Of a stretch of 64,000 nt of DNA, positions 1 to 64,000 are shown in pieces. How positions within the stretch are numbered: position 1 is the stretch's first letter; each line of letters starts with the position of its first letter. A program made the position numbers and the translations under genes. The stretch comes from Candidatus Lachnoclostridium avicola. GTDB taxonomy: Bacteria > Bacillota > Clostridia > Lachnospirales > Lachnospiraceae. The notes beneath the pieces were generated by a model. It was not told the DNA's origin, did no database searches, and was given only the letters and a program-made list of their open reading frames with translations. The stretch covers positions 41,475-105,474 of the forward strand of contig DXFM01000048.1 of assembly GCA_019114465.1 (NCBI GenBank). The letters run 5' to 3'.

Positions 1-864
1 CGGGTGGTGGCGTTCCGGGATCCCTGGCTGGCGGAGAAAAAGCCGGAGTGGTGCCTGAAGCTGCCGGACGGCACCGTGTTTCGGGACCGTTCCGGCCTGG
101 CCTGGATCAATCCCTACCGGGAGGAGGTCTGGGATTATCTGGTGGAAATCGGGACTCAGGCGGCCGCCATGGGCTTTGACGAGGTTCAGTTTGACTATAT
201 CCGGTTCTGCACGGAAAAGGGGGTCAACGACGTGGTGTTCGACGAGGCGGACACGAGGGGCCGTTCCAAAACGGATGTGATCACGGAGTTTACGGCCTAC
301 GCCAGCCAGGAGCTGGCGCCCCGGGGAGTGTTTGTGTCGGCGGACGTGTTCGGCGCCATCATCGGCAGCGAGGTGGACGCCCAGTCTGTGGGGCAGATCT
401 ATGTGGACATGGCGAAAAACCTGGACTATATCTGTCCCATGATCTACCCGTCCCACTACGGGGACGGCAATTTCGGAATCGAACATCCGGATACGGAGCC
501 ATACCGCACGGTTCTGGCGGCCCTTCAGGGGTCTGCCAGGGAGCTGGCGGAGGCAGAGCAGGAAGGCGGGGATTTGGCGGTGGTCCGTCCCTGGCTCCAG
601 GATTTCACAGCTTCCTATCTGGATCACTATATTGAATACGGGCCGGAGGAAATTCAGGCCCAGATCCAGGCCACCTATGACGCGGGCTACGAGGAATGGC
701 TTCTGTGGTCTGCGGCCTGCAGCTACACCTGGGACGGGCTGGAGGCCGGGGCGACGGCGGCTGCCGGAGAGACGTCAGATGCGGGGGAGGTCCCTGAGAC
801 TGGAGAGACCCCGGCGGCCTATGATCCGGTGGTTCCGGAGATCCCTCAGATGGGGATGGATTAA
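1..864 (+). CDS. Putative glycoside-hydrolase-like protein (DUF4015 type), 5' end outside window
   Basis: ORF open at the window edge; motif 'MGFDEVQFDYIRF' and the TIM-barrel-like 'ICPMIYPSHYGDGNFG' resemble DUF4015 proteins. Confidence 0.75.
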   Translation, partial: RVVAFRDPWLAEKKPEWCLKLPDGTVFRDRSGLAWINPYREEVWDYLVEIGTQAAAMGFDEVQFDYIRFCTEKGVNDVVFDEADTRGRSKTDVITEFTAYASQELAPRGVFVSADVFGAIIGSEVDAQSVGQIYVDMAKNLDYICPMIYPSHYGDGNFGIEHPDTEPYRTVLAALQGSARELAEAEQEGGDLAVVRPWLQDFTASYLDHYIEYGPEEIQAQIQATYDAGYEEWLLWSAACSYTWDGLEAGATAAAGETSDAGEVPETGETPAAYDPVVPEIPQMGMD

Positions 865-878
865 CGGAGGAGAAGACA

Positions 879-1523
879 TTGAGCGAATCGAGAAGAAAAC
901 CTATGCCGGGAGAATGTTACCGGCATTTTAAGAATAAACTCTACCAGGTGGTTGCCGTGGCAGAGCACACGAAGACGGGGGAGGAGCTGGTGGTTTACCA
1001 GGCTCTTTACGGGAGTTTCCGGGTCTTTGCCAGGCCCCTTGCCATGTTTTTAAGCCCGGTGGACCGGGAAAAATACCCGGACGCCGATCAGGAGTACCGG
1101 TTTGAGCTGGTGGACCGGGAAACCCTGGAGCGGGAGGACAGCGGCTGGGCCGGAGAGAAATCCCAGCGGGAGGCAGAAGAATCCCTCTGGGCCGGGGAGA
1201 AATCCCAGCGGGAGGCAGAAGAATCCCGCCGGGCCGGAGAGGAGCCCCGGCGGGCGGAGGATGACTGGTCCCGGGAGGAGGACGGCCGGAGAGATGACGG
1301 AGAAAGCTTTATTCTCCGCTTTTTTGATGAGGAAACCTATGAGGGAAAGTGGCGTCTGCTGGAGCGGGAGGGCGGACGGCTTTCCCAGAAGACGCTGGAG
1401 ATCATCTGCGGAGGCATGGAGATCCCGGGCGGCAGGGAGGAGAGCGCGGAGGAGCTGCTCTATGACTTAAAACGCTACCTGGAGACCCAGATGAAATTTG
1501 AGGGAAACCGGTTCAGGAGGTAA
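879..1523 (+). CDS. DUF1653-domain protein with internal tandem repeat
   Basis: N-terminus 'PGECYRHFKNKLYQVVAVAEHTKTGEELVVYQALYG' is DUF1653-like; Glu/Arg-rich repeats follow. Confidence 0.75.
   Translation: MSESRRKPMPGECYRHFKNKLYQVVAVAEHTKTGEELVVYQALYGSFRVFARPLAMFLSPVDREKYPDADQEYRFELVDRETLEREDSGWAGEKSQREAEESLWAGEKSQREAEESRRAGEEPRRAEDDWSREEDGRRDDGESFILRFFDEETYEGKWRLLEREGGRLSQKTLEIICGGMEIPGGREESAEELLYDLKRYLETQMKFEGNRFRR
1147..1260 (+). repeat. 42-bp in-frame tandem repeat, about 2.5 copies
   Basis: 'gggccgg' recurs at 1147, 1189 and 1231; encodes WAGEKSQREAEES / LWAGEKSQREAEES / RRAGEEPRRAEDD. Confidence 0.85.
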
Positions 1524-1526
1524 TTC

Positions 1527-3383
1527 ATGTTCAACATAGAGGAGGAATTGAAAAAGCTTCCGGCCCAGCCGGGCGTTTATCTGATGCACGACGCCAAGGA
1601 TGAGATCATCTATGTGGGAAAGGCGGTCAGCCTGAAAAACCGGGTGCGCCAGTATTTTCAGAGCAGCCGGAACAAGACGGCAAAGATCGAGCAGATGGTG
1701 TCCAGGATCGCCCGGTTTGAATACATCATCACCGATTCAGAGCTGGAGGCTCTGGTGCTGGAATGCAATCTGATCAAGGAATACCGCCCCCGGTACAACA
1801 CCATGCTGAAGGATGACAAGACCTACCCCTACATCAAGGTGACTGTGGGAGAACCGTTCCCCAGGGTGCAGTTTTCCCGCCAGATGAAAAAGGACAAGAG
1901 CCGGTACTTCGGCCCCTACACCAGCGCCGGGGCGGTGAAGGATACCATCGAGCTGATCCACAAGCTGTACAAGATCCGCACCTGCAACCGTTCCCTGCCC
2001 AAGGACATCGGCAAAGAGCGGCCCTGCCTCAACTACCACATCAAACAGTGCGACGCCCCCTGCCAGGGCTATATCAGCCAGGAGGAATACCGGGAGCGGA
2101 TCGAACAGGTGGTGGAGTTTCTGAGCGGAAAATACGATAAGATTTTAAAACGGCTGGAGAAAAGCATGATGGAGGCCTCGGAGGCCATGGACTACGAGAA
2201 GGCCATTGAGTACCGGGATCTGTTAAACAGCGTGAAGCAGGTGGCCCAGAAGCAGAAGATCACCAGCGGTTCCACGGATGACCGGGACGTGATCGCCATG
2301 GCCAGAGATGAACAGGACGCGGTGGTTCAGGTCTTTTTCGTCCGGGAGGGAAAGCTGATCGGAAGAGAGCATTTTCACCTGCGGACGGCGGTGGAGGAGG
2401 ATGTGCCCCAGATTCTCACCTGTTTTGTCAAGCAGTTCTATTCCGGCACCCCCTTTGTGCCGAGGGAGCTGTGGGTGCAGGAACGGCTGGAGGATGAGGA
2501 CACCATCAGCCAGTGGCTCACGGCGAAGAAGGGACAGAAAGTGCGGGTGGTGGTGCCCCAGAAGGGACAGAAGGAGCGGCTGGTGGAGCTGGCCCAGAAA
2601 AATGCCGCCATGGTGCTGGAACAGGATAAGGAAAAGATCAAGCGGGAGGAGCTGCGCACCATTGGCGCCATGAACCAGATCGGGGACTGGCTGGGCTTAA
2701 ACTGGGTGCGCCGCATTGAGGCCTACGACATTTCCAACATCAGCGGCTTTGACTCCGTGGGTTCCATGGTGGTCTATGAGGACGGCCGCCCGAAGCGGAA
2801 CGACTACCGGAAATTCAAGATCAAATGGGTCAAAGGCGCCAACGACTACGCTTCCATGCGGGAGGTGCTGACCCGGAGGTTCTCCCACGGCCTGGAGGAG
2901 CATGAGCTGTTAAAGGAAAAGGGAGTGGGGGAGGAGTACGGCAGCTTTACCCGTTTCCCCGATCTGATCATGATGGACGGAGGAAGGGGACAGGTGAACG
3001 TGGCCCTGGAAGTGCTGGACGAGCTGGGTTTGGAGATACCGGTGTGCGGCATGGTGAAGGACGACAATCACCGCACCAGGGGGCTGTACTACCACAATGA
3101 GGAGATTCCCATTGACCGCCACTCCGAGGGCTTTAAGCTGATCACCAGGATCCAGGATGAGGCCCACCGCTTTGCCATTGAGTACCATCGGAGCCTGCGC
3201 AGCAAGGGCCAGGTCCGTTCCGTGCTGGATGACATTGAGGGCATCGGGGAGACCAGGCGGAAGGCTCTGATGCGTTATTTTAAATCCATCGAGGCGGTAA
3301 AAGACGCGGATGTGGAGGAGCTGAGCCAGGTTCCGGGCATGAATCGAAGGGCTGCTCAGAGCGTTTACAATTTCTTCCACTGA
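1527..3383 (+). CDS. uvrC: Excinuclease ABC subunit C
   Basis: 618 aa; '[23 protein letters not shown]' GIY-YIG start, UVR region and C-terminal HhH. Confidence 0.98.
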
Positions 3384-3460
3384 AAGGTTTCCGTAATGAC
3401 AAGAGGCGGAATTTATGGTAGGATAGGACAAAAGAAGGATGGAAAGAAGGAGGGTGCATT

Positions 3461-4387
3461 ATGCACGGAGTTGAAATTACGGAGCTGATCAAAAAGTTTC
3501 AGTTAAAGAATATGACGCCGGATATTGACGCGGAAAAAATCGTGCTGACTCATCCGGAGGTAAACCGCCCGGCGCTGCAGCTGGCCGGATTTTTTGACCA
3601 CTTTGACAATGAGAGAGTGCAGATTATCGGAAATGTGGAACAGGCGTACATTTCCGCCATGGAGCACGATGTGAAGATCAAGCGGTATGAGCAGCTGGTG
3701 TCCAGCAAGATCCCCTGCATGGTGTTCAGCCGGGGCATTGCGCCGGACGAGGACATGATCACCGTGTGCAACTACTACGGCGTGCCCTGCCTGGTTTCGG
3801 AGAAATCCACCTCCGATCTCATGGCTGAGGTGATCCGGTGGCTGAATGTGAAGCTGGCGCCGATGATCAGCATCCACGGAGTGCTGGTGGACGTGTTCGG
3901 CGAGGGCGTGCTGATCATGGGTGAGAGCGGCATTGGAAAGAGCGAGGCGGCCCTGGAGCTGATCAAGAGAGGACACCGCCTGGTGACCGACGACGTGGTG
4001 GAGATCCGCAAGGTCAGCGACGACACCCTGGTGGGAAGCGCCCCCGACATCACGAAGCACCTGATTGAGCTGCGGGGCGTGGGCATCATCGACGTGAAGG
4101 CTCTGTTCGGCGTGGAGAGCGTAAAGGACAGCCAGCAGATCAATATGGTGATCAAGCTGGAGGAATGGGACAAGGATAAAGAGTACGACCGTCTGGGCCT
4201 GGAGGATCAGTACACGGAATTTCTGGGCAACAAAGTGGTCTGCCACTCCATCCCCATCCGTCCCGGCCGTAACCTGGCGATTATCACGGAGACGGCTGCG
4301 GTCAACTACCGGCAGAAGAAGATGGGATATAATGCGGCTCAGGAGCTGTACCGCAGGGTACAGGCCAACTTTGCCCACACAGACTGA
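3461..4387 (+). CDS. hprK: HPr kinase/phosphorylase
   Basis: Walker A 'GESGIGKSEAALELIKRGH' and HprK signature 'LVTDDVVEIRK'. Confidence 0.97.
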   Translation: MHGVEITELIKKFQLKNMTPDIDAEKIVLTHPEVNRPALQLAGFFDHFDNERVQIIGNVEQAYISAMEHDVKIKRYEQLVSSKIPCMVFSRGIAPDEDMITVCNYYGVPCLVSEKSTSDLMAEVIRWLNVKLAPMISIHGVLVDVFGEGVLIMGESGIGKSEAALELIKRGHRLVTDDVVEIRKVSDDTLVGSAPDITKHLIELRGVGIIDVKALFGVESVKDSQQINMVIKLEEWDKDKEYDRLGLEDQYTEFLGNKVVCHSIPIRPGRNLAIITETAAVNYRQKKMGYNAAQELYRRVQANFAHTD

Positions 4388-4407
4388 TCTGGAATCGGAG
4401 GAAAGCT

Positions 4408-5343
4408 ATGAAAAGTTTGCTGGAAGAACTGATCCAGGCGGCCGGTGAGGACCGGGTCAGGACCATGGAACCCATGGGCCCTCACGTGACATTCCGGGCC
4501 GGCGGAAAGGCAGATTATTTTGTGTCCCCTTCCGGAGAACAGGAGCTGGCCGGTGTGATCCGGGCCTGCTGCAGTCAGAAGACGCCCTTTTACATCCTGG
4601 GCAACGGGAGCAATCTGCTGGTGGGCGACAAAGGATACCGGGGAGTGATCATCCACATGGGAGAGGACTGGAACTTCTGCCGGTTTCAGGGCACCCGGGT
4701 CCGGGCAGGAGCGGGGATTCTGCTGTCCCGCCTGTCAAAGGAAGCCTGCCGTCTGGGCCTGTCCGGCCTGGAAGCGGCGGGGGGAATCCCGGGAACTCTG
4801 GGAGGGGCCCTGGTGATGAACGCGGGGGCCTATGGATTTGAGATGAAGGACGTGGTCCGTTCGGCCAGAGTGATGACGGAAGATGGAGAGATCCTGGAGC
4901 TGACGGCAGAGGAGCTGGGGTTCGGCTACCGCAGAAGCGTTATTCCGGAGCGGAAACTCATCGCCCTGGAGGCGGAGCTGGAGCTGACGGAAGGACAGGA
5001 GGAGGAAATCCGTGCCAGGATGGAAGAGCTGGCCGCCCTGCGCAGGGAAAAACAGCCTCTGGAGTATCCCAGCGCCGGCAGCACCTTCAAACGCCCGGAA
5101 GGATATTTTGCCGGAAAACTGATCCAGGACGCCGGGCTGAAAGGATACCGGGTGGGAGGCGCCCAGGTATCGGAAAAGCACAGCGGGTTTGTGATCAACC
5201 GGGGAGGGGCCACGGCCGGAGAGATTATGAGACTGTGCAGAGATGTGCAGCGGATCGTCAGGGAGCAGACCGGCGTTACCCTGGAAATGGAAGTGAAGAC
5301 CCTGGGAGAGTTTGAGGAGCCGGAGGAAGGAAAGCAGCCATGA
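4408..5343 (+). CDS. murB: UDP-N-acetylenolpyruvoylglucosamine reductase
   Basis: 'GNGSNLLVGDKGYRG', 'AGGIPGTLGGALVMNAGAYG', 'YPSAGSTFKRPEG'. Confidence 0.97.
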   Translation: MKSLLEELIQAAGEDRVRTMEPMGPHVTFRAGGKADYFVSPSGEQELAGVIRACCSQKTPFYILGNGSNLLVGDKGYRGVIIHMGEDWNFCRFQGTRVRAGAGILLSRLSKEACRLGLSGLEAAGGIPGTLGGALVMNAGAYGFEMKDVVRSARVMTEDGEILELTAEELGFGYRRSVIPERKLIALEAELELTEGQEEEIRARMEELAALRREKQPLEYPSAGSTFKRPEGYFAGKLIQDAGLKGYRVGGAQVSEKHSGFVINRGGATAGEIMRLCRDVQRIVREQTGVTLEMEVKTLGEFEEPEEGKQP

Positions 5344-6215
5344 AGCTGGTGATTGTGACTGGAATGTCGGGGGCGGGAAAGACCGTTGCCTTAAAGATGC
5401 TGGAGGATCTGGGATTTTACTGTGTGGACAATATGCCGGTCCAGCTCATGGAAAAGTTCGTGGATCTTCTCCGGGAGAACCCGGGGGAACCGGAAAATGT
5501 GGCCATGGGAGTGGATAGCCGCAGCGGGGATGAGCTTCCTCAGCTTCAGGAGGTCCTGGACCGGTGGAAGATGAGAAAAATTCCCTGCCAGATCCTGTTT
5601 CTGGACGCGTCGGATGAGGTGCTTATCAAGCGCTACAAGGAGACCAGACGGAACCACCCCCTGGCGGGAAACGGCCGCCTGGACCGGGGAATCGCCAGGG
5701 AGCGGGAGAAGATCGCCTTTTTAAAGCGCCAGGCCGATTACATCCTGGACACCAGCAGTCTGCTCACCAGAGAGCTTCGGGAGGAGCTGGCCAGAATTTT
5801 TTCCGGCGGGCAGCCCTATGAAAATCTCTTCGTCACCGTACTTTCCTTCGGGTTTAAGTACGGAATTCCGGTGGACGCAGATCTGGTGTTCGACGTCCGC
5901 TTTCTGCCCAATCCCTATTATGTGGAAGAGTTAAAGTACAGGACCGGGGAAGAAAAACAGGTGCAGGAATATGTGATGCAGGGCGGGACCTGTGAAATAT
6001 TCCTGGAAAAACTGTTTGACCTGATGGAATTTCTCATTCCCAACTACATAAAAGAGGGGAAAAACCAGCTGGTGATCGCTGTGGGCTGCACCGGCGGAAA
6101 ACACCGCTCCGTCACGGTGGCGGGAGCGCTCTATGAGAAGCTGAAGGAGAAAAAAGAGCTGGGAGTGAAGCTGGAACACCGGGATATTGATAAGGATAAC
6201 AAGCGGATGAGCTGA
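5340..6215 (+). CDS. rapZ: RNase adapter / nucleotide-binding protein RapZ (YvcJ)
   Basis: 'VTGMSGAGKTVALKMLEDLGFYCVDNMP', 'GCTGGKHRSV'. Confidence 0.97.
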   Translation: MKLVIVTGMSGAGKTVALKMLEDLGFYCVDNMPVQLMEKFVDLLRENPGEPENVAMGVDSRSGDELPQLQEVLDRWKMRKIPCQILFLDASDEVLIKRYKETRRNHPLAGNGRLDRGIAREREKIAFLKRQADYILDTSSLLTRELREELARIFSGGQPYENLFVTVLSFGFKYGIPVDADLVFDVRFLPNPYYVEELKYRTGEEKQVQEYVMQGGTCEIFLEKLFDLMEFLIPNYIKEGKNQLVIAVGCTGGKHRSVTVAGALYEKLKEKKELGVKLEHRDIDKDNKRMS

Positions 6216-6223
6216 GGTGCGGG

Positions 6224-7198
6224 ATGTCATTTTCTTCCAGAGTGAAAGAGGAACTGTCCCGGCAGATCAGTCCGGCCAGGCACTGCCGGATCGCGGAGAT
6301 CGCGGCGATATTAAGCCTCTGCGGCCGGATCCAGATTTCTGCAGAGGACCGCTACTGCATCAGGATCCATACGGAAAATGTGGCAGTTGCAAGAAAGTAC
6401 TTTACATTATTGAAAAAAACATTTAATATAGTTACGGATGTGACGATACGTCGTAATGTGCATCTGCGGAAGAATCACGTCTACACCGTGACCGTGGGAA
6501 ATCACGAGGACGCGCTGCGGGTTCTTCAGGCTACGAAGCTCATCGGGCCGGACGGCGAGATCGGGGAAAATCTTTCCGTGATCCGGAATGTGGTCACCCA
6601 GCAGGCGTGCTGCAGGCGTGCGTTTATCCGCGGTGCGTTTTTGGCGGCCGGTTCCATCAGCGATCCGGAAAAGTTTTATCATTTTGAGATTGTCTGTGCT
6701 GCGGAGGCAAAGGCGGAGCAGCTGAGAGAGATCATGAGCACGTTTCAGCTGGACGCCAAGATCGTAAAGCGCAAGAAATATTATGTGGTGTATATCAAGG
6801 AAGGCAGTCAGATCGTAGATGTTCTGAATGTGATGGAGGCTCCCGTTTCCCTCATGGAGCTGGAAAACATCCGGATTCTGAAAGAGATGAGAAACAGTGT
6901 GAACCGCCAGGTCAACTGTGAGACCGCCAATATTAACAAGACGGTAGCTGCTTCCGTAAAGCAGATAAGGGATATTGAATATATCCGTGATACAATTGGC
7001 TTTGAGAGTCTTCCTGAGAATCTGGAACAGGTAGCCCAGGCAAGGCTGTTGAAGCCGGATGCAACACTAAAGGAGCTTGGGGAAGCTCTTGAACCGCCTG
7101 TGGGAAAGTCCGGTGTCAATCACAGACTTCGCCGTCTCAGCGAACTCGCGGAAAAGCTGAGGGAACAGGCACCGGAAACGGATGTTTCCAAGGAATGA
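6224..7198 (+). CDS. whiA: DNA-binding protein WhiA
   Basis: 'SFSSRVKEELSR', C-terminal HTH 'LGEALEPPVGKSGVNHRLRRLSELA'. Confidence 0.97.
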   Translation: MSFSSRVKEELSRQISPARHCRIAEIAAILSLCGRIQISAEDRYCIRIHTENVAVARKYFTLLKKTFNIVTDVTIRRNVHLRKNHVYTVTVGNHEDALRVLQATKLIGPDGEIGENLSVIRNVVTQQACCRRAFIRGAFLAAGSISDPEKFYHFEIVCAAEAKAEQLREIMSTFQLDAKIVKRKKYYVVYIKEGSQIVDVLNVMEAPVSLMELENIRILKEMRNSVNRQVNCETANINKTVAASVKQIRDIEYIRDTIGFESLPENLEQVAQARLLKPDATLKELGEALEPPVGKSGVNHRLRRLSELAEKLREQAPETDVSKE

Positions 7199-7209
7199 GG
7201 AGGATTATT

Positions 7210-7464
7210 ATGACAAGAAAGACAATCAGGATTGAACTCGCGTCAGGACTTGAAGCAAGACCGGTGGCAATGCTGGTGCAGATCGCCAGCCAGTTTGAAA
7301 GCAGCATCTACGTGGAGAACGGAGGAGCCCGCTTTAACGCCAAGAGCATTATGGGAATGATGACTTTGGGACTGGCCAGCGGTGAGGAGATCACTGTTAG
7401 CGCCGACGGAAAGGACGAGGAAGCGGCGATTTGCGAGATCGAGAAGTATCTGAGCACAAAATAA
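7210..7464 (+). CDS. HPr-family protein, Crh-like (His15 replaced by Glu)
   Basis: 'ASGLEARPVAMLVQ' aligns to HPr GIHARP with E at the phospho-His position; Ser46 motif 'AKSIMGMMTLG' retained; start at internal ATG 7210. Confidence 0.9.
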   Translation: MTRKTIRIELASGLEARPVAMLVQIASQFESSIYVENGGARFNAKSIMGMMTLGLASGEEITVSADGKDEEAAICEIEKYLSTK

Positions 7465-7516
7465 ACGGAAGGTTCTGGCCCGGCCAGATTGGAAAAGAAA
7501 AGGTTGAAAACATTTC

Positions 7517-7545
7517 GGAGACAGCACAGGCTGTCTCCTTTTTAA
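7517..7545 (+). terminator. Intrinsic terminator after hprK-crh-like cluster
   Basis: ggagacagc-acag-gctgtctcc followed by ttttt; lies between convergent genes. Confidence 0.85.
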
Positions 7546-7569
7546 ATTCTGCTGACATTTCTTATGATT

Positions 7570-8268
7570 TTACATTTCCTGGCACTTCAGCTGATAGCCG
7601 ATTCCGCGGATGGTTTTTAAATATTTCGGATGGTTGGGATCTTCCTCTATCTTCATGCGAAGACGGCGGATGTGGACCATGATGGTGTTGTCGTCCACCA
7701 TGCTGTCATTCCAGACATTGGTATAAATCTGCTCTTTTGTCAGAATCCGGTTGACGTTGTGCATGAAATATTTCATGAGAAGGGCTTCCTTGCTGGAAAG
7801 GGGGATCTCCTTCCCGTTTTTGTACAGCTTCATCTCGTCACAGACATACCGGAATTCCCCGGCTTTCAGAACCGTATGCCCACTGGGAGCGGACAGAGAG
7901 ATCCGTCTCAGACAGGCTTTTACCTTTGCGCACAGAACCATGGTGCTGAAGGGTTTGGTAATGTAGTCATCGGCACCGATTCCCAGGGCCAGTACCTTGT
8001 CCGTCTCCGCCTGGCGGCCGCTGAGAACGAAGACCGGGGTCAGAATCCCGTGGGTGCGCAGGTAATTAATCACCTGAAAACCGTCCATCTCCTCCATGAT
8101 CAGGTCCAGGATGATCAGAGAATAGGAGCGCTGTTCTGCCAGATGCACCGCTTCGATGCCTCCAGGGGCTTCCTCTGTGGAAAATTCTTCCGCTCTCAGA
8201 ACCCGGCAGATGATCCGACGGATGGCTGGATCGTCATCGACTACCAGTATATGCTGCTGTTCTGCCAT
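7570..8268 (-). CDS. OmpR/PhoB-type response regulator
   Basis: Receiver 'VVDDDPAIRRI..LIILDLIMEEMDGFQV' plus winged helix 'NTIMVHIRRLRMKIEEDPNHPKYLKTIRGIGYQL'. Confidence 0.95.
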   Translation of the reverse strand: MAEQQHILVVDDDPAIRRIICRVLRAEEFSTEEAPGGIEAVHLAEQRSYSLIILDLIMEEMDGFQVINYLRTHGILTPVFVLSGRQAETDKVLALGIGADDYITKPFSTMVLCAKVKACLRRISLSAPSGHTVLKAGEFRYVCDEMKLYKNGKEIPLSSKEALLMKYFMHNVNRILTKEQIYTNVWNDSMVDDNTIMVHIRRLRMKIEEDPNHPKYLKTIRGIGYQLKCQEM

Positions 8269-8454
8269 AATCGAGCTCCTTTCAGTAAACGTCTTGTTCC
8301 ATTAGTATAACATGAACGCAGGGGAAAATCAGTAACGCAGGTTTACCTTACAAAAATTTAAGGAAACATAGATACCCAGTTAAGATGCACATAGTAAAAT
8401 CGTATTTAACAGAAAAATTGTGCAAAAAGCACAAAAAGAAAGAGAGGGAATGAG

Positions 8455-9516
8455 ATGAGGAAAAAAATGATGAAGTTGGCGGCTCTGGCCATGTCAGCGG
8501 TGATGGCACTGTCTCTGGCGGCGTGCGGAGGCGGCTCCGGCAGCGGGACATCCGGGGGCAGCGGAGACGGCGCCCAGGGAGATGAAGCGGACTGGACATG
8601 GGAGAGAAAAGTGACCCTGGTATGCCCCTGGGGCGTGGGCGGCGGCGCTGACGGCACCCTGAGACCGCTGCAGCCCCTTCTGGAAGAAGAACTGGGGGTA
8701 CCGGTGGAGATTGTAAATGTGGAAGGCGCCGGCGGAGCCAACGGCGTAAACTACGCCTACAAGCAGCCGGCGGACGGCTATACCTATATGCTGGGAACCC
8801 AGTCTCTGATCATGCTGGATCTGCAGAAAATTCTGCCCATGGATTTCAAAGCAGAGTTTATTCCGGTGTCCAAGCTGGTGCACTCTATTTTGATCGTGGG
8901 ATCTTCCGCGAAAGCCATGGAAGGAAAGTATACCAATTTTGATGAGTTTATTGAGTACGCGAAGAATCATCCCCAGGAACTGAGCTGCGGCATGCTCACC
9001 GCCACAGGCGCGGATTCAGTGGCCATGAAGCAGACGCTGGCCGGCGGCCTGGGCTGTGATGTGACGGAAGTGGAGAATTACGTGAAGATCGTCAGCTATT
9101 CCAGCGGTTCTGAGATGAGTTCCGCCATGGCCGGAGGCCACATCCATATCAGCATCAGCGGCGTGGACGAAGTAAAAGGCCTGATCGATTCCGGCGATAT
9201 TGTTCCGCTGATTTCACTGTCTGAGGAGAGAATGTCCACCTACCCGGAGATCGAGTGCACGGGAGAGAAGGGCATTGATTCCTACATCGGAACCTGGAGA
9301 GGAATTTTCTGTCGTACAGATACTCCGGCGGCAGCAGTGAAGGCGATGGACGAGGCCATCAAGAAGGCCTGGGAGAGTCCGGATTATCAGGAATTCTTAA
9401 AGAACGCCGTATATCTGGACCGGGAAGGCTATCAGACGGGATCAGAATTCCAGAATCTGATCGACCAGGAGTACACTACTTTTGAAGATTACCTGAAGGG
9501 CGCGGGGCTGATGTGA
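8455..9516 (+). CDS. Tripartite tricarboxylate transporter substrate-binding lipoprotein (TctC family)
   Basis: Lipobox 'LAACGGGSG', 'VTLVCPWGVGGGADGTLRPLQPLLEEELG'. Confidence 0.93.
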   Translation: MRKKMMKLAALAMSAVMALSLAACGGGSGSGTSGGSGDGAQGDEADWTWERKVTLVCPWGVGGGADGTLRPLQPLLEEELGVPVEIVNVEGAGGANGVNYAYKQPADGYTYMLGTQSLIMLDLQKILPMDFKAEFIPVSKLVHSILIVGSSAKAMEGKYTNFDEFIEYAKNHPQELSCGMLTATGADSVAMKQTLAGGLGCDVTEVENYVKIVSYSSGSEMSSAMAGGHIHISISGVDEVKGLIDSGDIVPLISLSEERMSTYPEIECTGEKGIDSYIGTWRGIFCRTDTPAAAVKAMDEAIKKAWESPDYQEFLKNAVYLDREGYQTGSEFQNLIDQEYTTFEDYLKGAGLM

Positions 9517-9548
9517 CAGGTTCTGTATAATGATAAGGGGATAACAGT

Positions 9549-10070
9549 ATGGTAATAGAATTAATCGTAAACATATTGCTGCTTGGATTCTGTATTTTCT
9601 GTTTCGGCTATGTGGGGGCGACCATGCCTGTCTCGGCGGTCAATGAGCTGGGGGCGGAGCAGTGGCCCCAGGGAATCCTGATTCTGCTGATTCTGGCGAT
9701 CCTGTGGAATATTTTCAAATTTTTCCGGGTTCACAAGACGGCGGAAGTGGCGGAAGCCTTTAAAGAATTTCCGGGAGATGTGGTTGGCTTTTTCAAGAGC
9801 AAGCTGTTCATCGGCATGGTGCTGGTGGTAATTATGGCTTTGGCCTACGAGCCGGTGGGATTTATGGTGACCTGCTTCGCGTTTCTTATGGCCTACGGTC
9901 TGCTTCTGGGACAGAGAAATATCGCCCTTCTGGTGGGGACTTCCCTGCTGATCACCGTGATTTTATATGTGGGCTTCTCTGTCTTTCTGGGCGTGCTCCT
10001 TCCCAGAGGAAATATTTCCTTCCTGAGAGACTTTGCACTGTTTGTGGAATCGCTGATTCCGTCGTTTTAA
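9549..10070 (+). CDS. Tripartite tricarboxylate transporter TctB family protein
   Basis: Small four-TM protein between TctC and TctA. Confidence 0.85.
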   Translation: MVIELIVNILLLGFCIFCFGYVGATMPVSAVNELGAEQWPQGILILLILAILWNIFKFFRVHKTAEVAEAFKEFPGDVVGFFKSKLFIGMVLVVIMALAYEPVGFMVTCFAFLMAYGLLLGQRNIALLVGTSLLITVILYVGFSVFLGVLLPRGNISFLRDFALFVESLIPSF

Positions 10071-10082
10071 GGGAGGTAGCAT

Positions 10083-11588
10083 ATGGAATTATTGACAAGT
10101 GGATTATCTGTAGTATTTCAGCCCACAATGTTTCTGCTGATTATTTTCGCCGTGTTCCTGGGCACCCTCTTCGGGGCCCTTCCCGGAGTGTCGGCGACCA
10201 TGGCTGTGACGCTGGGAATTCCGTTCACCTACAAAATGGATGCGGTGAGCGCCATCGCCTTTCTGGTGGCCATCTACTGCGCCTCCATCACCGGCGGCGG
10301 CATGACGGCCATCCTGTTTAAGATTCCGGGCGTGCCCTCCAGCGCTCCCACCACCTATGACGGCTATCCCATGGCCCAGAGAGGAGAGGCCGGAAAGGCT
10401 CTGGGCATGCAGCTGGTCTGCTCCGCCATCGGCGGAATGTTCGCGGCGGTCTGCATGCTGCTTTTGAGCCCCCAGCTGACCCAGGCGGCGTTGAGCTTCG
10501 GCCCGTCTGAGCTGTTTGCCATTTCCTTTATGGGACTGTCCATTCTGACCAGCCTGGAGACGGACAATATCTGCCGCACCATTATCTCCGGCCTGCTGGG
10601 CCTGCTGCTGGCCTGCATCGGCCTGGACCCGCTGCTGGGTGTGCCGAGACTGACGTTCGGGACCCGTTTCCTCACATCGGGAATTGAGATGATTCCGGTG
10701 ATGATCGGATTTTTCGCTGTGACAGAGGTGTTAAAGCAGACGGCGAAGCCTTCCAAGCTGACAGCGGTGGGAGGAAACAGCAGCATGTCCGCCAAGATGC
10801 CGAGCCTGAAGGAATTCCTTTCGGTAAAATGGATTGTGGCCAGATGTTCCGTGGTGGGAACCATCATCGGCATTCTTCCCGGAGCGGGAGCCACCATCGC
10901 TTCCTTTATGTGCTATTCCATGGAGCAGAAACTCTCCAAACACCCGGAGAAATTCGGAACGGGATGTCTGGACGGCATCGCGGCTCCCGAGACCGGCAAT
11001 AACGCCGCCACCGGAGGAGCTATGGTACCCCTGCTGTCCCTGGGAATTCCCGGCGGAAACGCGGCAGCTATTATGATGTCCGCCCTGGTGCTGAAAGGCG
11101 TGACCATGGGACCTCTGCTTCTGATTGATCAGCCCCAGTTTTTGTCCGCCACCTTCGCGTCCATGTTTGTGTCCAACATTGTGATGGTGTTTGCCGCCAT
11201 TGTGATCGCAAAGGTATTTGTGCAGATTCTGAAGGTGCCCTACAGCATTCTCGGACCCACCATTATTATGATGGCCACCATCGGAGCTTACGCCACAAAG
11301 AATACGGCAGTGGATGTGATCCTGATGGCTGTGGCAGGTCTGGCAGGGTTCCTGCTGGTAAAGTGCAAGTTCAACAGCTCCGCCATGATCCTCGGTCTGG
11401 TGCTGGGAACGATCTGCGAGTCCAATCTGCGCCGGGCAGTGACTATCGTTCAGGGCGATACCCTGCTGGAAGCTTTCATTAATCTGTTAAAGCGTCCGGT
11501 GACCGGAATCATCATGGCAGTATGTATCGTCGTTCTGCTGTGGCCGGTGGTTAAACCCATGGTTGCCAAAAAGGCGAAGGCAAAGTAA
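10083..11588 (+). CDS. Tripartite tricarboxylate transporter permease TctA family
   Basis: 'GTLFGALPGVSATMAVTLGIPFTYKM', 'GILPGAGATIASFMCYSMEQ'. Confidence 0.96.
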   Translation: MELLTSGLSVVFQPTMFLLIIFAVFLGTLFGALPGVSATMAVTLGIPFTYKMDAVSAIAFLVAIYCASITGGGMTAILFKIPGVPSSAPTTYDGYPMAQRGEAGKALGMQLVCSAIGGMFAAVCMLLLSPQLTQAALSFGPSELFAISFMGLSILTSLETDNICRTIISGLLGLLLACIGLDPLLGVPRLTFGTRFLTSGIEMIPVMIGFFAVTEVLKQTAKPSKLTAVGGNSSMSAKMPSLKEFLSVKWIVARCSVVGTIIGILPGAGATIASFMCYSMEQKLSKHPEKFGTGCLDGIAAPETGNNAATGGAMVPLLSLGIPGGNAAAIMMSALVLKGVTMGPLLLIDQPQFLSATFASMFVSNIVMVFAAIVIAKVFVQILKVPYSILGPTIIMMATIGAYATKNTAVDVILMAVAGLAGFLLVKCKFNSSAMILGLVLGTICESNLRRAVTIVQGDTLLEAFINLLKRPVTGIIMAVCIVVLLWPVVKPMVAKKAKAK

Positions 11589-11617
11589 AATAAATAGAAG
11601 GAAAAAGAGAGGATGTT

Positions 11618-11941
11618 GTGGAACCGGGCGGACCGTCCGCCTGGTTTCGCGGCACCCTCTTTTGGAATGGAAAGGGACAGGCTGTGAATCGGAAAAAATT
11701 TAAAATCAAGATGGAGCTTGCCATGGTGAAGCCGGTGTGCGTCGGAGCCGTGCTTCTGGGCATTTTCTTTTTCGCCGCGGGCAGATGGGCGGCGGCTCTC
11801 TGCATGCTTCTGGGTTCTTATCTGTTTGAAAAATCCATGTACCGCTGTCCGGCCTGCGGTAGAAAACTGGACATGAAGTATCCTCTGCCGGCGGGATCCC
11901 GCTGTCCGTTTTGCGGGGCGCAGCTGAGGGCGAAAAAATAA
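11618..11941 (+). CDS. Small membrane protein with C-terminal zinc ribbon
   Basis: Hydrophobic segments then 'CPACGRKLDMKYPLPAGSRCPFCG'; exact start uncertain. Confidence 0.55.
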   Translation: MEPGGPSAWFRGTLFWNGKGQAVNRKKFKIKMELAMVKPVCVGAVLLGIFFFAAGRWAAALCMLLGSYLFEKSMYRCPACGRKLDMKYPLPAGSRCPFCGAQLRAKK

Positions 11942-11971
11942 GAGCTGCCGGCAGCAAAGGAGGTGGGGGGA

Positions 11972-14371
11972 ATGAGCTGGCTGAGGCGAAATGCAAAAAA
12001 ACTGGTCATACCGCTGATCGGGATTCTGATCTTTCTGATGACTTACCTGATGAGAGTGACCTATTCTGCCTACCTGGACGTGGTGAGAGAGGAGCGGCAG
12101 GAAAATCTTCTGCTGATCTCCCGGGCAGTCTCCCGCAATCTCCAGAATTTTTTTGCCGAGCAGATTCAGAAGGTGGATATCCTGACCCGGACTCCCGGTT
12201 TTCAGAGGGGTTTTGAGACTTACTATGAAAACGGGGATGACAGGGGGATGAAGGAGTACATTTTTTCCTATATGCAGTCCCATCAGCAGGGACTGGCCGG
12301 CATCTATGTGCTGGACCGGGTGGGCGAGCCGGTATTCCACTACGACCAGTACCCTTTTGTGGGAATCTTAAACGGTATTGATCTGGACCTTAAGCAGTAT
12401 GCCGACGGGAACAGGAGCGGGATCGGTGAGCTGGTGGGGCTTCTGGACGGACAGTACGGAGTGACCCTGGCCAACAATATTTACGATGGAAACGGGTATC
12501 TGGGAACGGTGGTCTGCGTGCTGGATATGGGAGAGATTTCCCGCCAGTATGTGGAGATACTCAGCCCGGAAAACGGCGGATATATTGCGGTGAAGGATGA
12601 AAACGGGACGGTGATCCTCCACCCGGATGAGCGGATGGTGAGATTTAACTACAAACGGGATCTGGAAGGATTTGACCAGTATGCCAGATACGATTCCCTC
12701 CGCCGGATGCTGGAACAGCAGTACAGCGAGGAAGAGGGAAGCAGTGTGTATGTGGAGTACACCAACAATATTATGCCGCCGGTTCAGGTGATGGCCTCGT
12801 TTTCCAGAATGAATCTGAACGGGATTTCCTGGTATGTCTCCGCGGTGATGCCCTATCGCGCGGCCATGCAGACGGAGACCTCCGGGATGCGCCATCTGGG
12901 ACTGCTGGCGGTGGTGATCTGCGCACTGATTCTGACAGGCGGAGCCATTATTTACCATCAGCGGAGAGAACGGCAGAAGCTGAAGCTGGAGACCAGATAC
13001 CTGCGGGATATGAATCGAACCCTGGAAGAGCTGCACCAGAGTCAGGAACAGGCCCGCCACTATCAGAAACTGACCACCATCGGCATGCTGGCCGGAGGAA
13101 TTGTCCATGAGTTTAACAATCTGCTCACCCCGGTCATCGGATATTCGGAATTTCTGATGGAGCAGCTGGGGAAAGACAATGAATATTACGGGGACATGGA
13201 GGAGATCTACAAGGCGGGGATGAGAGGAAAAGAGATTGTGGAGCAGATCCTTCCTTTCAGCAGAAAGGAGATGGAAGCCGGTCTGTTTTCCCCCGTGAGT
13301 ATCGATACGGTGGCGGAGGAGGCTCTGCGGGCGGTGGAGCTGCTCAAGCCGTCCAATGTGCAGATCTGCAGAGAGCTGAACGCTTCTGGAGTCAATGTAT
13401 ACGGAAATGCCACCCAGATCTACCAGGTGCTTCTGAACCTGTACTCCAACGGCTGTCAGGCCATGGAGAAGGACGGCGGAATTCTGACGGTGGAGAGCCG
13501 AAGCATTCCCGGAAGCGAGATCCCGGAGGCGTACCGGGAGGCGGCGGATATGGACTATGCGGAGATCACCATCTCCGATACGGGCTGCGGCATGGGAAAA
13601 GAGATGCTGAAACAGATCTTCGACCCGTTTTTTACCACCAAGCAGAAGGGAACCGGGCTGGGCCTTTCTGTGGTGAAAAATATTATGGTCAACCACGGAG
13701 GTTTTATTCTGGCGGACAGCCAGGAGGGAAAGGGAAGCCGGTTTCGTCTGTATTTTCCGGCCACCCGGCTGTCTGCAGCTGAAATGGAGCCGGGCCGGGA
13801 GGAAAAGGGCGCAGGCGGAAGGGCCGCGGTCCTCCTGGTGGATGATGACGAGCAGGTGGTCAAGTACTTAAAGAGGAGGCTGCGGCTGCGGGGCTATCAG
13901 ACGGAAGCGTATACCGATGCCCAGAAGGCCATGGAAGTTTTGTGCGGAGGAGAGGGAAGCTGGCAGTTTCTGATCGTGGACGATACGATGCCAAAATACA
14001 GGGGGACAGTTCTGGCGAGAAAAGCCAAACAGAGGAGCGGGCTGAAGGTGATCCTGCTCACCGGCCTGGTGGGACAGGATACGGTGCTGATGAAGGAGCA
14101 GGGAATTGTGGATGAATTTCTGCTCAAGCCGGTCCGGTTTAAGGAACTGCTGGACACAATGGAACGGATGACGAAACAGAGGGAAGGGAGAGAGAATGGT
14201 TGGGAAGGTTTATGCGAAGAGGAGAAGGGCACTGCTGATTATGGCTGTGGCTCTCATGGCGGCGTTTCTGATGAGCTGCACTGTGAAAGAGACGGAAACA
14301 ATGGGAACCAGCGGCTACCCGAAGGAAGCGGTGGAGATGATTGCCCCGGCAGGCCCGGGAAGCGGTTTTGA
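11972..14371 (+). CDS. Hybrid sensor histidine kinase with C-terminal receiver domain
   Basis: TM-sensor-TM, 'GGIVHEFNNLLTPVIGYSEF' (H box), 'GTGLGLSVVKNIMVNHGG', receiver 'VLLVDDDEQVVKYL'. Confidence 0.92.
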   Translation: MSWLRRNAKKLVIPLIGILIFLMTYLMRVTYSAYLDVVREERQENLLLISRAVSRNLQNFFAEQIQKVDILTRTPGFQRGFETYYENGDDRGMKEYIFSYMQSHQQGLAGIYVLDRVGEPVFHYDQYPFVGILNGIDLDLKQYADGNRSGIGELVGLLDGQYGVTLANNIYDGNGYLGTVVCVLDMGEISRQYVEILSPENGGYIAVKDENGTVILHPDERMVRFNYKRDLEGFDQYARYDSLRRMLEQQYSEEEGSSVYVEYTNNIMPPVQVMASFSRMNLNGISWYVSAVMPYRAAMQTETSGMRHLGLLAVVICALILTGGAIIYHQRRERQKLKLETRYLRDMNRTLEELHQSQEQARHYQKLTTIGMLAGGIVHEFNNLLTPVIGYSEFLMEQLGKDNEYYGDMEEIYKAGMRGKEIVEQILPFSRKEMEAGLFSPVSIDTVAEEALRAVELLKPSNVQICRELNASGVNVYGNATQIYQVLLNLYSNGCQAMEKDGGILTVESRSIPGSEIPEAYREAADMDYAEITISDTGCGMGKEMLKQIFDPFFTTKQKGTGLGLSVVKNIMVNHGGFILADSQEGKGSRFRLYFPATRLSAAEMEPGREEKGAGGRAAVLLVDDDEQVVKYLKRRLRLRGYQTEAYTDAQKAMEVLCGGEGSWQFLIVDDTMPKYRGTVLARKAKQRSGLKVILLTGLVGQDTVLMKEQGIVDEFLLKPVRFKELLDTMERMTKQREGRENGWEGLCEEEKGTADYGCGSHGGVSDELHCERDGNNGNQRLPEGSGGDDCPGRPGKRF

Positions 14372-15236
14372 TTTGACAATCCGGGCGGTGTCCCAGTGCC
14401 TGATCGGCACCAGCCTGGTGCTGGTGCCTCTCCCGGTAACCAATAAGCCGGGAAAGGGCGGGAGCGCGGCGCTGGAATATTTGGCGGGAAAGCGGGGAGA
14501 GGACAACGTGCTGTCCATATTTTCTCCGCCCATCTGTCTGATACACCTAAATGGGACTACCTCTTACAATTATCGGGAGAATACCACCCCTGTGGCGAAG
14601 CTGCTGGTGGATTACGGCTGCTTTGCGGTGAGAAGTGATTCCCCTTATCGGAGTATCCTGGATGTGATGGAGGCTCTGAAAAAGGATCCGGGGAGCCTGA
14701 AGATCGGCGGTACCTCGTCGGTCTGGTCCATGGATCACGTGCAGTTTTTGGAGGTAGCCAGGGCGGCGGGAGTCACCGGGCTGGATCAGATTGTCTATGA
14801 GGGCTATGAAAACGGGGGAGCGGTGTCCAGCCTTATGGGAGGCCGCATTGATGTGCTCTCCGCCGGTGCCAGCGATGTGATGGGGCTGATGGAGAGCGGG
14901 GATCTGCGGGTTCTGGCGGTGACGGCGGATAAACGTCTGGAAAACCGGCTGATGGCAGAGATTCCCACCTGCATGGAGGAGGGAATCGACGTGGAATTTT
15001 CCAACTGGAGAGGATTGTTCGGGCCGGCGGATATGCCCGACTATGCTCTGGATTACTGGGAGACAACGCTGAGGGAGATGGCGGAGACGGAGATGTGGAA
15101 GGATACCTGCAGCCGTTATGGATGGAAGGAAGATTTTCAGGGGCATGAAGAATTTGAAAAATTCCTGGATGAGATGAATGAGGATTACCGGGAACTGCTG
15201 GAGGAAGTCAGAGGACTGGAGCCCGCAGTTCCGTAG
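14196..15236 (+). CDS. Second TctC-like solute-binding lipoprotein
   Basis: Lipobox 'LMSC', 'YPKEAVEMIAPAGPGSGFDLTIRAVSQCL'; overlaps kinase ORF by 176 nt. Confidence 0.88.
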   Translation: MVGKVYAKRRRALLIMAVALMAAFLMSCTVKETETMGTSGYPKEAVEMIAPAGPGSGFDLTIRAVSQCLIGTSLVLVPLPVTNKPGKGGSAALEYLAGKRGEDNVLSIFSPPICLIHLNGTTSYNYRENTTPVAKLLVDYGCFAVRSDSPYRSILDVMEALKKDPGSLKIGGTSSVWSMDHVQFLEVARAAGVTGLDQIVYEGYENGGAVSSLMGGRIDVLSAGASDVMGLMESGDLRVLAVTADKRLENRLMAEIPTCMEEGIDVEFSNWRGLFGPADMPDYALDYWETTLREMAETEMWKDTCSRYGWKEDFQGHEEFEKFLDEMNEDYRELLEEVRGLEPAVP

Positions 15237-15396
15237 GAAAGGGCCGGCGCGGAAGGCAGTTCCGCTGCCGGCCCTGATTGCGTGCAGTCCCCCGGCGCCG
15301 GCGAACCCCGGCACTTTTTGCATTGATGGAATCCGCCCGGTGTGATAAGATGAATGTAAATGACTGACGGAAACAGGAACGGAAGGGAGAGGGACG

Positions 15397-18879
<3,483 letters not shown>

Positions 18880-18930
18880 AATAACTTTTGATCAATGTAT
18901 ATAAATAAGAACAATATGGAGGGATTGGCT

Positions 18931-19905
18931 ATGGCGAAAGAAGTGAAAACGATTGGTGTATTGACAAGCGGCGGTGATGCACCGGGCATGAATGCAGCAA
19001 TCCGGGCAGTAGTCAGAACCGCGATTCATAAAGGGTTAAAGGTTAAGGGAATCATGAGAGGCTACGCCGGCCTGCTTCAGGAAGAGATTGTGGACATGGA
19101 CGGTTTGAGTGTGGCAGACATCATCAACCGCGGCGGCACCATTCTGTATACGGCAAGATGCCAGGAGTTCACCACTCCCGAGGGCCAGCAGAAGGGCGCG
19201 GAGATCTGCCGGAAGCACGGCATTGACGGAATCGTTGTCATCGGCGGCGACGGATCTTTCCAGGGAGCCGGAAAACTCTCTGCCCTGGGCATCAACACCA
19301 TCGGACTTCCGGGCACCATTGACCTGGACATCGCATGTACGGACTACACCATCGGCTTTGACACGGCTGTGAATACGGCCATGGAAGCCATCGACCGGAT
19401 CCGCGACACTTCCACCTCCCATGAGCGCTGCAGCATCGTAGAGGTTATGGGCCGCAACGCCGGATATATCGCTCTCTGGTGCGGAATCGCCAACGGAGCG
19501 GAGGACATCCTGCTTCCGGAGAAATACAACGGAGATGAGCAGGAGCTGATCAACCGGATCATCGACAACCGCAAGAGAGGCAAGAAGCATCATATTATTG
19601 TCAACGCAGAGGGAATCGGACATTCCGCATCCATGGCAAAGAGAATTGAGGCGGCCACTGGCATTGAGACGAGAGCCACCATCCTGGGCCATATGCAGAG
19701 AGGCGGCACCCCCACCTGCAAGGACAGAATGTACGCATCCATCATGGGCGCCAAGGCCGTAGACCTTCTGGCCGAGGGCAAGAGCAACCGCGTGGTAGCC
19801 TACAAGGGCGGTGCCTTCGTAGACTTCGACATCCAGGAGGCTCTGGCTATGACCAAGCATATCCCGGAGGACGAGTACGAGATCAGCAAGATCCTGGTAA
19901 GATAA
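18931..19905 (+). CDS. pfkA: 6-phosphofructokinase
   Basis: 'GVLTSGGDAPGMNAAIRAVVR', 'GTIDLDIACTDYTIGFDTAVNT'; start chosen at ATG following ggaggg. Confidence 0.97.
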   Translation: MAKEVKTIGVLTSGGDAPGMNAAIRAVVRTAIHKGLKVKGIMRGYAGLLQEEIVDMDGLSVADIINRGGTILYTARCQEFTTPEGQQKGAEICRKHGIDGIVVIGGDGSFQGAGKLSALGINTIGLPGTIDLDIACTDYTIGFDTAVNTAMEAIDRIRDTSTSHERCSIVEVMGRNAGYIALWCGIANGAEDILLPEKYNGDEQELINRIIDNRKRGKKHHIIVNAEGIGHSASMAKRIEAATGIETRATILGHMQRGGTPTCKDRMYASIMGAKAVDLLAEGKSNRVVAYKGGAFVDFDIQEALAMTKHIPEDEYEISKILVR

Positions 19906-19933
19906 TAAAACTGGCAGATACAGAAACCAGACC

Positions 19934-19978
19934 AGCGCCTTTCCCGGCGGATAACGCCCGGGAAAGGCGCTGCTTTTA
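19934..19978 (+). terminator. Intrinsic terminator after pfkA
   Basis: agcgcctttcccgg / ccgggaaaggcgct stem followed by T-rich tract. Confidence 0.85.
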
Positions 19979-20084
19979 TTTCCCAGAATTCTTTTTGTTC
20001 CCCAGAACCTCCCTCCCCCGGTTTTTTGCCTTGCATAATGAAATGGGGGATGGTATAATGTCCACGTTGGCAATGAGCAGTGCG

Positions 20085-20147
20085 CCGGAAGGCGGAACCC
20101 AGGCGGCGTTGTGCTCGCACAAAAGCAGCCTGGGTTCCGCCTTCCGG
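20085..20147. repeat. Long inverted repeat (20-bp perfect arms) with nested hairpin
   Basis: ccggaaggcggaacccaggc ... gcctgggttccgccttccgg; inner ttgtgc-tc-gcacaa. Confidence 0.95.
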
Positions 20148-20212
20148 CATAGGGCGAAGCCCGTGAGTGAGGGTGAGCGAAGCGAACCCGAACCCCCGGC
20201 CGGCCGCAACCT

Positions 20213-20325
20213 GCCGGCAAGGCCCCGCCAAAGCCGGCCCGCCAGTATCCGCCGGCGAGGCCCCGCCAAAGCCGTCCGGCCAGCATTCGCCGGCGAGGCC
20301 CCGCCAAAGCCGCCCCCCGGCTCCG
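20213..20325. repeat. 38-bp GC-rich tandem repeat, about 2.9 copies
   Basis: gccggc(a/g)aggccccgccaaagccg... starts at 20213, 20251 and 20289. Confidence 0.9.
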
Positions 20326-20465
20326 CTGCCATATCCAATGCAGAAAAAGACCGAATGTAAATCTCCGCCCACTCCGCGCAGACTTACATTTGCCCTTTTT
20401 CACTCCGCAGTGCCCCAGGGCATTCTGCGGATTTCACAGCAACACAACACTCAGGAGGAGAGAAT

Positions 20466-20909
20466 ATGACCAGAAGAGAACTGCGGGAGCACTGCTTCAA
20501 GATGCTTTTCAGTGCCAATTTTTATGATACGGAAGAGGCAGAGCAGCAGCTGGACCGTTATTTTGACGCTCCCGAGGAGGACGAGATGGACCCGGACGGA
20601 AAGACGGAGGTGGTTCATCAGGTCGGTCTCAGGGAGGAAGATAAAGAATATCTCCACAATCGTGTGGAGCACATTATAGAGAGCATTCCGGAGCTGGACG
20701 CCAGACTGAACCAGGTGGCGGAAGGCTGGAAGACCAGGCGTATGGGCAAGGTGGAGCTGACGATTCTCCGCCTGGCGCTCTATGAGATGAAGCTTGACGA
20801 CACCATCCCGGAGAAGGTGGCGATCAATGAGGCGGTGGAGCTTGCCAAGAAGTACGGCGGCAATGACTCCCCGGCATTTGTGAACGGAATACTGGCAAAG
20901 CTGGTGTAG
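20466..20909 (+). CDS. nusB: Transcription antitermination factor NusB
   Basis: 'TRRELREHCFKMLFSANFYD', 'AINEAVELAKKYGGNDSPAFVNGIL'. Confidence 0.97.
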   Translation: MTRRELREHCFKMLFSANFYDTEEAEQQLDRYFDAPEEDEMDPDGKTEVVHQVGLREEDKEYLHNRVEHIIESIPELDARLNQVAEGWKTRRMGKVELTILRLALYEMKLDDTIPEKVAINEAVELAKKYGGNDSPAFVNGILAKLV

Positions 20910-20912
20910 TCT

Positions 20913-22136
20913 ATGGCCAGCGTGTATTCTGTATCCCAGGTGAACGCTTACATTAAAAATATGTTTCTGCAGGATTTCGCCCTCAGCCGCATTTCCGTGA
21001 GGGGTGAGGTTTCCAACTGCAAATATCACACATCAGGACACATCTATTTCACCCTAAAAGACGGAAACAGCGCCATTTCCGCCGTCATGTTCGCAGGCAG
21101 CCGGAGCGGCCTCTCCTTTAAGCTTCAGGAAGGCCAGCGGGTGGTGGCGGACGGCTCCATCGACGTGTATGAGAGAGACGGCCGCTATCAGCTGTACGCG
21201 AAAAAAATCACCCTGGACGGGACGGGAGACCTGTTTCTCCGCTTCCAGAAACTGCGGGATGAGCTGGAGGAGATGGGCATGTTTGCCCGGGAGTACAAGC
21301 AGCCCATTCCCCGCTATGCCATGACGGTGGGCATCGTCACCGCCAGCACGGGAGCGGCCATCCGGGATATTATCAACATCGCCAGGCGGCGCAATCCCTA
21401 CGTGCAGCTGGTTCTCTGCCCTGCCCAGGTGCAGGGAGAGCAAGCGAAATACAGCATTGTGAGAGGAATTGAGACTCTGGACGCACTGGGACTGGACGTG
21501 ATGATCGTAGGCCGGGGAGGCGGTTCCATTGAGGATCTGTGGGCGTTTAATGAAGAAATGGTGGCGAGAGCCATTTTCAACTGCCGGACGCCGGTGATCT
21601 CGGCGGTGGGCCATGAGACGGATGTGACCATCGCGGATTATGTGGCGGATCTGCGGGCTCCCACCCCATCTGCGGCGGCGGAGCTGGCAGTTTTTGATTA
21701 CAGGCAGTTTGACGAGCAGGTGCGTTTTGGAAGAGAACGGCTGGAGCGGGCCATGGCAAGAATTCTGGAGCGGAAGAAATTTCAGACCAGAGATCTGGAG
21801 TACCGCTTAAAGCTCCGCCATCCGGAACGCCAGCTCAATGAAAAACGGCAGTTTCTGGCGGATGCCCAGGACCGCATGGAGCAGCTGATGCAGACGAGGC
21901 TGGAGAGAAGCCGTCACCGGTTGGCTCTCATGTCCGGGCGCCTGTCCGGATTATCTCCCCTGGAAAAACTGAGCGGCGGCTACGGTTTTGTGACCGATGA
22001 GAAGGGAAAACGGCTGAAGTCCGTAGACCAGGTGCAGGAGAAAGATCATATTTTAGTATATCTGTCAGACGGGAGTCTGACAGCCTCTGTGACGGAAAAG
22101 CGCCGGGGACAGCCCTGGACGGACAATAAGGAATAA
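20913..22136 (+). CDS. xseA: Exodeoxyribonuclease VII large subunit
   Basis: 'YSVSQVNAYIKNMF', 'GRGGGSIEDLWAFNEE', 'SAVGHETDVTIADYVADLRAPTPSAAAE'. Confidence 0.98.
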   Translation: MASVYSVSQVNAYIKNMFLQDFALSRISVRGEVSNCKYHTSGHIYFTLKDGNSAISAVMFAGSRSGLSFKLQEGQRVVADGSIDVYERDGRYQLYAKKITLDGTGDLFLRFQKLRDELEEMGMFAREYKQPIPRYAMTVGIVTASTGAAIRDIINIARRRNPYVQLVLCPAQVQGEQAKYSIVRGIETLDALGLDVMIVGRGGGSIEDLWAFNEEMVARAIFNCRTPVISAVGHETDVTIADYVADLRAPTPSAAAELAVFDYRQFDEQVRFGRERLERAMARILERKKFQTRDLEYRLKLRHPERQLNEKRQFLADAQDRMEQLMQTRLERSRHRLALMSGRLSGLSPLEKLSGGYGFVTDEKGKRLKSVDQVQEKDHILVYLSDGSLTASVTEKRRGQPWTDNKE

Positions 22137-22182
22137 CCGCCGGCTTCAGGCCGGGTTGGCATTGACAGGAGGGAAGAGAGAC

Positions 22183-22413
22183 ATGGCGCCGAGAAAGAAG
22201 GCAGAGCCGGAACAGGAAAAGGAACTGTCCATAGAGGAGACCTTTGTCCGGCTGGAAGAAGTGTTGAAGAAACTGGAGGAGGGCGAGTGCTCTCTGGAAG
22301 ATTCGTTCCGCTATTACGAAGAGGGAATGAAGCTGGTAAAATCATGCCATGATAAAATAGACCAGGTGGAAAAGCAGATTCAGGTGCTCGGAGGAGAAGG
22401 AGAAGAGGAATGA
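22183..22413 (+). CDS. xseB: Exodeoxyribonuclease VII small subunit
   Basis: 'SIEETFVRLEEVLKKLEEGECSLEDSFRYYEEGMKLVKSCHDKID'. Confidence 0.95.
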   Translation: MAPRKKAEPEQEKELSIEETFVRLEEVLKKLEEGECSLEDSFRYYEEGMKLVKSCHDKIDQVEKQIQVLGGEGEEE

Positions 22414-23297
22414 CAGGAGAAGAAAAGCTGGCCCAGCGGACGGCTGAAGCTGAGGCCATTGTTAAAAAATATCTTCCGCCGGCGGAGGGGTTTCAGAAGA
22501 CGGTGCTGGATGCCATGGATTACAGCGTGAACGCCGGAGGAAAACGGCTCCGCCCGGTGATGATGAGAGAGAGCTACCGCATGTTCGGCGGAGAGGGGGA
22601 GGAGATCGAGCCGTTTATGGCGGCCATTGAGATGATACATACATCGTCTCTGATCCACGACGATCTGCCCTGCATGGACAACGATACCCTGCGGAGGGGA
22701 AAACCCACCGCCTGGGTGAAGTATGGCTATGATATGGCGGTTCTCGCCGGGGACGGATTGATGATCTATGCCTTTGAGACGGCGGCGAAGGCTCTTGCTC
22801 TGGGAGCAGATCCGGCCAGAACTGCCCGGTCCATGCAAATCCTGGCGGAGAAGACGGGAATTTACGGGATGATCGGCGGCCAGACGGTGGATGTGGAGCT
22901 GACCAACCAGCCCATTCCCGAGGAAAAACTGGATTTTATTTACCGCCTGAAAACAGGTGCCCTGCTGGAAGCTTCTCTTATGATCGGCGCAGTGATGGCC
23001 GGGGCGTCTGAGGACGAGGTGAAAAAAATGGAGGAGGTCGCCTCCCTGGTGGGGGTGGCGTTCCAGATTCAGGACGACATTCTGGATGTGACCGGCAGCG
23101 AGGAAGAGCTGGGAAAACCGGTGCTCAGCGATGAGAAAAACAACAAGACCACCTATGTGACGCTGAAAGGTCTGGAGAAAGCCAAAGCCGACGAGGAGGA
23201 GATTTCCAGGCGGGCGGTGCAGCTTCTTTGCTCCCTGGAAGGAGATCATGAGTTTTTGGAAGAATTGATCAATATGCTGACAAAGAGAAGAAAGTAA
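22410..23297 (+). CDS. ispA: Polyprenyl (farnesyl) diphosphate synthase
   Basis: 'HDDLPCMDND' and 'QIQDDILD' Asp-rich motifs. Confidence 0.95.
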   Translation: MTGEEKLAQRTAEAEAIVKKYLPPAEGFQKTVLDAMDYSVNAGGKRLRPVMMRESYRMFGGEGEEIEPFMAAIEMIHTSSLIHDDLPCMDNDTLRRGKPTAWVKYGYDMAVLAGDGLMIYAFETAAKALALGADPARTARSMQILAEKTGIYGMIGGQTVDVELTNQPIPEEKLDFIYRLKTGALLEASLMIGAVMAGASEDEVKKMEEVASLVGVAFQIQDDILDVTGSEEELGKPVLSDEKNNKTTYVTLKGLEKAKADEEEISRRAVQLLCSLEGDHEFLEELINMLTKRRK

Positions 23298-23327
23298 TTT
23301 CTTCCGTCAGGGAAAAGGTACATTGAT

Positions 23328-25202
23328 ATGATACTGGAACAGATACAGAATCCGGATGATATAAAGAAATTAAACGGCGACGAGTTGAAAACCCTGGCTC
23401 AGGAGATCCGGGAATTCCTGATCGACAAGATCAGCGTGACCGGCGGCCATCTGGCCTCCAATCTGGGGGTGGTGGAGCTGACCATCGCGTTATTTTTAAG
23501 TTTTCATCTGCCGGAGGATAAGATTGTCTGGGATGTGGGCCACCAGGCCTACACCCACAAGATCCTGAGCGGCCGGCGGGAAATGTTTGACGACCTGCGC
23601 CAGTACGGCGGAATCAGCGGATTTCCGAAGAGGAAGGAGAGCCCCTACGACGCCTTTGATACAGGACACAGCTCCACTTCCATCTCCGCCGGTCTGGGAC
23701 TGGCCCAGGGACGGGATATTCTGGGGGAGAACCACTATGTGGTCTCCGTCATCGGCGACGGCGCCCTCACCGGGGGCATGGCCTATGAGGCGTTGAACAA
23801 CGCGGCCAGAATGAACCGGAATTTTATTATTGTGCTCAACGACAACAATATGTCCATCTCGGAAAACGTGGGCGGTATGTCCAAATATCTCAACGGCATC
23901 CGCACAGGAGAGGGCTACAACGGTTTAAAGCGCATGGTAAACAGCGGCCTGGAGAAGATTCCGGTGGTGGGAAAACCCTTAATCGACAAGATCACCAGGA
24001 CGAAAAACGGCATCAAGCAGCTGCTGATTCCAGGGATGCTTTTTGAGAACATGGGAATCACCTATCTGGGGCCGGTGAACGGCCATGATATCCGGGCCCT
24101 GCAGAAAGTGTTCCGGGAGGCGAAAAAACTGGATCACGCCGTGCTGGTCCACGTACTGACGAAGAAGGGAAAGGGATATCCCCCTGCGGAGAAAAATCCC
24201 GCCCGCTTTCACGGTATCAGTCCCTTTGACGTGAAGACGGGAAAGCTGAAAGCGGAGAAAAAATATCCCGACTACACAGATGTGTTTTCCAAGAAGATCT
24301 GTCAGCTGGCCCAGGAGAATCCGAGGATCGTGGCGGTGACGGCGGCTATGCCCGACGGGACGGGGCTGAAGGCGTTTTCCCGAAGGTTCCCGAACCGGTT
24401 TTTTGACGTGGGAATCGCCGAGGAACACGCGGTGACCTCCGCGGCGGGGATGGCTGCGGCCGGACTGCGCCCGGTGGTGGCTGTGTACTCGTCTTTCCTT
24501 CAGAGAGGATACGATCAGGTGGTTCACGATGTCTGCCTCCAGGATTTGCCGGTGCTGTTCTGCATTGACCGGGCAGGACTGGTGGGAAGCGACGGGGAGA
24601 CTCATCAAGGGATTTTTGACTATTCCTATCTGACTTCCGTGCCCAATATGACGGTGATGGCTCCCAAAAATCTGTGGGAGCTGCGGGATATGCTGGATTT
24701 TGCCATGACCTATGAGCGGCCGCTGGCCATCCGCTATCCCAGAGGGCAGGCGTATCGGGGACTGAAGGAATTTGAAGCCCCCATTGTGTATGGAAAGGGC
24801 GAGATGATCTTTGAGGAAGAGGATTACGCCCTTCTGGCCGTGGGCAGCATGGTGAGCACGGCGGAACATGTGAGAGAAAAATGGAAGGAAGCCGGATATT
24901 CCTGCTCTCTGGCCAACGGCCGTTTTGTCAAGCCGGTGGACACAGAGCTGCTGGACCGTCTGGCGGAGCGTCACGGCAGGCTGGTGACTCTGGAGGAGAA
25001 TGTGCTCCAGGGAGGATACGGCCTGGCAGTCACCGCCTACATCCACGAACATTACCCGTGGATCAAGGTGCTGAACATCGCCCTGCCGGACGCTTACGTG
25101 GAGCACGGGAATGTGTCGCGGCTGAGAGAATGTCTGGGAATCGACAGCGATTCCGTAGTCCGCAGGATGCGGGAATTCTTTCTGGAAAGGAGAGACGGAT
25201 GA
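23328..25202 (+). CDS. dxs: 1-deoxy-D-xylulose-5-phosphate synthase
   Basis: 'DVGHQAYTHKILSGR', 'VIGDGALTGGMAYEALNNA', 'FDVGIAEEHAVTSAAGMA'. Confidence 0.98.
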   Translation: MILEQIQNPDDIKKLNGDELKTLAQEIREFLIDKISVTGGHLASNLGVVELTIALFLSFHLPEDKIVWDVGHQAYTHKILSGRREMFDDLRQYGGISGFPKRKESPYDAFDTGHSSTSISAGLGLAQGRDILGENHYVVSVIGDGALTGGMAYEALNNAARMNRNFIIVLNDNNMSISENVGGMSKYLNGIRTGEGYNGLKRMVNSGLEKIPVVGKPLIDKITRTKNGIKQLLIPGMLFENMGITYLGPVNGHDIRALQKVFREAKKLDHAVLVHVLTKKGKGYPPAEKNPARFHGISPFDVKTGKLKAEKKYPDYTDVFSKKICQLAQENPRIVAVTAAMPDGTGLKAFSRRFPNRFFDVGIAEEHAVTSAAGMAAAGLRPVVAVYSSFLQRGYDQVVHDVCLQDLPVLFCIDRAGLVGSDGETHQGIFDYSYLTSVPNMTVMAPKNLWELRDMLDFAMTYERPLAIRYPRGQAYRGLKEFEAPIVYGKGEMIFEEEDYALLAVGSMVSTAEHVREKWKEAGYSCSLANGRFVKPVDTELLDRLAERHGRLVTLEENVLQGGYGLAVTAYIHEHYPWIKVLNIALPDAYVEHGNVSRLRECLGIDSDSVVRRMREFFLERRDG

Positions 25203-26005
25203 AAGAGCGTCTGGACGTTTTAATGGTAAACCGGGGACTGGCACAGTCCAGGGAGAAGGCAAAGGCGATTATCATGTCCGGCATCGTATATGTGGACGGA
25301 CAGAAGGAAGATAAGGCCGGAAGTTCTTTTGAAGATACAGTTAATATAGAAGTGAGAGGCCATACCCTGGCTTATGTGAGCCGGGGCGGGCTGAAGCTGG
25401 AGAAGGCCATGACCCATTTCGGGGTTCGGCTGGAGGGAAAGGTCTGCATGGACGTGGGAGCTTCCACGGGAGGCTTTACGGACTGCATGCTGCAGAACGG
25501 AGCGGTAAAGGTGTACGCCGTGGACGTGGGACACGGACAGCTGGACTGGAAGCTGCGCAATGATCCCAGGGTAGTCTGCATGGAAAAAACCAACATCCGC
25601 TACGTGACGCCGGAGGATATTGAGGACCGGCTGGATTTCGCGTCCATCGACGTGTCCTTTATCTCCCTGACAAAGGTGCTGGGCCCGGTGAAGGCCCTGC
25701 TGAAGGAGGACGGGCAGATTGTCTGTCTGATCAAGCCCCAGTTTGAAGCCGGCCGGGAGAAAGTGGGAAAGAAGGGTGTGGTGCGGGAGAAGAGCACCCA
25801 TCTGGAAGTGATCCGCATGGTTATGGATTTTGCGGAGAGCATCGGATTTGAAATCCTGAATCTGGAATTTTCCCCCATCAAAGGGCCGGAAGGGAATATT
25901 GAATATCTGCTGTATCTGCAGAACCATGAGGAGGGCTGGAGATCACCGGAGGAGAGGCGCCTGCAGCCGGAGCCGGTGGTGGAAGAGGCCCACAGGAGCT
26001 TATAG
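25199..26005 (+). CDS. tlyA: TlyA family rRNA (cytidine-2'-O)-methyltransferase
   Basis: N-terminal S4 'ERLDVLMVNRGLAQSREKAKAIIMSG', 'DVGASTGGFTDCMLQNGA'; ATGA overlap with dxs. Confidence 0.95.
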   Translation: MKERLDVLMVNRGLAQSREKAKAIIMSGIVYVDGQKEDKAGSSFEDTVNIEVRGHTLAYVSRGGLKLEKAMTHFGVRLEGKVCMDVGASTGGFTDCMLQNGAVKVYAVDVGHGQLDWKLRNDPRVVCMEKTNIRYVTPEDIEDRLDFASIDVSFISLTKVLGPVKALLKEDGQIVCLIKPQFEAGREKVGKKGVVREKSTHLEVIRMVMDFAESIGFEILNLEFSPIKGPEGNIEYLLYLQNHEEGWRSPEERRLQPEPVVEEAHRSL

Positions 26006-26012
26006 GAGACCG

Positions 26013-26879
26013 ATGAAGAAATTTTACATTATAGCTAACGAAGACAAGCAGAACACAAAGAGAACATTGAAGAGAATTGGGGAGTATCTTTCCCTGAAGG
26101 GCGCTTCCTGGATCGTCCACGAGAGCAGAGAGGAGGAAGAAGGCCGGCGGCCGGATCTGGGGTTTAAATACACAGATCCCAAGGGAGTTCCGAAGGATAC
26201 AGACTGCGTCATCACCCTGGGAGGGGACGGCACCCTGATCCAGGCGGCCAGGGATCTGGCCGGACTGAACATTCCCATTCTGGGGATCAATCTGGGGACG
26301 CTGGGGTATCTGACCCAGGGAAACGGGCAGGATGTGCCGGAGATTCTGGAAGCCCTGCTGAGCGACCATTACGTGCTGGAGAGAAGGCTGATGCTGAAAG
26401 GCAGAAAAGAGGGACAGGACGGGACAGATTTCCAGGACATTGCCCTCAATGAGATCGTGGTGACCAGAAAGGACTCCATGAAGGTGACCAAGCTTTCCGT
26501 CAGCGTAAACGGCCGCTTTTTCAGCAGTTATACGGCAAACGGGGTGATTCTGTCCACTCCCACAGGTTCCACCGCCTACAACCTGTCGGCGGGAGGCCCT
26601 ATCGCGGCGCCCAACTGCCGGATTATGATTCTCACATCCATCTGTTCCCATACCCTGAACATGCGCAGCATTGTGCTCTGCGCGGATGATATTGTGCGGA
26701 TTGAGATTCTGGACGGGGGCGACGGCGAGCAGACAGCGGTGTTTGACGGAGATACAGCTGTGGACATGTCAAAGGGAGACGTGATCGAGATCAGCCGTTC
26801 CGCCGTGGAGACGATCATGGTGAAGCTGAACGACGAGTCATTTCTGGATAATGTGAGAAATAAAATGGCCGGGATTTAA
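26013..26879 (+). CDS. nadK: NAD(+) kinase
   Basis: 'TLGGDGTLIQAARDL', 'STPTGSTAYNLSAGGPI'; start at ATG 26013. Confidence 0.95.
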   Translation: MKKFYIIANEDKQNTKRTLKRIGEYLSLKGASWIVHESREEEEGRRPDLGFKYTDPKGVPKDTDCVITLGGDGTLIQAARDLAGLNIPILGINLGTLGYLTQGNGQDVPEILEALLSDHYVLERRLMLKGRKEGQDGTDFQDIALNEIVVTRKDSMKVTKLSVSVNGRFFSSYTANGVILSTPTGSTAYNLSAGGPIAAPNCRIMILTSICSHTLNMRSIVLCADDIVRIEILDGGDGEQTAVFDGDTAVDMSKGDVIEISRSAVETIMVKLNDESFLDNVRNKMAGI

Positions 26880-26927
26880 CGGCGGTTCCCGGCTGAAGAA
26901 AAGCGGGAAACAGACGAGGAGGAAAAA

Positions 26928-27377
26928 ATGAAGCTGGAGAGACACAGCAAGATTGTGGAGCTGATCGGAAAATACGAGATCGAGACCCAGGAAGAGCTGG
27001 CGGAGTATTTAAATAAAGAAGGATTTAACGTGACTCAGGCGACAGTTTCACGGGATATCCGGGAACTGAAGCTGTCAAAGGTGCAGATGGACAACGGCAG
27101 GCAGCGGTACGTGGTACTTCAGAATCAGGATTCTTTCAGCGACAAATACATCCGGATTCTGAGAGACAGCTTTATGTCCATGGATATGGCCCAGAACATT
27201 CTGGTGATCAAGACGGTGGAGGGAATGGCCATGGCTGCCGCTGCCGCCCTGGACGCCATTCATTTCCATGAGATCGTGGGCTGTGTGGCCGGCGATAATA
27301 CGATTTTCTGCGCTGTGCGCAGTGTGGATGACACGATCATCCTGATGGACAAGCTGAAGAAGATTCTGGCGGGCTGA
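26928..27377 (+). CDS. argR: Arginine repressor
   Basis: 'RHSKIVELIGKYEIETQEELAEYLNKEGFNVTQATVSRDIRELKL'. Confidence 0.97.
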   Translation: MKLERHSKIVELIGKYEIETQEELAEYLNKEGFNVTQATVSRDIRELKLSKVQMDNGRQRYVVLQNQDSFSDKYIRILRDSFMSMDMAQNILVIKTVEGMAMAAAAALDAIHFHEIVGCVAGDNTIFCAVRSVDDTIILMDKLKKILAG

Positions 27378-27398
27378 AGATAAGGAGACGGAAGAAAT

Positions 27399-29072
27399 AT
27401 GCTGTTAGAGCTGCATGTTCGCAATCTGGCTCTGATCGAGAGGGCGGATGTGGAATTCGGCGAGGGCTTAAATATCCTTACCGGTGAGACGGGATCGGGA
27501 AAATCTATTTTTATGGGTTCCGTCAACATGGCTCTGGGCGGGAAGGTGCCCAGGGACATGGTGAGAAAGGGCGCGGAGTACGCCTATATTGAACTGATTT
27601 TTTCTGTGGATGAGGAGAAGGGAAAGATCCTGAGGCAGATGGGGGTCACTCCCGATGAGGACGGGATCCTGATCATCTCCAGGAAGATTATGCCGTCCCG
27701 CAGCGTCAGCCGCATCAACGACGAGACGGTGACCCTGGGGAGACTGCGGGAGATCACCGGCCTTCTGCTGGATATCCACGGCCAGCATGAACACCAGTCC
27801 CTGCTGTACCGGTCCAAGCATCTGGAGATTCTGGACTGCTTTGCCGGGGTGGAGAAGATGAAGAAGCAGCTGGCGGAGGAATACCGGCGTTATTGCTCCT
27901 TGGAGGAGGCTGCGGCCGGCTTCCGCACCGACGAGGAGACCAGGAGGCGGGAGGCGGATTTCCTGCGGTTTGAGGTGGATGAGATTGAAGATGCCGCCTT
28001 GAAACCGGGGGAAGAAGAGGAGCTGAGCCGCGCCTACCGCCGGTTTATGGGAAGCAGAAAGATTGTGGAGGCCCTGTCCGCCGCCTATGCGGCAGTGACC
28101 GCAGTGGATGTGGGTGAGGCCAGAAAAGGAGTGGAGAGAGCCGCCGAATATGAGGAGGCCCTGGAAAAGCTGAAGGATCAGCTCTTTGACGCCGAGGCCA
28201 TTTTAAACGACGTGGCCCATGAGATCACCTCCTATCTGGACAATATGGTGTTTGACAAGGAGGAGTTCCGCCGGGTGGAGAGCCGGCTGGACCTCATCCA
28301 CGGGCTGGAGGCGAAGTACGGCTCCGGGACGGAAGCCGTCCATCGGGCTCTTCAGGAAAAGAAAGAGCGTTTAAATGAACTGGAAAATTATGACGGGTTA
28401 AAGCAGAAAGCGGAACAGGAGCTGGAGGAGAGCCGAGAGCGGCTGGATCTTCTGTGTGAGAAACTTTCCGAGCGGAGGAAGCAGGCAGCTTCCGGCCTGG
28501 CGGAAAAGATCCGCAGAAGCCTGCTGGACCTGAATTTTCTGGACGTGGAGTTTGAGATCAGCTTCCGGAAGCTGGACAAATACACGGCTCACGGATTTGA
28601 CGAGGTGGAATTCCTCATTTCCACCAATCCCGGAGAAAGCGTGAAGCCCCTGGGAATGGTGGCCTCTGGCGGAGAGCTGTCCAGAATCATGCTGGCCATC
28701 AAGACCGTGCTGGCGGATACGGACGACGTTCCCACCCTGATTTTTGATGAGATCGACACGGGGATCAGCGGCCGGACGGCCCAGAAGGTGTCGGAAAAGC
28801 TGGCGGTGATCTCAGGAAGCCGTCAGGTGATCTGCATCACCCACCTTCCTCAGATCGCTGCCATGGCGGATTATCACTTTGAGATGGCCAAAGAGCCGAA
28901 GGAGGCCAAGACGGTGACCACCATCCGCCGGCTGGACGGCCGGCAGCAGATTGTGGAGCTGGCAAGGCTTCTCGGGGGAGCGGAGATCACAGACGCGGTG
29001 CTGCAGAACGCCGGAGAGATGAAAAAGCTGGCGGAGCAGACCAAGAGACAGCTGAGAGAATACGGCGCATAA
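27399..29072 (+). CDS. recN: DNA repair protein RecN
   Basis: 'LTGETGSGKSIFMGSVNMALGGK', 'FDEIDTGISGRTAQKVSEKLA'. Confidence 0.97.
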   Translation: MLLELHVRNLALIERADVEFGEGLNILTGETGSGKSIFMGSVNMALGGKVPRDMVRKGAEYAYIELIFSVDEEKGKILRQMGVTPDEDGILIISRKIMPSRSVSRINDETVTLGRLREITGLLLDIHGQHEHQSLLYRSKHLEILDCFAGVEKMKKQLAEEYRRYCSLEEAAAGFRTDEETRRREADFLRFEVDEIEDAALKPGEEEELSRAYRRFMGSRKIVEALSAAYAAVTAVDVGEARKGVERAAEYEEALEKLKDQLFDAEAILNDVAHEITSYLDNMVFDKEEFRRVESRLDLIHGLEAKYGSGTEAVHRALQEKKERLNELENYDGLKQKAEQELEESRERLDLLCEKLSERRKQAASGLAEKIRRSLLDLNFLDVEFEISFRKLDKYTAHGFDEVEFLISTNPGESVKPLGMVASGGELSRIMLAIKTVLADTDDVPTLIFDEIDTGISGRTAQKVSEKLAVISGSRQVICITHLPQIAAMADYHFEMAKEPKEAKTVTTIRRLDGRQQIVELARLLGGAEITDAVLQNAGEMKKLAEQTKRQLREYGA

Positions 29073-29082
29073 ATACAGCAAA

Positions 29083-29126
29083 AAGGGCGGAAGCCCGGGA
29101 GATTTTCCCGGATTTCCGCCCTTCTT
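29083..29126 (+). terminator. Intrinsic terminator after recN
   Basis: aagggcggaa ... ttccgccctt with inner cccggga/tcccgg. Confidence 0.75.
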
Positions 29127-29203
29127 CTGGTTATTTGCCGGACAGCGGGCAGCGCCCGTCAGTACGGGGACCGGAGACATTTCTGCCTCCGGCCCCGGTC
29201 AGG

Positions 29204-29437
29204 TCAGTTATTGCAGCAGCCGCATCCGGAATCCGAACCGGAAGAGATGGGCATGGGAGTGCTGGCGCACACGTCCAGTCCTCTCTGGTAGCCTTCGTTG
29301 AATCCGTTGTTGAATCCGTCGTTCCAGCCACGGTTGTAGCCGGCATTGAAGCCTCTCTGGAAGTCGGACAGCGTCGTATTATTATTGTTGTTATTATTGC
29401 AGCAGCATCTGCGGCAGCATCGATTGCAGCACCACAT
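29204..29437 (-). CDS. Cys/Asn-rich 77-aa protein with seven [FYW][NQ]xG tetrapeptides (putative spore-surface protein)
   Basis: MWCCNRCCRRCCCNNNNNNN..FQRG FNAG YNRG WNDG FNNG FNEG YQRG..CGCCNN; aaaggaga RBS upstream on minus strand; divergent from cotJABC. Confidence 0.75.
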   Translation of the reverse strand: MWCCNRCCRRCCCNNNNNNNTTLSDFQRGFNAGYNRGWNDGFNNGFNEGYQRGLDVCASTPMPISSGSDSGCGCCNN

Positions 29438-29575
29438 ATTTCATTCTCCTTTTATTTTTCATGTTTGTACTATATCTTATGTGGACAGGAGGGAAATGGT
29501 TCTTCCTGTCACCTCTTCCCTGCTTCCTCATAAACTGATATTAGAAAATTCCCTGAAAGGAAAGGAGTATCCTCT

Positions 29576-29794
29576 ATGGATCAATATATGCCCCAGATGG
29601 CGTCTGTCCCCTTTTTCCGTCAGACGGCTGCGGCAGCATTCGGGCAGCAGGCAGACTTTTCTTCATTTCCCGTAGGCATGGCGTATGTGCCCATGCAGAA
29701 GTGGCAGCAGACCTACGACCTGGGCCTGGGCTTTTCCCGCGGCACGATTTTTCCGGATTTAGATCTTCCGTTTGTGATGGGGAGGTGTCAGTAA
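29576..29794 (+). CDS. cotJA: Spore coat associated protein CotJA
   Basis: 'MAYVPMQKWQQTYDLGLGFSRGTIFPDLDLPF'. Confidence 0.92.
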   Translation: MDQYMPQMASVPFFRQTAAAAFGQQADFSSFPVGMAYVPMQKWQQTYDLGLGFSRGTIFPDLDLPFVMGRCQ

Positions 29795-30118
29795 ATGAAC
29801 TATATGAATGGAACCCCGGGATTTGCCGCCGGGCAGAGGCAGACGGCAGTGACCCCGGCGCCGGTCTCTGACGCGGCTCAGATTCTTCAGGTGCTGGATC
29901 AGGCCAGCTTTGCCATGGATGACGTGCTCTTGTATCTGGATACCCATCCCACCGACACGGAAGCCCTGGCTTACTATCAGTATGTGAAAAGCCTCCGAAG
30001 CCAGGCGATGAACGCCTACACAGATCAATACGGCCCGCTGATGAAAGACCAGGAAAGATCCACCACCGACTGGACCTGGATCAGCGGACCCTGGCCCTGG
30101 GAAGGAGGTAGAAACTGA
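29795..30118 (+). CDS. cotJB: Spore coat protein CotJB
   Basis: 'LQVLDQASFAMDDVLLYLDTHPTDTEALAYYQ', ending in 'WTWISGPWPWEGG'. Confidence 0.9.
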   Translation: MNYMNGTPGFAAGQRQTAVTPAPVSDAAQILQVLDQASFAMDDVLLYLDTHPTDTEALAYYQYVKSLRSQAMNAYTDQYGPLMKDQERSTTDWTWISGPWPWEGGRN

Positions 30119-31218
30119 TGTGGATGTATGAAAAAAGACTGCAGTACCCGGTAAATATCAAAAACCCGGATCCGAAGATGGCTCAGTTTATCATGAGCCA
30201 GTACGGCGGACCCGACGGCGAAATCGGGGCGTCCATGCGCTATCTCTCCCAGCGGTATGCCATGCCCTACGACACCTGCAAGGCGGTCCTGACGGACATT
30301 GGAACGGAGGAGCTTGCCCACATGGAGATCGTGGCGGCGATTATTCACCAGCTGACGCGGAATCTGACTCCGGAGCAGATCGTGGAGGCTGGATTCGGGC
30401 CCTACTATATTGACCACACCACAGGAATCTGGCCCCAGGCGGCGGGCGGAGTTCCGTTTAACGCCTGTGAGTTCCAGTCCAAGGGCGATGTGATCACGGA
30501 TCTGGTGGAGGATATGGCGGCAGAGCAGAAAGCCCGCACCACCTATGACAACATACTCCGGGTGGTGAAGGATCCGGATGTGTGCGATCCCATCCGGTAC
30601 CTGAGAGAGCGGGAGATCGTTCATTTCCAGCGTTTCGGTGAAGCTCTGCGGATTACCCAGGATCACCTGGATTCCAGAAACTTCTACGCCTTCAATCCCG
30701 CTTTTGACCAGGTGAGAGGCAGTCAGCCGGAAAATGGGACGGAACATCAGCCTCAGGTTCCTCCGTCTGTGATCACTCCCCCCGAGAACGGTTCCCAGGC
30801 GGGAGAGGAGACGGTGCTCCAGCCCGGCGGAGCGTCCGGAGGCGGGCAGATGGAGAGCGGAGAAAACGGCGCGCAGTCCGGCGCTGCGCAGTCCGGAAGC
30901 GGGACGCAGACGGGAAACGGGATGCAGTTCGGGAACGGGACAGTGTCCGGCGGGGCGTCCGCCAGAGCTCAGACGGGAAATGTCATGCAGCCGACGGTGA
31001 GAACCGTTCCCGCGGCTCAGAGACAGACTGCCGGCATGGCAGCGGGAACACCGCGGAGCGCGGCGGGAATGACGGGAGGCGGAGGCCAGATGCAGCAGCA
31101 GACAGCCCGGTCCCGGCAGACTGTGCCCCTGTCCGGCAGATCAGGGAACGGGAGCGGAAGCTGCGCCTGCCCCAATATGCCCTGCGGCAGTCCCTACACA
31201 CCTTTTGGGGGATGCTGA
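30118..31218 (+). CDS. cotJC: CotJC, manganese-catalase-like spore coat protein with low-complexity C-terminal extension
   Basis: 'MWMYEKRLQYPVNIKNPDPKMAQFIMSQYGGPDGEIGASMRYLSQRYAMP'; Gly/Ser/Gln/Asn-rich tail of about 160 aa. Confidence 0.93.
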   Translation: MWMYEKRLQYPVNIKNPDPKMAQFIMSQYGGPDGEIGASMRYLSQRYAMPYDTCKAVLTDIGTEELAHMEIVAAIIHQLTRNLTPEQIVEAGFGPYYIDHTTGIWPQAAGGVPFNACEFQSKGDVITDLVEDMAAEQKARTTYDNILRVVKDPDVCDPIRYLREREIVHFQRFGEALRITQDHLDSRNFYAFNPAFDQVRGSQPENGTEHQPQVPPSVITPPENGSQAGEETVLQPGGASGGGQMESGENGAQSGAAQSGSGTQTGNGMQFGNGTVSGGASARAQTGNVMQPTVRTVPAAQRQTAGMAAGTPRSAAGMTGGGGQMQQQTARSRQTVPLSGRSGNGSGSCACPNMPCGSPYTPFGGC

Positions 31219-31237
31219 GTTTTCAAGATAATAAAAA

Positions 31238-31313
31238 CAGGAAGGCCGTAAGGCCTTCCTGCGGCGAGGGGTGGCGCAGCCACCCCTCAGGCTGTTTGCC
31301 TGGCAAACAGCCT
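31238..31313. repeat. Three consecutive perfect hairpins between convergent genes
   Basis: caggaaggcc-gtaa-ggccttcctg; gaggggtggc-gca-gccacccctc; aggctgtttgc-ctg-gcaaacagcct. Confidence 0.95.
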
Positions 31314-31898
31314 TTAACAATCCTTGGTGCTCTCTCCCGGCAGGAGGGGCGTTGAGGAGGAATCCTCCCTGTGAAGCTCCTGCTTCTTGTTCCGGATCAG
31401 ATGGATGCCCAGCACGATGATAAAGACGGAAAACAGCGCCCGGAGGGAGAAGGATCCGAACATGCGGAAGGCCGCGTACAGCCGTCTGGAGATAGAAAAC
31501 ATTCCCATGACCATGTAGAGAAAATCCATCAGATAGTTCCAGAGGAGGATGACTCCGAGGACAATGAGCACGGCGGCCACGGCTTTCCGGTTTTTCTGCA
31601 GCCACTGACGGCTCAGGAACGGGAAATCTTTCTGATGGAAGAGATAATCGTCCTCCACGGCGTAAAATTCCTCATCCGGCATGGAGTTTAGGTTGTGCAC
31701 ATGGAAAAAACTGTAAAACCAGATGACCGGCTGGACAAAGAGCAGGGCAGGCAGATTCAGGATGCCGCTGACGGCCCAGATCAGAAAGAAGATGCCCATG
31801 AGACTGACGCCCTGCTTCATAAAGCCCAGGTACATTTCTCCGGCTCCCGGCAGCAGGGAACAGCAGAACGTCAGAAATTTATTCTTTTTTCTCGTCAT
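31314..31898 (-). CDS. Polytopic membrane protein in ECF sigma operon
   Basis: Multiple hydrophobic segments; follows anti-sigma gene; start ATG 31898 ('MTRKKNKFLTFCCSLLPGAGEMYLGFMKQG'). Confidence 0.65.
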   Translation of the reverse strand: MTRKKNKFLTFCCSLLPGAGEMYLGFMKQGVSLMGIFFLIWAVSGILNLPALLFVQPVIWFYSFFHVHNLNSMPDEEFYAVEDDYLFHQKDFPFLSRQWLQKNRKAVAAVLIVLGVILLWNYLMDFLYMVMGMFSISRRLYAAFRMFGSFSLRALFSVFIIVLGIHLIRNKKQELHREDSSSTPLLPGESTKDC

Positions 31899-32289
31899 AT
31901 AAGTAGACCTCCCAATTGGATAATTCATAAGACATTCGGTTCAGATTGTCGGTGATCTGCCGGGCTTTCTGATAGAAGGGAACGGAAAAACGGATGTCCG
32001 GTCCGGCAGGAAGCGAAGAGGGGAGCAGGGCCAGCAGCAGTACGCTCACGGCCACAGCCGTTCCCACCTTCAGGCTGTAAAGGAGGAGGCGGGTTCGATG
32101 GGAGAGCTTCCTGGCTTCGGCGGGCAGCTTCACATCCGGCTGGCTGCAGCGCTTCATCACGGAAGATTTTAAATCTCCGGGGGCGCGGATGAGAAAATTT
32201 TCCTCAATATAGTCAGCGAATTCTTCTGCTGCCAGGTCATCCTTTTTTACCTGTTCCAGCAAGTCTCTGGTGAGATCCGTATGTTCCAT
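31879..32289 (-). CDS. Putative anti-sigma factor (single TM)
   Basis: Immediately downstream of ECF sigma, one TM segment 'AVAVSVLLLALLPSSL'; overlaps the sigma gene. Confidence 0.6.
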   Translation of the reverse strand: MEHTDLTRDLLEQVKKDDLAAEEFADYIEENFLIRAPGDLKSSVMKRCSQPDVKLPAEARKLSHRTRLLLYSLKVGTAVAVSVLLLALLPSSLPAGPDIRFSVPFYQKARQITDNLNRMSYELSNWEVYLYDEKKE

Positions 32290-32770
32290 GGCCTGCATCC
32301 TCCTTTCCATAGAGTTTCCGTATCATGGCTTTCGCGCGGTAAACCTGCGTCTGAAGCGTTTTTATATTGCGGCCTGTCTTTGCCGCCAGCTCGTTGATAC
32401 TGAGCTCGTAATAAAAATAATCGATGGCCACGTCCCGGTAAGGCTGGTTTAAAGCCATACAGCAGCGCAGCAGTTCTTCCCGGACGGCGCGGTCCAGAGC
32501 AGTGTTTTCCGGAGAGCTGCCGTCGGAGGGGACGGTGACGAAGAAGCTGTCTTCCGTGGGAACAGACCGTCTGCCAGCCCGCTTCAAGTAGTCGATACAC
32601 TTGTTGGTGGCAATGCGGCAGAGCCAGGCCCGCTCATTTTTTCCGTCAAAAGCGGAAAGACTTTTGTAGGCAGACAGGAACGTGTCCTGCGCTAAGTCCT
32701 CCGCCTCGAAATAGTCTCCCGTGAGACGATAGCAGATGGAGTAGACCAGATTCTGGTACTGATCGATCAT
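32237..32770 (-). CDS. ECF-subfamily RNA polymerase sigma factor
   Basis: 'DYFEAEDLAQDTFLSAYKSL', 'NERAWLCRIATNKCIDYLKR', sigma-4 'YFYYELSINELAAKTGRNIKTLQTQVYRAKAMI'. Confidence 0.93.
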   Translation of the reverse strand: MIDQYQNLVYSICYRLTGDYFEAEDLAQDTFLSAYKSLSAFDGKNERAWLCRIATNKCIDYLKRAGRRSVPTEDSFFVTVPSDGSSPENTALDRAVREELLRCCMALNQPYRDVAIDYFYYELSINELAAKTGRNIKTLQTQVYRAKAMIRKLYGKEDAGHGTYGSHQRLAGTGKKG

Positions 32771-32968
32771 CTGCTCCAGCTGTTCATTTGCATTAATGTT
32801 CCCGCCCCCTTTCCGTCCTACCTATTATAACGGGCCCGCCATGGGAAAGTCTTCAAAAAAATGAAATTTCTGTTAAAAAATCTTGCATTTTCCCAGAGGC
32901 CCCGTTTATAATAGTATAAACAGAAGAATATCATATAAAAGTACGAAAGCGAAGAGGAGATAAACCCC

Positions 32969-33226
32969 ATGACAAAAACAGAGATTGTTTTTTGGAATAT
33001 GGATTCCATCATGCAGTTTATGGAGATTATCGGCCGTCACGAATATGAAGCGGAATTAGTATGCGGCGGCAGAACAGTCAATGCGAAAGCACTTCTCGAT
33101 GTGATTTCTCTTCACGCCTTTCAGGCGTCAGAGTTACGGATTTTCAGCGACTCCTGCGATGATCTGCTGAGAGAGCTGGATTTGTATATGGACCAGTACA
33201 GACTGGAGCGGGCGTGCAGCGCCTGA
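32969..33226 (+). CDS. HPr-fold-like protein lacking His15 and Ser46 phosphosites
   Basis: 'AELVCGGRTVNAKALLDVISLHAFQASELRIFSD' matches the HPr core pattern (AKSIMGVMSL); no GIHARP motif. Confidence 0.65.
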   Translation: MTKTEIVFWNMDSIMQFMEIIGRHEYEAELVCGGRTVNAKALLDVISLHAFQASELRIFSDSCDDLLRELDLYMDQYRLERACSA

Positions 33227-33287
33227 CAGCATTTTCCCGCAGAAAAAGGACATGGAAAATGTCTCCGCAAAAGGAAATAAAAGCGGC

Positions 33288-33316
33288 TTGAAAAAAAACG
33301 GGAACTGTTGTATAAT
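33288..33316 (+). promoter_or_regulatory. Vegetative-type promoter for 6S RNA
   Basis: TTGAAA (33288-33293), 17-nt spacer, TATAAT (33311-33316). Confidence 0.8.
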
Positions 33317-33322
33317 GGGTTA

Positions 33323-33520
33323 CAGTTTAAAAAAAGAGTTTGTGATTCCTGGGATGTTCGACCCTCTTACTTCATTTGAACCTACAGTATGACGTAAGGG
33401 ATTCCAATATTTTCAAGCGGATGTCAGGCCTCCGATACGAGTGGAAGGCAGAAGCTTGAGTGAGGTTGCCCACCTAGCAAGGCTAGGAGTCAAACAGTAA
33501 GAGACGGCATTTTGGGATTA
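33323..33520 (+). ncRNA. ssrS: 6S RNA
   Basis: 5' 'cctgggatgttcgaccc' and 3' 'gacggcattttggga' can form the closing stem with G-U pairs, as in E. coli 6S ('gagatgttcg'/'ggcggcatctcgga'); 'tttgaacctac' motif; ends approximate. Confidence 0.82.
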
Positions 33521-33529
33521 CAAAAGAGA

Positions 33530-33560
33530 AAAGCGGCGAGCGATCGCCGCTTTATCTTTT
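33530..33560 (+). terminator. Intrinsic terminator after 6S RNA
   Basis: aaagcggcga-gcga-tcgccgcttt followed by atctttt. Confidence 0.85.
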
Positions 33561-33610
33561 CGGAAAAGTGTGCTAGACTATATGAAAAAAGACAGATATT
33601 GGAGAATACC

Positions 33611-34888
33611 ATGAAAAACCGGAAATTTTCAACTTACTTATACTGGGGAATCACTGCGTTTCTGGTCATTTCCGCCTGCATCCTGCTGGTTTTTGTCATG
33701 ATCCATATGGAAAAGGTGAGAAGGCTGGCTGCATTTTTGACAGATATTCTGATGCCGGTGATTTACGGCGGCGTGATGGCCTATCTTCTCACGCCCATCT
33801 ACAACCGGGTGGCCGACGGAACGGAGCAGTTCCTGAAAAAACGGATGAAACTGGAAAAGCGTGCCAGAGTGATGGGAAAAAGTCTGGCTACGGCAGTCAG
33901 CCTGATTGTTCTTTTCGCCGTGGTCAGCGGACTTCTGGCAATCCTGATCCCTCAGCTGATCAACAGCATAACAGGCATCATCAATTCTCTTCCCAGCAAT
34001 CTGAACAATCTGGAGCGGTGGCTTCTGGACTGTCTCGACGACAATCCGGAACTGGCGGAGGAGGTAACCGCCCTTTTTAACGCCACAGGGCTGGAGCTTC
34101 AGAGCTGGGTCAACCGGAACATCGTTCCCAGCCTTTCCAACTTAGACGAAAACTTTCTGCAGAACCTGTGGGACGTGGTCTCCAGGGTCTCCAGCAGTGT
34201 GCTGGATGTGATGACCGTGCTGAAAAATGTATTTATCGGCGTGATCGTCACCGCCTACATGCTGAATATTAAAGATTCGTTCTGCACCCACGGAAAGAAA
34301 GTGATCTACGGTATTTTTCCCTTAAAAATTGCGAACCGGGCAGTCCGGGAGCTGCGGTTTATCCATCAGGTGTTCGGCGGTTTCATCATCGGAAAGCTGC
34401 TGGATTCCCTGATCATTGGAATTCTCTGCTTCTGCGGCATGTCCCTGATGAAACTGCCCTATGTCATGCTGGTGAGCGTGATCGTGGGCGTAACCAATGT
34501 AATTCCATTTTTCGGGCCATTTATCGGCGCGATCCCCAGCGCTTTCTTCATTCTGCTGGTGAATCCGCTGCAGTGCCTGTATTTCATCATTTTTGTGTTC
34601 CTGCTTCAGCAGTTTGACGGAAATATTCTGGGACCGAAGATCCTGGGAGATTCCACGGGCATCTCCAGTTTCGGTGTCCTCTTTTCCATCTTATTGTTCG
34701 GGGGACTTTTCGGCTTTGTGGGCATGATCATCGGAGTGCCTACCTTTGCAGTGCTTTACAATCTGGGCAAGGACGGCGTGGAGCATTTCCTTCGGAAAAA
34801 AGGATTATCCTGTAATACCCAGGACTATGCGGAACTAGACTATATAGAAAACGACCAGAAAACATACGTCAGAAAGCAAGAGGATTAA
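33611..34888 (+). CDS. AI-2E family transporter
   Basis: 'VTNVIPFFGPFIGAIPSAFFILL', 'DGNILGPKILGDSTGISSFGVLFSILLFGGLFG'; start corrected to ATG 33611. Confidence 0.93.
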   Translation: MKNRKFSTYLYWGITAFLVISACILLVFVMIHMEKVRRLAAFLTDILMPVIYGGVMAYLLTPIYNRVADGTEQFLKKRMKLEKRARVMGKSLATAVSLIVLFAVVSGLLAILIPQLINSITGIINSLPSNLNNLERWLLDCLDDNPELAEEVTALFNATGLELQSWVNRNIVPSLSNLDENFLQNLWDVVSRVSSSVLDVMTVLKNVFIGVIVTAYMLNIKDSFCTHGKKVIYGIFPLKIANRAVRELRFIHQVFGGFIIGKLLDSLIIGILCFCGMSLMKLPYVMLVSVIVGVTNVIPFFGPFIGAIPSAFFILLVNPLQCLYFIIFVFLLQQFDGNILGPKILGDSTGISSFGVLFSILLFGGLFGFVGMIIGVPTFAVLYNLGKDGVEHFLRKKGLSCNTQDYAELDYIENDQKTYVRKQED

Positions 34889-37138
34889 ATGAAGGATTGG
34901 AAAGCGATCTGCTGGATCATCGGCATCCCTGTGCTGATTTTGCTGCTGATGATCGGCATTGTGATTTATGAACCGGTACAGGACGGAATATCCAGAGGGG
35001 AGGCGTCCAGGGCGGCGGTGCTTGCCCTGGTGTCCCGGGAGGAGTGCGAGAGCTTCCTGGAGGATAAAGCGTCCCATTTCCAGGCGGGTCAGACGGATCC
35101 GTGGTACGTGAAATACATGGATTATCTGTATGAGAACGGCTACCTGGATGAGGAGAGAACTCCGGCTACAGAAGAAAGCGCGGAGGGTTACATCACTTAC
35201 GGCGAGGTGGAATATCTGGCGTCCCGGATTTCCAGCTCTCTGAGAAACCGGGCCAGGGCGACGGTGAATAACCGGGATAATCCCATGCCCCAGGACGAGT
35301 GGTGGCTGTTTTACGATTCCATGTTAAACGCTGTGGACCGGGAGAACCAGGTAAAGGAGGAGACCATTGCCATCTACCAGGTGGGAGACGGCGGGGAGGA
35401 AGTTTCCTGGGCTGTGTACACCAGCGCGGGAGTTTTGGACTGCGAGGGGATGACCCTGGAGCGGTATGTGGACCGGCAGAGCCAGGCGCTGTACCGGGGA
35501 AGCAGCCTGATTCGCTTCGAGGAGCCGGAATCGGATGAAGTGGTCTATGAAAATGTGTGGATCGCCGAGGGAGAAGACGGGGAATGTCTGGTCTACGTGG
35601 GCGGAATCACAAAAACCATGAAAACCGGATTCGATGATGAGGAAAAGCAGGAGCTTTACAATAATATTGTGGATCTCCATCTGAAAGATGGAAAAGTCCG
35701 CCGCGCTGTGGTGAAAAAAGAGCGGCTCACCGGCCGCGTGCTGGCGGTTGGAGGCGATTTCATTGAGATCGAGGGATATGGGGAGCTGCCCCTAAGCCCC
35801 ACGTTCCAGGTGTTTAAGACTTACGGCACCTTTGAGCGGAAACAGACAAAGGACATTCTGGTGGGTTATGACAATCAGGAATTTGTGATTTCCGGGGGCC
35901 AGGTGTGCGCGGCGCTGATTGTCAGGACCTTTGACGCGGACACGATCCGGGTGCTGCTGATGGACACCGGTTTCCACTCGCTGTTCCATCCGTCGGTCAC
36001 CATAAGCAGCAGAGGAGATATGACCCTCACTTGGGCGGACGGCGGCACGGAAACGGTGAAGGCCGGGGAGGAATTTACCATATCGGCGGAGGAATCCCGG
36101 CTGAACAGCGGCCGTCTGATTGTGCAGCCGGCAGACGGGGAGGAAATTTCCGTAAATTCCATTGAGAGAAGCCAGGGAACGCCTTCCTATGAAGGCAGGC
36201 TGGAAATTTCCTCGGAGCAGGGCGGCCTGGCTCTGGTCAATGAGCTGTACCTGGAAGACTACTTAAAGCGGGTGGTTCCCAGCGAGATGCCGGCCAGCTA
36301 CGAGAAGGAGGCGCTGAAGGCCCAGGCGGTCTGCGCCCGCACTTACGCCTACCGGCAGATCCAGGCCAACGGCTACAGCCAGTACGGCGCCCATGTGGAC
36401 GACAGCACCGCCTATCAGGTGTACAACAACATTTCCACCAACAGCCGGACAGACGCGGCGGTGGATGAGACCTACGGACAGATTCTCACTTACGACGGGG
36501 ATCCTGTGGAGGCGTTTTACTTCTCCACTTCCTGCGGGTCCACTGCCGACGGCAGCATCTGGGGAGGAGATCCGGACGCGGTGCCCTATTTAAAGAGCAA
36601 GATGCTGGGATCCAATCCCAACGGCTATGATCTGCAGAACAATGTGGATTTCTACAATTTCATCCGGGACAGAAGCTACCGGGCCTACGACTCTGACTAT
36701 GCCATGTTCCGCTGGCAGACGACTACTACCAGCGAGATCCTGAGCCAGAAGGTGACGGGAATCGGAACGGTGGAGAACATTACGGTCAAGTCCAGAGGCG
36801 CCGGCGGCGTGGTGCGGGAGCTGGAGATCACCGGCTCCGAGGGCGTCAAGACCCTCATCGGCCAGAGCCAGGTGCGCTCCATTCTGGGCAGTACGTCCCT
36901 CACCATCCGCAGGAAGGACGGAACCACCATGACAGGCCAGGAAACTCTTCCCAGCGCCTTTATCGCCATTGAAAAAGACGGAAATTCCTTCCGCATCTAC
37001 GGCGGAGGCTACGGTCACGGGGCCGGAATGAGCCAGAACGGCGCCCAGGGCATGGCGAAGGCGGGGGAGACCTACGAAGATATTCTGAAGTTTTTCTACG
37101 ACGGAACGGAACTGACGGAAGTGGAGCGGGAGGATTAA
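34889..37138 (+). CDS. SpoIID/LytB domain protein
   Basis: 'YLEDYLKRVVPSEMPASYEKEALKAQAVCARTYAYRQ', 'YGGGYGHGAGMSQNGAQGMAKAGETYEDILKFFY'. Confidence 0.93.
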   Translation: MKDWKAICWIIGIPVLILLLMIGIVIYEPVQDGISRGEASRAAVLALVSREECESFLEDKASHFQAGQTDPWYVKYMDYLYENGYLDEERTPATEESAEGYITYGEVEYLASRISSSLRNRARATVNNRDNPMPQDEWWLFYDSMLNAVDRENQVKEETIAIYQVGDGGEEVSWAVYTSAGVLDCEGMTLERYVDRQSQALYRGSSLIRFEEPESDEVVYENVWIAEGEDGECLVYVGGITKTMKTGFDDEEKQELYNNIVDLHLKDGKVRRAVVKKERLTGRVLAVGGDFIEIEGYGELPLSPTFQVFKTYGTFERKQTKDILVGYDNQEFVISGGQVCAALIVRTFDADTIRVLLMDTGFHSLFHPSVTISSRGDMTLTWADGGTETVKAGEEFTISAEESRLNSGRLIVQPADGEEISVNSIERSQGTPSYEGRLEISSEQGGLALVNELYLEDYLKRVVPSEMPASYEKEALKAQAVCARTYAYRQIQANGYSQYGAHVDDSTAYQVYNNISTNSRTDAAVDETYGQILTYDGDPVEAFYFSTSCGSTADGSIWGGDPDAVPYLKSKMLGSNPNGYDLQNNVDFYNFIRDRSYRAYDSDYAMFRWQTTTTSEILSQKVTGIGTVENITVKSRGAGGVVRELEITGSEGVKTLIGQSQVRSILGSTSLTIRRKDGTTMTGQETLPSAFIAIEKDGNSFRIYGGGYGHGAGMSQNGAQGMAKAGETYEDILKFFYDGTELTEVERED

Positions 37139-37186
37139 AGAGATCCGGCGGAAACCGCAGACAGGCCCGTCTGGGAAACGTAAACG

Positions 37187-37230
37187 GGCCCGGCCGGGAA
37201 ATCTCCCGCGCCGGGCCTGAAAAATTTTTT
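37187..37230 (+). terminator. Intrinsic terminator after SpoIID-like gene
   Basis: ggcccggc(cggga..tcccg)gccgggcc followed by tgaaaaatttttt. Confidence 0.8.
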
Positions 37231-37310
37231 GAAAAAATACGGATATCCCTGAATAGATTTCCGGAAAACGCCAATACTACTAACAGTTACAAAAGAGGAA
37301 ATGAATACTT

Positions 37311-37386
37311 ATCCTCCCCTTTTTTATACCTCGCTTGTTCGCCGAGTGCAGCAGGCGGGGTATTTTTTGAGTTTTCCTTGATTTTT
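37311..37386. repeat. Left direct repeat of integrative element (attL candidate)
   Basis: 76 nt 'atcctccccttttttatacctcgcttgttcgccgagtgcagcaggcggggtattttttgagttttccttgattttt'; matches 45159-45234 with one mismatch. Confidence 0.93.
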
Positions 37387-37402
37387 CAGGGTAAATGGGC
37401 AT

Positions 37403-38632
37403 TTATGTCTTTTCGATCGGTGCCGGTAAAACATCAAACGTCTGTTCTGACACCATTTTGACACCATCTTGCCGCATTCTCGAATATACCTGCTCCAGAC
37501 GCTTCATTTCCTCAGACTTCTTGTCAGGAAGAACATGGGCATATATTTCTGTTGTCATTGACATATCACTGTGCCCTAAAATTGTCTGTAAAATTTTGGG
37601 CGGCATTCCTTCTTCCAGGCTTCTTGTTGCGAAGGTATGTCGGAACGTATGTGGGGTAATATGGGCAAATGGAATACCATTATCATTCATTTTCTTTACG
37701 ATTTTATCAATCTCTTTCTTGAATTGGGCGCGATTAATTGGACGGCCGTACAAGTTGGTAAACACGAGATTTTCAAAACCATATAAGGGATCCCAGAGCT
37801 CACCCATTGTGAGGCGGTTTTTAACCTGTTCTTTTCGCTGATTTTTTAATTGCTCATATACATTCTCTGTCATGGGAATCAAACGGTCGCTGGTGGGTGT
37901 TTTAGGCGTTTCTGAGTGGTATGTGCTGTCCTGATAAGTAAGAGTGCAGGCCACATGAATTTCTCTTTTCTGAAAATTGACATCTTCCCAGCGCAGCCCT
38001 CTGAGTTCTCCGCTTCTCATTCCCGTAAACAATGCGACTTCATACAAGGCATAGTATTTTGTATTTGCGGCATATTTAAGAAATAAGGTCTGCTCATTCA
38101 CGGTCATAACCCTTGCACTTCTTTTCTTATTATCTCGCGGCAAGACTGCGTTTGACACGGGATTTTTTCGGATAATTTCACTTTTAACAGCTTGTGAAAA
38201 TGTTCCGTTTAGTATGGCACGGCAGATTTCCAGGGTATTATGGGAATAATTTTTTGATGCCATACCATTATAGAACTGCTGAATATGGTCTGTGCGAATG
38301 TCACGCAGCTGTTTGTCTCCAAAGATATTTTTGATGTAAGCATTGTAATTCTGTCTGTATACGCCTACTGTCCCAGCTTTCACAGAGGGTTCTTTATAAT
38401 TCTGAATCCAGATTGCAAACCATTTTCCAAACGTCAGATTTTCTTCCTTTATATAGGTATGATGCTCTACTTCATAGCGCAGATTATTCTTTTTCCGATC
38501 TGCTTCAGTTGGGGTCTTTCCGTATACCGTATAGCGTTCCCCATGGTAGGCAAAACGTCCCATATAGCGGTTTTCTTTTGCTCTGTAGGTAATACCTGGT
38601 GGAAGTTTCTTACCATTTTTATCTACTGCCAT
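37403..38632 (-). CDS. Tyrosine recombinase/integrase (Tn916-type)
   Basis: N-terminal AP2-like arm-binding region, 'TGMRSGELRGLRWEDV', 'HTFRHTFATRSLEEGMPPKILQTILGHSDMSMTTEIYAH'. Confidence 0.96.
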   Translation of the reverse strand: MAVDKNGKKLPPGITYRAKENRYMGRFAYHGERYTVYGKTPTEADRKKNNLRYEVEHHTYIKEENLTFGKWFAIWIQNYKEPSVKAGTVGVYRQNYNAYIKNIFGDKQLRDIRTDHIQQFYNGMASKNYSHNTLEICRAILNGTFSQAVKSEIIRKNPVSNAVLPRDNKKRSARVMTVNEQTLFLKYAANTKYYALYEVALFTGMRSGELRGLRWEDVNFQKREIHVACTLTYQDSTYHSETPKTPTSDRLIPMTENVYEQLKNQRKEQVKNRLTMGELWDPLYGFENLVFTNLYGRPINRAQFKKEIDKIVKKMNDNGIPFAHITPHTFRHTFATRSLEEGMPPKILQTILGHSDMSMTTEIYAHVLPDKKSEEMKRLEQVYSRMRQDGVKMVSEQTFDVLPAPIEKT

Positions 38633-38650
38633 TGACCAAATGCTCCTTTC

Positions 38651-38854
38651 CTAAAAACAATTATTTTCACACCATTTGTCAAATTGAACCCGGTCAATCA
38701 ATATCCGGCGGCTTCCTGAGTCGAACCGGCATTTCGCTTTAATTGAGAGGTTCAGGGCGGCGTTTCTGCCAAGTCCACAGTAAGCCTGGAATTCTGTAAG
38801 ACTAAGCAGACGCTTCTCATTTAATGGAACAGGGAGGGATTCTCTTTTTCTCAT
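38651..38854 (-). CDS. Excisionase-like DNA-binding protein
   Basis: Short HTH-type protein 'LLSLTEFQAYCGLGRNAALNLSIKAKCRFDSGSRRILIDRVQFDKWCENN' next to int. Confidence 0.8.
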   Translation of the reverse strand: MRKRESLPVPLNEKRLLSLTEFQAYCGLGRNAALNLSIKAKCRFDSGSRRILIDRVQFDKWCENNCF

Positions 38855-39208
38855 TTGGTGCGTCCTCCTTTGTTCAGTGTAATAATGTATAAGTTTAATT
38901 TTTTTTGATGCGCACAATATAGTTTTTCACATAAATTTGTGATTGATTTCATTTTAATCACACTCCTTTTTTATTGATTATCAGAGTGTGTAGAGCGTTG
39001 TAGATTTTTATCTGCAATAAAAATATAGAGAGATAAAAAAATATTTTCAATATAACAGCGAAGTAAGCATTCAGAAAAAACAAAAATGTAACACAATACT
39101 CTAACCTTGCTATAAATATATAAAGATAGATATATAAAGAAAATTTTTAAGTTTTAAATATTAAATATAGAATACAGAATATAGAATTTATGAAAAGGAG
39201 TTTTTATT

Positions 39209-39493
39209 ATGAGTTACGAAAAAAAAGACTGTACTATGAATTTCAGATGTTCAAAAGAACAAAAGAAGAAAATTTTAAAATTATCAAAAAAATCAGGAGC
39301 CATTAATTCAAGTGAATATTGTCTAAAGAGTTGTCTATATGGAGGTGCAGATAATACCAACCAAATATTAGTTGGTCTACTAACTCAGCTAGATTTATTG
39401 CTAATACAGTTGGAAAATGGAACTCTAAAAAGAAAAGCTTTTATTGAAGAGTTGAAAAAGGAGATAGATTATATATGGTCTACTTTAAAATAA
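39209..39493 (+). CDS. MobC-like plasmid mobilisation protein
   Basis: 'MNFRCSKEQKKKILKLSKKSGAINSSEYCLKSCL' ribbon-helix-helix pattern; overlaps relaxase start. Confidence 0.65.
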   Translation: MSYEKKDCTMNFRCSKEQKKKILKLSKKSGAINSSEYCLKSCLYGGADNTNQILVGLLTQLDLLLIQLENGTLKRKAFIEELKKEIDYIWSTLK

Positions 39494-39978
39494 TTAAAGG
39501 AGATTTTAAGACGAAAGAAACCATTAGAAATGTAATCAATTATGTCTTAAATCCTGCGAAAAATCCTCACAATATCTTTCATGCATATGGCAATACCAAA
39601 AAGGAGATTGAGAGAATGGCCGATTCTTTTCTTGTGGTACAACGAATATATAACAAGACAAGCTGCAAACGCGTTATTCATTGTATTCTGTCTTTCAGCA
39701 AAGAAGAACGACATTCTCCCAAGCAATATCTCCGATATGGATATATGTTTATGGGGTTTTTTGAACCCGGTACACAATATATTTTTGCGCTTCATGTAAA
39801 AGACAACTTTGGAAATTCCTGTTATCCTCATATCCATTTTGTGATAAATCCAATTAATTCTATAACAGGAAAAAGATTATCTATTGACAAAACAATGCTG
39901 TATTTTCTGCATGAATATATCAACCGTATATTTGAAGGTAACACGGATTTTAAAAATTTTCCAGAGAAGTTTGTTTAA
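39475..39978 (+). CDS. Minimal relaxase (HUH domain only)
   Basis: 'NVINYVLNPAKNPHNIFHAYG' and HUH-like 'YPHIHFVINPINSITGKRL'; only 167 aa. Confidence 0.7.
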   Translation: MVYFKIIKGDFKTKETIRNVINYVLNPAKNPHNIFHAYGNTKKEIERMADSFLVVQRIYNKTSCKRVIHCILSFSKEERHSPKQYLRYGYMFMGFFEPGTQYIFALHVKDNFGNSCYPHIHFVINPINSITGKRLSIDKTMLYFLHEYINRIFEGNTDFKNFPEKFV

Positions 39979-41647
39979 TGGCATATACATATATTTTCCG
40001 TTGAGTACGTTTCACTCTATTTGATGAACCAGTTGTTTTTAGAACATTACTTTTTCTCAACTTCTGCCCTAATTTTTGCTTCGACAGAATAGGAAGATGA
40101 TTCTTTTTTGCAAAATGCACATAATGTTCATAGCCCTCATTTGGATAAAAATAATAACATTTTTCTCCGCCACGAGTTTCCACTCCCTCGAAAATCCAGC
40201 TATTATTTGCCTTAATAGCGATACTTTGTTGGAGAAAACTGCGAAAATCCTGTAAAAAAGTATCGGGAACATTAGTAATATCAGGAACTGAATTACATTC
40301 TTTATAGGGTAAAAATACTGTAATACAAGTGTGTGACAAATATTCTGCATATACAGACAAAGGGGATTGCTTCAAAAAGCGCGTAAACGATACCATAGTA
40401 GAATATAGTAAAACTTCTGGAGTATGGGAATCTATCCATTCAGCAGATAAATCTTCCCGTTCACAGGTAGCCCATAGATCATTTTCCATTTCGATATATT
40501 TAGGGCCTTTAGATAAATCTTCCAAATCACTTATTTCTGTCAAATATTTGATAAATTTATAAATTAATAGGCAAAAATCCAAATGAATTCTATGTAACTT
40601 GTCCTTATCTTTCAGCGGAATAATACTTTGAACGGAATCAATACAGCAATTTAACACTTCATCTGCCCGGATAGGTACAGGATTAATATAAACAGGATAT
40701 ATATGCCAATACCCTTTGTTTCGTTCTTTCTGCACCTTTTTGAGCATACTGCTAGCTCTTGTAAAATAGCCTCTTTCTGTTGAAAAAATAATGGGGACAC
40801 ACCTGTACTTAAACAGTTTTTTATATCTTTCATCAGATAATGAAGTAGCTGAAATATGATATTTTTTATCTATTAATGTCCAATTATTTCCTTTTATTAA
40901 AAAGAAATTGGAAAACAGATTTGCTACTACTCTTAATAGTTCAGGGTTTTCGCCATGAATACACAAAGAGAAGCAAATAGTATCTGTATTCAAATCGCTA
41001 TTTTCAAAATGCTTCATTACATATCCATGAAGATAATTCCACAAAACAGAATGAACACTATATGCAAAAATAGTCAATATACTGGGATTGGATAATAACT
41101 CAAAGAAATCCCGATACCATTCTGCTGACAGTTCTTGTTTAAATATATTTCCTTTTTTCATCCCATTGAAAAAGTCTGTTGCAAGAATTTCATTTTGTGG
41201 ATATGTATCATTAATAGAAAGAAAAACGCTTTTTCTGGCTTCTGGCAACCAACCACAAGCCGATAAAACGGCAGGAGTAAAAGCGATATATTGATTAACG
41301 CAATAGCAAAAATACTTTTGATATATGCGAAATATTCTAGTGTAGTATGATTTTTTTATATCCGGTTTAAGTATCTTAAAGAGGCTGTCCCAGTGTGCAG
41401 AAATACGATGTCCCATATTTGTATAACGTACTGTTATACTATCATGTATTGTTCCATCTGGGGAACAAAAATCAACTGCTAGTACAACATTTTTGGAATT
41501 AAAGTCCTCATACCAAATCTTCGTAACATCGACATGATTCGTTGCCACAATTACATGGTGGATTCCATTTCGTTCATGGATTTCATCATTTTTCTTTACT
41601 TTATACCTTGTATTTTTTAAAAAAATTTCTAATGTGCAAAATTCCAT
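39950..41647 (-). CDS. Uncharacterised 565-aa protein, possibly a DUF927/AAA-like fold without a P-loop
   Basis: Long AT-rich ORF; layout recalls DUF927-like proteins, but no GxxxxGK[ST]; overlaps relaxase 3' end by 29 nt. Confidence 0.6.
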   Translation of the reverse strand: MEFCTLEIFLKNTRYKVKKNDEIHERNGIHHVIVATNHVDVTKIWYEDFNSKNVVLAVDFCSPDGTIHDSITVRYTNMGHRISAHWDSLFKILKPDIKKSYYTRIFRIYQKYFCYCVNQYIAFTPAVLSACGWLPEARKSVFLSINDTYPQNEILATDFFNGMKKGNIFKQELSAEWYRDFFELLSNPSILTIFAYSVHSVLWNYLHGYVMKHFENSDLNTDTICFSLCIHGENPELLRVVANLFSNFFLIKGNNWTLIDKKYHISATSLSDERYKKLFKYRCVPIIFSTERGYFTRASSMLKKVQKERNKGYWHIYPVYINPVPIRADEVLNCCIDSVQSIIPLKDKDKLHRIHLDFCLLIYKFIKYLTEISDLEDLSKGPKYIEMENDLWATCEREDLSAEWIDSHTPEVLLYSTMVSFTRFLKQSPLSVYAEYLSHTCITVFLPYKECNSVPDITNVPDTFLQDFRSFLQQSIAIKANNSWIFEGVETRGGEKCYYFYPNEGYEHYVHFAKKNHLPILSKQKLGQKLRKSNVLKTTGSSNRVKRTQRKIYVYAIKQTSLENF

Positions 41648-41726
41648 TGATATCTATTCCTCTTTTTTTAAGTATAGCATGGTTCAGCCAGAGATACACT
41701 ATTAAAAGTGCCTCTCTGGCTTGTTT

Positions 41727-42326
41727 CTATGAAAGTTTAACTAATTTATAGAAACTGGTCTTCTTTAAACCAAGCACTTCCATCACTTTTTTCGCTGTAA
41801 TACGCCCGGATTTCCACATGTTATAGTACTTATCCCATTCTTCTGGCTTTTCCAGCTTAGGCCTACCCATGTGCTTTCCCTGACGTTTGGCCACGTCAAT
41901 CCCTTCCCGCTGCCGCTGTCGTATGGTGATTCGTTCCTGCTCCGCTATACTGGACATAACTTCAATAATGATATTATTTATCATATCTCTTATCCATTCC
42001 TGCCCGTTTGGCAGTTGAATCATGGTCGTAGGCAGGTCTAAAATCTGTAAATTGATTTGATTTTCCTTAAACCATTCCAGCTCATTTTTTATATCCGTTT
42101 TATTTCGGCTCAATCTATCCAAAGACTTGATAATTAAAGTATCGCCTTTTCGCAGTCCTAACGGGCCTTTGAGCGCCTGGAAACCGTTTCTGTTTAAGTC
42201 CTTGCCGCTGGCTTTATCAACGACAATGTTTGACTTTTCTACATATTTTTCCAACTCTGCCAGCTGTCTGTCCAGATTTTGGCTTGTGGAGCTGACACGG
42301 GCATAACCCATAATTTTTCCGCTCAT
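41727..42326 (-). CDS. Serine recombinase (resolvase/invertase)
   Basis: 'GYARVSSTSQNLDRQLAELE', 'GDTLIIKSLDRLSRN', C-terminal HTH 'GRITAKKVMEVLGLKKTSFYKLVK'. Confidence 0.95.
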   Translation of the reverse strand: MSGKIMGYARVSSTSQNLDRQLAELEKYVEKSNIVVDKASGKDLNRNGFQALKGPLGLRKGDTLIIKSLDRLSRNKTDIKNELEWFKENQINLQILDLPTTMIQLPNGQEWIRDMINNIIIEVMSSIAEQERITIRQRQREGIDVAKRQGKHMGRPKLEKPEEWDKYYNMWKSGRITAKKVMEVLGLKKTSFYKLVKLS

Positions 42327-42666
42327 TTTAGAATCTCCTCTCATAAAAAATGCGTCCATAAAGGTTGAATCATTTACGGATATATCCGTAAAACTTATCC
42401 ATGACCTTTATGAACGCGGTTTTTAACTGGTTTTAGATGGTCTGTAAAGGTGTACCTTTATAGACACTTCTATTTCGAATTTGAAAATAGCTCTTTAATC
42501 CTATCGGAAACGAATAAAATGGCAGTGATTAATAATTGTGTTGACAGATCTTTTAAAAGATGTTTCATATATTTATTCCTCCTAAATAAAGAAAGAGATT
42601 CTATAGCAGAATCTCTTTACATAAATTATTTTTTTAGAAAAAGTTTTTTGTAAAATGCTAAGTAGC

Positions 42667-43848
42667 TTATTTTTGTGCTTCTACCGCTTTAATGGTATCT
42701 AGATTTGCTTTTTCATATTCATTTAGTACGGAATCATCAAACTCATCCATTGAAAGATAACCGTAATACCATGGCTGTGCACTGAAATAAGCATTTAAAT
42801 CCTCGGTTTCGAATTTTCTTCCGTGGCGGGCATATATTTCATTTCTTGCCAGTCTCAGTTCCTCTTTAGATAATGCCATTAGTTCATCCGTACTGTAGTA
42901 AAGAGAATCACTATATGGCAATATGTAGTTATCCATTTCTATACTATAATAAGTTTCTTCATAATAATCTGGCTCATCAGTGAAAAACTGTCTGGACATA
43001 TCCTGAGTATCGTATCCCTCAACCAGTGCGGCAACCATAGCAAGTGTTAGTCGTGTATTGCCTTCTATATTCTCGAAACCGGTATATTCGATAGGCATAG
43101 CGACCACACGAACGAGGGAGTCCTCTACTGCGTTTATAGACGGGCCGACAAAATACACATAATATAAATTACCTACATCATCAGATAAATTTAAAATTGT
43201 AAAATTTCCATATTCTGAATCGGAAAAACTTTCTTCCCAAATTTGAATGACGTTTAGACCATCCAGAAAAGCGAATTGTCCTACGTATTTTTGGGGATTT
43301 TTTATCATGTAAGCGTAACTAAGGGAGTAATCAATGGGAAGTTCAGGAAGGACCTCTTCCGTCACCGGGAAAAATTCTGGATGTTCCGTAATGTATCGGC
43401 TTTGGTCTTCACTTAAGGAAAAAGAAACATCGGAAGTTTCTCCTATATTTTGTAAAACAGCTGCAAGATCAATGTCCATAACTGGCTGGGTTGTCTCTGC
43501 TGTATCTTCACTTCCAGTATTTGATGGATTTTCTTCAGCAGTTGTTTCATTTATTGCGGCGGTGCCCTCAGCTGTGCCAGGAGAGGTGGATTCAGAAGTA
43601 TCACTATTACCAATAACAGCAAGAAGTATCAGTATTATTATAGCTACACCTGCAATAATGAGAATGGTCTTTAATTTAGATGACTTCGGCTTTCCTGCTG
43701 ATTGCAGAGGGGGATTGACCTGTTTTTGAGAATCAGTAGATACATTTTCTGAATTACATAGTGTTGTCCCGCATTTCCCACAGAATGTTTCTTCCCCAGA
43801 AAGTGGATTTCCGCAAGAAGGACAATATTTATAATTGTGCTTTTTCAT
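42667..43848 (-). CDS. Membrane-anchored zinc-ribbon protein with C-terminal YARHG domain
   Basis: 'YCPSCGNPLSGEETFCGKCG', TM 'TILIIAGVAIIILILLAVI', 'LRLARNEIYARHGRKFETEDLNAYFSAQPWYYG'. Confidence 0.88.
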   Translation of the reverse strand: MKKHNYKYCPSCGNPLSGEETFCGKCGTTLCNSENVSTDSQKQVNPPLQSAGKPKSSKLKTILIIAGVAIIILILLAVIGNSDTSESTSPGTAEGTAAINETTAEENPSNTGSEDTAETTQPVMDIDLAAVLQNIGETSDVSFSLSEDQSRYITEHPEFFPVTEEVLPELPIDYSLSYAYMIKNPQKYVGQFAFLDGLNVIQIWEESFSDSEYGNFTILNLSDDVGNLYYVYFVGPSINAVEDSLVRVVAMPIEYTGFENIEGNTRLTLAMVAALVEGYDTQDMSRQFFTDEPDYYEETYYSIEMDNYILPYSDSLYYSTDELMALSKEELRLARNEIYARHGRKFETEDLNAYFSAQPWYYGYLSMDEFDDSVLNEYEKANLDTIKAVEAQK

Positions 43849-43852
43849 ATTC

Positions 43853-44542
43853 TTACCTCGTTTCTTCAAATGGGTGACCGCAGTTGGTACAGAATTTTGT
43901 TTCTTTTGGACATTTTGTGCCACATTCCGTGCAGTATTTGAATTCTGAATTTTGCGATGAATTTTCTAAAGGCGTCGCAGAACTTAAATTTGTTTTATCT
44001 GAGCAGATTTGCTGAATGTGGTATCCAATAATTCCCATTGCAACAACAACTTGTCGATAATAAGCTATTTTGCTTTTCAGACTTAAAAATGCCCTGAGAG
44101 GCGATTTTCTCCACCAGATTGTAAATGTATTATCATCTTGATAAGCCACATCATAAATCATTGTTTTATAAGTAATCACTGGTTGTCCGCCGCGGTCTTT
44201 TTCAATCGTCATATTAAGCGGTGTTAAAACAGGAATCAGATTCTGTATTAATACATCATAGGGAACTTTTTTCTCCAGGGCAAAGGGTTGTTTACGAAGC
44301 TGTCTCAGCTTTAAATCTAAAATGCATTCTTTAATAGCAAATCCTATTATGATTCCAAAGAAAGCTATAATTATTGAGCCACCAATATCGCCGGAACCTC
44401 TCAATCCTAAAATTGCTCCGATTGCAGCAGCTACATAATAAATTATGTTATAAGATCTTCCACCGTCTGTAATTGGTTCAGGAGAATTTAATTTTAAAGG
44501 TTCTTTCTTGCTATTTTTTGAATTTGGAAATTGCATATTCAT
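43853..44542 (-). CDS. Membrane protein with C-terminal zinc ribbon
   Basis: TM region 'IIYYVAAAIGAILGLRG', C-terminal 'YCTECGTKCPKETKFCTNCGHPF'. Confidence 0.8.
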   Translation of the reverse strand: MNMQFPNSKNSKKEPLKLNSPEPITDGGRSYNIIYYVAAAIGAILGLRGSGDIGGSIIIAFFGIIIGFAIKECILDLKLRQLRKQPFALEKKVPYDVLIQNLIPVLTPLNMTIEKDRGGQPVITYKTMIYDVAYQDDNTFTIWWRKSPLRAFLSLKSKIAYYRQVVVAMGIIGYHIQQICSDKTNLSSATPLENSSQNSEFKYCTECGTKCPKETKFCTNCGHPFEETR

Positions 44543-44826
44543 ACCTCCCCAATCTTTAGTTTGCTGTTTTCTTTTAAAAGTTGTCTTAATCTTCTTTCCG
44601 TGTAGCCGTACTTTGAAGCGATTGATTTAATATTACTCCCTCCTTTTTCTGGTTCAGCTATTTGTTTTATTATGTATTCTTTTGAGTAAAGCTTTTTAGG
44701 AAATGTAATCTGCTGACCTTTTAAATACTCATGTAGCAACAAAGTAGCGTCTACGCCGATCACTTCGGCAATGTCTTTATAAATTCCTGCAAAATCGGAT
44801 GCTTCTATTTTTTTCTCACGTTGCAA
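44539..44826 (-). CDS. Mor-like transcriptional regulator (copy A)
   Basis: 'GIYKDIAEVIGVDATLLLHEYLKGQQITFPKKLY..ASKYGYTERRLRQLLKE'. Confidence 0.8.
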   Translation of the reverse strand: MQREKKIEASDFAGIYKDIAEVIGVDATLLLHEYLKGQQITFPKKLYSKEYIIKQIAEPEKGGSNIKSIASKYGYTERRLRQLLKENSKLKIGEV

Positions 44827-44935
44827 ACTCCCTCCCTCTTTCGTATGCTGTTGATTCTGAGATAACTATACATTTTTTGAATTGAAATTACACTTTGCAA
44901 ATTTCCTTGAAATTTTCCTTGTAAATTTCCGGAAG
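44826..44935 (-). promoter_or_regulatory. 110-bp conserved leader upstream of Mor-like copy A
   Basis: 108/110 identical to 46061-46170; contains RBS-like gagggaggg and three AAATTT(T)CC iterons. Confidence 0.9.
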
Positions 44936-45106
44936 GCAAAAGAAAAACAGGAAAACTATTCTTATAAGAGTAGTCTTCCTGTTATGGAAATACCTGCATA
45001 GGGTATGATGAAATTAATGACACTTGACGCCATTTGACACCAGATTTGACACAACTTATATATATTCTGATAAATCCAGATAAACTATAAATGGGGCAAA
45101 AGAAGT

Positions 45107-45136
45107 GTTTATTACCTTATATATACGGTAATAAAC
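45107..45136. promoter_or_regulatory. Perfect 10-bp inverted repeat near right element end
   Basis: GTTTATTACC-ttatatatac-GGTAATAAAC. Confidence 0.85.
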
Positions 45137-45158
45137 TGTGATAAATGAACTTTTTTAA

Positions 45159-45234
45159 ATCCTCCCCTTTTTTATACCTCGCTTGTTCGCCGAGTGCAGC
45201 AGGCGGGGTATTTTTTGGGTTTTCCTTGATTTTT
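45159..45234. repeat. Right direct repeat of integrative element (attR candidate)
   Basis: 75/76 identical to 37311-37386. Confidence 0.93.
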
Positions 45235-45235
45235 T

Positions 45236-45326
45236 ACCTCTGCCGGCTGTCTGTCCAGATTATGGCTTATAGAACTGATGTGGGGTTTTTAGATGGTCTG
45301 TAAAGGTTGTACCTTTATAGATAGTG
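45236..45326 (-). pseudogene. Relic of serine resolvase gene 5' end and its upstream region
   Basis: 'ctctgccggctgtctgtccagattatggcttatagaactgatgtggg' matches the resolvase gene near 42255-42301; 'tttttagatggtctgtaaaggttgtacctttatagata' matches about 42430-42465. Confidence 0.8.
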
Positions 45327-45329
45327 CAC

Positions 45330-45794
45330 CTACTGTACATCGTCAAGTTGTGACTCTTCTTTTTCAGAGTCTTTCTGTTCTTGCTCCTGCTGCCACTTTT
45401 TAAAATCTTCTATATCTGTATAGGCAAATCGAATAGCAATAGCAATAACTGTAAGATCGTCTATATATCCTATTCCTGGAAGGATATCTGGAATTAAATC
45501 GACAGGACTAAGAAAGTATATTAATGCGGCTATCAGGCCAATAAGTGAACCTACCGGGATTTCCCTATATTCTTTATGTATATATGCTTTTATGAGGCTC
45601 ACAATTAAGGGAATATCTTTTATTTTTTCTTTAAATCCAGATACCGTTCCAATTTTGTCGCCTACTTGATCTAAAAATTTATTCATTTCTTTTTCGTTTT
45701 GCAAGAGCTGTTCGGCTTTTTTCTTATTAGCGTTTAAAGCTTTTTTAGCCTGCTTTTCTGTTATTTGTGGAGTTGTTTCATTTTTCTTCGCCAT
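45330..45794 (-). CDS. YkvA family (DUF1232) protein
   Basis: 'IPVGSLIGLIAALIYFLSPVDLIPDILPGIGYIDDLTVIAIAIRF'. Confidence 0.93.
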   Translation of the reverse strand: MAKKNETTPQITEKQAKKALNANKKKAEQLLQNEKEMNKFLDQVGDKIGTVSGFKEKIKDIPLIVSLIKAYIHKEYREIPVGSLIGLIAALIYFLSPVDLIPDILPGIGYIDDLTVIAIAIRFAYTDIEDFKKWQQEQEQKDSEKEESQLDDVQ

Positions 45795-46059
45795 CTTTGT
45801 CTCCTTCTTGTTTTTTTATCTGGCGTAATCGCCGCTCAGTGTACCCTAATTTTTTTGATAATTGCTTAATATCAGCATTTGGGTATGTAAGCTGTTTACG
45901 AACATATCCTATAGAATATAACTTTTTTGGAAATGTTATCTGTAATCCCTTGAAATTGTCGTATAGCTTAAGTGTTGCTTCGATACCAATAACCTCTGCA
46001 ATATCTTGGTATATTCCAGATAAATCAGAGGCGTTAATATCGCTGTTTTGAGCAATCAA
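45778..46059 (-). CDS. Mor-like transcriptional regulator (copy B)
   Basis: Paralogue of 44539-44826: 'GIYQDIAEVIGIEATLKLYDNFKGLQITFPKKLY..KKLGYTERRLRQIKKQ'. Confidence 0.8.
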   Translation of the reverse strand: MIAQNSDINASDLSGIYQDIAEVIGIEATLKLYDNFKGLQITFPKKLYSIGYVRKQLTYPNADIKQLSKKLGYTERRLRQIKKQEGDKDGEEK

Positions 46060-46060
46060 T

Positions 46061-46170
46061 AACTCCCTCCCTCTTTCGTATGCTGTTGATTCTGAGATAA
46101 CTATACATTTTTTGAATTGAAATTACACTTTGCAAATTTCCTTGAAATTTTCCTTATAAATTTCCAGAAG
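46061..46170 (-). promoter_or_regulatory. 110-bp conserved leader upstream of Mor-like copy B
   Basis: 108/110 identical to 44826-44935. Confidence 0.9.
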
Positions 46171-46240
46171 CTCAAAAACAGACAACTGTGGCCCTTTTTT
46201 ATCCCCCATGATATACTGGAGATCAAAGGAGGCTGATACA

Positions 46241-46957
46241 ATGTTTCAGAATAAAGTGGCGGTTATCACAGGGGGCGCCCAGGGCATCGGAAAATGTATT
46301 GCAGAAGAATTCCGGAAAAACGGAGCATCTGTCTGCATCATAGATGTACGGGAAAATGATTATTTTATCGGTGATCTGGCGGAAAAAGAGACCTTAGAGC
46401 GTTTTGCCAAAAAGGTGGCTGCGGAATACGGGAACGTGGACTGTCTGATCAACAACGCAATTCCCTTGATGAAGGGGATCGCTGGCTGCTCTTATGAAGA
46501 GTTCAATTACGCTCTGCGGGTAGGCGTGACGGCGCCGTTTTATCTTGCAAAGCTTTTTCTGCCGTACTTTTCTTCCGGTGCGTCCATTGTAAATATTTCT
46601 TCTTCCCGGGACCGCATGAGCCAGCCGCAGACCGAAAGCTATACCGCAGCGAAAGGGGGAATTGCGGCCCTTACCCACGCTCTGGCGGTAAGTCTTAGGG
46701 GAAAAGTCCGGGTCAATTCCATTTCTCCAGGCTGGATTGACACCGCTTACACAGAGTATACAGGCGCAGATGCGGTCCAGCAGCCCGCCGGCCGGGTGGG
46801 AAATCCCCTGGATATTGCCAATATGGTGCTGTATCTCTGCTCGGACAAAGCGGGATTTATCACCGGGGAAAATATATGTATTGACGGCGGTATGACGAAA
46901 CAGATGATTTACCACAATGATTTCGGGTGGACGCTGAATGAAGAGGAAAAACCATAG
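46241..46957 (+). CDS. SDR family oxidoreductase
   Basis: 'VAVITGGAQGIGKCIAEEF', 'SYTAAKGGIAALTHALA'; aaaggagg RBS. Confidence 0.93.
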   Translation: MFQNKVAVITGGAQGIGKCIAEEFRKNGASVCIIDVRENDYFIGDLAEKETLERFAKKVAAEYGNVDCLINNAIPLMKGIAGCSYEEFNYALRVGVTAPFYLAKLFLPYFSSGASIVNISSSRDRMSQPQTESYTAAKGGIAALTHALAVSLRGKVRVNSISPGWIDTAYTEYTGADAVQQPAGRVGNPLDIANMVLYLCSDKAGFITGENICIDGGMTKQMIYHNDFGWTLNEEEKP

Positions 46958-47035
46958 ATAATCTGCAAAGTTGACATAAAAAATCATTTCAGTTATACTA
47001 CGAAAAGAATTCTGACAAAAGAGAGGAACACAATC

Positions 47036-47446
47036 ATGATCCTGATCATTTGCACCGAGGACCGCTGGGGCATGGCCTTCAACGGCCGCCGGTTGAGCAT
47101 GGACCAGGCGGTTCGGGAGAAGATGCTGGAAATTGCTGCGGGGAAAACTCTGTGGATGAGCGGCTACAGCAGAAAACAGTTTGAAGAAGAAGAAAAGGAG
47201 CCGATCCGGGTGGACGACCGTTTTCTAGAAAAGGCGGGGAAAGGAGAGTACTGTTTCGCGGAACTGGAGGATGTGACCTCCTACGGAGACCGGCTGGAGG
47301 GAATTATCCTGTTTCGGTGGAACAGGAGATATCCGGCGGACCAGTACTTTGATCCGGAGCTGTTAAAGTCCTTTCACCTGGTGAAGACGGAAGAATTTCC
47401 GGGAAGATCCCATGAGAAGATCACCATGGAGGTGTACTCCTTATGA
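47036..47446 (+). CDS. Conserved protein of unknown function overlapping downstream nuclease gene
   Basis: 'MILIICTEDRWGMAFNGRRLSMDQAVREKM'; ATGA overlap with 47443 CDS. Confidence 0.7.
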   Translation: MILIICTEDRWGMAFNGRRLSMDQAVREKMLEIAAGKTLWMSGYSRKQFEEEEKEPIRVDDRFLEKAGKGEYCFAELEDVTSYGDRLEGIILFRWNRRYPADQYFDPELLKSFHLVKTEEFPGRSHEKITMEVYSL

Positions 47447-48405
47447 GCTGGCTGCGGAAAATGAGAACGACGGCGGCTCTACTTCTTGCAGCCGCGGTCT
47501 TTGGGATCGCAAGCTGCGGCGGAAGCCAGTTTCCGGCGGGCGGGGACTGGCCTGCCGCGGTGTCCGATGGACGAGGCGGCGCGGGAGAATCGGAGGGATT
47601 TTCCTTTGGCGAGGATGAAACGTCCCAGACAGGTGTGTACACCGGCGATCCCTATGAGACGGTCAACGGCAATGTCCCCTATTTTACAGAAGAGGAGCTG
47701 GCGGAGGGAAAGGAGTCCTTCGAGCATTACAGCGAGCTGGACCGGCTGGGGCGTTGCGGAGTGGCCTTTGCCAGCGTGGGGCAGGATCTGATGCCCACGG
47801 AGACCAGAGAGAGCATCAGCCAGATCAAGCCTTCCGGGTGGCAGACCGCCCGCTACGACATCGTGGACGGAGGTTATCTGTACAACCGCTGCCACCTGAT
47901 CGGCTATCAGCTGACGGCGGAAAACGCCAACGAGAAGAATCTGATCACCGGAACCAGGTACATGAATGTGGAGGGAATGCTTCCCTTTGAAAATATGACG
48001 GCGGACTATGTGAAGGAGACGGGCAACCATGTGCTCTACCGGGTTACGCCGGAATTTCAGGGGGACGAGCTGGTGGCCCGGGGAGTGCTTATGGAGGCCC
48101 GGTCGGTGGAAGATGACGGAGAGGGAATCAGCTTCTGCGTATTTGTCTATAATGTGCAGCCGGGCATTGAGATCGACTACGCCACCGGAGACAGCCGACT
48201 GGCGGGGGAAGAGACGGAAGAAACGACGTCCGGATCCCAGTCAGAGGAGATGGAGTATGTGCTCAACACCGGAACAAAGCGGTTTCACAAGCCGAACTGC
48301 AGCAGCGTAAAGGATATGAAGGAGGAAAACCGGGAGGACTATTTCGGAACCAGGGAGGAGCTTCTGGCGGAGGGATATGAGCCCTGCGGCCGCTGCAAAC
48401 CGTAA
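47443..48405 (+). CDS. Secreted DNA/RNA non-specific endonuclease with C-terminal Ada-like metal-binding domain
   Basis: Lipoprotein-like N-terminus, 'YNRCHLIGYQLTAENANEKNLITGTRYMN', C-terminal 'FHKPNCSSVKDMKEEN..LLAEGYEPCGRCKP'. Confidence 0.88.
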   Translation: MSWLRKMRTTAALLLAAAVFGIASCGGSQFPAGGDWPAAVSDGRGGAGESEGFSFGEDETSQTGVYTGDPYETVNGNVPYFTEEELAEGKESFEHYSELDRLGRCGVAFASVGQDLMPTETRESISQIKPSGWQTARYDIVDGGYLYNRCHLIGYQLTAENANEKNLITGTRYMNVEGMLPFENMTADYVKETGNHVLYRVTPEFQGDELVARGVLMEARSVEDDGEGISFCVFVYNVQPGIEIDYATGDSRLAGEETEETTSGSQSEEMEYVLNTGTKRFHKPNCSSVKDMKEENREDYFGTREELLAEGYEPCGRCKP

Positions 48406-48609
48406 AAACTAGGAAAAATCCGGTCTCAGCGGGAAAAAATGAAAAAAGCGGATCTTGAAAAAACCTAGGTTTTATGCGGGTTTCCAGGGGAAACGTGTCA
48501 ATTGAACAAAAAAAAATACACAATTTTGAAAAAAACATTTGCAAAATCCGAAGTTTTGTATTATACTATCTCACGTAGTCCTCGAGAGAACAAAAAGGAT
48601 GGTTACGCA

Positions 48610-49125
48610 ATGGCAACAATGTTGGAGACATGGAGAAATCTTGCGTACGGAGACGGGCTGGCAAAGAAGCAGCAGGAAGAGCTCTGGAGCAGATATTTCC
48701 AGATTGAAAAAGGTATTTACGAGCAGATCCTGACAGATCCCGCACAGGTAATTGAGGGAACGGTGAAGGAGCTTGCTGATAAGTATAATACAGACACTAT
48801 GATCATGACCGGTTTCCTGGACGGCATCAATGAGAGCCTGAAGGGATATGAGAATCCCATCGAGACCATGGATGAGAACACTCAGGTTAAGATTGAGATT
48901 GATCCGGAAAAGCTGTATTACAACATGGTGGAGGCGAAAGCCAACTGGCTCTATGAACTTCCCCAGTGGGACAGCATTCTCAGTGAAGAGAGACGGAAAG
49001 AGCTCTACAAGGAGCAGAAAGCTTCCGGTACGGTTCGCCGTCAGACGAAGAAGATCTATCCCAATGATCCGTGTCCCTGCGGCAGCGGAAAGAAATACAA
49101 AAAGTGCTGCGGAAAAAATTTATAA
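48610..49125 (+). CDS. SEC-C metal-binding motif protein
   Basis: C-terminal '[21 protein letters not shown]'; start chosen at ATG 48610. Confidence 0.9.
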
Positions 49126-49161
49126 TGAAATGAATGCGGCTGGAAACAGCCGCAGAGATGA

Positions 49162-49235
49162 CGGGGTATGGCGTAGCTTGGTAGCGCGCTCGGCTGGGGG
49201 CCGAGAGGTCGCAGGTTCAAATCCTGTTGCCCCGA
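49162..49235 (+). tRNA. tRNA-Pro (anticodon GGG)
   Basis: Acceptor cggggta/tgccccg, anticodon arm ctcgg-ctGGGgg-ccgag, T arm gcagg-ttcaaat-cctgt. Confidence 0.93.
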
Positions 49236-49240
49236 TGAAT

Positions 49241-49281
49241 AAAAGTGCTGGGTGCCTGAGAACAGGTTCCTAGCACTTTTT
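49241..49281 (+). terminator. Terminator after tRNA-Pro
   Basis: aaaagtgctggg ... cctagcacttttt. Confidence 0.8.
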
Positions 49282-49349
49282 GTTTTACATATTTTTAAAA
49301 TTCAGGTAAATGAGTACGCCGCCGGAGGGCGGAAGGAGGAGCGGTGAAG

Positions 49350-50141
49350 ATGTCAAAAAAGAGGATTGCCAGCTTTGATGTGGATCAGACTCTGCTGGAT
49401 CATAAGACGTATCAGATTCCTGAAAGTGCACTGAGGGCAGTGAATGAGCTGCGGAAGGATTTTTACATTGTGCTGTCCACAGGACGGGATATGGACAACT
49501 ATTACAGCAAGCAGTACCGGGATGTGATTCAGCCGGATGCGGTGATTCATCTGAACGGGACGAAAATCACAGTGGGCGGAGAGCTGATCTATGAGCATGA
49601 GATGGACAGGACGCTGCTGAAGGAAATTCTGGATTATGCCGACAAAGCGGGCTACGCCCTGGGAGTGACCATTGGAAATGAGGACTATTATCTTCATCCT
49701 GAAGTGGTGGAGGAGACGGACCGGCTGCGCTGGGGTCGGTCAGAGCGGCGCTTTAAAGATCCCAGATCCCTGCTGGACCAGGGCGTGCGGACTCTGGCCT
49801 ATATTGGAAAGGAAGACGGCGCCATAGATATGGAGAAGCGCTTCCCCCAGCTGAAATTCCTCATGTTCGCCGGCCGCCTGGGAGCGGACGTGGTGGAGCG
49901 GGAGGCGTCCAAAGCCAAGGGACTTCTCCGCCTCTGCCAGTATTACGGCACCACTCCGGAGGATGCGGTGGCTTTTGGGGACAGTATGAATGATTTTGAG
50001 ATTCTGCAGACCGCCGGTCTGGGGATTGCCATGGGAAATGCCATGGATGAGCTGAAGGCGGTGGCGGATTACGTCACGTCTTCGGTGGGAGAGGATGGAA
50101 TCTGGAATGCCTGCGAGCATTTTAATTTTTTCAGGTCATGA
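49350..50141 (+). CDS. HAD superfamily (Cof-type) hydrolase
   Basis: 'IASFDVDQTLLDHKTYQIPESALRAV', 'AVAFGDSMNDFEILQTAGLGIAMGNAMDELK'. Confidence 0.92.
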   Translation: MSKKRIASFDVDQTLLDHKTYQIPESALRAVNELRKDFYIVLSTGRDMDNYYSKQYRDVIQPDAVIHLNGTKITVGGELIYEHEMDRTLLKEILDYADKAGYALGVTIGNEDYYLHPEVVEETDRLRWGRSERRFKDPRSLLDQGVRTLAYIGKEDGAIDMEKRFPQLKFLMFAGRLGADVVEREASKAKGLLRLCQYYGTTPEDAVAFGDSMNDFEILQTAGLGIAMGNAMDELKAVADYVTSSVGEDGIWNACEHFNFFRS

Positions 50142-50156
50142 AAGGAGAGAGGGACA

Positions 50157-51941
50157 GTGAATGAGCGTTTGGAGAGACTGAGGGAAAAGATGAGAGAGAG
50201 GGGCATTGACGTGTATGTGGTGCCCACCTCTGATTTCCACGAGTCGGAATATGTGGGGGAGCATTTTGCCTGCCGGAAATATATCACCGGGTTTACCGGT
50301 TCCGCGGGAACAGCGGTGGTGACCATGACGGAGGCCGGGCTTTGGACTGACGGCCGGTATTTCGTTCAGGCATCCGGACAGCTGAAGGGCAGCGATGTGG
50401 CTCTGATGAAAATGGGTGTGGAAGGTGTGCCCACTGTCCTGGAGTATATTGGGCAGAAGCTTCCGGAAGGAGGAAAACTGGGCTTTGACGGCCGGGTGAT
50501 CAACGAGCTTCTGGGCGAGGATATGGAAGCTGCCGTATCCGGAAAACACGGCACGGTGGTGTACGGGGAAGACCTGGTGGGCATGATCTGGGAGGACCGC
50601 CCTGCCCTCTCCAGAGAGCCGGTGTGGATCCTGGATGAGAAGTACTGCGGAAAATCTGCCGGCGAGAAGATCGGCGATCTCCGCCGGGCCATGAAGCAGG
50701 CGGGAGCGGACGTCCATGTGCTGACGGCTCTGGACGATATCGTGTGGCTGTTAAATATCCGGGGAAATGATGTGCCCTGCAATCCGGTGGTGCTCTCCTA
50801 TCTGGTGGTGACGGACAGTCAGGTTCTGTTTTTTGTCCAGGAGGAGGCCCTCGACGATGAGGTGAAGGCCTACTTAAACGGGCTGGGAGTGACAGTGCGG
50901 CCTTATGGCGGCATTTACGAGTATGTAAAAACCCTTCGGGACCAGGCGGTGATGGTGGAAAAGAGCCGGGTGAATTACGCTCTCTGCCACAATCTGGACT
51001 CCAGCTGCCGGCTGATCGACCGGATGAATCCCACGGCCCTTGCCAAGGCGGTGAAAAACGAGACAGAGATGGAAAATCTCCGCCGGGCCCATATCAAGGA
51101 CGGCGTGGCGGTGACCAAATACATCTGCTGGCTGAAGAAGAACATTGGAAAGATCCCCATGGACGAGATGAGCGTGGCGGACAAACTGGAAGAGTTCCGG
51201 AAGGAGCAGGAGGGCTATCTGGAGCCCAGCTTCGACACCATTTCCGCTTACGGACCCAACGCGGCCATGTGCCATTATTCTGCCACCGAGGAGAGCAAGG
51301 CAGTTCTGGAGCCGAGGGGACTTTACCTGGTGGATTCCGGCGGCCAGTACTATGAGGGCACCACGGATATCACCAGAACCATCGCTTTGGGCGAGCTGAC
51401 GGCGGAGGAGAGAGAGCATTTCACCCTGACGGTGATGAGCATGCTCCGCCTGGGCAATGTAAAATTCCTTCACGGCTGCCGGGGACTGAACCTGGACTAT
51501 GTGGCCAGGGAGGTGTTCTGGCAGAGAGGTCTGAACTTTGACCACGGCACGGGCCATGGCGTGGGATATCTGTTAAACGTCCATGAACGTCCCAACGGCA
51601 TCCGCTGGAAGGTGGTGCCGGAGCGTCAGGACAGCGGAGTGCTGGAGGAGGGCATGCTCACCTCCGACGAGCCGGGAATCTACATCGAGGGAAGCCACGG
51701 CGTCCGCACGGAGAATCTGATTCTGTGCCGGAAGGCGGAGAAGACGGAGTTCGGCCAGTTTATGAGATTTGAGTTCGTGACCTTTGTGCCCATTGATCTG
51801 GACGCCATCGACAAATCCATCATGCGTCAGGAGGATGTGGATCTGTTAAATGCTTACCACAAAGAGGTGTACGAGAAGATTTCCCCCTACCTGACGGAGG
51901 AGGAAGCCGCCTGGCTGAAGGAATATACGAGAGCCATCTGA
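50157..51941 (+). CDS. Aminopeptidase P family (M24) metallopeptidase
   Basis: 'RGIDVYVVPTSDFHESEYVGEHFACRKYITGFTGSAGTAVV', 'LVDSGGQYYEGTTDITRTIALG', 'GTGHGVG'; GTG start. Confidence 0.95.
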   Translation: MNERLERLREKMRERGIDVYVVPTSDFHESEYVGEHFACRKYITGFTGSAGTAVVTMTEAGLWTDGRYFVQASGQLKGSDVALMKMGVEGVPTVLEYIGQKLPEGGKLGFDGRVINELLGEDMEAAVSGKHGTVVYGEDLVGMIWEDRPALSREPVWILDEKYCGKSAGEKIGDLRRAMKQAGADVHVLTALDDIVWLLNIRGNDVPCNPVVLSYLVVTDSQVLFFVQEEALDDEVKAYLNGLGVTVRPYGGIYEYVKTLRDQAVMVEKSRVNYALCHNLDSSCRLIDRMNPTALAKAVKNETEMENLRRAHIKDGVAVTKYICWLKKNIGKIPMDEMSVADKLEEFRKEQEGYLEPSFDTISAYGPNAAMCHYSATEESKAVLEPRGLYLVDSGGQYYEGTTDITRTIALGELTAEEREHFTLTVMSMLRLGNVKFLHGCRGLNLDYVAREVFWQRGLNFDHGTGHGVGYLLNVHERPNGIRWKVVPERQDSGVLEEGMLTSDEPGIYIEGSHGVRTENLILCRKAEKTEFGQFMRFEFVTFVPIDLDAIDKSIMRQEDVDLLNAYHKEVYEKISPYLTEEEAAWLKEYTRAI

Positions 51942-51964
51942 ATACCAATATGAGACGAAAACCG

Positions 51965-52020
51965 GGGACCGCCCCGCGGCGAAGAGCAGAACTGCTTCGC
52001 TGCGGGGCGGTCCCTTTTTT
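51965..52020 (+). terminator. Strong intrinsic terminator
   Basis: gggaccgccccgc..gcggggcggtccc followed by ttttttt. Confidence 0.92.
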
Positions 52021-52059
52021 TGCCCGGCAGCGGCGGCGCTGCAGAAGAAAAAATGAAAA

Positions 52060-52148
52060 ATGAAATAAAATTACATTTAAAATATTTATATAAAATATAT
52101 TGTAATTTAATTTCATATGTGCTATTATACCCGAGTAAGCGCTTATAT
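52060..52148 (+). promoter_or_regulatory. Candidate control region of PTS/murQ cluster: inverted repeat, promoter and cre-like site
   Basis: ATGAAATAAAATTACA (52060-52075) / TGTAATTTAATTTCAT (52101-52116); -35 TTGTAA 52100, -10 TATTAT 52123 (17-nt spacer); GTAAGCGCTTAT 52135-52146. Confidence 0.65.
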
Positions 52149-52233
52149 ACGAAGAAAAATTAGGTAAAATGCTGCCATATGACAGCGGAGACTGAAAAGA
52201 AAAATGTAAGAATTGTCTTTAAGGAGGGCGAGT

Positions 52234-53046
52234 ATGCAGGAGATTTCTGTATTATTTGTCGTATTGGTGGTGCTGTACACTGTTGTGGCGGTGGCAGACC
52301 AGATTTCTATTCAGTGCGGGATTTACACCCCGCTGTTTGCGGCCACGTTTGTGGGATTCCTGCTGGGAGATCTGCAGACCGGCCTGATCATCGGAGCGAC
52401 CCTTCAGCTGATGACGCTGGGTGTGGCCACTTACGGAGGAGCAACGGTTCCGGATTATCTGTCCGGAGCGATCATGGGAACAACCTATGCCATTATTTCC
52501 GGCGAAGGCGCGGAGTACGGCATTGCTCTGGCCATCCCCATCGGCCTTCTGCTGACCCAGATGGACATTCTGGGCAGAATGTGCAACTCTTTCTTCCAGC
52601 ACTATGCGGACCGCTGCGCGGAGGGGGGCGATTACAGGGGAGTGGAGAGGGCAAACCTTCTGGGCTTCCTGCCCTGGGCGCTGTCCCGCGTCATTCCCGT
52701 GATGGTGGGCCTGATCTTCGGGGAGGCTGTGGTCAACAGCATCAACGCTTTCATCCCCTCATGGTTCATGACCGGTCTGAAGACGGCAGGCGCTATTCTC
52801 CCGGCCATGGGTATGGCGATTCTGATGCGGTATCTGCCGCTGAAGAAATACTATGCTTACTTTATCATCGGCTTTGTGATGCTGGCCTATGCGGGATCCA
52901 TGTTCAGCGTGATGGCGGCGGCTCTTCTGGGACTGGCCCTGGCGGCAATTCACTATTCCAGAACGAGGGACCGTGCCGCAGCGGCAGCCGTATCGGAGAA
53001 CGGCATGGTGAGAATCGACGACGAGGAGGTAGAGATCAATGGCTAA
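52234..53046 (+). CDS. PTS mannose/fructose/sorbose family IIC
   Basis: 'GFLLGDLQTGLIIGATLQLMTLGVATYGGATVPD'. Confidence 0.93.
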   Translation: MQEISVLFVVLVVLYTVVAVADQISIQCGIYTPLFAATFVGFLLGDLQTGLIIGATLQLMTLGVATYGGATVPDYLSGAIMGTTYAIISGEGAEYGIALAIPIGLLLTQMDILGRMCNSFFQHYADRCAEGGDYRGVERANLLGFLPWALSRVIPVMVGLIFGEAVVNSINAFIPSWFMTGLKTAGAILPAMGMAILMRYLPLKKYYAYFIIGFVMLAYAGSMFSVMAAALLGLALAAIHYSRTRDRAAAAAVSENGMVRIDDEEVEING

Positions 53047-53872
53047 CCAGACAGAGAGTACCAAGCTGACGAAGCAGGACATTAAGAAAGTCTATATCAG
53101 AAATCTGTTCGCGCTCCAGTTCGGATGGAACTACGAGAAAATGCAGGGCCTGGGCTATGCCTACGTGATCATGCCGGTGCTAAAGCGGCTGTACAAAAAT
53201 GATCCGGAAAAGATGAAGAAAGCCCTGAAAATGCAGCTTTCCTATTTCAACACCACCCCCGCCATGGCCCATCTGATCACCGGCGCGGATATGGCTCTGG
53301 AGGAAGAGCTGGGCGTGGAGTCCGAAGAGACGGTGATGGCGGTAAAGACCGGTCTGATGGGACCTCTGGCCGGTGTGGGAGATACCCTGTTCATCGCCAT
53401 TTACCGGGCCATCGTATTTTCCATTGCGGCCTACATTGCCATGCAGGGAAACCCGGTGGGCCTGATTATCCCGCTGATCACCTGCGCGGCCGTGCTCTGG
53501 ATCCGGTATAAATTTACCTGGCTCGGGTACAACTCCGGACGGAAGCTGGCCACCAGCTTTGCCGACAAGCTCGCGCCCATCACGGAGGCGGCCAGCATTC
53601 TGGGCTTGACGGTAGTGGGAGCCCTGATCCCCTCTGTCATCTCCTACAAGACGGATCTGACCTTCGCCATGGGTGAGGTGACCTTCTCTGTACAGGAAAT
53701 GCTGGACAAGATTCTTCCCTGCATGCTTCCTCTGGGCATCGTTATGCTGTCCTACTGGCTGCTGGGAAAAAAGAAGATCAATTCCACCAAGCTGATCTTT
53801 ATCCTGATCGCTCTGGGAATGGTTCTGGGAAACCTGCAGAATATGCTGACCTTTGCGGCCGGATTGTTTTAA
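53039..53872 (+). CDS. PTS mannose/fructose/sorbose family IID
   Basis: 'LFALQFGWNYEKMQGLGYAYVIMPVLKRLY', 'TGLMGPLAGVGDTLF'. Confidence 0.95.
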   Translation: MANQTESTKLTKQDIKKVYIRNLFALQFGWNYEKMQGLGYAYVIMPVLKRLYKNDPEKMKKALKMQLSYFNTTPAMAHLITGADMALEEELGVESEETVMAVKTGLMGPLAGVGDTLFIAIYRAIVFSIAAYIAMQGNPVGLIIPLITCAAVLWIRYKFTWLGYNSGRKLATSFADKLAPITEAASILGLTVVGALIPSVISYKTDLTFAMGEVTFSVQEMLDKILPCMLPLGIVMLSYWLLGKKKINSTKLIFILIALGMVLGNLQNMLTFAAGLF

Positions 53873-53887
53873 GTTCGGAGGTGTGGT

Positions 53888-54838
53888 ATGATAGGATTAA
53901 TTGTGACTGGGCACGGGAATTTTGCCACAGGAATCACCAGCAGCTTCCGGCTGATTGCGGGAGATGTGCCGGATTATGAGGCGGTGGACTTTCTTCCGGA
54001 GGATTCCATTGAAATGATGACAGAGAAGCTGAGCAATGCGGCCGCCCGGCTGGACGGATGTGAGAGCATCCTGGTGCTGACGGATCTGGCCGGGGGATCC
54101 CCCTACAATGTGGCTTCCAAAATGCGCATGGAACGGAAGGACACCATGGAAGTGATCGCCGGAATCAACCTGGCGGCTCTCATTGAGGCCGGAATGGCCA
54201 GGGAGAGCGCTGCGGATGCGGGGGAACTGGCGCGGGACGTGGAGGAGACGGCAAAGGAACAGGTGATCCGTTTCCTGACGGATGAGGAGCAGGCAGCCGC
54301 CGCGGCGGCGAAGCCGGCGAAAAAGGCGGCAGTCCGCCGCGGCAATCCGGACGGACCGAAGGGTGTCATCGTTCACGCCAGAGTGGACGAGCGCCTGATT
54401 CACGGCCAGGTGGCCATGGTGTGGACCAACACCGTGGGAGCCAGCCGGATCGTCGTGGTCAACGACGACGTTCTGAAGGACGATATGGCGCTGGCGGGAC
54501 TGAAGATGGCAAAGCCGGCAGGAGTGAAGCTGTCCATTATGACGGTGAACCGGGCGGTGGAGCGCCTGAAGGAAAACGCCTACTCCGGCGACCGGATCTT
54601 TGTGATCACGAAGAACATCGCCGACATGGCGGAGCTGATCCGCCGGGGCGTGGAGATTGACCGGGTGAACGTGGGAAATGTGGCAAAGCGGGAAGGTTCC
54701 CGGAACATTAAAAAGTCGGTGAACTTAACGGAGCAGGACATCGCGGATATTCAGGAGATGATCCGCGGGGGACATTCCGTGACGGCTCAGATGATTCCCA
54801 ACGAATCGGACCAGTCCATCTTAAATTATCTGCAGTGA
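53888..54838 (+). CDS. PTS mannose-family fused IIA-IIB
   Basis: IIA 'LIVTGHGNFATGITSSF' and IIB 'HARVDERLIHGQVAMVWTN' active-site histidines both present. Confidence 0.93.
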   Translation: MIGLIVTGHGNFATGITSSFRLIAGDVPDYEAVDFLPEDSIEMMTEKLSNAAARLDGCESILVLTDLAGGSPYNVASKMRMERKDTMEVIAGINLAALIEAGMARESAADAGELARDVEETAKEQVIRFLTDEEQAAAAAAKPAKKAAVRRGNPDGPKGVIVHARVDERLIHGQVAMVWTNTVGASRIVVVNDDVLKDDMALAGLKMAKPAGVKLSIMTVNRAVERLKENAYSGDRIFVITKNIADMAELIRRGVEIDRVNVGNVAKREGSRNIKKSVNLTEQDIADIQEMIRGGHSVTAQMIPNESDQSILNYLQ

Positions 54839-54863
54839 GGGCAGAGACAGGGAGGAAATCGCC

Positions 54864-55730
54864 GTGGACCATATTATGCTGAAAATTCGGGAGCGTTATC
54901 ACCAGATGAGCAAAGGAGACAAGAAGATTTCAGACTTTGTGCTGGAACATCATGACCAGATTCTGGGGATGACGGCGGCGGATATCGCACAGGCCAGCGG
55001 GGTTTCCCCCGCCTCTGTGATCCGGTATGTGAAAAAGATGGGGGCGGACGGCCTGGACGGCTTTAAGCTGGAACTGGCCGCCGTCCGGGAGAAGCCGGAA
55101 AACAGGGGGGAGTGGAGGATGGCGGACCCCATCCTCTCCGACGAGGACGATCTGAACACCATCTGCTCAAAGATGCAGGCCAGGACGGAGAGCGCATTCC
55201 GGGATTTCTTCTATCAGCTGGATAAAGAAGCCCTGGAACAGGCGGTGGAGACGGTGAAAAAGGCGAGAAAAATATATCTTCTCGGTCTTGGAGCCTCCTA
55301 CGCGGCGGCTTATGATCTGTTTCACAAACTGCGCCGGGCGGGATTTGACGCCAGCTGTTATCAGGATCTGAACATGGTGACGGAGTTTTTCAGCTATATT
55401 GACCAGAGAGATGCGGTTCTGGCGTTTTCCTACAGCGGACAGTCCAAAGAAATTCTGTACAGCTGTGAGAAGGCTCTGGAAAAGAAGGCGAAGGTGGTCG
55501 CCGTCACCAGAAAAGCGGAGTCTCCTCTGCGGAAGCTGGCGGATATCAGTCTGTGCGTGCCCGATCTGGAGGATGTGCGCCGGGTGGGAGCTTTTGAATC
55601 CCTGCAGACGTCCCTGATGATGGGATGTCTGATTTATCTGGGCGTCATCCGTGAGGACTTTAAGCGGATCGAAGTTGAGCTGGTGAAGACCAGAAAGATG
55701 GTGGAAGGTCTGAAAAAGAAGACAGAGTGA
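54864..55730 (+). CDS. MurR/RpiR family transcriptional regulator
   Basis: N-terminal HTH 'MTAADIAQASGVSPASVIRYVKKMGADGLDGFKLEL' plus SIS domain 'AFSYSGQSKEI'. Confidence 0.94.
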   Translation: MDHIMLKIRERYHQMSKGDKKISDFVLEHHDQILGMTAADIAQASGVSPASVIRYVKKMGADGLDGFKLELAAVREKPENRGEWRMADPILSDEDDLNTICSKMQARTESAFRDFFYQLDKEALEQAVETVKKARKIYLLGLGASYAAAYDLFHKLRRAGFDASCYQDLNMVTEFFSYIDQRDAVLAFSYSGQSKEILYSCEKALEKKAKVVAVTRKAESPLRKLADISLCVPDLEDVRRVGAFESLQTSLMMGCLIYLGVIREDFKRIEVELVKTRKMVEGLKKKTE

Positions 55731-55742
55731 GGTAAATAGAAC

Positions 55743-56645
55743 ATGGTTAATATAGACGGACTGACCACAGAGACGGTAAACGAGGCCACAAAACACATTG
55801 ACGAGATGGACGCTCTGGGAATTGTCACCCTGATCAACCAGGAGGACAAAAAGGTGGCGGAGGCCATTGAAAAGGAGCTTCCCAACGTGGCGAAGGCGGT
55901 GGACGCCGTGGCGGAGCGGTTTAAAAAAGGCGGGCGGATCATTTACTGCGGAGCAGGTACTTCCGGAAGAATGGGAACTCTGGACGCAGTGGAGCTGACC
56001 CCCACCTACGGCGTTTCCCCGGACCGCGCCTTCGGCCTGCTGGCCGGGGGAGAGAAGGCCATGTACCAGGCCGTGGAAGGGGCGGAGGATTCCGCTCAGC
56101 TGGCGGTGGAAGATTTAAAGAGAGTGGGGCTGACGGCGGATGACTGCGTCATCGGAGTCGCGGCCAGCGGCAGAACGCCCTACACTCTGGCGGCTATCCA
56201 GTACGCCAACGAGACAGGAGCCTTGAGCGTGTCGGTCACCTGCAACGGAGACAGCCAGATGGCGGCCGCGGCGCAGATCTCCATCGCTCCCGTCGTGGGG
56301 CCGGAGGTCATCAGCGGTTCCACCAGAATGAAGGCGGGTACGGCTCAGAAGATGGTGCTCAACATGATTTCCACCGGCGTGATGGTGCGGGTGGGAAAGG
56401 CTTACCAGAATTACATGGTGCATGTGCAGCCCACCAATGAAAAGCTGGTGGTGAGAGCGGAGCGGATGATTTCCGAGATCACCGGGGCAGACCGGGACCG
56501 GGCGGCAAAGGCTCTGAAGGAGTCGAAGATGGCGGTACCGGAAGCGATTGTGATGGTGTCCTCCGGATGCAGTCTGGACCGGGCGAAAGAAGTGCTGGAC
56601 CAGGCGGACGGCCGGGTGCGGGAGGCCATTGAACTGGCAAAATAA
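55743..56645 (+). CDS. murQ: N-acetylmuramic acid 6-phosphate etherase
   Basis: 'RIIYCGAGTSGRMGTLDAVELTPTYG', 'GPEVISGSTRMKAGTAQKMVLNMIST'. Confidence 0.97.
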   Translation: MVNIDGLTTETVNEATKHIDEMDALGIVTLINQEDKKVAEAIEKELPNVAKAVDAVAERFKKGGRIIYCGAGTSGRMGTLDAVELTPTYGVSPDRAFGLLAGGEKAMYQAVEGAEDSAQLAVEDLKRVGLTADDCVIGVAASGRTPYTLAAIQYANETGALSVSVTCNGDSQMAAAAQISIAPVVGPEVISGSTRMKAGTAQKMVLNMISTGVMVRVGKAYQNYMVHVQPTNEKLVVRAERMISEITGADRDRAAKALKESKMAVPEAIVMVSSGCSLDRAKEVLDQADGRVREAIELAK

Positions 56646-56672
56646 GTGACAGCAGTGAGCAAAGGAGCGGAT

Positions 56673-57659
56673 ATGAAAGACTGGGATAGGGTCCATGATG
56701 AGATTGGAAAGCTGATAGAGGAGGGCGTGATCTGGGGCGCTTCCTATGGATTCGTGAGGGAGGGAGAGCTGTCTTCCTTTTACCGGGGCGTCCAGGGAGC
56801 GGTGAAGCCGTGGTCGGAGAGAGCGCTGGGGCCGGGAATGTTTTACGATCTGGCTTCCCTGACGAAGGTGACGGGAACTGCGGTGAGGATTCTGCAGCTG
56901 ATTCAGGAGGGAAAACTGGAGTTTTCCACTCCGGTGCAGGCGGTGTTAAAGCGTTTTTCCCGGCCGGAGATAAAGGTGGAGAACCTGCTGCTTCACAACA
57001 GCGGACTGCCGGCGGAGATTCCGGACAAAGCCTCTCTGACAGCGGACAACATCCGGGACCGGCTCTATGAGACAAGGCCGGAAGCGGCTCCCGGGGAGAG
57101 GTACTGTTATTCCGATCCCGGTTTTATGCTTCTGGGCCTGATGGTGGAGGAGCTTGACGGGACCAGCCTGGATGAGAGCTACCGAAAGCATATGTTCGGT
57201 CCTCTGGGACTGAATCAGACTTCCTATCACCCGAAAGGGGAAATGGGACAGTTTATTCCCGAGGAGCACACCCAGGAAAGGGGCTGGATCTGCGGGGAGG
57301 TCCATGACTCGAAGGCCTATCTCATGGGGGAGAGCGGAAGCGCAGGACTTTTTTCCACTCTGGACGATATGCTGCATTTTGTAAAGGCCTGGCTGAATCA
57401 GGATGAACGGCTGATAAGCCGGGAATTATTTGAAAAAGTGGAACATACCTGTCAGTTTGACAGGACCTATGGCTGGGGGGTGGAGTACGGGCCGGGAACC
57501 CTGTACCACTCCGGATTTACGGGGACTTCCATCCTGATGGATGTGAAGACGGGAGAAGGACTGGTTCTTCTCACCAACCGGATTCATCCCAGCCGGGAAA
57601 ACGTGGAATTTTTGGACCGGAGAAAACGGATCAACCGTCTGTGGCTGGGAAAAAACTGA
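56673..57659 (+). CDS. Beta-lactamase family serine hydrolase
   Basis: 'YDLASLTKVTGTAVRILQLIQEGKL' (SxxK), 'YCYSDPGFMLLGLMVEEL' (YxN-like). Confidence 0.9.
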   Translation: MKDWDRVHDEIGKLIEEGVIWGASYGFVREGELSSFYRGVQGAVKPWSERALGPGMFYDLASLTKVTGTAVRILQLIQEGKLEFSTPVQAVLKRFSRPEIKVENLLLHNSGLPAEIPDKASLTADNIRDRLYETRPEAAPGERYCYSDPGFMLLGLMVEELDGTSLDESYRKHMFGPLGLNQTSYHPKGEMGQFIPEEHTQERGWICGEVHDSKAYLMGESGSAGLFSTLDDMLHFVKAWLNQDERLISRELFEKVEHTCQFDRTYGWGVEYGPGTLYHSGFTGTSILMDVKTGEGLVLLTNRIHPSRENVEFLDRRKRINRLWLGKN

Positions 57660-57711
57660 GGGAGACAGCCGGGACGGAGAAGAAAAGGAATACGAGAACA
57701 GGAGAGCGGAT

Positions 57712-59733
57712 ATGAAAAAATGGCGTGTGACAGCAGCAGGTCTGTGTATAGGTCTGGCAGCGATTTCATTATATGGCTGCCAGAACGCGGGGGAGAGCAC
57801 AACTGCTGCGGAGGAGACGGCGGCGGAAGCCGGCAGTGAGGAGAAGACGGACGGCTCTGATCAGGAGAGCCAGGAACCGATGACCATGCGGGTGGCCACC
57901 TGGAATGTGGATTCCAAGGCCCATCCGGACATTAAAAAGATGTCGGAGATCATAAAAGAAAACGGTGTGGAGATTATGGGCTTCCAGGAAATCGACGTGA
58001 ACAACACGAGAAACGATTACGACATGGTCCAGGACTTTGTCAATGACGATTACCCGTACGTCCATTTCGCCAAGGGGAGAGATTTTGCAAACGGCGGATT
58101 CGGAGTGGGCGTCACCTCTCAGTATGAGCTGAAGGAGGTGAGCTCCATTCCCATTGAGAGCACCGGAAGCAAAGCCACCAAAGTGCTGGAGCGGACGGTA
58201 TTTGAGAAGGACGGACGGGAAATCGCTTTCTATGTGACCCACACCAGCTGGGAAAATACGGACTTAAGAAGGCGTCAGTTCGCGGAGATCATAGAGCGGG
58301 TAAAAATGGAGCCCACGGAGTACAAGATTATGGTGGCGGACTGGAATGCGGATCAGAGCCTCTACGAATACACCATGTTTGAGGACGGGTTTCACATCGC
58401 CAACGGAAAAGATGGAAAGTGGCTGGATACCTTTAACGGCACTGATGATTCCATGAAGGTGCTCACAGTGGACAATATCATTACCACCAAAAACATCCGG
58501 ATCACAGACGTGGGAACGGTTCACAGCGATATGGCGGATCACGACATGCTCTGGGCGGACCTGGAATTTCTGGATCAGGCAGAAGGGGAGCCTGCTTCAG
58601 ATAACCGGGCGCTGGGCCAGGAGGTGACTGCGTCTTCCACAAAAGAGGGCAGCGATCCCTATATGTTAAATGATTACGATATGGATACCTGCTGGACGGC
58701 GGCGGAAGTCGGAGAGCAGAGCGTTGTACTGGAGCTTGACCGGGTGTATGACGGCAGCCAGGCAGAGATCTACTGGGGAGATGGAAAACCGGAAAGCTGT
58801 ACGGTGGAGGTTTCCACAGATGGATCCACTTACAGAGAGGCGGCTGTGACGGAGACGGAAGATCACACGGAAGCGGCTCTGGACGGGGAAGTGAAATTCA
58901 TCCGTCTGGATGTAAATGGAAGCCAGCCGGTTCAGATCCGGGAACTGCAGGTATTCGACGACTTTATTGTGCCGGAGAGCGTACCGGAGGAGAATCTCCT
59001 GGAAAACGGAGATATGGAGGCAGAGGACGGCTGGGAGTTTGCGGACATCACCGTTCCGGCGGAGGACGGAGCAGATCAGCCGGCGGCTTCCTATGAATTT
59101 GGCTATGGGGAAGACGCTCACGGCGGAAGCCGGGCGGCGGTGATCACAAAGACAGGAAAAGAGGCGGCTGGAGACGGAGTAATCCGCCAGACCATTTCCA
59201 TTGAACCCAACAAGCGCTATCAGCTGAGCTTCTGGCATAAGACCGATACCCTGGATTCCGCGTCCTTCACCTATGAGATCAATCAGAAGGACAAGGACGG
59301 AAACACCATTTCCACCCATCTGGCAAAATTGAACGACAACCTGAATATGAGCCGGGAATACCGGGAATTTGATTATAATTTCATCACTTCCCCCTATGCG
59401 GTGTCAGCGGATATCGTCCTTCATGTGGTGGCGGGCGAGGGGAGCCTGTACCTGGATGATGTGGCGGTGCGGGAAGTCATTCCCACAGAGGCTGTCTTTG
59501 TGGAAGCAGATAAAGCGGAGCTGGAAGTGGGAGAGACTGGAAAGGTGACGGCTCAGATTCTTCCCGGCAGCGCCAACGACCTGACGTTCCACTGGACCAG
59601 CAGCGATGAGAGTGTGATCACAGTGGCAGAGGACGGAACGGTGACTGCTGTGGGCGAGGGAAGCGCCTACGCCCGGTATGAAAACTCCGGGGATCTGACG
59701 GCAGAGTCTTCTGTGCTGATCACGGTAAAATAA
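57712..59733 (+). CDS. Lipoprotein endonuclease/exonuclease/phosphatase-family protein with C-terminal sugar-binding-like and Ig-like (BIG2) domains
   Basis: 'LYGCQNAGES' lipobox, 'MRVATWNVDSKAHPD', 'GFQEIDVNNTRNDY', 'MADHDMLWADL', C-terminal 'LTFHWTSSDESVITVAEDGTVTAVGEGSAYAR'. Confidence 0.88.
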   Translation: MKKWRVTAAGLCIGLAAISLYGCQNAGESTTAAEETAAEAGSEEKTDGSDQESQEPMTMRVATWNVDSKAHPDIKKMSEIIKENGVEIMGFQEIDVNNTRNDYDMVQDFVNDDYPYVHFAKGRDFANGGFGVGVTSQYELKEVSSIPIESTGSKATKVLERTVFEKDGREIAFYVTHTSWENTDLRRRQFAEIIERVKMEPTEYKIMVADWNADQSLYEYTMFEDGFHIANGKDGKWLDTFNGTDDSMKVLTVDNIITTKNIRITDVGTVHSDMADHDMLWADLEFLDQAEGEPASDNRALGQEVTASSTKEGSDPYMLNDYDMDTCWTAAEVGEQSVVLELDRVYDGSQAEIYWGDGKPESCTVEVSTDGSTYREAAVTETEDHTEAALDGEVKFIRLDVNGSQPVQIRELQVFDDFIVPESVPEENLLENGDMEAEDGWEFADITVPAEDGADQPAASYEFGYGEDAHGGSRAAVITKTGKEAAGDGVIRQTISIEPNKRYQLSFWHKTDTLDSASFTYEINQKDKDGNTISTHLAKLNDNLNMSREYREFDYNFITSPYAVSADIVLHVVAGEGSLYLDDVAVREVIPTEAVFVEADKAELEVGETGKVTAQILPGSANDLTFHWTSSDESVITVAEDGTVTAVGEGSAYARYENSGDLTAESSVLITVK

Positions 59734-59789
59734 CCGGAATATGAAAAAGAAGAAGTGAAAAAGGAATAATCAGGAGACATACACAGAAG

Positions 59790-59838
59790 GCACGGCCTTC
59801 CCGGCGAAATACCCGGGAATGGCCGTGCCTTTTAAATG
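59790..59838. terminator. Intrinsic terminator between convergent genes
   Basis: aaggcacggccttcccgg..ccgggaatggccgtgcctttt. Confidence 0.85.
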
Positions 59839-59868
59839 GTGAGAACCGTCAGTCTGTTCTGCGGAAAT

Positions 59869-60438
59869 CTACTCTGCCCAGGGGAGATCCACCTGGATGT
59901 AGTCATGGTGTACGGCGGGCAGAAATTTGTTCAGCACGTCGTCCCGGTTCAGCCGAAGGCTGGAGGTGTTGATGCAGGGATGGCAGCCGATGGTCTCGTG
60001 GGCGAGCACGTCCCGGTCGATGAGCAGCTGCACGTGGTTTTCTTTATCGTTCATCAGTCCCATGATGGAGACGGAGCCGGGCGTGATGTCCAGGAATTCT
60101 TCCATGTATTCCGGGCCGGCAAAGGACAGGCGGGCGGACTGGATCTGCTTGGACAAAACAGCCGTCTTGAATTTCTTTGTCCCCGGCATCATCAACAGAT
60201 AAAATTTTGTTTTCTGGGCGTTGCAGAGAAACAGATTCTTGCAGATTTCGATGCCCAGCAGCTGGTCAATGTCGTGACAGCCCTCAATGGTGCCCACGGC
60301 GTCGTGGTCCAGCCGGTCATAGGGGATGCCCAGCCGGTCTAAAAGATCATAGGTACGCACTTCCTTCGGAAGCCGCCCGGAGCAGTCCTCCGGCCGTCCG
60401 TGATGCAGTGTCCGGTCTATGTGAAACAGTTCTTCCAT
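59869..60438 (-). CDS. YbaK/ProX-type prolyl-tRNA synthetase-associated (editing) domain protein
   Basis: 'VRTYDLLDRLGIPYDRLDHDAVGTIEGC', 'GSVSIMGLMNDKENHVQLLID'. Confidence 0.92.
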   Translation of the reverse strand: MEELFHIDRTLHHGRPEDCSGRLPKEVRTYDLLDRLGIPYDRLDHDAVGTIEGCHDIDQLLGIEICKNLFLCNAQKTKFYLLMMPGTKKFKTAVLSKQIQSARLSFAGPEYMEEFLDITPGSVSIMGLMNDKENHVQLLIDRDVLAHETIGCHPCINTSSLRLNRDDVLNKFLPAVHHDYIQVDLPWAE

Positions 60439-60585
60439 GTAGGTTCCTTCTTTCTGTAGTCGTTTGTCATAGAGTTCTGCCTGCCCTGCTGTTCTTTGCA
60501 GCGGAGACAGTTACGTCTATTATAGCCGGATGGCAGGAAAATGCAAGAGTCCGGGAATTTTTCCTCCGAAGGAAGTAGATGTATG

Positions 60586-60695
60586 GTATAATGTGAGCAC
60601 TTGATGAGGTATTTTACGAATCTAGTGCAAACTTACACCTGGGCACTTGGAGAGGTCTTTCACGGGCCTAGTGGCCACGGTATAATATGAGCGCT
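60586..60695 (+). repeat. Tandem imperfect hairpin/promoter-like repeats upstream of RlmD-like gene
   Basis: gcacttgatgaggtattttacgaatctagtgc (60597-60628) and gcacttggagaggtctttcacgggcctagtgg (60643-60674), flanked by ggtataat(g/a)tgagc(a/g)ctt twice. Confidence 0.8.
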
Positions 60696-60728
60696 TAGAA
60701 AATGTGTGTAAAGAGGAGAAATAGATCC

Positions 60729-61877
60729 ATGAAACAATGTCCTGTTTTTAAAAAGTGCGGCGGCTGCCAGTATCTGAATTTAACCTATGAGGAGCAGCTG
60801 GAGAAAAAGAAGAAGGAGCTTCAGCGGCTGTTAAAGGGAATCTGTCCCATCCATGAGGTGATCGGCATGGAAAATCCCTGGCATTACCGCAACAAGGTGC
60901 ATGCCGTATTTTCCCATGACCGGAAGGGCAATCCCATTTCCGGGGTTTATCAGGAAAACAGCCACATTGTACTGCCGGTGGAGAGCTGTCTGATCGAGGA
61001 TGAGAAGGCGGACGAGATTATCGGCACCATCCGTGGAATGTTAAAATCCTTTAAAATCCGGACCTATGACGAGGATACGGGATACGGTCTGCTGCGCCAC
61101 GTGCTGGTAAAGCGGGGCTTTGCCACGGGAGAGATCATGGTGGTGCTGGTAACCGCTTCCCCGGTTTTTCCGTCCCGGAACAATTTTGTAAAGGCCCTGC
61201 GGCAGAAACACCCGGAGATCACCACCGTGATTCAGAATATAAATGGAAGGGACACCAGCATGGTGCTGGGAGACCGGGAGCAGGTGCTGTACGGGAAAGG
61301 ATATATTGAGGACGTCCTCTGCGGCTGCCGGTTCCGGATCTCCGCCCGCTCCTTTTACCAGGTAAACCCGGTGCAGACGGAGGTGCTGTACTCCAAGGCC
61401 ATGGAGTATGCGGGTCTGACGGGAAAGGAGACGGTGGTGGATGCTTACTGCGGAATCGGAACCATCGGAATTGTGGCCAGCAGAAAGGCGAAGCAGGTAA
61501 TCGGCGTGGAGTTAAATCCCGACGCCGTCCGGGACGCGGTGAGAAACGCCAGGGCGAACAAAATCGACAACATCCGCTTTTACCAGGGCGACGCCGGCGA
61601 TTTCCTCCAGAAAATGGCCGCAAACGGAGAGAAAGCCGACGTGGTTTTCATGGACCCGCCCAGAAGCGGCAGCACGGAGCGCTTCATGGCCGCTGCCGCG
61701 GCCATGGGACCGAAGCGGATCGTATACGTCTCCTGCGGCCCGGACACTCTGGCCAGGGATCTGAAGTATTTGCGGAAGAAAGGGTATCGAGTGGAGAAGG
61801 GAGTGGGGGTGGATTTGTTTCCGTGGACAGGGCATTGTGAAGTGATAGTGTCATTGTCCAAACTTAATATCAAGTAG
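60729..61877 (+). CDS. 23S rRNA (uracil-5-)-methyltransferase RumA/RlmD family
   Basis: Fe-S cluster 'CPVFKKCGGCQYLNLTYEEQL', 'VDAYCGIGTIGIVAS', 'VFMDPPRSGS', 'IVYVSCGPDTLARDL'. Confidence 0.95.
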   Translation: MKQCPVFKKCGGCQYLNLTYEEQLEKKKKELQRLLKGICPIHEVIGMENPWHYRNKVHAVFSHDRKGNPISGVYQENSHIVLPVESCLIEDEKADEIIGTIRGMLKSFKIRTYDEDTGYGLLRHVLVKRGFATGEIMVVLVTASPVFPSRNNFVKALRQKHPEITTVIQNINGRDTSMVLGDREQVLYGKGYIEDVLCGCRFRISARSFYQVNPVQTEVLYSKAMEYAGLTGKETVVDAYCGIGTIGIVASRKAKQVIGVELNPDAVRDAVRNARANKIDNIRFYQGDAGDFLQKMAANGEKADVVFMDPPRSGSTERFMAAAAAMGPKRIVYVSCGPDTLARDLKYLRKKGYRVEKGVGVDLFPWTGHCEVIVSLSKLNIK

Positions 61878-61886
61878 TATGCCGAA

Positions 61887-62097
61887 ATGGAGTTGGATCT
61901 GGATGAGCTGGAGTTGGCGGCGGCGGAGAGGAAGGATGCTATCCAGCCTGTATATCTCCCAGATCAAACGGAAGTGTGGGCTGGATGTGGGGCCGAACTA
62001 TAATTTGTCAAAGAAGGAAGATGCTGAAGTGCCGCAGTGCCTGCCGGAGAAGGAAAAAGCAATCAAAGATGCATTGGAATATTTTAGAATGATTTAA
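61887..62097 (+). pseudogene. Frameshifted/deleted remnant of a small conserved Lachnospiraceae-type ORF
   Basis: Frame 1 gives MELDLDELELAAAERKDAI; another frame gives LYISQIKRKCGLDVGPNYNLSKKEDAEVPQCLPEKEKAIKDALEYFRMI. Confidence 0.65.
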
Positions 62098-62116
62098 AGA
62101 TAGATACAGGAGATTA

Positions 62117-63838
62117 ATGATGGATGCACGTAAAGCTCTGATTACAGATATATTTAATAATTCAACATTGGTTGAGATTCCTTTTTTTCAAAGATCTTAT
62201 GTTTGGAAAGAAGATTTGTGGTCTCGCTTGTTGGAAGATATGGAATTTGTAGTAAAAACTAAGAAGCCCCATTTTCTGGGATCTATTATTTTAAAACAAG
62301 GTTCAACACCAGTGTCTGGGGCCTTGTATTCTGCTTGCAAAACTATAGTTGATGGACAGCAGCGCTTAACTACTTTTTTGATTTTCTTGAAAGTTCTTTG
62401 CTTAAAAACAGGGCAAACTGCTTTATTTGATTTTCAGTTTAGAATTATGGGACAAGAGATGGCATTACGTCACGGAAAAAATGATATTAGAGCTTTTGAG
62501 AAAGTTATGTCCTTGACGAAGGCAGAAAAACTTGAAAATTTTGAGAAAAATTCCAGAGTTGTTGAGGCGTTTAATTATTTTGTGGATAATATAGATGCAA
62601 AAAAGTTAGATGTTATGCAAATTATTATGAATACACAGTTTGTCCGTATTGACTTGGATATCAACGAAAACGAACAACAAATTTTTGATACGATTAATTC
62701 TTTGGGCGTTAGTTTGACTACTTCTGAATTACTTAAGAACTACTTTTTCGGTAGGACGTCAATAAATGAGTATGAATCTATATGGGTTCAAGCTTTTGAA
62801 AAAGATGAAGAAACAAAAGCATATTGGGATATAGAATTGGAAACTGGTCGCATCAAAAGAGCTATGATTGATATTTTCTTTGATGCTTATTTTCAGCTAT
62901 TTATTCAAGATAAACAATATAATATCTCAAATGAGGATAAGTTAATGTACGCAAGAGTAGATAACTTATCTCAATCATATCAACATTTTATCAACAACTA
63001 TTGTGGTGGTGATAAAAGCATTGTCCTCAGCCAAATGAAAGAATACGCTCTTTGTTTTATGCAAACATTTCGTCCGGAGCAATGTAATATGGCAGTGCCC
63101 AAAGAAATGGGTACAGAGCGCCTTAACATTATTATTTTTGGCTTAAAGAACACCACTCTGATTCCTTATGTCTTATATTTAGCAAAAAATATAGATCAAA
63201 AAGAAGAATTGAATCAAATATGTGGTGTTCTTGAAAGTTATATAATGCGCCGAATGGTTGTTCATGCACCAACCAAAAATTATAATAATTTATTCACATC
63301 ACTGATTTTGAATGGCGTATTAGACATTGATACGTTACGAATGCGTTTGCAAAAAGCAGGGGATGCAACTACATATATTCCAAGTGATGAAGAATTAGAA
63401 ATTGGATTTAAAAAAGAAAAATTGGTTAATTTACAAGCAAGAGGTATTATTTACTTGCTTGAAAGTATTATACGTCCTGCCGATAGTGCCACAGCCCTTT
63501 TGGGCTTTAACAGTTATAGCCTTGAGCATCTAATGCCAAAAAAATGGAGAAACAATTGGCTTCCATGCACGTCGGAAGAACTGGCAAAAAAAAGAGATTC
63601 TATTCTTCTCACTCTGGGTAATCTTGCGATAATTCCCCAATCACTTAATGCATCTATTAGAGATGCTGCATGGGATGTGAAAAAATCTGGGAAAGGTAAT
63701 AAGCCGGGGTTAGCAATTTGTGCAGGTGGGCTGTATACGTTTCAAAATGTTCTCGATAAGACGGATTGGAACGAAAATGAAATAATTGAACGAGCAACAT
63801 GGATGAGTAATCAAGCAAAAAATGTTTGGAAATTGTAA
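62117..63838 (+). CDS. DUF262 + DUF1524 (GmrSD-like) protein, putative type IV restriction/defense
   Basis: 'IPFFQRSYVWKEDLWSRLLEDM', 'IVDGQQRLTTFLIFLKVL', C-terminal HNH-like 'YSLEHLMPKKWRNNW'; AT-rich. Confidence 0.88.
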   Translation: MMDARKALITDIFNNSTLVEIPFFQRSYVWKEDLWSRLLEDMEFVVKTKKPHFLGSIILKQGSTPVSGALYSACKTIVDGQQRLTTFLIFLKVLCLKTGQTALFDFQFRIMGQEMALRHGKNDIRAFEKVMSLTKAEKLENFEKNSRVVEAFNYFVDNIDAKKLDVMQIIMNTQFVRIDLDINENEQQIFDTINSLGVSLTTSELLKNYFFGRTSINEYESIWVQAFEKDEETKAYWDIELETGRIKRAMIDIFFDAYFQLFIQDKQYNISNEDKLMYARVDNLSQSYQHFINNYCGGDKSIVLSQMKEYALCFMQTFRPEQCNMAVPKEMGTERLNIIIFGLKNTTLIPYVLYLAKNIDQKEELNQICGVLESYIMRRMVVHAPTKNYNNLFTSLILNGVLDIDTLRMRLQKAGDATTYIPSDEELEIGFKKEKLVNLQARGIIYLLESIIRPADSATALLGFNSYSLEHLMPKKWRNNWLPCTSEELAKKRDSILLTLGNLAIIPQSLNASIRDAAWDVKKSGKGNKPGLAICAGGLYTFQNVLDKTDWNENEIIERATWMSNQAKNVWKL

Positions 63839-64000
63839 GGTTGTAAAATAAAAAAAGATTAGATGAGTGCGCTAACTTGAAAAAGTAAATTCCAGTGCAG
63901 AGATAAATTCCACCATATTTTATTTTTTACTGATTTTGCAGGAAATTTTTAAGCGGAATCTCCTGTTTTCTGCTATAATTAGCTAAACTCATCGAAAAAT

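Follow-up and report, generated by a model that had tools for sequence, protein, structure and literature searches.

A conserved Cys-rich GX3 protein gene divergent from cotJABC in Lachnospiraceae, a probable late-made component of the spore surface

The window analysed here, a stretch of 64,000 nucleotides from Candidatus Lachnoclostridium avicola, a bacterium of the chicken gut, carries a small gene on the strand opposite to the cotJABC operon, whose product joins Cys-rich ends to an unbroken run of tetrapeptides ending in Gly (GX3 units). What is such a protein for, and is it made together with the coat proteins encoded beside it? The comparisons below point to a probable role as a cross-linked structural unit of the spore shell, since a late-sporulation promoter is common to its family and to collagen-like spore-surface proteins.

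Results

The gene, its protein and its conservation in the genus

The original prediction described an open reading frame with seven consecutive [FYW][NQ]xG units between Cys-rich ends, and translation confirms it. The minus strand of 29204-29437 reads MWCCNRCCRRCCCNNNNNNNTTLSDFQRGFNAGYNRGWNDGFNNGFNEGYQRGLDVCASTPMPISSGSDSGCGCCNN*, laid out as MWCCNRCCRRCCC-N7-TTLSD-[FQRG FNAG YNRG WNDG FNNG FNEG YQRG]-LDVCASTPMPISSGSDSGCGCCNN, and the features are collected in Table 1. Eleven of the 77 residues are Cys, a high content of the kind that marks Cys-rich structural proteins of the spore surface. Seven Gly at a four-residue step did not arise in any of 100,000 shuffles of the same residues (the best was six, in five shuffles), and the run is the longest of its kind among all open reading frames of at least 40 aa in the window.

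Table 1. Positions in the window of the Cys-rich gene, its parts and promoters, and the neighbouring coat operon
Feature	Position	Strand	Evidence or remark
Cys-rich GX3 protein gene	29204..29437	-	77 aa and stop; orthologues and dN/dS
Cys-rich head MWCCNRCCRRCCC, residues 1-13	29399..29437	-	translation; head Cys-rich in all family members
Asn run, residues 14-20	29378..29398	-	linker, length varies among relatives
Core of seven GX3 units, residues 26-53	29279..29362	-	predicted helical
PMPI motif, residues 61-64	29246..29257	-	common to several relatives within and outside the genus
Cys tail CGCCNN, residues 72-77	29207..29224	-	translation
Ribosome-binding site AAGGAG, 8 nt 5' of ATG	29446..29451	-	sequence
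Extended conserved element CATAAGATATAGTACAAA (18 bases)	29464..29481	-	alignment, pattern searches
Sigma-K-type promoter of the Cys-rich gene, AC-N17-CATAAGATA	29473..29500	-	conserved in 9/9 genus loci
Sigma-K-type promoter of cotJA, AC-N16-CATAAACTG	29511..29537	+	back to back with the Cys-rich-gene promoter
cotJA	29576..29794	+	Pfam CotJA, E 1.8e-17
cotJB	29795..30118	+	Pfam CotJB, E 7.3e-29
cotJC (Mn-catalase-like)	30118..31218	+	Pfam Mn_catalase, E 6.4e-48 over residues 1-182

Is this a genuine gene? Eight further species of the genus were sampled and each of them has an orthologue; dN/dS is 0.066 and 0.035 against the two nearest species, with a range of 0.035-0.09 between close species. 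On these comparisons the gene is real, conserved across the genus and under strong purifying selection. Selection on the protein had been argued from the mixed codons of the Asn run (AAT AAT AAC AAC AAT AAT AAT); the claim stands, but that argument is weak, and dN/dS makes a far better case for coding status. The positions invariant across orthologues are mainly glycines, several Asn of the core, the flanking Cys and the MW start, and the number of GX3 units in close orthologues is seven or eight. The Asn run measures 7, 8, 8 or 9 residues in relatives or is replaced by GNQNGN, its composition being kept better than its sequence. The relatives that bear names are Lachnospiraceae, several of them filed under Lachnoclostridium.

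The predicted divergence from cotJABC holds as well, with CotJA, CotJB and CotJC assigned to the plus strand by Pfam, and a homologue lies beside cotJABC, in divergent orientation, in every one of the nine genus species. On the Cys-rich-gene side, the window and the two species closest to it have recN, and L004-L008 have sigma-factor genes instead, so the block was inverted as a unit with the divergent pair intact. The inversion, seen between window 27399-32770 and L004-L008, places the Cys-rich gene and cotJABC differently relative to the recN and sigma-factor genes in the genus lineages. One genome (G003) has two versions of the locus (L005, L012), and the near-identity of L012 to L006 of G006 makes a mixed assembly likelier than a duplication of the locus.

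Promoters of the divergent pair

When would the two transcription units be expressed? In the aligned intergenic regions of the genus, the promoter of the Cys-rich gene is nearly invariant, AC-N16/17-CATANNATA-N-AGTACAAA, and cotJA is preceded by AC-N16-CATANANT in 9/9 loci; AC-N16/17-CATANNNTA stands on both sides of the intergenic region in all nine. In C. difficile, sigma-E and sigma-K promoters have a common -10 and are told apart by the -35, ATA versus AC, and the bclA genes and the cotJB2-cotD operon are sigma-K-dependent (PMC3789822). No ATA-type -35 was found at the matching distance before cotJA in the nine genus loci. Given this, and the AC of the -35, comparison with the C. difficile consensus makes the Cys-rich gene and the coat operon look like a pair with back-to-back sigma-K-type promoters. 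All nine loci agree with the sigma-K consensus, of which the -35 is just two bases and the -10 is common to sigma-E and sigma-K.

Genes sharing the promoter element

The 18-base element has exactly two perfect matches in the window genome, one before the Cys-rich gene and the other before a gene for a collagen-repeat protein (Pfam Collagen, E 8e-31) with an N-terminal Cys cluster, CGCRPPCPPPPGPSCCCRGATGPTG. With at most one mismatch, it precedes the gene of a BclA-like collagen partner in 6/9 genus genomes (G000, G002, G004, G006, G007, G008), while the reversed pattern gives 0-2 matches per genus genome. The association with BclA-like proteins takes the form of a common promoter element in these six genomes. 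At the same stringency the element also precedes the gene of a DUF4397 protein in 4/9 genus genomes (G000, G001, G007, G008). This protein (MAEMNYFF...) is encoded directly 3' of the near-match at L121, L242, L245 and L247, and its gene is a candidate late-sporulation gene from this position.

Does the element mark such genes beyond the genus? With the element alone as query, pattern searches were run on 299 Lachnospiraceae genomes, nearly all of different genera, and yielded 23 sites, where the reversed pattern yielded 5. Thirteen of the 23 lead a Cys-rich open reading frame, mostly 40-46 bases 5' of the ATG and most with a GX3 core. Such a reading frame follows 46 of 20,000 random positions (0.2%) and 7 of 310 plain CATANNNTA sites. 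Note that five of the 23 sites were already known before the motif search; the other 18 include eight that lead a Cys-rich reading frame and one, also among the matches in the window genome, that leads the collagen protein. AC is present at 16 or 17 in 14/14 of the Cys-rich or collagen sites versus 4/9 of the remaining sites. Promoter and regulon together bear out that the gene is spore-related, as had been predicted, in a genome that encodes SpoIVA (E 5e-121).

The wider family

Members of the family occur in other genera (L052/L138, L098/L135, L131, L133, L136, L142, L143, L147, L151, L178). They have a Cys-rich head, a variable Gly/Asn/Cys linker, a core of about 3-10 GX3 units and usually a Cys-rich tail; some also carry the PMPI motif. 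The first position of the unit (x1) is Tyr, Phe or Trp in 114 of 115 hand-picked units, the second (x2) is mostly Asn, Gln or Arg, and Cys makes up 9-20% or more of most relatives. Because Cys-rich and GX3 sequence is of low complexity, distant members are taken as homologous on the joint evidence of promoter and architecture. In four other genera (G150, G284, G203, G248) the gene is likewise a neighbour of cotJ and runs opposite in strand to CotJB; elsewhere it lies away from cotJ, and most CotJ loci of Lachnospiraceae are without such a gene.

How far does the family extend? GX3 matches were searched for in a sample of 338 genomes of the class. Outside Lachnospiraceae they were FliH-like or otherwise Cys-poor, with one exception (L197), and the family thus seems to be mainly one of Lachnospiraceae at this sampling, although low-complexity sequence may hide distant members. 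The exception, from another family of the class (G530), is rich in Cys, carries a long GX3 run and has a Cys-rich tail. Two groups of GX3 matches, the FliH-like proteins and those that resemble transposases or nucleases and have GX3 tails, were set aside as unrelated, being Cys-poor and otherwise different. Viral contigs gave no relative. Nothing in the papers searched joined GxxxG, Cys-rich and spore coat, and the Cys-rich GX3 proteins are apparently an undescribed family, probably a variety of Cys-rich structural protein of the spore surface.

Cys-rich modules and intervening elements at cotJ

CotJC itself has a long, low-complexity C-terminal tail rich in Gly, Gln and Asn that ends in Cys (GSCACPNMPCGSPYTPFGGC in the window, PGCCETGGTAGNGAVMRRGCC in L015), a possible cross-linking anchor. 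In many other Lachnospiraceae (L034, L036, L048, L053, L054, L093 and more), CotJA has a Cys-rich N-terminal extension with up to 19 Cys; in the window genus the CotJA N-terminus has 0-2 Cys, and the Cys-rich module is a separate gene. The idea that this gene replaces the CotJA extension of other genera is no more than suggestive, because both are present in L052 and L098.

In five relatives, elements that encode large serine recombinases split cotJC, always at one or both of two fixed sites (L218, L219 in G006; L220, L221 in G004; L222-L224 in G002; L225, L226 in G003; L205 in G007). Site 1, after codon ~31-33, holds a prophage-like element in G002, G004 and G006, and in G007 at a contig end. 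The 5' half of cotJC is followed there by genes for phage tail and endolysin-like proteins, as judged by eye in G002 and G004. In G002, G004 and G006 the 3' half is preceded, at 41-49 bases, by the end of a large serine recombinase gene (485-488 aa). Site 2, after codon ~134-136, is occupied in G003 and G006, and in G002 as judged by split fragments; in G006 it holds a 5.4-kb element with tricarboxylate-transporter genes, whose 539-aa serine recombinase ends 15 bases 5' of the 3' half. When the flanks are joined at common cores, the CotJC frame is restored, and it matches the uninterrupted CotJC of the window at 179-181 of 198 residues. By analogy, this looks like sporulation intervening elements of the skin, gin and yin type, and such splitting would fit mother-cell-only use of the locus of cotJ and the Cys-rich gene. 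Among open-licence papers, none was found on cotJC as a target of such elements.

Discussion

How might the protein work? The genomic evidence makes us fairly confident of a structural protein of the spore surface, made late together with cotJABC and the BclA-like collagen protein. It would be expressed in the mother cell late in sporulation from its sigma-K-type promoter, and the product would be placed in the coat or an exosporium-like layer. A helix with Gly at every fourth position presents a flat side along which it can pack closely. In the AlphaFold2 model, which is of low confidence (mean pLDDT 53.6, ~67 in the core; a wider alignment was worse, 43.7), residues 25-59 form two helices and the Cys-rich ends are both disordered, and the core probably forms glycine-faced helices, either as a hairpin or in intermolecular pairs. 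GX3 segments in FliH and Yae1-Lto1 are tied to dimerisation or complex formation (PMC2674601, PMC4523923), and CsxA, CotY and ExsY self-assemble, are locked by disulfides and carry collagen-like filaments on top (PMC7333573, PMC4950064). By analogy we infer that copies of the window protein would self-associate through the core and that the Cys-rich ends would lock the assembly by disulfides; these ends may also bind the collagen-like filament and CotJC where those proteins carry Cys at their own ends.

Could the protein instead be a bacterial relative of the Yae1/Lto1 deca-GX3 adaptors, a resemblance remarked in the original prediction, or of FliH? Searches of Pfam, NCBIfam, PDB sequences and Foldseek gave GX3-type or chance matches only. 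Pfam Yae1_N (PF09811) scores 22.4 bits on the window protein against a cut-off of 27.5, and at E up to 0.1 it also matches 10 of 13 family members. That GX3 stretch, and nothing outside it, is matched as well or better by FliH models (NCBIfam, 25.9 against 192 bits). Since both match the same stretch and both curated cut-offs are failed, the resemblance is one of GX3 periodicity only; membership in either family was rejected, and the Yae1/Lto1 link is not supported. What is alike is the GX3 periodicity, which in Yae1/Lto1 mediates a protein complex (PMC4523923) and in the GxxxG segment of FliH/YscL forms long runs that favour Tyr or Phe at x1 and are thought to pack helices (PMC2674601). However, Yae1/Lto1 are eukaryotic Fe-S adaptors, and FliH acts in flagellar export and lacks Cys-rich ends, whereas x1 is nearly always aromatic in the window family. 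With neither a flagellar nor an Fe-S assembly gene adjoining, such kinship is highly improbable. A modified-peptide (RiPP) reading was also rejected, as no maturase adjoins the gene and the regulon points to spores.

Two further readings involve the neighbouring operon. The Cys might bind a metal such as Zn or Cu, either to store it or to serve CotJC, as in a metallothionein-like sporulation protein; in favour are the eleven Cys among 77 residues, spaced as CC, CxC and CxxC, and the divergence from a gene of the Mn-catalase family. But Cys number and spacing differ widely among orthologues, the aromatic-rich GX3 core is unlike metallothioneins, and the members in most other genera do not adjoin cotJ, which together leave metal binding unlikely. 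Or the GX3 helices might bind CotJA or CotJB and recruit CotJC into the coat, so that the protein would be a dedicated partner of CotJ assembly and not a layer of its own. The linkage to cotJABC in all nine genus species and four other genera, the matched promoters and the CotJC tails ending in Cys agree with this role; the members located away from cotJ, and the many CotJ loci of Lachnospiraceae that have no such gene, count against it, and we consider it improbable.

The structural reading finds its nearest likenesses among known spore-surface proteins. CsxA of Clostridium sporogenes/botulinum and CotY and ExsY of Bacillus are small, Cys-rich, made in sporulation and associated with BclA (PMC7333573, PMC4950064). 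However, a GX3 core is not among the features described there, and 13 members of the window family gave no match at E up to 0.1 to coat-family models of Pfam and NCBIfam, those of CotY/CotZ/ExsY among them. Unlike in these systems, the tie of the window protein to collagen is a common promoter element and not co-location. CdeC and CdeM of Clostridioides difficile are Cys-rich exosporium proteins required for BclA complexes and the outer layer, and CdeM resembles the window protein in its Asn/Gly-rich repeats with Cys; but both are longer, no GX3 core is described for them, and they are reported missing from Lachnospiraceae (PMC6101409). Note that CsxA, CdeC and CdeM are set apart from the window family by their descriptions in the literature.

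What would this mean for the Lachnospiraceae, a major spore-forming family of the gut whose spore surface is hardly known? What emerges are candidates for the proteins of a basal layer, together with collagen-like partners and a promoter signature by which genomes can be searched for the set. We suggest, tentatively and with some doubt, that in many Lachnospiraceae a fast-diverging class of Cys-rich GX3 proteins may replace CsxA/ExsY/CdeC as the layer to which collagen filaments are attached, and that its invariant sigma-K-type promoter could by itself suffice to locate the class in genomes. If core and ends work as proposed, the combination of GX3 helices with disulfide-forming termini would amount to a new, minimal architecture for a self-assembling spore protein.
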